From the IMG/VR virus record IMGVR_UViG_3300049811_000181, positions 1-23,081 of that record: a stretch of 23,081 bases of DNA. One strand, given 5' to 3'. Below are positions 1-23,081 of the stretch, piece after piece (position 1 is the stretch's first letter; every line of letters starts with the position of its first letter). Below the pieces are notes generated by a model. That model was not told the origin of the DNA, did not search any database, and worked only from the letters and a program-made list of their open reading frames with translations. This DNA comes from a virus. The translations under genes and the position numbers were made by a program.

Positions 1-227
1 TGCCTGACCACTGCCTCTGCAACCGCTTGCGGTGCGCCTGGCCTGAGTGCGAGGCGGCGGCCAGCTACACGGGCGCGGACCAGCCGCACGACGCGCCAAG
101 CCCGTGCGGGGATCTGGACTGCGCCGACAAGTGCGAGCGCATCCGGCTTAGCGGCGAAATGTGCCGCTCGGCTGCGCATGCGGCGCGGGCTGGTGATCAG
201 GACGCGATGGGGGATGAGGATGAGTAA
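1..227 (+). CDS. Small Cys-rich protein, start just outside window
   Basis: The reading frame is open from the first base and stops at TAA 225-227. The window begins with tgcctgac, so the initiator is almost certainly an ATG whose A lies one base before the window (Met-Pro-Asp-His). That gives about 75 residues with eight cysteines, at residues 5, 7, 12, 17, 36, 41, 45 and 55, in a CxC...C...C pattern, followed by an acidic tail. The spacing suggests metal binding, probably zinc, but I recognise no family. The next gene overlaps its stop (ATG at 220), so it is the first visible member of a plus-strand operon. The start junction has the same ATGCCTGA form as two later genes of this operon. Function unknown. 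Confidence 0.6.
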   Translation, partial: PDHCLCNRLRCAWPECEAAASYTGADQPHDAPSPCGDLDCADKCERIRLSGEMCRSAAHAARAGDQDAMGDEDE

Positions 228-552
228 CCCGCGCCGCAACCCCTCGCGCGACGCCTTGGGCTCCATGCGCGCCATGCCGGCCTCGGCGCGCGCCGCCCTG
301 CATCGCGGCTGGGTGGACGCGCAGAACAGCCCGTCGCGCTGGCCGCGGGCCTACGAGGCGATGCCGGAGCCCGATCAGATGCTCTACGAGTTCGGCCGCC
401 TCGCGGCCCTGAACGTCATCAAGGCCGGCCTGCCTGTCCCGATCTGGCGCGGCACACTGGACGACGCCGGCGGCTTCCACGAGGCCCACGCGCGGGCGGC
501 CGAGCTGATCGGCTCGCCGTGGCCGAGGCGGGAGGCCGCGCGCGATGCCTGA
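220..552 (+). CDS. Hypothetical protein, 110 aa
   Basis: I chose ATG 220 rather than the longer in-frame start at 178. It is preceded by a purine-rich GGGGGATGAGG Shine-Dalgarno stretch and overlaps the upstream stop (ATGAGTAA). The product is basic at the N-terminus, then carries a segment around residues 30-75 with alternating aromatic and charged residues (WPRAYEAMPEPDQMLYEFGR), which looks like a folded helical domain. No signal peptide, membrane segment or Cys cluster is visible. I do not recognise a family. The next gene starts 8 nt inside its 3' end (ATGCCTGA), so the two are translationally coupled. Probably an accessory or early phage protein. Confidence 0.6.
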   Translation: MSNPRRNPSRDALGSMRAMPASARAALHRGWVDAQNSPSRWPRAYEAMPEPDQMLYEFGRLAALNVIKAGLPVPIWRGTLDDAGGFHEAHARAAELIGSPWPRREAARDA

Positions 553-559
553 CGGCGCC
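545..559 (+). repeat. Gene-junction repeat ATGCCTGACGGCGCC, copy 1
   Basis: A 15-bp sequence that is at once the stop of one gene (TGA 550-552), the start of the next (ATG 545) and its first codons (Met-Pro-Asp-Gly-Ala). It recurs exactly at 1038-1052. The first eight bases are also implied at the left edge of the window. Confidence 0.8.
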
Positions 560-1045
560 TCGGCCTACTCCGTCACCCTCGCCGACGCGCAGGCCCTGGC
601 CGGCATCGTGGCCGTCCCGACCTCCGTCCGCGCCGATCTGCTGCGCGCCTACCGCGCCGCGCACGGCGAGGCCGCGCTGATCAACCTGTTCGCCCAGGCG
701 ATCGGCATGGCGAACAGCGTGGTCGAGAACAACCGCGAGGCGATCGAAATCCTGGGGATCTGCGACGGCACGCTGCATCCGCACAGCGCCCATCAGATCA
801 ACCTGCCGACCATGCTCGGCGCCTGCCAGGGCGCGCAGATCGCGCGGCACGCAAAGGGGATGTGCCACGGGTGCGCTTTCCGGCTCGGCAGCGTCGCGAA
901 CCAGAGCCCGTCCACGACGCTCGACGCGGGCGACTGCGTCAGCGCCGGCACACCCTTCCTGTGCCACGACGAGCCGGACGGAAAGCCTCGCCGCGCGTGC
1001 AGGGGCTTCGTGACCGCGAGGAGGAGGGCTGGCGCGCATGCCTGA
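545..1045 (+). CDS. Phage protein with C-terminal Cys/His cluster, 166 aa
   Basis: ATG 545 follows GGGAGG at a usable distance and overlaps the previous stop as ATGCCTGA. The N-terminal half is helical (residues about 10-75). The C-terminal half carries a motif block CHGCAFRLGS-ANQSP, then D-C, then FLCH and a final CRGF, with cysteines spaced like a metal or Fe-S site. From memory, the CxxCAFR-G-xANQSP...C...FxCH...C pattern recurs in hypothetical proteins of temperate and accessory phage operons in proteobacteria; I know of no assigned function. A role in DNA or protein binding is only a guess. It overlaps the following gene by 8 nt. Confidence 0.65.
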   Translation: MPDGASAYSVTLADAQALAGIVAVPTSVRADLLRAYRAAHGEAALINLFAQAIGMANSVVENNREAIEILGICDGTLHPHSAHQINLPTMLGACQGAQIARHAKGMCHGCAFRLGSVANQSPSTTLDAGDCVSAGTPFLCHDEPDGKPRRACRGFVTARRRAGAHA

Positions 1046-1280
1046 CGGCGCCGCCCGCCCCTGGCCGGCGCTGATGCGCGAGGACACCGCCGCCGCCTAC
1101 CTCGACGTGTCGGCCTCTTACTTCCGCGCGACCATCGCCCCCGAGGTGCCGCGCGTGATGCTCTCCGCCCGCGTCCTCGAAGGCCGCCGCATGTCCGGCC
1201 ACTTGCTGCTGCCACTCGTCGGGGCGAATGCTGGCGCTGGCGTCGAGCAGGAGGACGAGCGCGACCGCGCAGGCGATCAT
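939..1280 (-). pseudogene. VWA-domain (DUF1194-like) protein fragment, truncated by a junction
   Basis: The start ATG 1280-1278 overlaps the endolysin stop as ATGA, exactly as functional genes of this operon do. Residues 1-36 read as the first strand and helix of a von Willebrand A domain of the DUF1194 kind: a hydrophobic strand VALVLLLD, the MIDAS motif DASAS, then RPDEW-QQ-GHAAAFED, where the family usually has E-LQ-xGxAAAL-D. After residue 36 (about position 1173) the protein becomes Gly/Arg/His-rich shadow antisense to the plus-strand HTH gene, and family features vanish. The reading frame stays open to 939, so a short protein could be made, but a full VWA domain (about 200 residues) is absent. 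I regard it as a truncated gene that once extended the lysis operon. Confidence 0.45.
1038..1052 (+). repeat. Gene-junction repeat ATGCCTGACGGCGCC, copy 2
   Basis: Exact second copy of the 15-bp junction at 545-559, again with an 8-nt stop/start overlap (TGA 1043-1045, ATG 1038). Both copies are preceded by GCGC-rich sequence and a GGAGG-type site. Confidence 0.8.
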
Positions 1281-1310
1281 GGCTCCAGCCCCTCCATCGC
1301 CATCCCGTAG
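1038..1310 (+). CDS. Excisionase/HTH-like small protein, probably with a replaced C-terminus
   Basis: ATG 1038 is preceded by a strong GAGGAGGAGGG site and overlaps the upstream stop (ATGCCTGA). Residues 12-45 (LMREDTAAAYLDVSASYF, then EVPRVMLSARV) match the winged-helix start of excisionase/MerR-like phage DNA-binding proteins: an AAAYL-vs-SYF helix-turn-helix followed by a strand that normally leads into R-RWDRxxLDAWL. Here that ending is missing. From about residue 46 (position about 1173) the frame reads antisense to a VWA-like fragment and to the last codons of the endolysin. The N-terminal DNA-binding half therefore looks genuine, and the last half looks like read-through across a recombination joint. 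It could bind DNA as an Xis-like or regulatory protein if still functional. Confidence 0.5.
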   Translation: MPDGAARPWPALMREDTAAAYLDVSASYFRATIAPEVPRVMLSARVLEGRRMSGHLLLPLVGANAGAGVEQEDERDRAGDHGSSPSIAIP

Positions 1311-1996
1311 CGCGCGCGCCGGTCCTCGATACCGATCAGGCCGCCGTTCCAGATCCGCGTCACCGCCTCCACGTCGCCAAGGTCAGCAGCGCCCGCGATC
1401 TCGGGCCGGGAGCGCCAGAACCAAGCCGCCGAGCGCATGCCGGGCTCGGGCTCCACGATGCGGGCCACCAGCTCGTCCAGCGTCATGCCCAGCGCCGCGG
1501 CGCAGGCCTCATAGTTCGCGCGCCCCGTGAGCTGCGCCGGCCCACGCCCGCGGAACCGCCAGCCGTCGCCGGGCTGGGTGTTGCCCATGCGCCCGCCGTA
1601 GACGACCTGCGCGATGGCTTCCTGATCCGCCGCCCGCCCGGGCACGCGGCCGAGCTGCTGCGCCAGCGCGGGCGAGAACCGCCGCGGCCAGGTGCGGTGC
1701 AGCGCCTCGGGCGAGTAGTCCAGGCTCTCGACCATCCGCGCGAAGCTGCCGCTCTCGTGCCCCGTCATCGCCAGGAACATCGCCAGCCGCTTGCGCGGGC
1801 CGAGCTGCGCCCAAGGCACGACGGCGAGGATGGCGGGGCACCAGACCTGCGCGCGCTCGAGCGAGAGCAGCGGGACGGCGCGGGCGAGGCTCTCAGGCGT
1901 CAGCAGCGGCGGCGAGCGGGCGATCACCACCGCGGGCAGCGGCTCCGGCGCGCGCGGCGGCGCACCGCCCATCAGCCCGCGCAGCCACCCCATCAT
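1277..1996 (-). CDS. Endolysin, GH19 chitinase/lysozyme-like
   Basis: Cleaves the peptidoglycan glycan strand at lysis. With start ATG 1996 the product is 239 residues (ATG 1993 is equally possible and removes one Met). AGAGG lies 7 nt upstream of 1996, and both ATGs overlap the preceding stop. After a short Pro-rich N-terminus the GH19 fold is clear: catalytic Glu81 in MTGHESGSF, then ESLDYSPEAL, a WPRRF element, QVVYGGRMGN, and the hallmark DGWRFRGRGPAQLTGRANY. No signal peptide or SAR segment is visible, so export should depend on the holin encoded two genes upstream. The VWA fragment begins inside its stop codon. On the other strand the HTH-like ORF overlaps its last 34 bases. Confidence 0.9.
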   Translation of the reverse strand: MMGWLRGLMGGAPPRAPEPLPAVVIARSPPLLTPESLARAVPLLSLERAQVWCPAILAVVPWAQLGPRKRLAMFLAMTGHESGSFARMVESLDYSPEALHRTWPRRFSPALAQQLGRVPGRAADQEAIAQVVYGGRMGNTQPGDGWRFRGRGPAQLTGRANYEACAAALGMTLDELVARIVEPEPGMRSAAWFWRSRPEIAGAADLGDVEAVTRIWNGGLIGIEDRRARYGMAMEGLEP

Positions 1997-2313
1997 GGCC
2001 GCGCCTCTTTCCGCATGGCCCGCTGGATCAGCGTGAAAGCGTGCCGCAGCACCATGTGCGGCGTGGTGCGGCAGGCGCGCGCGATGGCTTCGGCCGGCTC
2101 GCCCATGCGCACCAGGTCCGCGAAGATCTCTTCCTGCTCCGGGGTCAGCGACGCCGGCTTCTGCCCGCGCCGGCGCAGCTCGCCCACCACGGGCGCGCGG
2201 TAGGCGGCATCCTGCCACCGGCCGCGCATCTTGGCGGCCTGCTGCTGCCGTCCCGGGTCGTTGCCCCTGGCCTTCTGCGCCGCGGAGATGCGGGCGCGGG
2301 TTTCGGGCTTCAT
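1993..2313 (-). CDS. Small HTH-like protein inside the lysis cassette, 106 aa
   Basis: ATG 2313 lies 7 nt after the holin stop; the longer upstream frame runs through the holin gene and is not credible as a start. The N-terminus (KPETRARISAAQKARGNDP) is basic and resembles the short NUMOD3-like DNA-binding motif ETRxxISxAQKxRG. The C-terminal half, residues about 60-100, has SLTPEQEEIFADLVRMGEP followed by AEAIARACRTTPHMVLRHA, a canonical helix-turn-helix. A DNA-binding protein between holin and endolysin is unusual. It may be a second small-terminase-like or regulatory protein, but I cannot assign it. Its stop overlaps the endolysin start. Confidence 0.65.
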   Translation of the reverse strand: MKPETRARISAAQKARGNDPGRQQQAAKMRGRWQDAAYRAPVVGELRRRGQKPASLTPEQEEIFADLVRMGEPAEAIARACRTTPHMVLRHAFTLIQRAMRKEARP

Positions 2314-2320
2314 GGCCGCG

Positions 2321-2626
2321 CTACTTCTGGCCGCCGTCCATGCGGTCCAGCACGCCGGCGAACTTCGCCCGGATAATCCGATGCGTTGCGTCAGACCCCA
2401 GCACGCCGAAGACCCACGCCGCGGCCATCGCACCCCAGCCGTCCAAGCCGCCCGCCTTGGCGAGAAGCCACCCGCCGGTGCACAGCCCGAGCCCACCGAG
2501 AAGCGTCCACAGCAGCCGCAGCGCACCCGCCGGGGGCGTGTGAGCCAGCCGCACCACAGTGGTCAAAACCGCGATTGCGATCAGGGCAAAGACTTCGCGC
2601 CACCCCTCGCCGCCTTCCGGGCTCAC
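2321..2626 (-). CDS. Holin, probably three transmembrane segments
   Basis: Starts with GTG 2626 overlapping the tail-fibre stop (GTGA). The 101-residue product has three hydrophobic stretches: residues about 12-27 (VFALIAIAVLTTVVRL), 33-56 (LRLLWTLLGGLGLCTGGWLL) and 65-77 (MAAAWVFGVLG). A basic, polar C-terminal tail ends GGQK. Size, topology and the position two genes upstream of a GH19 endolysin fit a phage holin that opens the inner membrane at the lysis time. Family assignment beyond this is not possible by eye. No i-spanin follows it, and no clear Rz/Rz1 pair is seen anywhere in the lysis block. Confidence 0.75.
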   Translation of the reverse strand: MSPEGGEGWREVFALIAIAVLTTVVRLAHTPPAGALRLLWTLLGGLGLCTGGWLLAKAGGLDGWGAMAAAWVFGVLGSDATHRIIRAKFAGVLDRMDGGQK

Positions 2627-3999
2627 AGCACCGGCTCCAGCGCGAAATCGCCGTCAGTAATGTTTCCTGAGCTGGCGAAAATTCGAATTGCGTTGACTGC
2701 GCCCGACGGCGCGACAGATGTTTGCGCCGCCAGTGGAGTCCATCCGAAAGTATCTCGAAAAAGCGAACTTTGCACGTTCGCGACGAAATCGCGGCCGCCT
2801 CCCCCAACATCAAATATCATCTGGCCTGTTACGCGCGTTCCTGAAAACGCCGTATCAATAGCGGGCGCCAGCACGCCGCTTGTGCTTGTCAGAACGCGCG
2901 AAACCTGCGCGCTTGGCGTTGCGTTCACCTGAAGCTCGGTTTGCGTGTAAGTTGCGCCAGAGATAAAGCTGCCGCCGCTGTCGGTAGAAACTCGAAACAG
3001 AAGAGACGCGGCATCTGTTGCAACTGCGACGCGGTTATAAGAAAGCCGGAACTGCGTTGGTCCCGCTGGAAACACGATGTCAACTTGCGCGGTGCTTGCC
3101 GTAATGACACGCCGGTCACGCAGGATGTAGGGCTGCACCAGCCGCCACACGCTGCCCACCCGCTGCACCTCCACCAGCATGCCGGGCAGCAGCTCGCCGC
3201 CCACCAGCGCAAAGCCGCGCGCGGTCTGCACGGCCGCGGCACCCAGCCCATTCGGGTTCAGCGTCACGGCCCCGGTGTTGGCGCTGGAGCCGGTCACGAA
3301 GCGCAGCCGCATGCCTTCCACCAGCGCCGGCAGCGCGGGCGTGAGCGCGATCGTGAGGGCGTTCGCGGTGCCCCCCGCGGTGCCGCCCCACCACACCGTG
3401 CCATCCTGTACTTGGCGGATGGACGGCGCCGAGAGAATGCCGCGGGCGGCGGTCGCATCGGCCGAGCCCACGAGGCTCTCGCCGAAGGTGGTGGCGATGG
3501 CCGGGCCGAGGGCCGCCACGACCGCGGCCGGCTCGCCCAGGCTGTTGAACCCAAGCACCCGGTTCGCGCGCGCGCTCGCGGAGGGCAGCGTCAGGTTCGC
3601 CGTGCTGTCCGTCTCAGCCACCCGGATCGTGCGCCCTTGGTCGCGCTCGATCTCCTGGGCAATGGCGGTGACGCGATCCAGCGCGCGCTCGTGCGTCTCG
3701 GCCGGGAACGGGTCGTTCGCCTGGTAGTCCACGAGCTGCGTGCGGGCGGTGGCGCGCAGGATGGACCACTGCACGGTGCTGGCCGGCGCGGTGACGGCGG
3801 AGACGGTGCCCGTGCTGCCGTTGCCCCCGGTGACGGTGTAGTGCGTCGTGAGGTTGCGCACCGTCTCGACGCCGGTGGCGATGACGCGCTCCACCACGCG
3901 CAGCTCGTCCGGGCCGAAAAAGGCGAAGGTGACGGGGAACTCCGTGGTGACGCCGTTCCCCACGTAGTCCACGCGCGCGATGGTGGTGCTGATCGTCAT
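2623..3999 (-). CDS. Tail fibre with T7 gp17-type N-terminus
   Basis: 458 residues; ATG 3999 is preceded by GAGGTGA. The N-terminus, residues about 5-125 (ARVDYVGNGVTTEFPVTFAF, ... HYTVTGGNGS, ... TQLVDYQANDPFPAETHE, ... ALDRVTAIAQEIERD), is the T7 fibre attachment domain that docks to the tail tube. A repetitive Ala/Thr/Ser-rich shaft follows, then from about residue 295 a C-terminal domain that should bind the receptor. That last part (positions about 2640-3115) is clearly lower in GC than the rest of the gene: 50% in 2641-2700 and 55% in 3001-3060, against 68% in 3241-3300 by hand count. Its codon use also differs, as expected for a horizontally exchanged receptor-binding module. Confidence 0.85.
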   Translation of the reverse strand: MTISTTIARVDYVGNGVTTEFPVTFAFFGPDELRVVERVIATGVETVRNLTTHYTVTGGNGSTGTVSAVTAPASTVQWSILRATARTQLVDYQANDPFPAETHERALDRVTAIAQEIERDQGRTIRVAETDSTANLTLPSASARANRVLGFNSLGEPAAVVAALGPAIATTFGESLVGSADATAARGILSAPSIRQVQDGTVWWGGTAGGTANALTIALTPALPALVEGMRLRFVTGSSANTGAVTLNPNGLGAAAVQTARGFALVGGELLPGMLVEVQRVGSVWRLVQPYILRDRRVITASTAQVDIVFPAGPTQFRLSYNRVAVATDAASLLFRVSTDSGGSFISGATYTQTELQVNATPSAQVSRVLTSTSGVLAPAIDTAFSGTRVTGQMIFDVGGGGRDFVANVQSSLFRDTFGWTPLAAQTSVAPSGAVNAIRIFASSGNITDGDFALEPVL

Positions 4000-4003
4000 G
4001 GGA

Positions 4004-6508
4004 TCACCTCAGCTCGATTGCCATACGGTCGGAGGGCGCCATCAGCGGGTCTTGCCCGAACTGCTCGCGGCGGCGCTGATCCTGGCGCGCCAGGTAGCCG
4101 GGCGAGAGCGCTTCGCGCATGGCGTTGATGATCAGATAGTCGAGCGCCGGGCGCGCGAACCACACGTTCGCGAAGGGCGTGGAGCCCAGCGCAGCGCTCA
4201 GCGCGTCGGCGGCTTTCCCGTCGCCGTCTCGCGCGCGGGCGAGAAGGTTGACCCATCGCGCGGCGTCGGAGGCGGCAGGGCCGGCAAGGTTTTCCAGAGC
4301 AGAATTGCCAGAGCGAGAAGCTTCGCCGAAGAGAAAATCGCCATAGATGCCAGCACCGCCGCCCTGGACCAGCGCGGCCAGTATCGTCTCCAGGCGGGGG
4401 TTGCCGTCCTCGTCGGTGAGTTCCTTCGGCTCATACCCTCGGATCGCATCCTTCGCGGTCATCGCAGCATAGCCCAGGATCGTCATGCCCGCGATCAGCG
4501 TGCCAATGTGCGCGGCACCGGCGCTGCTGCCCTCCGCGCCGCCCTGAATGGCGCGCCCGAGCGTGCGCGACGTGAAGGCCAGCGGGAACGCCTTGAACTG
4601 CATGATGAAGCGGATGGCCTCGCCCCAAGCCGTGCCGCGCTGCGTCCCACCCGTGGTGTAGCGCGTCGTGGCCGCGTCAGCTTCCAGCACCGAGGATTGC
4701 GCTTCGTCCGCGTAGTACCGGCGCAGGGCCAGGTCCGCCTCGCGATCCTTGGCCGCGAAGCCGGGCACGATGTAGGGCCGCCCGTCGATGGTCCGCAGCC
4801 CCTCCGCGCGGATCACGTCCCACGCGCTCGCCTCGATGCCGTGCTGGCCCAACACCGCGCGCAGCCGCGGGTCCAGCTGCTCGAATGCTCGCGTCGCGTT
4901 CCGCCCCAGATGCGCCGACAGCACCCGAGCCGCCGCCGCGCGGTTCGCATCGGTCCACAGCGTGAGCCCGGTCCAGCGGAAGAAGGTGGACAGCATGGAC
5001 TGCATGGCACCGGGCGCGCCATCGTTCGCCACGTAGGGCGACGTGAGGTGCCCGATTACCCCGTCGAAGCCCTCGCCCAGCAGGTACGCCAGCTCGCGCT
5101 GCTCGCCCCGCCCGCGGCCTTGCAGGAACTCCCGCACCTGCCCGCCCACCGCCTCGCCGAAGCCCATGCCGTTGAAACGCAGGTTGGTGATGGCGATCGG
5201 CAGATCCGTGATCGATGAGATCACCGCGCCGCCCAGCTTCGCCAGCGACTGCACCGCGCGAATGGTGCCGCCGATGTCCGCCATGGTCTGGGATGCAGGG
5301 ATCATGGTCTGCCCGCTCGCGACGCGGAACGCTGCGCCGATGGCGTTGCCCTCGCCGACCCGCAGGCTTTCCTTCACCGCCGCCTTCTGGTCCGGCGGCA
5401 CGCCGTCGTCAGTGTCCACGCGCCGGCGCAGGTTTTCCAGCACCGCATCCAGCGTGGCGCCCGGGTTCGGCCCGAGGATCTCCATCTGCGCGGCGTTCAG
5501 CGCCGCGCGGGATTGGTGCGCCACCATGCCGTCGAAGATGTGCCCCTGCCCGAAGTCGCGGCTGTAGGCGAGCCAGTCATCGGCGGCACGGAAGTGCAGC
5601 ACGCGGTGACGTTCCAGCGCGCGCGCGACGTTCAGCGGCCCCTTGAAGCCGGAGCCGGTGGCGTCCGCCACCGCCGGCCCGCGCTCCGGTGAAAAGACGA
5701 TGTTTTCCCAGACGTTGCCCAGAATGGCCCGCACCTGCGCCGGGCTCTCTACGTCGGGAAAGGTGCGCGCCAAGTCGAGCCGCGGGAGCACCGCCTCGAT
5801 CCACGCATCCTTGCCGGCGGCGGCGATCCGGTCCGCATCGTGGATCTGCGCGCCCGCCCATCCGTCGAGCTTGCCGATGTTCGCGCCCAACCGGTTCAGC
5901 TCAAGCCGCGATGCCTCGGCCGCGTCCGCGAAGATGCGCGCCACCACCTGCGCGTCCCGGTTCCGCGACATGCCGGGCGAGCCGCCGTCGCGCAGCTCCA
6001 CCATCTCGCGCACCACGTCATCGAGGAAAGCGCGATCCCGAAGCATCCGCTCCGCGTGCGGCACCTCGCGCACGATGCGGGCCAGCATCTCCGAGCCCAC
6101 GAAGCGCGCCTCATAGGCCAGCTTGGTCGCCGCGATGGAGTTCCGCGCGCCCTCGACCCCGCGCGTCGTGCCCTCGAACAGCGCGAGCACCGCGTTCCGG
6201 TACGAGTTGCCCACCAGCCGCGGCGTCATGCCCTGTTCCAGCAGCCGCTCGACGTGCGCCGTGGCGCGATCGCGCGCGATGATGGACAGCGCCGCGTGCT
6301 TCCGGGCGAGCGCCGCCTGGATCGCCAGCTCGTCCGCGTCCGCCTTCACCGCCTCGCGCAGCCGCACGTCCAGCGCGTCGATCTGCCCGGCCGCCTGTAG
6401 GGCACGCTGCCGCAGCGCCGCGCGCTCGAAGATCGTCTCGACTTGCTCATCCGTGAGCGGCCGGCCGGCGGCTTCGCGGACGGCGGCGGCGCAGTTCTTC
6501 CAGCTCAT
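4004..6508 (-). CDS. Large internal virion protein, gp16-like (DNA ejection), 834 aa
   Basis: I chose ATG 6508 because it overlaps the upstream stop (ATGA); the frame also has an ATG at 6529. The protein is mostly helical. Near residue 620 it has the stretch ATTRYTTGGTQRGTAWGEAI followed by IRFIMQFKAFPLAF, a pattern found in the C-terminal part of T7-type internal core proteins. After that come hydrophobic helices (IGTLIAGMTILGYAAM and later ILAALVQGGGAGIYGDFLF) that could insert in the host membrane. No lytic transglycosylase domain is visible. In podoviruses such proteins leave the capsid with the DNA and build the channel across the envelope. Its place between the other core proteins and the fibre supports this. 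Confidence 0.75.
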   Translation of the reverse strand: MSWKNCAAAVREAAGRPLTDEQVETIFERAALRQRALQAAGQIDALDVRLREAVKADADELAIQAALARKHAALSIIARDRATAHVERLLEQGMTPRLVGNSYRNAVLALFEGTTRGVEGARNSIAATKLAYEARFVGSEMLARIVREVPHAERMLRDRAFLDDVVREMVELRDGGSPGMSRNRDAQVVARIFADAAEASRLELNRLGANIGKLDGWAGAQIHDADRIAAAGKDAWIEAVLPRLDLARTFPDVESPAQVRAILGNVWENIVFSPERGPAVADATGSGFKGPLNVARALERHRVLHFRAADDWLAYSRDFGQGHIFDGMVAHQSRAALNAAQMEILGPNPGATLDAVLENLRRRVDTDDGVPPDQKAAVKESLRVGEGNAIGAAFRVASGQTMIPASQTMADIGGTIRAVQSLAKLGGAVISSITDLPIAITNLRFNGMGFGEAVGGQVREFLQGRGRGEQRELAYLLGEGFDGVIGHLTSPYVANDGAPGAMQSMLSTFFRWTGLTLWTDANRAAAARVLSAHLGRNATRAFEQLDPRLRAVLGQHGIEASAWDVIRAEGLRTIDGRPYIVPGFAAKDREADLALRRYYADEAQSSVLEADAATTRYTTGGTQRGTAWGEAIRFIMQFKAFPLAFTSRTLGRAIQGGAEGSSAGAAHIGTLIAGMTILGYAAMTAKDAIRGYEPKELTDEDGNPRLETILAALVQGGGAGIYGDFLFGEASRSGNSALENLAGPAASDAARWVNLLARARDGDGKAADALSAALGSTPFANVWFARPALDYLIINAMREALSPGYLARQDQRRREQFGQDPLMAPSDRMAIELR

Positions 6509-8337
6509 GCGAGGTTCCTCAGCAGGCACTCGCCCGCTTCCGTCAGGCCGCGCGCCGCGGCTTCCAGCTCGGCCGCCGCCTCATCGCCGGCCCGGAGGAT
6601 GGCTTCGTCCGCCTCCGTGAGCCGGCCTTCCGCGCGCATCGCTTCCACCGCGGCCATGGCCGGGTCCGCCTCGGCCGTCGCGCGGGGCTCGGCCGTCGCC
6701 GCAATGCGGGCCGGTTGCTGCGGCCGCGGCGGGGGCGCGGGCTCCGCCGGCGGGGCGCTGCTAAGGCGCTGGAGCTGCTGGCGCGCGTCGAGGGCCTCGC
6801 GATACCAGGCGAAGGCTTCCTCCTCCGCCACCAGGTCTTCGAGCGTGCGGCCGGGGGCGGTTTCGTCCTGATCGCGCAGCGCGCGGAGCACGTCGTCCAC
6901 CGGTGCCGTGATGTCGAGACCGCGGCTGCGCAGCACTTCGTCCAGCTCCGCCAGCGCGTCCTGCCTCGCGCGCGCCTCCGCGTCCTCGGTGCGGCCCAGC
7001 CGGACCCGCGTCTTGTTCACGTCCTCATTCAGCGCATCGAGGAACGCCACCACGCCGAACCCGTCCGCCCCCGTCTCGCCGGTCGGACGCCCGAGCGCGT
7101 CGAAGTCCTGCCCGAACTCATCGAAGTAGCCCGCCGCCCGCGCGCGCTCGGCCATCAGGTCCGGCGTGAGCCCGTTGCGGTTCACCAGCCCGGGCCGCGA
7201 CGCGCCGCCCAGCATGTTCCGCACGTCGCCGCCGTCGTCCTTGATGCCCCCTTGCTCCACCACGAACTGCGTGAGCGTCTTCTCGCCGCGCGCACGCGCC
7301 GCGCCGCGGTTCCGCAGCAGGTCTTCGACAGAACGCCCGGCCTCGGTCCCGCGCGCCTCCATCGCATCCCGCGCGTCCAGATCCTCCATCGTGACCGGCC
7401 GCGTGCGCCGCTCGCGCTCCCGCCACGCTGCGAATTCCGCCCGCGTGACCGGCAGCCCATCCGGCCCCACCGGCAGCGCGCGGATCTCCATCCCGCGCAG
7501 CTCGGCCGGCGCAGAGCGCATCAGCGCGTCTTCCACCGCCTGGACCGCAAGCGGGCTGGGCACGTCCACCGGCCGCCCGGCCGCAATGTCCCGCGCCGCC
7601 GCGTCCACCGTCCGCACCGCGGCCATGGTGTCCGGCACCACCCGCGCCGCCGCGCCCCGGTCCAGCAGCCCCCCGACTGCCCCGAACCCGGTGCCCACCA
7701 GCGCGCCGATCGCCAGCTCGCCCAGCACCCGCCCGAACGTCACCTCATCGCCGTACCGCTCCGCCACGCCGAGCGTGATGGGCATCACCGCGGCATTGCC
7801 CAGCGTGCCGTCCACGGCCCCGCGCAGCGCCCCAGCGGCCACCCCAGGCGCCGCCAGCGTGTCCGCGGCGCGCACCGCCCCCAGGCTCCGCAGCCCGCGC
7901 GCCACCGGCCCCGCGAACGGCACGAAGTTGGCCGGATCCGGGATGGACCCCAGCATCTGCGCGCCGAAGCCCAGCGCCGTGTCGAGCACGCCCGCATCCC
8001 GTCGCGCGATCAGCCCTTCGCGATACCGGCGCTCGTCCCACTCCGCCGCCATGGCAGCAGCCCGGCCGCGCGTCATGCGCTCGTCCCACTCCAGCCGCGG
8101 GCGGGCAAAGCCCGACGCCTGCCACTCCTCGCGCGTCAGGGGGCGCGGGTCCGCCTCCGCCGCCACTTCCTCGCGCCCACGGATGCCGAGCGCTTGCGGG
8201 GTGGTGTTGGTGAACCCCTCGCGCACGTTCGCGCCCAGGAACTCGCCCAGCCCGGGCCGGCGCGTGGCAAGGAACGCCTCGCCCACGCCTTCCGGCACGT
8301 CCGGGATGGCTGGCAGGCCGAGGGCGCCGAGGTCCAT
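6505..8337 (-). CDS. Internal virion/DNA-transfer protein, 610 aa
   Basis: ATG 8337 overlaps the upstream stop (TGATG). The first 120 residues are polar, then a block around 115-215 has amphipathic and glycine-rich hydrophobic segments (LDTALGFGAQMLGSIPDPANFVPF, given here in part, and LAIGALVGTGFGAVGGLL) typical of phage DNA-ejection proteins that form a membrane channel. The C-terminal third is charged and probably coiled-coil, ending in a Pro/Ala linker (PPAEPAPPPRPQQPA) and a helical acidic tail. I see no catalytic motif. It lies between the gp15-like and gp16-like genes, so it is best read as part of the internal core. It may be the N-terminal half of a gp16-type protein that is split in this phage. 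Confidence 0.65.
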   Translation of the reverse strand: MDLGALGLPAIPDVPEGVGEAFLATRRPGLGEFLGANVREGFTNTTPQALGIRGREEVAAEADPRPLTREEWQASGFARPRLEWDERMTRGRAAAMAAEWDERRYREGLIARRDAGVLDTALGFGAQMLGSIPDPANFVPFAGPVARGLRSLGAVRAADTLAAPGVAAGALRGAVDGTLGNAAVMPITLGVAERYGDEVTFGRVLGELAIGALVGTGFGAVGGLLDRGAAARVVPDTMAAVRTVDAAARDIAAGRPVDVPSPLAVQAVEDALMRSAPAELRGMEIRALPVGPDGLPVTRAEFAAWRERERRTRPVTMEDLDARDAMEARGTEAGRSVEDLLRNRGAARARGEKTLTQFVVEQGGIKDDGGDVRNMLGGASRPGLVNRNGLTPDLMAERARAAGYFDEFGQDFDALGRPTGETGADGFGVVAFLDALNEDVNKTRVRLGRTEDAEARARQDALAELDEVLRSRGLDITAPVDDVLRALRDQDETAPGRTLEDLVAEEEAFAWYREALDARQQLQRLSSAPPAEPAPPPRPQQPARIAATAEPRATAEADPAMAAVEAMRAEGRLTEADEAILRAGDEAAAELEAAARGLTEAGECLLRNLA

Positions 8338-10562
8338 CAGCGGAGTTCCACCGTGGGGGCGGGCGGCAGCCGGCGCTGCTCGCGGCGCTGCTGCTCGAGC
8401 TGCTGCTCGCGCTGCATCACCGGCGGCGGCGCGGTCTGCGTCGCGCGCCCGGCCGCCAGCACCTCATCGAGCGAGGCGCGCGCCAGCGGCGCAGGGCTGC
8501 CCGGCACCATGAGGGCAAAGCCGTCGCCACTGTTGACCCACACCGCGCGCGATGCCGCCGCGCGCCGCTCGCGCGCCATGGCGTTCGCGCCCGCGCCGGC
8601 CGCCGGGTCCATGGGCGCCTGCCCCGCCCGGGCCCGCAGCGTGCGCAGCCCGGGCACGAGCTCGGCCGGCGGCACCGATCGCGCGGGGATCATCAGCTCG
8701 GCCAGCCCATCCACCCGCAGCGGCTGGCGCCCGGCCATCACGTCCGACACCGCCGAGCGCACCGCCTCGGTTGGGCTCATCCCGCGCGCCATGCGGCGGG
8801 CCGCGGCCTCGCGCGCCATCGCCAGCGCCGTGTTGAGGCTGCCCATCACCTCGGGATCGCCCGAGATGGCGGCTTGCTGCTGGAGCACCGCCAGCGCGCC
8901 GCGGCCGAGCTCGCTTTCCAGCGCCGTGCGCAGCTCGGGCCGTTCCGCCGCCTGCGCCACCCGCGCATCGGCAGGCGAGGAGAGGTCCGCCGTGAGCCGC
9001 CGCGCGGCCACGGTCGTCTCCGCAATGCCCATGCGGTCCAGCGCCGCCAGCCACGGCATCGAGCCCCGCGGCTGCCCGCCGTAGTCGCCGCGCGTGCGCT
9101 CCATCTCGCGCATCACCCGCTCCCGGATGGCCGGATCGGGGATGGCGTTCACGGTCGCGCGGATGGCCGCCTGTCCCTCGGGGCTGGCCGCGGCGTAGGC
9201 TTCCACGCCGGCCGCAATGTCCGCCTGGGTGAAGGGGCTGATCGGCATGCCAAGCCGCCGGCTTTCGCCCTGCGCGGCTTCCACGCGCGGCACCAGCGTG
9301 GCCGCATCGGTCCAGTTCACCGGCGGCAGCGGCGGCACAAGCCCGAGCGCCACGGAAGCCCCCACGCCGTCGCGGGTGTATGCCTCGCGGACGTTGCGCT
9401 GCACCGTCGCCAGACGGGCGAAATAGCCCTGATCGGCATCCGTCGCGTCCGGCCGGCGGCGGCGCTGGTCAGCTTCCTCAAGCATGCGCGCCTGATCGGC
9501 CGGCGGCGCCACCATGAACCGCTCAACGGCCCGCGCGTCGTCCACGAGCCGCGCCACCACCGGCGCCAGCGGCGTGCCGCGGGCCAGCGCCTCGGCCTCC
9601 GCAATGCGCGCGGCGGGCACGATCCCCTGCGCCAGAAGCTGGTCGATCGACTGCACCACGCGCGTTGCCGCAGCCTCGCGGCGCGCCATTTCGGCCTCGG
9701 CCCGGCGCGAGTTGCGCTCCACCTCGTTCCGCGCCTGTTCGCTCAGCCGCTCAGTCTGCACCGGGTCCAGGAACCGATACCGGCCCTCGGCCAAGTTGCG
9801 GGCCGCCTGCGCCGGCGCGGTGTTGATCAGCCGCAGCACGTCCGCGGTGTCCACCTGTTGCCCGAACCGGTTGCGCAGCTGCTGGGCTTGGAGCGGGTTC
9901 AGCCCGCCAGCCGCCACCACCTGGTCGATTGCGGCCACGGCGCGGCCCACTTCCGCCTCGCGCTCCAGCGGGCTTCGAGCCGCCGCCGCCGCGCGCGCGT
10001 GCACGTCCAGCGCGTCGTTGAGCGACGCCACCCGCGTCTGGTTCGCGCGCTCTTGGACCTCGCGCTCGAACCCCAGCCGGCGCACCGAGCTTGTCTCGAT
10101 GAAGCTGGCATCGAAAGCCTGCGCGGCGCCGCGCGGCAGGGTATCGCGCAGCTCGCGCTGCACCGCCGCCGCCGCCTGCGCCCACCGCTCGCGTGCCGTG
10201 GCGGTGTCCTGAATGGACGCGTCCCGCCCCAGCTCGTTCGCCAGCTCCGACAGCCGCTCGCTCGCCCGCGCGCGCGCAGTCGTGAGCTGCACCGCCTCAT
10301 TCGCGCGCTGCTCGGCCGCGGCCAGATCCACCACCTCGCCGGCCGCCGCCCGGATGGCATTGCCGCCCGCCGCCGCCAGCCGGGGATCGTTCAGCGGCAG
10401 GTCCGGCGGCGCAGGGAGCATGCCCGCCCCCACCGCCACCTGCCCGCCGCCCAGCGGCCGCACACCGCCGCCGGGGCTGATCGTGCCCCCGCCCGGGTTG
10501 AGCCGGCCGCCCTCGCGGATGCCCGCCCCACCGTCCGCGATGGAAATTCGCAGTTGCGCCAT
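8337..10562 (-). CDS. Internal virion protein, gp15-like, 741 aa
   Basis: ATG 10562 is the first codon after the embedded lipoprotein cassette; a GGGGGG run about 8 nt upstream could serve as its Shine-Dalgarno. The N-terminus is Gly/Pro-rich (GGGTISPGGGVRPLGGG). The rest is almost entirely helical, with many Ala, Arg, Glu and Gln heptad-like stretches and no cysteines in the main body. Length (T7 gp15 is 747 residues), position after a gp14-like gene and lack of enzymatic motifs fit the middle protein of the podoviral internal core that extends the ejection tunnel in the periplasm. The C-terminus is Gln/Arg-rich. Sequence similarity to T7 gp15 itself cannot be judged by eye. Confidence 0.65.
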   Translation of the reverse strand: MAQLRISIADGGAGIREGGRLNPGGGTISPGGGVRPLGGGQVAVGAGMLPAPPDLPLNDPRLAAAGGNAIRAAAGEVVDLAAAEQRANEAVQLTTARARASERLSELANELGRDASIQDTATARERWAQAAAAVQRELRDTLPRGAAQAFDASFIETSSVRRLGFEREVQERANQTRVASLNDALDVHARAAAAARSPLEREAEVGRAVAAIDQVVAAGGLNPLQAQQLRNRFGQQVDTADVLRLINTAPAQAARNLAEGRYRFLDPVQTERLSEQARNEVERNSRRAEAEMARREAAATRVVQSIDQLLAQGIVPAARIAEAEALARGTPLAPVVARLVDDARAVERFMVAPPADQARMLEEADQRRRRPDATDADQGYFARLATVQRNVREAYTRDGVGASVALGLVPPLPPVNWTDAATLVPRVEAAQGESRRLGMPISPFTQADIAAGVEAYAAASPEGQAAIRATVNAIPDPAIRERVMREMERTRGDYGGQPRGSMPWLAALDRMGIAETTVAARRLTADLSSPADARVAQAAERPELRTALESELGRGALAVLQQQAAISGDPEVMGSLNTALAMAREAAARRMARGMSPTEAVRSAVSDVMAGRQPLRVDGLAELMIPARSVPPAELVPGLRTLRARAGQAPMDPAAGAGANAMARERRAAASRAVWVNSGDGFALMVPGSPAPLARASLDEVLAAGRATQTAPPPVMQREQQLEQQRREQRRLPPAPTVELR

Positions 10563-10564
10563 CA
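10556..10564. repeat. 9-bp flank GCGCCATCA, copy 1
   Basis: On the minus strand this reads TGATGGCGC and contains the start codon of the gp15-like gene. The identical nonamer lies at 10825-10833, so the plus-strand lipoprotein gene sits exactly between two copies. Confidence 0.7.
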
Positions 10565-10591
10565 GGCACGCCCCCCGTAGGGTGCCGCGTC

Positions 10592-10825
10592 ATGCGCCAC
10601 GCCCGGATCCTCTCCGCCCTGCTTGCCCTGGCCGCCTGCGCGCCGCCGATGGTGAGCGACAACCCGCCCCCGCTGCCCCGCGGCAACCTGGGCCACCTGG
10701 GGCCGCACTCCGCCGCCGCCGCCATGATCCCCATGCGCGACGTGCAGCCGCCGCCCATGTTCCAGTCCCGCACGCTCTACGTCGCGCCCACCGGCATCCC
10801 CGGCACCTGGCGCGTGGGGCCGTAG
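10592..10825 (+). CDS. Embedded antisense-oriented lipoprotein, 77 aa
   Basis: This is the only plus-strand gene inside the minus-strand late operon. It has a textbook lipoprotein signal: basic MRHAR, a hydrophobic core ILSALLALAA, and lipobox LAAC with the lipid-bearing Cys16. Residue +2 is Ala, which predicts outer-membrane sorting. The mature part is Pro-rich (APP, NPPPLPRGN, QPPP) and ends in GIPGTWRVGP. The codons have high GC3. The opposite frame uses almost only amino acids whose codons start with G or C, the mark of a shadow, so the plus strand is the coding one. A weak AGGG lies upstream. Candidate roles are superinfection exclusion, surface conversion, or an Rz1-like outer spanin (Pro-rich and short, but with no Rz partner seen). 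Function unproven. Confidence 0.7.
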   Translation: MRHARILSALLALAACAPPMVSDNPPPLPRGNLGHLGPHSAAAAMIPMRDVQPPPMFQSRTLYVAPTGIPGTWRVGP

Positions 10826-10833
10826 CGCCATCA
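10825..10833. repeat. 9-bp flank GCGCCATCA, copy 2
   Basis: On the minus strand it holds the stop codon (TGA 10833-10831) of the gp14-like gene, and its first base is the last base of the lipoprotein stop codon. It is identical to 10556-10564. Confidence 0.7.
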
Positions 10834-11676
10834 CGTGAACCACCCGCGCGCGGTGCTCACCGCCCCCGGCCCGAACTTCGCCGCCGCGCCCAGCACATCC
10901 CCCGCCGCCTGGAAGTAGCTGCCCGTCCGCGCCGCGCTCCCCTGCGCGCGGGACTGCGCCGCCCGGGCGCTCCCCTCAAACTCTTGCTGCTGCCCCGTGA
11001 GCCGCAGCGTGCTCGCCCGCCCGGCCGCATCGAAGCGCGTCGCCGCCGCCTCGCTCGCCGCCTCGCTCATCATCAGGTCCGCCGCGCTCCGCCCCTCCAG
11101 CCGCGCCGCAGCCGCCGCAGCCTCGGCCTCCAGCCGCGACGCAATCGCCGCCGCCTCCGCGTCGAACCGGTTCGCGTTGCCCTGCATCCGCACCGTGAGC
11201 GCGGCGAGCTCGTTCTCGCGCGCCTGGAACTGGAACACCTCCAGCGGCGATCCCTCGAAGGTCACCCCCGACGCCGCCGCCCGCGCCCGCTGCTCGCCCA
11301 GCAGCATCTCGCCGCCCAGCCGGGTCTGCTGCTCGCGGAGCGCCGTGTCGGTCTGGATGTCCCCGGCCGTGCGCATCGCCAGCGCCGCGTTGAAGTCCCC
11401 GCGCGCCTGGATGACCGCGGCGTTGAAGTCGGTCCGCCCCGCGATCTCGCCCACGTTCAGCGCGGCGCGCCGCTCGATCTCCGCGGCGTTGTAGGCGCCC
11501 TGGGCTTCGATGGTCCGCGCGTTGGTGTCGCCGACCACGCGCGCCGCGATGCCCTGCCCTTGCTGGAGGATGGCATTGGCGCTCGCAGCCGCGGCGGCCT
11601 GCTGCCCGGCCACGATGGACCCGACAGCTTGCACGCCGCCCGCAACCGCGCCGACGACAGGGGCGGCGCTCGCCAT
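10831..11676 (-). CDS. Internal virion protein, gp14-like, 281 aa
   Basis: ATG 11676 overlaps the upstream stop (TGATG). The N-terminus has an Ala/Gly/Val-rich hydrophobic stretch (APVVGAVAGGVQAVGSIVAG) of the kind found at the start of podoviral gp14-type core proteins, which insert in the outer membrane during DNA ejection. It is followed by long Ala/Glu/Arg/Gln helices, including several A-x-R-x-E-A repeats around residues 165-215. No cysteine and no catalytic motif are seen. It ends with a short aromatic tail (ARGWFT). It lies just after the paralogous pair and before the gp15-like gene, matching the 14-15-16 order of T7. Confidence 0.7.
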   Translation of the reverse strand: MASAAPVVGAVAGGVQAVGSIVAGQQAAAAASANAILQQGQGIAARVVGDTNARTIEAQGAYNAAEIERRAALNVGEIAGRTDFNAAVIQARGDFNAALAMRTAGDIQTDTALREQQTRLGGEMLLGEQRARAAASGVTFEGSPLEVFQFQARENELAALTVRMQGNANRFDAEAAAIASRLEAEAAAAAARLEGRSAADLMMSEAASEAAATRFDAAGRASTLRLTGQQQEFEGSARAAQSRAQGSAARTGSYFQAAGDVLGAAAKFGPGAVSTARGWFT

Positions 11677-12065
11677 CAGGGGGCCTCTAGCCGGCGCACT
11701 TCGACGTAGCGCTCGAACTGCTCCAGCATCTGCCGGATCATCTGCGCGTCCTGCTGGTTGGTGCGCACGTTCTGCACCGCGATCACCGCCTTGAAGAGCC
11801 GCAGCCCCTCGCGGATGTCCTCGTGCGACACCCCGTCCGCGATGCGCAGCCCGAGCAGCGACGCCGCGCCCACCGTATCCGCGTGCCGCGTGACTTGGTG
11901 CAGCTCCACCCGGCGCGCCGGAATGCGGAAGCTCGTAGTGGGCGGCCCACCCACCCGCAGATCGAGGATGGCACCGCCAGACGGCGCGAGCGTGCCCTCG
12001 ATGATCTGGTGGATTTCGTGCGCGGGCGGCGGCGTCACGCTGCTGAAGTTGATGCTGACCGGCAT
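11676..12065 (-). CDS. 129-aa tail/virion-associated protein, paralogue B
   Basis: ATG 12065 is preceded by TAAGGAG, so the longer frame to 12191 is rejected. The product is a paralogue of the gene immediately upstream: both are 129 residues and share MPVSI, GTL-P-GGA, FRIPARRVELHQVTR, RIADG-xH-DI and GLRL at the same positions. The N-terminal two thirds look beta-rich and the C-terminal 40 residues (MIRQMLEQFERYVEVRRLE) helical. I do not recognise the family. Position between tail tubular B and the internal core proteins suggests a virion or tail-assembly part. Base composition matches the phage average (70% GC in 11881-11940), unlike its twin. Confidence 0.75.
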   Translation of the reverse strand: MPVSINFSSVTPPPAHEIHQIIEGTLAPSGGAILDLRVGGPPTTSFRIPARRVELHQVTRHADTVGAASLLGLRIADGVSHEDIREGLRLFKAVIAVQNVRTNQQDAQMIRQMLEQFERYVEVRRLEAP

Positions 12066-12075
12066 GGCGATCTCC

Positions 12076-12465
12076 TTACTCGGTCGTTTCGATGCGGCAG
12101 ATGCGAATGTAGTCCTCAAGCGTCTCAAATAACGTGAGCGCCTGATAAGTATCGAGCAGGGGCGTGCGGGCCGCGCGGTTACGTGCGGCATTATTTATCA
12201 GCCGCAAGCCCGCAAGAATGTCATCGTGCGCCATCCCATCGGCGATGCGGATTTCAGCAAGGGACGAGCCGGAAGGGCCGTCCGCAAAGCGCGTTACTTG
12301 GTGGATTTCGATACGGCGCGCAGGAATACGGTAACTAACATGCGTTGGCCCGCGGAAGCGCACATCCATCAGCGCACCACCGGCCGGCCCAAGGGTGCCT
12401 TGGACAACCGTCTGAAGTTCCAGCGGCGGCAGCGCGCCAGAGTTGAAGCCAATACTCACCGGCAT
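12076..12465 (-). CDS. 129-aa tail/virion-associated protein, paralogue A
   Basis: ATG 12465 lies 3 nt after the tail tubular B stop, with GGGGGAA as ribosome-binding site. It shares length and all main blocks with paralogue B (YRIPARRIEIHQVTRFADG, RIADGMAHDDILAGLRL). It differs most in the N-terminal loop and in the C-terminal helix (LLDTYQALTLFETLEDYIRI). GC is lower than in its neighbours: 62% in 12121-12180 and 55% in 12181-12240, including TTATTTAT and ATAAG runs. This suggests that one copy came from another phage rather than from a recent in-place duplication. Function unknown; probably structural. Confidence 0.75.
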   Translation of the reverse strand: MPVSIGFNSGALPPLELQTVVQGTLGPAGGALMDVRFRGPTHVSYRIPARRIEIHQVTRFADGPSGSSLAEIRIADGMAHDDILAGLRLINNAARNRAARTPLLDTYQALTLFETLEDYIRICRIETTE

Positions 12466-12468
12466 GGG

Positions 12469-14241
12469 CTATTCCCCCGCGTTCATGCGTGGCGCCAGCG
12501 CCACGACTGTCATGGGCAGCGGCTGCCGCTGCTCGATCACGATGTTGCATGCGGTGTCCGACCGCGACGGCACGTCCACCGGCTGCGGCAGCGGCCCCGA
12601 GAACAGCGGCGGCGCCACGTCCATCGGCATGGACGGCCGGCGGAACTGCATCTCCTGCATCTGGTAGGACGTGCCGTCCCGCCAGCCGACGAAGCCGCCC
12701 AAGGTCTGGTAGAGCAGCACCCCCACGGAGTGCAGCGAGCGCCGGCGGGTCAACGCCGTCCCGTCCGCAGCGCCGGCGGCGAGGTCCAGCGTCTCCATCC
12801 GCGTCAGGTAGCCCAGCCCCGCATGCACCACGCTCGCCGCGCGCTGGAGCGTGATGGTCCCGCCGCCGCTCACCACCACCGGCGGATGCGCGGCCCCATC
12901 GGCCAGCACCTGGACCGTCTCGCCCACCAGATGCCCAAGCCCGCCGATCACCGTGGCGGGCGCGCCGTCATAGGTCAGCCCCGCGTCCACGAAGAACGCC
13001 GCCGACTGCGGCGCGCTCAGCGCGTCGAAGCTCTCGGCCATGCGCTCCACGAAGCGCACCGTGGCGCCGTTCACCGTGCGCCGCACCGCCAGCCAGAGCT
13101 CGGAATAGCCGGGCGCCTGGATGCAGGCGATGCCTTCCACCGCCGCGCCGGTGCCGCCCACCACATGCCGATGCCACGCCACCACGTCCTGATCCGGCAT
13201 GAACGTGCAGCCCAGCAGCACGCCGTCCGACCGCACCAGCCACAACACCCGCCATGGCTCTTGCTGCCACGCGAGGTAGGACACCCCCGCGCGCAGCAGA
13301 TGCGGCGCCACGAGCGACAGCTCCGGCGCGCTGTACGTCGTGCCCTGGGTGATCTCGTCCACAGTGAGCGCGTGCACCTTGCGCCCGCTGCGCTGCACGA
13401 AGACCACCGCCGGCCCCACCCCCTGCGCCGCGCCGATCACGCTCCCCGCGCCCGAGGGCTGCGGGAACGCCAGCACGTTCGAGGGCGTGACCGGATCGCC
13501 CACCCCACCGCCCGAGAGCAGGAACTCCCCCGCCGTCGTGCCGATGATCAGCTGCCGCGCCGCGCGCATCCACGCGATCTGATTGAGCTGGTCGCTGTCG
13601 AGCGTGTAGACGACCGCGCTGTCCGCCGCCGTGCCGGTCGTCAGGTTCTCGAAGTCCTGCGACCGGCTGCCCCATACCGTCTGCCGCTGCGCCGGCGTGC
13701 CGCCCCACCACAGCCGCCCCTGCCAGGTCGTCACCGCCCCGGGCCAGTTGCTGCCCGTCCACACCGCCGGCGGCGACGTGAAGGCGATGGTCGTCAGGGT
13801 GAAGGCGGTGGGCGACGTGCGGACCAGCTTGCGCGGCGCGTGCCGCGGATGCGCGAGGTAGAGCACATCGTTCGACTGCGCGAACTGGAGCTGCGGCAGG
13901 TCCGCGAGCGTGTAGGGCGTGGCGACTTCCACCGGCGTGCCGGGCGGGCTCTCAAGCCGGCCGCCTTGGGTGTAGAACCGGAAGTAGAGGTTCCCCGCCT
14001 CGATGATGTAGGCCTGATCGGCCGAGAACTCGAATGGGATCAGCCGCACCTGCCCATCGGCCTTGGTGTTCGCCACGTAGCGCGTGCCCGGCCGGCGCAC
14101 CGCGGCGCCCTGCGATGCGGGCAGGAAGTTGCGCAGTTCCGCGCACGCGCGCTGGTAGCGCTCCTGATCCGTGCGGCCATGCAGGATCGGCGCCCACTCG
14201 CCTGCGTTGAAGGCGGTGAGGAGCGGAACCGCGCGGGGCAT
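12469..14241 (-). CDS. Tail tubular protein B (tail nozzle), 590 aa
   Basis: ATG 14241 overlaps the tail tubular A stop (TGATG); the upstream extension of the frame is shadow. The N-terminus (LLTAFNAGEWAPILHGRTDQERYQRACAEL, cited here in part) is the family hallmark: F-N-GE-sP-L-gR-D--kY---c-e--N. It continues with FLPASQGAAVRRPGTRYV and then the beta-propeller region with repeated W/F-containing blades (VTTWQGRLWWGG, QTVWGSRSQDFENL, WQQEPWRVLWLV). In T7-like phages this protein (gp12) forms the tapered end of the tail tube. Length is shorter than T7 gp12 (794) but common for BPP-1-like phages. Confidence is high from the N-terminus and from its partner upstream. Confidence 0.85.
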   Translation of the reverse strand: MPRAVPLLTAFNAGEWAPILHGRTDQERYQRACAELRNFLPASQGAAVRRPGTRYVANTKADGQVRLIPFEFSADQAYIIEAGNLYFRFYTQGGRLESPPGTPVEVATPYTLADLPQLQFAQSNDVLYLAHPRHAPRKLVRTSPTAFTLTTIAFTSPPAVWTGSNWPGAVTTWQGRLWWGGTPAQRQTVWGSRSQDFENLTTGTAADSAVVYTLDSDQLNQIAWMRAARQLIIGTTAGEFLLSGGGVGDPVTPSNVLAFPQPSGAGSVIGAAQGVGPAVVFVQRSGRKVHALTVDEITQGTTYSAPELSLVAPHLLRAGVSYLAWQQEPWRVLWLVRSDGVLLGCTFMPDQDVVAWHRHVVGGTGAAVEGIACIQAPGYSELWLAVRRTVNGATVRFVERMAESFDALSAPQSAAFFVDAGLTYDGAPATVIGGLGHLVGETVQVLADGAAHPPVVVSGGGTITLQRAASVVHAGLGYLTRMETLDLAAGAADGTALTRRRSLHSVGVLLYQTLGGFVGWRDGTSYQMQEMQFRRPSMPMDVAPPLFSGPLPQPVDVPSRSDTACNIVIEQRQPLPMTVVALAPRMNAGE

Positions 14242-14834
14242 CAGATGATCCCGGTTCGCGAGAACCGCGCCCCGCTCCACAGGTCCGCCACCGTGTCGTC
14301 GTCCTGCGACTGCTCGCGCGCGTCGATCATCCGCGCCTCGCGCGTCAGTCGCTCGGCCAGCGCCAGCATGCGGTCCTGGATGCCCTGGATGCCCGTCACC
14401 GGCCACGCCAGCATCGCCGCCAGCCGCGCCGCGATGGCTTGCACCAGCAGCTCGTCCATCTGCGTCGGGTCGTCCATGCGGCGCACGTATGCGACGCTCA
14501 CCGGGCCATCGCTCGCCACCAGCAGCGACCGGCCCTCGACGCGCCACCGCAGCCCGAACGCCACGTCCGCGTCGATCGCCACCACGCGGAGGCAGTCCTC
14601 GGGCAGCGGGAAGACCTTCTCGTCACCCCACGCGGGCGCGGCCACCTGCGCAGCCAGCGATGCCCGGGCACGGGCGCAGTTCCATGGGTAGGCGCGGAGC
14701 GTGGCGTCGCGCGCCGGCTCATAGTTGCGGGAGCACAGCCCCGCCTGCTTGCTTCCGTCGTCCAGCGACGTGATCGATGCCGCGCCCAGCAGGTCCAGTG
14801 CCTGGTTGCAGATGGACACCACCGAGCGCGACAT
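14241..14834 (-). CDS. Tail tubular protein A (tail adaptor), 197 aa
   Basis: ATG 14834. The N-terminus VVSICNQALDLLGAASITSLDDGSKQA, with its N-AL-lLG motif, then C-RNYEPARDATLRAYPWNCARARASL (both cited in part), is diagnostic of the gp11/gatekeeper family: a helical adaptor ring that joins the portal to the tail tube. Next comes the beta element PLPEDCLRVVAID, and a C-terminal helical hairpin with AARLA-MLAWPVTG. The length equals T7 gp11 (196). Its stop overlaps the tail tubular B start. It begins 38 nt after the capsid-adjacent gene, downstream of a strong hairpin. Confidence 0.9.
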   Translation of the reverse strand: MSRSVVSICNQALDLLGAASITSLDDGSKQAGLCSRNYEPARDATLRAYPWNCARARASLAAQVAAPAWGDEKVFPLPEDCLRVVAIDADVAFGLRWRVEGRSLLVASDGPVSVAYVRRMDDPTQMDELLVQAIAARLAAMLAWPVTGIQGIQDRMLALAERLTREARMIDAREQSQDDDTVADLWSGARFSRTGII

Positions 14835-14843
14835 GCCGCATCA

Positions 14844-14863
14844 GCGCCGGGTTGCCCCGGCGC
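14844..14863 (-). promoter_or_regulatory. Perfect 8-bp stem with GCAA tetraloop between head and tail genes
   Basis: On the minus-strand transcript GCGCCGGG and CCCGGCGC pair perfectly around a GCAA (GNRA) loop. It fills most of the 38-nt gap between the capsid-adjacent gene and tail tubular A, just after a TGA and just before the next ATG. There is no U-tract, so it is not a standard intrinsic terminator. A transcript-stabilising or partial-attenuation element at the head/tail boundary is more likely. Confidence 0.6.
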
Positions 14864-14872
14864 CGCCCCTGG

Positions 14873-15292
14873 TCAGGCGTTGTCGATCCACTCCATGCGG
14901 ACGAACAGCCGGCCCGCGGCCGGGAGCGCCGCAACGGTGGTCGTCATGATGATCTGCTCTTCGGCCGCCAGCACCTGGCCCACGGTCGCGGACAGGGAGA
15001 AGTCCTGCCACGCCTCGGTCGCGGTCAGCACCGCCGCCGCGCGGTACTTGCCCGTGGCGCCGACGATGCCGATGGCCACCTGCGCGGTGCCGAGCGTGAC
15101 CGAGGTCAGCAGACCGCCGCGCAGGAAGATGCCGCCGCGCGGGAGGCGAATGGGCACCTGGTAGGTGCCGGTCGCATCCGACGCGAGGGTGAACTCCGCG
15201 AGGCCGATGGACGGCTGCGCCCCGTTGAACTGCACGGGGATGCGCGGCCCGCCGGCCACGAAGGGCGAAGCACCCGCATTGATGAAAGGCAT
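14873..15292 (-). CDS. Capsid-adjacent protein, possible head decoration, 139 aa
   Basis: ATG 15292 follows a strong GAGGAGGAC; the longer frame to 15385 overlaps the capsid and lacks a site. The protein is beta-rich, with alternating hydrophobic strands (AEFTLASDATGTYQVPI, GGIFLRGGLLTSVTLGTAQV, AIGIVGATGKYRAAAVL) and no helical stretches or cysteines. It follows the major capsid gene by 13 nt, the common place for a decoration or head-stabilising protein. I do not recognise a named family, so the role is inferred from position, its strong translation signal and its beta-sandwich look. Confidence 0.7.
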   Translation of the reverse strand: MPFINAGASPFVAGGPRIPVQFNGAQPSIGLAEFTLASDATGTYQVPIRLPRGGIFLRGGLLTSVTLGTAQVAIGIVGATGKYRAAAVLTATEAWQDFSLSATVGQVLAAEEQIIMTTTVAALPAAGRLFVRMEWIDNA

Positions 15293-15305
15293 GTCTTCGT
15301 CCTCC

Positions 15306-16232
15306 TCAGAAGGCCGTCGTGGAGCACTTGATCTCCACCACCCGCGCTTCCTCCAGGCGGGTCGAGCCGAAGCTCGCGCGCGCATGCAGGCGGGTGTTGA
15401 AGTTCACCGTGGGGTCCGGGGCCGCGTTGATCTCGTAGTTGATGAGGCTGCCGAACATCACGCCCGACTTGCCCCAGCACGGGATGCGCCGATGGTTCGA
15501 GCCGTCGAGGTCGAACATCGTGTTGTTCGCCACGCCGTGGAACTGGTTCGGCAGCACGAACCACGTGAAGCCCATGAAGCGCTTGGGCGCGTCGCCGCCG
15601 TCTTCGAGCGGCCGGGCCATGTTGTAGTCGTAGGACCCGTACTCGATCGTGCGCAGCATGGCGCTGATCTCGCGCTGGGTGCACGCGATGTAGAGTTCGT
15701 CCTCATCGGCGCCCACGTCCACCAGCAGCTCGCGCGCGCGGCGCAGCTTGCCGAGCGTGAGGCTGGACGCCACCGCGGTGCCGCCCTCCACGTAGTCCAC
15801 CGCGATCGACTGGCCGGCGGGGAAGTTGACGATGGTCTCGCCGCTCTTGCCCGTCGCCGCGGGGGCGAACATGGCCTCGATGATGGCGCGGTCCATCTGA
15901 CGCTCGAAGGCGTTGGCGAAGGTGCGCGCGTAGGCGGACTGCGGCGAGGTCAGCATGCGCGCGGTGTCCTGCGCGTCGATGATCTCGGAGAGCACGAAGT
16001 CGCGGGCCGCGAGACGGCGGCGCGAGTGCGGCACCTCGGTATAGGGGGTCTTCTGGTGGCGCGCCGTCAGCTCGACGGGCGACACGAGGCCGACCTGATC
16101 CTGGAAGAGGAACTCGCCCGTCATGCTCTCCTGCATGACGGAGGGCAGGAGCTTGCTGCGCTTCTGCTGCGCCAGCTCAAGGACCCGCTCCTTGAACTGG
16201 ACGACCCAATTGCGTTCGATGGTGGTGGACAC
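15306..16232 (-). CDS. Major capsid protein, 308 aa
   Basis: ATG 16232 lies 8 nt after a strong AGGGAGGA. The protein begins MSTTIERNWVVQFKERVLEL and continues with QQKRSKLLPSVM, GEFLFQDQVG and RRRLAARDFVLSEIIDAQDTA-ML-S (cited in part). This reads as the N-terminal and E-loop regions of the HK97-fold capsid group found in BPP-1-type podoviruses (Phage_capsid_2-like). The region around residues 195-215 (TIEYGSYDYNMARPL) and the C-terminal beta segment fit too. It is preceded by the scaffold gene and the 107-nt hairpin leader, and is the first gene after the only sizeable gap in the head block, consistent with separate high-level expression. Confidence 0.85.
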   Translation of the reverse strand: MSTTIERNWVVQFKERVLELAQQKRSKLLPSVMQESMTGEFLFQDQVGLVSPVELTARHQKTPYTEVPHSRRRLAARDFVLSEIIDAQDTARMLTSPQSAYARTFANAFERQMDRAIIEAMFAPAATGKSGETIVNFPAGQSIAVDYVEGGTAVASSLTLGKLRRARELLVDVGADEDELYIACTQREISAMLRTIEYGSYDYNMARPLEDGGDAPKRFMGFTWFVLPNQFHGVANNTMFDLDGSNHRRIPCWGKSGVMFGSLINYEINAAPDPTVNFNTRLHARASFGSTRLEEARVVEIKCSTTAF

Positions 16233-16300
16233 GCGGTCCTCCCTGCGAAACGTCGTGAGACGGATCGGAGGGGTTGCCCGCGATGCGGACCCGCTGCCTT

Positions 16301-16337
16301 GCTGCTACCCGAGCAGCCCTCGGGGGCGCTTTCGCCC
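16301..16337 (-). promoter_or_regulatory. Overlapping alternative hairpins in capsid leader
   Basis: The minus-strand leader of the capsid gene (16233-16339) begins with GGGCG-AAAG-CGCCC (16337-16324). Then come two mutually exclusive 6-bp stems: CCCGAG-GGCTG-CTCGGG (16324-16308) and GCTGCT-CGGGT-AGCAGC (16317-16301), which share GCTGCTCGGG. No U-tract follows. About 70 nt further on is the capsid ribosome-binding site. The arrangement resembles an attenuator or RNA switch, or a processing site, but could be chance in GC-rich DNA. Confidence 0.4.
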
Positions 16338-16339
16338 TG

Positions 16340-16570
16340 TCAGCGGGCCGCCCGGCGGCGGTTGTCCGCGGCGGGCCTGGAAACCCAGGCCCAGTAGCGT
16401 TCGGCCTTGGCGATGATCTCGTCCGGGCCGTCCGCCATGGTGCGCCCCACCAGCGCGGCTTGCAGGCACATCGCGCGCGCCTGCATCACCGCGCCTGCGT
16501 AGGCGCTCTTGCTGCCTGCCGCATTGGCCGGCGCGTCGTCCATCTCTTCGTCGTTGCGCAACGTCGTCAC
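16340..16570 (-). CDS. Hypothetical protein between scaffold and capsid, 76 aa
   Basis: Starts with GTG 16570 overlapping the scaffold stop (GTGA); an in-frame ATG ten codons later is the alternative. Residues 20-65 are helical (YAGAVMQARAMCLQAALVGRTM, in part, then IIAKAERYWAWVSRP). The tail is Arg-rich. There are no recognisable motifs. Small proteins of this shape (acidic start, A-E-RY-W-xW motif) are common in phage head operons and have no known role. Its coupling to the scaffold suggests a low-abundance head assembly factor. Confidence 0.6.
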   Translation of the reverse strand: MTTLRNDEEMDDAPANAAGSKSAYAGAVMQARAMCLQAALVGRTMADGPDEIIAKAERYWAWVSRPAADNRRRAAR

Positions 16571-17391
16571 ACCACGCGCTTGTAGAGCTGCGTGATGCGC
16601 GCCACCGTCTCGCGGTGCGCCGGGTGCAGCGCGTCCTCGTAGGCCGGGCTCGCCTTCAGCGCCTTGATCTCAGCCCGCGGGTCCGCGGACGGCGCACCGC
16701 CGCCGCCCATCCCCGCCGAGCCGTCGTGCGGGCTGATCGCCTCGCCGATGCGGTTCAGCGCGCGCAACAGGTGCACGTTGTTCGACAGCCCGGCCTCGGC
16801 CAGCACCGCCGCCGCCTCAGGGCCGAGCAGCTCCTTGGTGGCGCGCGCCGCCGCCGCCACCTTGCGGTCGTAGAGCGCGCCCCACTCGCCGCGCAGCGCT
16901 TCCTCGGTCGCCACCGCTTCCTGCTGCGCGTGATCGGCCACCATCTTCGCGTAGCGCTCGGCCAGCCCCTGCGCCTGCGCCGGCGTGAGCGCCAGGTCGT
17001 GCGCCCAGTTCGACAGCAGCGTGCCGCTCGCCTCGTTCCACGCGTGCTCCGGCACCCCCTCGGGTACCTTGAGCCCGTAGCCGTCCGGCTTCTCGGGCAC
17101 GCCCAGCGCCTTGCGGTAGGCCGCGATCTCCTCCGGCGCCGCGCCCTCGCCGGGCACCGTGACGCCGCGCTGCCCGATCTTCTTCTCCAGCTCGACGTAG
17201 GACTTCGCCAGCGCGCCGGGGTCGTTGAACTTCTTCAGCGCCGCCGCATCGCGCAGCTCCTCCGGCAGTCCGGCGCGCCAGTCCGCGGCAGCATCGGCCG
17301 GGGCCGCGGCGGGGGCGGGATCGGCCGCCGGGGTATCGGCGGGCGCGGGCGCAGCGGGCGCATCAACGGGCGCGTCGACGGTTTCGCTCAT
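16567..17391 (-). CDS. Scaffold (capsid assembly) protein, 274 aa
   Basis: ATG 17391 overlaps the upstream stop (TGATG). The first 38 residues are an acidic Ala/Pro/Asp-rich tail (DAPAAPAPADTPAADPAPA). Then comes WRAGLPEELRDAAALKKFND followed by ALAKSYVELEKKIG, the usual N-terminal block of podoviral scaffold proteins, and PEEIAAYRKALGVPEKPDGY. A long helical region follows, then a Gly-rich linker (GMGGGGAPSADP) and a basic C-terminal helix ending AHRETVARITQLYKRVV that should bind the capsid subunits. It directs procapsid assembly and then leaves. Position upstream of the capsid fits. Confidence 0.85.
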   Translation of the reverse strand: MSETVDAPVDAPAAPAPADTPAADPAPAAAPADAAADWRAGLPEELRDAAALKKFNDPGALAKSYVELEKKIGQRGVTVPGEGAAPEEIAAYRKALGVPEKPDGYGLKVPEGVPEHAWNEASGTLLSNWAHDLALTPAQAQGLAERYAKMVADHAQQEAVATEEALRGEWGALYDRKVAAAARATKELLGPEAAAVLAEAGLSNNVHLLRALNRIGEAISPHDGSAGMGGGGAPSADPRAEIKALKASPAYEDALHPAHRETVARITQLYKRVV

Positions 17392-17750
17392 CAGCGGCTC
17401 CGCACAGCGTGGCGCGTCATCGTCACCGTCAGGTTGGTCGCCCCATCCCCCGCCGTGACGATCGGCCGCACGAAGCGCGGCGTGCCCGCCAGGTCCCCGC
17501 CGCCGGCCGCCGTGAACGTCGCCGCGCCGGAGGGCTGGAGGCTCATCGCCACCCAGTTGGTGCCGTCGTTGCTGCCCTGGATGGTCAGGCTCCCGCCCGT
17601 GCCGAAGGTGCCCGTGACCGCCACGAAGCTCTCGGCCGGGCCGTCCGACCAGTCGTAGGGCGCACCGTCATCCGTGTTGAGAAGCCCGGTCCAGGTCGAG
17701 ACGACGCTGGATCCGCGGAGCTGCGTGACCGCAATGGCGCGTGTGGGCAT
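17391..17750 (-). CDS. Small beta-rich head-operon protein, 119 aa
   Basis: ATG 17750 follows GGAAGGGGGATAG, one base after the previous stop. The central part (FVAVTGTFGTGGSLTIQGSN, then DGTNWVAM) is a beta-sandwich-type motif, GSLTIQGSNDGTNW, which I recall from many small phage proteins encoded near portals and scaffolds. The C-terminus (PRFVRPIVTAGDGATNLTVTMT) fits the same fold. It could be a minor head or fibre-linked protein; no function is established that I know of. Its stop overlaps the scaffold start. Confidence 0.65.
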   Translation of the reverse strand: MPTRAIAVTQLRGSSVVSTWTGLLNTDDGAPYDWSDGPAESFVAVTGTFGTGGSLTIQGSNDGTNWVAMSLQPSGAATFTAAGGGDLAGTPRFVRPIVTAGDGATNLTVTMTRHAVRSR

Positions 17751-17751
17751 G

Positions 17752-18021
17752 CTATCCCCCTTCCGTGGTGCTGATCGTGGGCGCGGCCATCGCTGCCATG
17801 TGCAGCAGCACCGCGCGCTTCCCCTCGTTGAACGCGGTCAGGTACGGGTCGCCGGGCACGAAGCTGGACGTGCCGCCGTGGCAGAACGCCGTCAGGTCAT
17901 CCCACACCATGCCCGCCGACTGCCCTTCCGGCGGCAGGCAGTTGCGGTAGGCCTGCCGCACCTGATCGTCGCGCGAGACGGTCCACGTGCCGCCCTCGCC
18001 GATCGGCACCGTCCGCGTCAT
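17752..18021 (-). CDS. Bbp19-like phage protein, 89 aa
   Basis: ATG 18021 overlaps the portal stop (ATGA). The sequence matches the short Bbp19 pattern named after Bordetella phage BPP-1: a polar start, VRQAYRNCLPPEGQ, then VWDDLTAFCHGG, DPYLTAFNEGKRAVLLHM. The conserved F/C-tP-G--VL-DL-aFc and TA-nEGkRavlL elements are visible. Its role in the virion is unknown; it sits between portal and scaffold in several podoviruses. Only the family pattern and the position support the call. Confidence 0.7.
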   Translation of the reverse strand: MTRTVPIGEGGTWTVSRDDQVRQAYRNCLPPEGQSAGMVWDDLTAFCHGGTSSFVPGDPYLTAFNEGKRAVLLHMAAMAAPTISTTEGG

Positions 18022-19673
18022 GCCCGCGCCATCCCTTCAACGCCCAGCGCGGCCAGCACGTTCGGCGCCCGCTCCGCCTGCGCCGCAGCACCGGCCAGCG
18101 TCGCCGCCGCGTCCACGCCGGCCGCAGCCTGCTCGGCCTGCGCCGCCTGCGCCATCGCCTGCGCCTCCGCCTGACGATCCGCCACCACCAGCTCGGGCGA
18201 GCGCATCAGATCGCCGGGCAGCCCGAGCGTCTCCGCCACCCGACGCGCGGCTCGGTCGAGGTCGAAATTCTGCACCACCGCCGGCTTGACCGCCGCGATG
18301 GCCTGCACCGCCTCCATGGCGCGCAGAATGCCCTGCGCCTCGGTCGCGCGCTGCGCCCGGGCCAGCGGCGAGACGTATTGCACCGAGACGATGCCGCCCG
18401 CCTCCGCGAGCTGCGCCGGCGCCGGCGGGAACGCGCCGCCCGCCTCCATCACGCCGAAGATCATCTCCAGCAGCGGGTCCAGCACGTCCGCTTGGAGCCG
18501 CACGAGGTTCGGCGCCATCAGCCGCATGCGGTCCTCCTCGCGCTGGAGGATCTCCGTCGCCGTGCGGTTCGGCCGGTCGGGCATCTCCAGCGCCGAGTTC
18601 AGGAAGGCATCGCGGATGGCCTGGCGCTTCGCCTCCATCATCGCGTCCGTCAAGGTGAACGCGCCGCGGTGCTCCATTGGCCGCACCAGCTGGTTGCCGT
18701 TCATGTCCACGGCCCCGTAGATGATCCCGCCCGGCCGAATGCGGATGGGGCCGAGCGCGTTCTCGTCGGGCGCAAGGATGGGCGGGTCCGCGGCCTTCTG
18801 CGACGACACGATGAACGTGCGCGCCATCACGTTCAGCGTCTTCGTGTCCGCGAGCGCCACCATGGCGGGCGAGTAGCCGTAGGGCGTGCCGAGCATCTGC
18901 GCCCACCGGCCCACCACCCACGGGTTGCGGTCGAGCCCGCCCTCTTCCAGCTTGTTCCGGTCGTGCATGCCCACGTAGCAGGACGTGAACGCCTTGCCCC
19001 GGGCGTCGCGCGCGCCGGGCACCCGCTCCTTGTTCGGCCGCACCACGTGCAGGAACTCGAATTCGCGATCCGGCGTGACCTCCATGGCCTTGCAGATCGC
19101 CTCGCCGCAGCGCGTGCCCCAGCGGGCATAGGCCTGCCGCGCCGTCCACTTCCACCGGCGCGACACGAAGTCCACCCGCCCTTCGTCGTCCTCGGCAATC
19201 ACGCAATCCCGCAGCCGCGGCGCCCACCAGCGCATGCGCGTGCCCTCGGGCGCCACGTCCGCGTAGAGCAGCGCCGTGCCATACCGGACCATGGCGCGGT
19301 TGAACTCCAGCATGGCGCCGTAGAACCGCATGCCGTCCGCGCGCAGCTCCGTCAGCATGCGCCGGCCCACCACCTCGCACCACGCGCGGACCTCCTGATC
19401 CGCGCGCAGCGCCTCGGCCTCGGGCTCCAGCGTGAACCACGTGGTGGCCGGATTGGTCAGCAGCGACCACAGCCCATTGGCGAAGTTCTCCGCCGCCGTG
19501 GCCGGCGCGCTGTCGAACTGCTCCAGCCCGCGCAGCTGCCCCACCGCGCGCTGCACCGTGAAGTCGGCTTCGTGCGGCGCGATCAGCTCCGCCACTTCCT
19601 GCCAGCGGAGCATCAGGTTTGCGCGGCTGGAGCGCAGCCGCTCGTCCATCGCGATCATCTCGGCCGGCGTCAT
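18018..19673 (-). CDS. Portal protein (T7-type head-tail connector), 551 aa
   Basis: ATG 19673 overlaps the previous stop (TGATG). The protein carries the connector hallmarks in order: LMLRWQEVAELIAP (residues about 20-33), FDSAPATAAENFANGLWSLLTNPATTWF (53-80, cited in part), FNRAMVRYGTALLYAD, RDCVIAEDDEGRVDFVSRRWKWTARQA (in part), the GYSPAM-ALADTKTLN helix near residue 270, and PPILAPDENALGPIRIRPGGIIY. An Ala/Gln-rich C-terminal barrel helix (VADRQAEAQAMAQAAQAEQA) closes it. Twelve copies are expected to form the DNA channel at one capsid vertex, docking terminase during packaging and tail tubular A later. The length is close to T7 gp8 (536). Confidence 0.92.
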   Translation of the reverse strand: MTPAEMIAMDERLRSSRANLMLRWQEVAELIAPHEADFTVQRAVGQLRGLEQFDSAPATAAENFANGLWSLLTNPATTWFTLEPEAEALRADQEVRAWCEVVGRRMLTELRADGMRFYGAMLEFNRAMVRYGTALLYADVAPEGTRMRWWAPRLRDCVIAEDDEGRVDFVSRRWKWTARQAYARWGTRCGEAICKAMEVTPDREFEFLHVVRPNKERVPGARDARGKAFTSCYVGMHDRNKLEEGGLDRNPWVVGRWAQMLGTPYGYSPAMVALADTKTLNVMARTFIVSSQKAADPPILAPDENALGPIRIRPGGIIYGAVDMNGNQLVRPMEHRGAFTLTDAMMEAKRQAIRDAFLNSALEMPDRPNRTATEILQREEDRMRLMAPNLVRLQADVLDPLLEMIFGVMEAGGAFPPAPAQLAEAGGIVSVQYVSPLARAQRATEAQGILRAMEAVQAIAAVKPAVVQNFDLDRAARRVAETLGLPGDLMRSPELVVADRQAEAQAMAQAAQAEQAAAGVDAAATLAGAAAQAERAPNVLAALGVEGMARA

Positions 19674-20098
19674 CAGCCGAGCCTCTGGAGCCGGGGATAA
19701 GCCACCGATCGGCCCACCGTCTCGCGCGCGTTGGCCATGGCGCCCGCCACCACCGTCGAGGCCCGGCCCGTGCGCTGCGCCGTCGCCTCGCGCTGCCCGG
19801 CCGCCGCCGCTGCATCGTTCGCCGCCCGGCTGTCCGCCGTGGTGCCGCCGTCGCGCATCAGCGACGCCGAGCGGATCGCCTCCAGCGCCGCCGCCTGCGA
19901 CTGCTGAAGCGCCTGCATCGTGGCGCCCCGTTCCGCCTCGCGCTGCTGCGCCGCCAGCTGATCGGCCGCGTCGCGCCGGCGGCGGTCTTCCTCCAGCGCC
20001 CGCGCCCGGTTCTCGGCCTCCAGCCCCGCGAGATTGGCCTGGATGATCATCTGCGTCGCGTTCTGCTGCGCCGCCCGCTTGCTGCCGCCGCCTGCCAT
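19673..20098 (-). CDS. Ala/Gln/Arg-rich protein upstream of portal, 141 aa
   Basis: ATG 20098 overlaps the previous stop (TGATG); the longer frame upstream is shadow of the GNAT-like gene. Residues 5-95 form one long, charged helix (AANLAGLEAENRARALEEDR-type composition: Q, A, E, R) with coiled-coil character. A Ser/Thr/Ala-rich tail follows, ending SVAYPRLQRLG. It has no cysteine and no catalytic motif. Proteins of this kind upstream of the portal may be internal head or ejection-related proteins, but this is a guess from composition only. Confidence 0.6.
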   Translation of the reverse strand: MAGGGSKRAAQQNATQMIIQANLAGLEAENRARALEEDRRRRDAADQLAAQQREAERGATMQALQQSQAAALEAIRSASLMRDGGTTADSRAANDAAAAAGQREATAQRTGRASTVVAGAMANARETVGRSVAYPRLQRLG

Positions 20099-20595
20099 CA
20101 GCCCTTGATCCTCACCAGCATGGCCGCGTCCCGGCCGTCCACGCACAGCCCGCGCATCGTCTCGCGGTCCAGCAGCCCGCCCGAACGGGCGAACCGCATG
20201 GCTTGGGGATCGCAGCCCACCACCAGCGCCTGCGCGCGGCGCACGTCGGGGCTCGCAAGCATCGCCGGCCGCAGCACCTCGCGCGCCCAGCGGTAGGCGG
20301 TGCGCCACACCTCGGGCCATGCCGCCGTCGCGTGCAGCCAGATCGTCCAGACCCCAGGAATGGGACACGCCAGCGCACCGAGCGCGGCTTGTGGCTCGCC
20401 CGCGCCGTCGCGGATCACCGCACCCCACCGGCTGCCCATAAGCGCCCCGGCGGCCTGGTCGGGATTGGAAAGGAGCAGTTCGCCCGTCAATGCGTAGTGC
20501 TCCAGCTGATCGCGCGGCCTCGCCCTGCGGATCACGTCGAGCAGCGCGTCAGCTTCCAGCGGCGTGCAGCGGGCGAGCCACGTTCGGCCGTGCAT
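20098..20595 (-). CDS. GNAT-like protein (DUF2833/T7 gp13-like?), 165 aa
   Basis: ATG 20595 overlaps the previous stop (TGATG). The layout (an N-terminal helix with LEADALLDVIRRARPRDQLEHYALTG, in part; a strand pair SRWGAVIRDGAGEPQAALGA; then PGVWTIWLHATAAWPEVWRTAYRWA; and a C-terminal GCDPQAMRFARSGGL) follows the acyltransferase-like fold of small phage proteins near the portal, where G-xP-a-G-----g--W-i-a---- and -W----GF-- are typical. The acetyl-CoA loop (R-Q-x-G-x-G/A) is not present, so activity is doubtful. It may correspond to T7 gp13, which is needed for the internal core. Confidence 0.5.
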   Translation of the reverse strand: MHGRTWLARCTPLEADALLDVIRRARPRDQLEHYALTGELLLSNPDQAAGALMGSRWGAVIRDGAGEPQAALGALACPIPGVWTIWLHATAAWPEVWRTAYRWAREVLRPAMLASPDVRRAQALVVGCDPQAMRFARSGGLLDRETMRGLCVDGRDAAMLVRIKG

Positions 20596-20789
20596 CACGC
20601 GGGCGCCGCTTCGCAAGCGTCGCGGTGTTGCGCAACGCCGACAATGCCCGCCCGCCAGTAGGTCGCGCGGTCGAAGGGCAGCCCCCGCGCGCGCAGGTCC
20701 GCGGCGATCAGCTTCCACGCCTCGCCCGCCCGGCGGCGCGCTGCCACTTCGTCCAGCAGCTCCGGCGTGATGGAGGAGGGGCGGGGCAT
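20595..20789 (-). CDS. Short HTH-like protein, 64 aa
   Basis: ATG 20789 overlaps the previous stop (TGATG). The product (SITPELLDEVAARRRAGEAW, KLIAADLRARGLPFDRATYW, RAGIVGV) reads as helix, turn, helix, with a DNA-binding type KLIAADL-x-RG core like resolvase or Hin-type HTH segments. Its C-terminus is short and includes a single Cys. At the start and stop it is tightly coupled to its neighbours. Its role in the late operon is unknown; a regulator or a terminase accessory factor are possibilities. Below 100 residues, so support rests on the overlapping junctions and the motif. Confidence 0.55.
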   Translation of the reverse strand: MPRPSSITPELLDEVAARRRAGEAWKLIAADLRARGLPFDRATYWRAGIVGVAQHRDACEAAPA

Positions 20790-21154
20790 CAGGGCGTGCC
20801 CTCCGCCACCGCCACGTCCGGCGCCGCCTCCCACTTGCCGCACCAGTCCGCCGGCCGAACCTCGGGCCAAGCGGTCCCCGTCGGGTGAAACCACACCGGC
20901 GGGTTCACCGCGCACCGCGCGCCGCGCCGAAACCGGCAGTTCCAGCACGTGGCCGGATACGCCGGCAGCAGGTCGGTTCCGTCGTCCGCCGCCAGCGCCG
21001 CCTCGATCCGCGCCGCCAGCGGCGATGCCGCATCCACCGCCACCACCAGCGCCCCCGCGAAGGTGGCCGGCAGCGGGATCGCTCGGCCCGTGCTGGCGCT
21101 GAGCGCAGCCGCGTCCGAAAGCGCAGCCCACAGCGTCTCGGGTGTCGTCGTCAT
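20789..21154 (-). CDS. Phage protein with C-terminal CxxC...C...DWCG motif, 121 aa
   Basis: ATG 21154 overlaps the stop of the 33-aa gene (ATGA). The N-terminal part is Ala-rich (residues 1-60), then PAYPATCWNCRFRRGARCAV, NPPVWFHPTGTAWPEVRPADWCGKWE. The ordered set CxxC, C, C with WPxVxPxDWCGxW recurs, from memory, in small proteins of many phages and prophages. A metal or Fe-S site is plausible. Function is not established. It sits between terminase and portal blocks and overlaps both neighbours. Confidence 0.65.
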   Translation of the reverse strand: MTTTPETLWAALSDAAALSASTGRAIPLPATFAGALVVAVDAASPLAARIEAALAADDGTDLLPAYPATCWNCRFRRGARCAVNPPVWFHPTGTAWPEVRPADWCGKWEAAPDVAVAEGTP

Positions 21155-21252
21155 CCGCATGTCCCCCACAGCATGGCGGCCAGCAGCACCGCCCATGTCA
21201 GCCCCAGCGCCGCCCACGTGCCCGCGACAAGCGCCCGATCCGCCCGGTTCAT
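21151..21252 (-). CDS. 33-residue single-pass membrane peptide
   Basis: A very short gene tucked between large terminase and the Cys-motif protein. Its ATG 21252 overlaps the terminase stop (TGATG) and its TGA overlaps the next start (ATGA). The peptide (MNRADRALVAGTWAALGLTW, then AVLLAAMLWGTCG) has a positively charged start and one hydrophobic stretch (residues about 8-30), i.e. a membrane anchor with an N-in orientation. Overlaps at both ends and the sensible peptide support it as real. Role unknown; small phage inner-membrane peptides often act in lysis timing, exclusion or host takeover. Confidence 0.55.
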   Translation of the reverse strand: MNRADRALVAGTWAALGLTWAVLLAAMLWGTCG

Positions 21253-22583
21253 CAGCCTCGCCCCCAATCCAGCGGCGACCACGCTTCCTCGGCCGCGCGC
21301 CGCCGCTGCGCCTGCCAGGTCTCCGGCCGAGCCTCGGCCAGGTTCACGGCGCCCTCGCGGAACGCATCCGCCGCGTGCGAGCTGCTGTCGTGCACCGCCT
21401 TGGACGACCACACCTCGCGGTCCTCGATCCACTCGCGCCGGTAGCGCCGCAGGTGCTTGCGCCCGGCCGCCGTCTTCTCCGCGTCAAACCAGCACCGCGG
21501 CAGCAGCAGCCGAACCGCGTTACGCCCATCCTCGACCGGCAGCGTGCGGCCCGGCTCGACCGGACGCACCCCGAGGGATTGCAGCGTCTCAAGGCGACTG
21601 CGGCCCGTGCCGAGCTCGCGCACTTGCACGTCGTGCGGCAGCCGGTGCCGGCTGTAGACGTAGCCCTTCAGCGCCAGTTGCTGCGCGTAGAACGTCAGCC
21701 CCTCGCCGCTGCCTTCGAGGTAGTCAATGACGCGCACCTCGCCCGCAGGCGCGACCTGGACGAACCAGATGGCCGTGCTGTCGTCCATGCCGAGATCCCA
21801 CCACGTTTCGACGGGCAGGCGCGGCTCGTAGGGCACGGCACGGATGCGCCCGTCGCGCTCGGCCGCGTCCAGGAGCGCGCTGTAGTAGCTGCCCGCGTTC
21901 GGCGCGGTGAACGAGCACTCGAGCTCCTGCGCGAACTCCTCCGCGCTCAGCCGCGACCGCAGGCGCGAGATAGCCTCAGCCGTGAGCGTGCCCGTGTCCT
22001 GCCAGCGCAGCAGGTAGCGCGACATCCCGGCCGTGTGGCCGGCCTCGTCGTAGCGGGCTTGCAGCCGCCCGTTGCCCTTGGGCGTGCCGCTGTAGAGCCG
22101 CGTCCCGAGGTAGTCCGAAAGCATCGGCTCCACCACCATGTCGAGCCCGCCGGCCAGCACGTCGTCCGCTTCGTCCTCGATCACCTCGTCCGCGTAGCCG
22201 CCGCGCCAGCTCTCGGGGTTGTCCATGCCTCCGGCCTGGTAGAGCCCGCCGCCGGGGAAGCGGACCTGCATGTCCTGCTTCAGCACCTCCGCGCCGGGGA
22301 AGGCGCGCGCGGCCTGCGTCACCCGGTCCCACATGCCGGTGCGCGACCACTGCACCCGGAGCGGCAGCACGTGCACCACGCGCGGCGGGTTGGCGGTGAG
22401 GTTGCGGCCTTCCTTCGGCAGGTGCGGGCGCGTCCATGTCGCGGCCTTGCGCAGCCCGCGCCAAATCAGCGCCTCGCTCTTGCCCGCGCGGCGATGCACC
22501 ACCGCCACCACGCGCGCGGCGTTGTCGCGCAGCAGCGGGCGTTGCCAGTCGCGGGGCGTGAAGGGGAGGGCGAGGTCGCGCAT
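21252..22583 (-). CDS. terL: Terminase large subunit, 443 aa
   Basis: Packages DNA through the portal with ATP hydrolysis and cuts the concatemer. I chose ATG 22583, which overlaps the small terminase stop (TGATG). The Walker A is HRRAGKS at residues 30-36. The Walker B region is GGYADEVIEDEADD at about 128-141, where D-E after a hydrophobic strand supplies the catalytic acid. A TGTxxGNGR-like coupling element is visible as SGTPKGNGRL. The C-terminal nuclease (RNase H fold) is marked by WWDLGMDDSTAIWF with its first Asp, VIDYLEGSG, and SSSHAADAFR near the end. The length is typical of the BPP-1-like group. It is one of the strongest calls in the window. Confidence 0.93.
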   Translation of the reverse strand: MRDLALPFTPRDWQRPLLRDNAARVVAVVHRRAGKSEALIWRGLRKAATWTRPHLPKEGRNLTANPPRVVHVLPLRVQWSRTGMWDRVTQAARAFPGAEVLKQDMQVRFPGGGLYQAGGMDNPESWRGGYADEVIEDEADDVLAGGLDMVVEPMLSDYLGTRLYSGTPKGNGRLQARYDEAGHTAGMSRYLLRWQDTGTLTAEAISRLRSRLSAEEFAQELECSFTAPNAGSYYSALLDAAERDGRIRAVPYEPRLPVETWWDLGMDDSTAIWFVQVAPAGEVRVIDYLEGSGEGLTFYAQQLALKGYVYSRHRLPHDVQVRELGTGRSRLETLQSLGVRPVEPGRTLPVEDGRNAVRLLLPRCWFDAEKTAAGRKHLRRYRREWIEDREVWSSKAVHDSSSHAADAFREGAVNLAEARPETWQAQRRRAAEEAWSPLDWGRG

Positions 22584-22957
22584 CAATCCGTGCTCCCATC
22601 GCCCCACGTGAGCCGGATCGGCCCGCCGCCCTCGCCCGCGTGCTCCACGCCCGTCTTCTCGTGCAGCCCCACCCGGTTCAGGATCGCCATCGCCGCCGCC
22701 AACGAGCGCGGGTCGCTCCCGTCCATCGCGATGTCCACCAGCCGCCGCGCCGCGTCCTTCGCCGCCGCAACCAGCTCGGCACGCGCCTGCGCGGCCATGC
22801 CCTCGCCGTTCTTGACGCCTTCCGGGCGCCCGCGCCTGGCAGGATCGGCGGCGCCCTTTGCGGGGCCGTGCAAGCCCTCGCCCATGGCAGGCAGGCCGGA
22901 TGCAGGCTTGCCAGCGCGCGGCGGGAAGCGGCCGGTTTTGGGGTCGCGGTCAGGCAT
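22583..22957 (-). CDS. terS: Terminase small subunit, probable, 124 aa
   Basis: ATG 22957 follows GAGGGG 8 nt upstream. The longer frame to 23050 would run through the promoter region and is rejected. The start MPDRDPKTGRFPPR is the usual opening of phage small terminases (DPKTGRF). Next is a basic, Gly-rich linker with RRGRPEGVKN, then a helical core AQARAELVAAAKDAARRLVDIAMD followed by DPRSLAAAMAILNRVGL (cited in part). The family binds pac DNA and recruits the large subunit. No classical HTH is clear. Its stop overlaps the large subunit start, the strongest contextual support. Confidence 0.75.
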   Translation of the reverse strand: MPDRDPKTGRFPPRAGKPASGLPAMGEGLHGPAKGAADPARRGRPEGVKNGEGMAAQARAELVAAAKDAARRLVDIAMDGSDPRSLAAAMAILNRVGLHEKTGVEHAGEGGGPIRLTWGDGSTD

Positions 22958-22989
22958 GGCTTGTGCCCCTCGCAAAAATCTTCGCGCCC

Positions 22990-23010
22990 GGCGCATTTTC
23001 CCCTTGCGCC
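22990..23010. promoter_or_regulatory. Inverted repeat GGCGCA-N9-TGCGCC, possible operator
   Basis: GGCGCA (22990-22995) and TGCGCC (23005-23010) are perfect inverted arms around nine bases. The right arm lies over the -35 element (TTGCGC, 23004-23009) of the rightward promoter. That is where a repressor would block it. Palindromes of six bases are easy to get by chance in GC-rich DNA, so the call is tentative. Confidence 0.4.
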
Positions 23011-23032
23011 ATGTGCGCGCTTTGCGTATAAG
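23004..23032 (+). promoter_or_regulatory. Sigma70-type promoter of the rightward operon
   Basis: The plus strand has -35 TTGCGC (23004-23009), a 17-nt spacer, and -10 TATAAG (23027-23032). The AT-rich -10 stands out in a GC-rich window. Transcription would start about 23039 and reach the ribosome-binding site and ATG at the window end. I see no equally good minus-strand promoter for the terminase operon here. Confidence 0.6.
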
Positions 23033-23078
23033 GGTTCTCAGCCGAGGCAATCGCCCGGCGGATCGAGGAGAGAGCCCG

Positions 23079-23081
23079 ATG
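23079..23081 (+). CDS. Start codon of a rightward gene cut by the window
   Basis: The window ends in ATG. It is preceded by GAGGAG at 23065-23070 with an 8-nt spacer, ideal for translation initiation, and by a good promoter. Nothing more of the gene is present, so its product is unknown. It would be the first gene of the operon opposite the terminase. Confidence 0.6.

Follow-up and report, generated by a model that had tools for sequence, protein, structure and literature searches.

Integration-deficient deletion derivatives of temperate phages form a known general class, and the locus described here may resemble its members in having lost the integrase gene and attP by deletion. It lies in a virus record of 23,081 bases, the whole of which was used as the window. 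Two genes meet at this locus: one of the HTH (excisionase/AlpA) type, and one of the VWA-like family DUF1194. In parts of one source, a DxSxS motif is described for DUF1194, and secretion-system neighbours of the family are treated, its function being called unknown (PMC12282271).

Among the relatives of the window, G005 (IMGVR_UViG_3300002461_001196; L053 and L113) is an integrated prophage with the same structural-gene order. Its IVP1 is 75% identical to that of the window (positions 4004-6529; the names IVP1 to IVP3, terminase, and capsid are assumed labels). The integrase gene of G005 (L113:266-1330, minus strand) follows a gene with a weak HTH_17 match (18.8 bits against a cut-off of 27; E = 4.9e-5 with our own profile) and points with its 3' end towards the att end, while a GH108 lysozyme gene (L053:14705-15373) is found at the opposite end. 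A perfect 22-bp repeat is present at L113:225-246 and L053:15548-15569, 19 nt beyond the stop of the integrase gene and 174 nt beyond that of the lysozyme gene, respectively. Such a repeat is expected by chance about 2e-6 times, and it occurred only at these two places among the loci compared. The left copy forms the 5' end of an Lrp/AsnC-domain gene, start codon included, and the right copy is followed by an oligopeptide ABC transporter gene. We read this repeat as the att core, and the predicted order of circular G005 is HTH gene, integrase gene, and attP, met head-on by the lysis gene, the two stops lying 215 nt apart. G005 differs from the window in having an integrase and an att core, and in carrying the GH108 lysozyme in place of a GH19 endolysin plus a VWA gene; no DUF1194 gene was found in it. 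The att core of G005 had no match in the window at up to 3 mismatches (best, 15 of 22 positions), which says little because the att site of the window phage may be a different one.

The pairing of HTH and integrase genes was also found in bacteria. Our HTH profile gave 50 matches in 40 of the 299 host-family genomes (E ≤ 0.001), and 30 were taken as loci. At 23 of these 30 loci, a tyrosine integrase gene lay directly downstream of the HTH gene and on the same strand (20 out of 27 as an independent count, three of the 23 integrases having helped to build the integrase model); the remaining seven had no integrase of that type downstream. The viral contig L115 repeated the HTH-integrase arrangement of genome G231. 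Integrases of G231, G078, G208, and G005 all matched Phage_integrase in Pfam. The HTH proteins of G231, G078, and G208 (L108, L109, and L110) resembled the N-terminal part of the window protein, but were complete and directly followed by the integrase gene. In the 23-kb window, no integrase was detected at E ≤ 0.5.

The minus strand of the window carries a podovirus-like virion module, with a portal gene (Head-tail_con in Pfam, E = 1e-116), virion protein genes, a tail-fibre ORF, and an endolysin gene. At the left end, a plus-strand operon (178-552, 545-1045, and a gene starting at 1038) meets this module head-on. The features around the meeting point are as follows:

178-552, plus strand: ORF of unknown function in the operon whose last member is the HTH gene (from the ORF list; gene-like, with GC of 0.69/0.60/0.94 at the three codon positions).
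545-1045, plus strand: phrog_14805 gene without an assigned function, placed ahead of the HTH gene, whose start it overlaps (phrog_14805, E = 2.5e-43).
939-1172, minus strand: spurious tail of the minus-strand ORF, running antisense to the HTH gene and to the last part of the phrog_14805 gene (profile score at the shuffled level).
1038-1175, plus strand: N-terminal 46 residues of an HTH protein of the excisionase/AlpA type (homologue alignments; profile score peak at residue 46).
1173-1175: joint, the last triplet explained by both families (GTC; V46 of the HTH protein and D36 of the VWA protein; change-point score and codon comparison).
1173-1280, minus strand: N-terminal 36 residues of a VWA-like DUF1194 protein (DUF1194, 25.9 bits; homology to G181).
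1176-1310, plus strand: spurious tail of the plus-strand ORF, running antisense to the VWA gene and to the last part of the endolysin gene (profile score at the shuffled level; antisense match in G181).
1277-1997, minus strand: GH19-like endolysin gene, immediately upstream of the VWA gene (phrog_181 endolysin, E = 2e-61).

The first of these ORFs had no Pfam match at E ≤ 1. For the endolysin, Glyco_hydro_19 scored 22.9 bits, below its cut-off of 25.5, and its start is placed near 1994-1997 because it would there overlap the preceding stop (sequence at 1985-2005). No terminator- or promoter-like site was found in 900-1500, and no tRNA in the 23-kb window.

Both genes at the joint had credible starts and family-like N-terminal parts. 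On the plus strand, the ATG at 1038 overlaps the stop of ORF 545-1045; the ORF (1038-1310) encodes 90 aa, whereas complete HTH homologues are 74-79 aa long. Its three best homologues in tblastn aligned with residues 1-51, 2-47, and 1-47 at 55-59% identity (57% over residues 1-51 for G231, whose own protein scored a weak 18 bits with HTH_17 against a cut-off of 27). Past residue 46, the conserved DLD and W positions were replaced, and the complete C-terminal segment was absent. On the minus strand, the ATG at 1280 shares bases with the stop that ends the endolysin ORF at 1277; the ORF (939-1280) encodes 113 aa, and complete VWA homologues have 195-199. Residues 3-37 matched profile positions 1-35 of the 206 of PF06707 (DUF1194; E = 7e-6; 25.9 bits against a curated cut-off of 27), and in our own profile only positions 3-39 of 198 were matched, the complete domain of about 195 residues being absent. 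The metal-site motif DxSxS was present as DASAS (residues 13-17). Against four full-length loci, tblastn likeness stopped at residues 36, 36, 36, and 34; the best match covered residues 1-43 in the genome search versus 1-36 in tblastn, and codon by codon the likeness dropped past codon 36. The closest VWA proteins compared, those of G181 (L107; 80.6% identity over residues 1-36) and L051 (54% over residues 2-36), are likewise encoded near cell-wall hydrolase genes, but are complete (about 195-200 aa); the full-length G181 protein scored 136 bits with DUF1194 and 46 bits with VWA.

The position of the break was determined with a change-point test, in which per-residue log-odds were summed along each ORF of the window, using profiles built without the window (29 HTH rows and 33 VWA rows). 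The cumulative score peaked at residue 46 of the HTH protein and at residue 36 of the VWA protein, which are the same triplet, 1173-1175. With the same profiles, hmmsearch limited the matches to residues 1-48 (HTH; E = 3.4e-23) and 1-37 (VWA). The original prediction had placed the truncation of the HTH gene at about residue 45 and the loss of VWA features at about residue 36, both near position 1173; it was thus correct to within one codon. Its view that a joint cuts two convergent genes is supported as well, in that the likeness to both families ends on one triplet.

Beyond the peaks, the scores summed to -150 for the VWA protein (shuffled mean, -157) and -50 for the HTH protein (shuffled mean, -55), ranking 0.63 and 0.66, respectively, among 2000 shuffles. 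Because these sums are at the shuffled level, the two tails carry no family signal. Residues 44-85 of the plus-strand ORF matched the antisense of the VWA gene in G181, and residues 44-109, 33-111, and 37-95 of the minus-strand ORF matched the antisense of the HTH genes in G231, G078, and G208, respectively, as anticipated by the earlier reading that each frame runs into the antisense of the other. Moreover, third-position GC dropped across the joint in both frames (HTH, 0.96 to 0.82; VWA, 0.89 to 0.71), and overall GC was equal on either side (0.731 and 0.738). Significant homologues of neither protein extended beyond the joint, and no relative was found with the same antisense overlap and both ORFs intact. 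If the joint is real, neither ORF should be annotated as a protein over its full length.

Weak matches of the whole chimeric ORFs (E above 1e-4) ran past the joint, for example in L062 and L063 (residues 5-72, 34% identity, one internal stop); the latter were taken as chance, because neither genome belongs to the 40 that the HTH profile picked out. A perfect 10-nt inverted repeat (923-932 and 1166-1175) touches the joint. A fold-back at this repeat was considered and rejected: the number of inverted 10-mers, 7 against a mean of 4.7, was reached in 90 of 300 shuffles and is at the level of chance. An inversion that broke both genes was also rejected, as it would set the other half of the VWA gene beside the HTH gene, and that half is not seen there.

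IVP1 had relatives in two viral records (77% and 75% identity), in a Rubritepida MAG (74%), and in a Roseomonas acroporae genome (66%). Rubritepida and Roseomonas are both Roseomonadaceae (Acetobacterales) and, since the bacterial relatives that bear IVP1 both belong there, the host is probably a Roseomonas-like bacterium of the Roseomonadaceae group.

Overall, with moderate confidence, we regard the joint as the scar of an illegitimate deletion that removed the integration module from a temperate phage of Roseomonas-like bacteria. The prediction had left a mosaic edge, a deletion, and an assembly error side by side; these three are not fully separable, but the deletion is now favoured, since an integrase usually follows the HTH gene and the integrase and att core occupy the same place in G005. 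In the parent, an early operon of HTH gene, tyrosine integrase gene, and attP would have faced the lysis genes, endolysin followed by VWA. A deletion in circular or concatemeric temperate-phage DNA, with little or no homology, would then have removed 28-33 codons from the end of the HTH gene, the whole integrase gene, attP, and 159-163 codons from the end of the VWA gene, and the two gene stumps would have been joined at 1173-1175. With a parent arranged like G005, the deletion would measure roughly 1.85-1.9 kb. The parental layout, the single deletion, and the loss of the ability to integrate are what we infer from these comparisons. As no intact version of the window phage was found among the viral contigs, phage records, and genomes searched, the layout was drawn from relatives whose genes are 57-81% identical, which is a point against the deletion. 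Further points against it are the early genes left of the joint, for which the examined sequence of the relatives has no counterpart, the absence of the phrog_14805 gene from the host-family genomes and of an annotated integrase near it in F116-like phages, and the seven HTH loci that lack an integrase of this type. The truncated proteins are probably non-functional: the HTH protein is without the conserved C-terminal DLDxWLD region, and the VWA protein retains only the first strand with the DxSxS motif. If the joint is real, the window would be a snapshot of a temperate lineage losing integration by a single small deletion at the phage's natural att end, with the two flanking genes cut and the virion module untouched. 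Such a deletion is ordinary phage biology; the scar is unusually well placed.

Tentatively, and with less confidence than in the deletion as such, the window may represent a naturally circulating virulent derivative of such a temperate phage, in which one deletion erased the integrase gene and attP and cut the excisionase-like and VWA genes short, leaving the early operon to run head-on into the lysis operon. A contig that crosses from the one operon into the other would correspond to circular, concatemeric, or packaged DNA, or be chimeric, rather than an integrated prophage. In the relative G004 (L052:14800-16055 with L114:1-4500), minus-strand ORFs face the lysis end, and no recognisable integrase was found in its whole 32,538-base record. 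G004 hints at integrase-free members, a hint only because its record may be incomplete; it would be the second such member if the virulent-derivative reading is true.

It is rather unlikely that the joint is an artefact of assembly or library preparation, that is, a chimeric contig in which the end of one phage's early operon was fused at 1173 to lysis genes from elsewhere, both genes being intact in nature. The joint is known from a single contig, the exact 29-mer spanning it occurred in none of the viral contigs (the window's own record possibly lay outside the scan), and neither an intact nor an identically cut relative was found; these points fit a chimera. However, mismatched conserved positions lie within three codons on both sides of D36/V46, which would leave at most about 12 shared bases, and the k-mers of most assemblers are longer than that. 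This short shared stretch fits illegitimate recombination better than a k-mer jump by an assembler, which is not proof. Moreover, the joint sits exactly where integrase and attP are expected, as a random chimera need not, and GC is the same on both sides. Even as an assembly error, it would be a useful example of a chimera, placed on one triplet by two independent protein families.

A mosaic joint, in which non-homologous recombination brought the early module of one phage to the lysis module of another and cut both genes, with no simple deletion within one ancestor, appears improbable. Counterparts of the early genes left of the joint were absent from the examined sequence of two relatives that share the structural genes, and lysis genes vary among relatives, with GH19 plus VWA in the window and GH108 in G005; as both sets of genes differ, module exchange does occur near the joint. 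Against this explanation, GC is equal on the two sides, the joint coincides with the natural att end on the G005 map, and a single deletion takes fewer steps. Finally, an ordinary antisense overlap of two intact, divergent proteins with natural ends is very unlikely: both frames do stay open past the joint, as antisense frames often do in GC-rich DNA, but the residues there score as shuffled sequence against both families, match the antisense strands of the other gene's homologues, and follow a shift in codon-position GC.

Outside the window, DUF1194 occurred widely in the host family, with matches at E ≤ 1e-10 in 177 of 299 genomes and often in a longer frame, and was rare in viral contigs (three among the contigs reached by pattern scans). 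With our own profile, no DUF1194 gene was detected in the examined flanks of 47 viral loci with endolysin relatives, so the endolysin-VWA pairing is not general. The gene recurs close to genes for cell-wall hydrolases or small membrane proteins. A GH19-like gene adjoins the copy in L051 (4761-5363) within 1 kb, a short hydrophobic ORF comes next in L150 (4815-5624), and in G181 (L107:7862-8449) the start is overlapped by an SLT/PG-binding ORF. In G231 and G263 (L112:692-1231 and L111:9354-9953), the gene comes after phage-tail-like ORFs; the G231 copy contains an internal stop.

Positions 1-4000 of the window gave only short blastn matches to phage records, in endolysin and phrog_14805-type genes, and the two chimeric ORFs had no tblastn match in the phage collection at E ≤ 1. 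Among viral contigs, no relative was found for the first 48 HTH residues or for the phrog_14805 protein, and the phrog_14805 gene was present in none of the 299 host-family genomes. No integrase was annotated within 4 kb of the phrog_14805 gene in two F116-like annotated phages, and the order phrog_14805, HTH, and integrase was not confirmed in these two phages or in the 299 genomes. The phrog_14805 protein shared 43-45% identity with genes in 11 records of Pseudomonas phages, among them several F116-like ones; in F116 itself, the match fell mostly outside annotated genes. Within the virion module, the 3' part of the tail-fibre ORF (2623-3999) had a GC of only 0.567 at window positions 2641-3100, versus 0.73-0.74 in the adjoining blocks, which likely marks an exchanged receptor-binding end.
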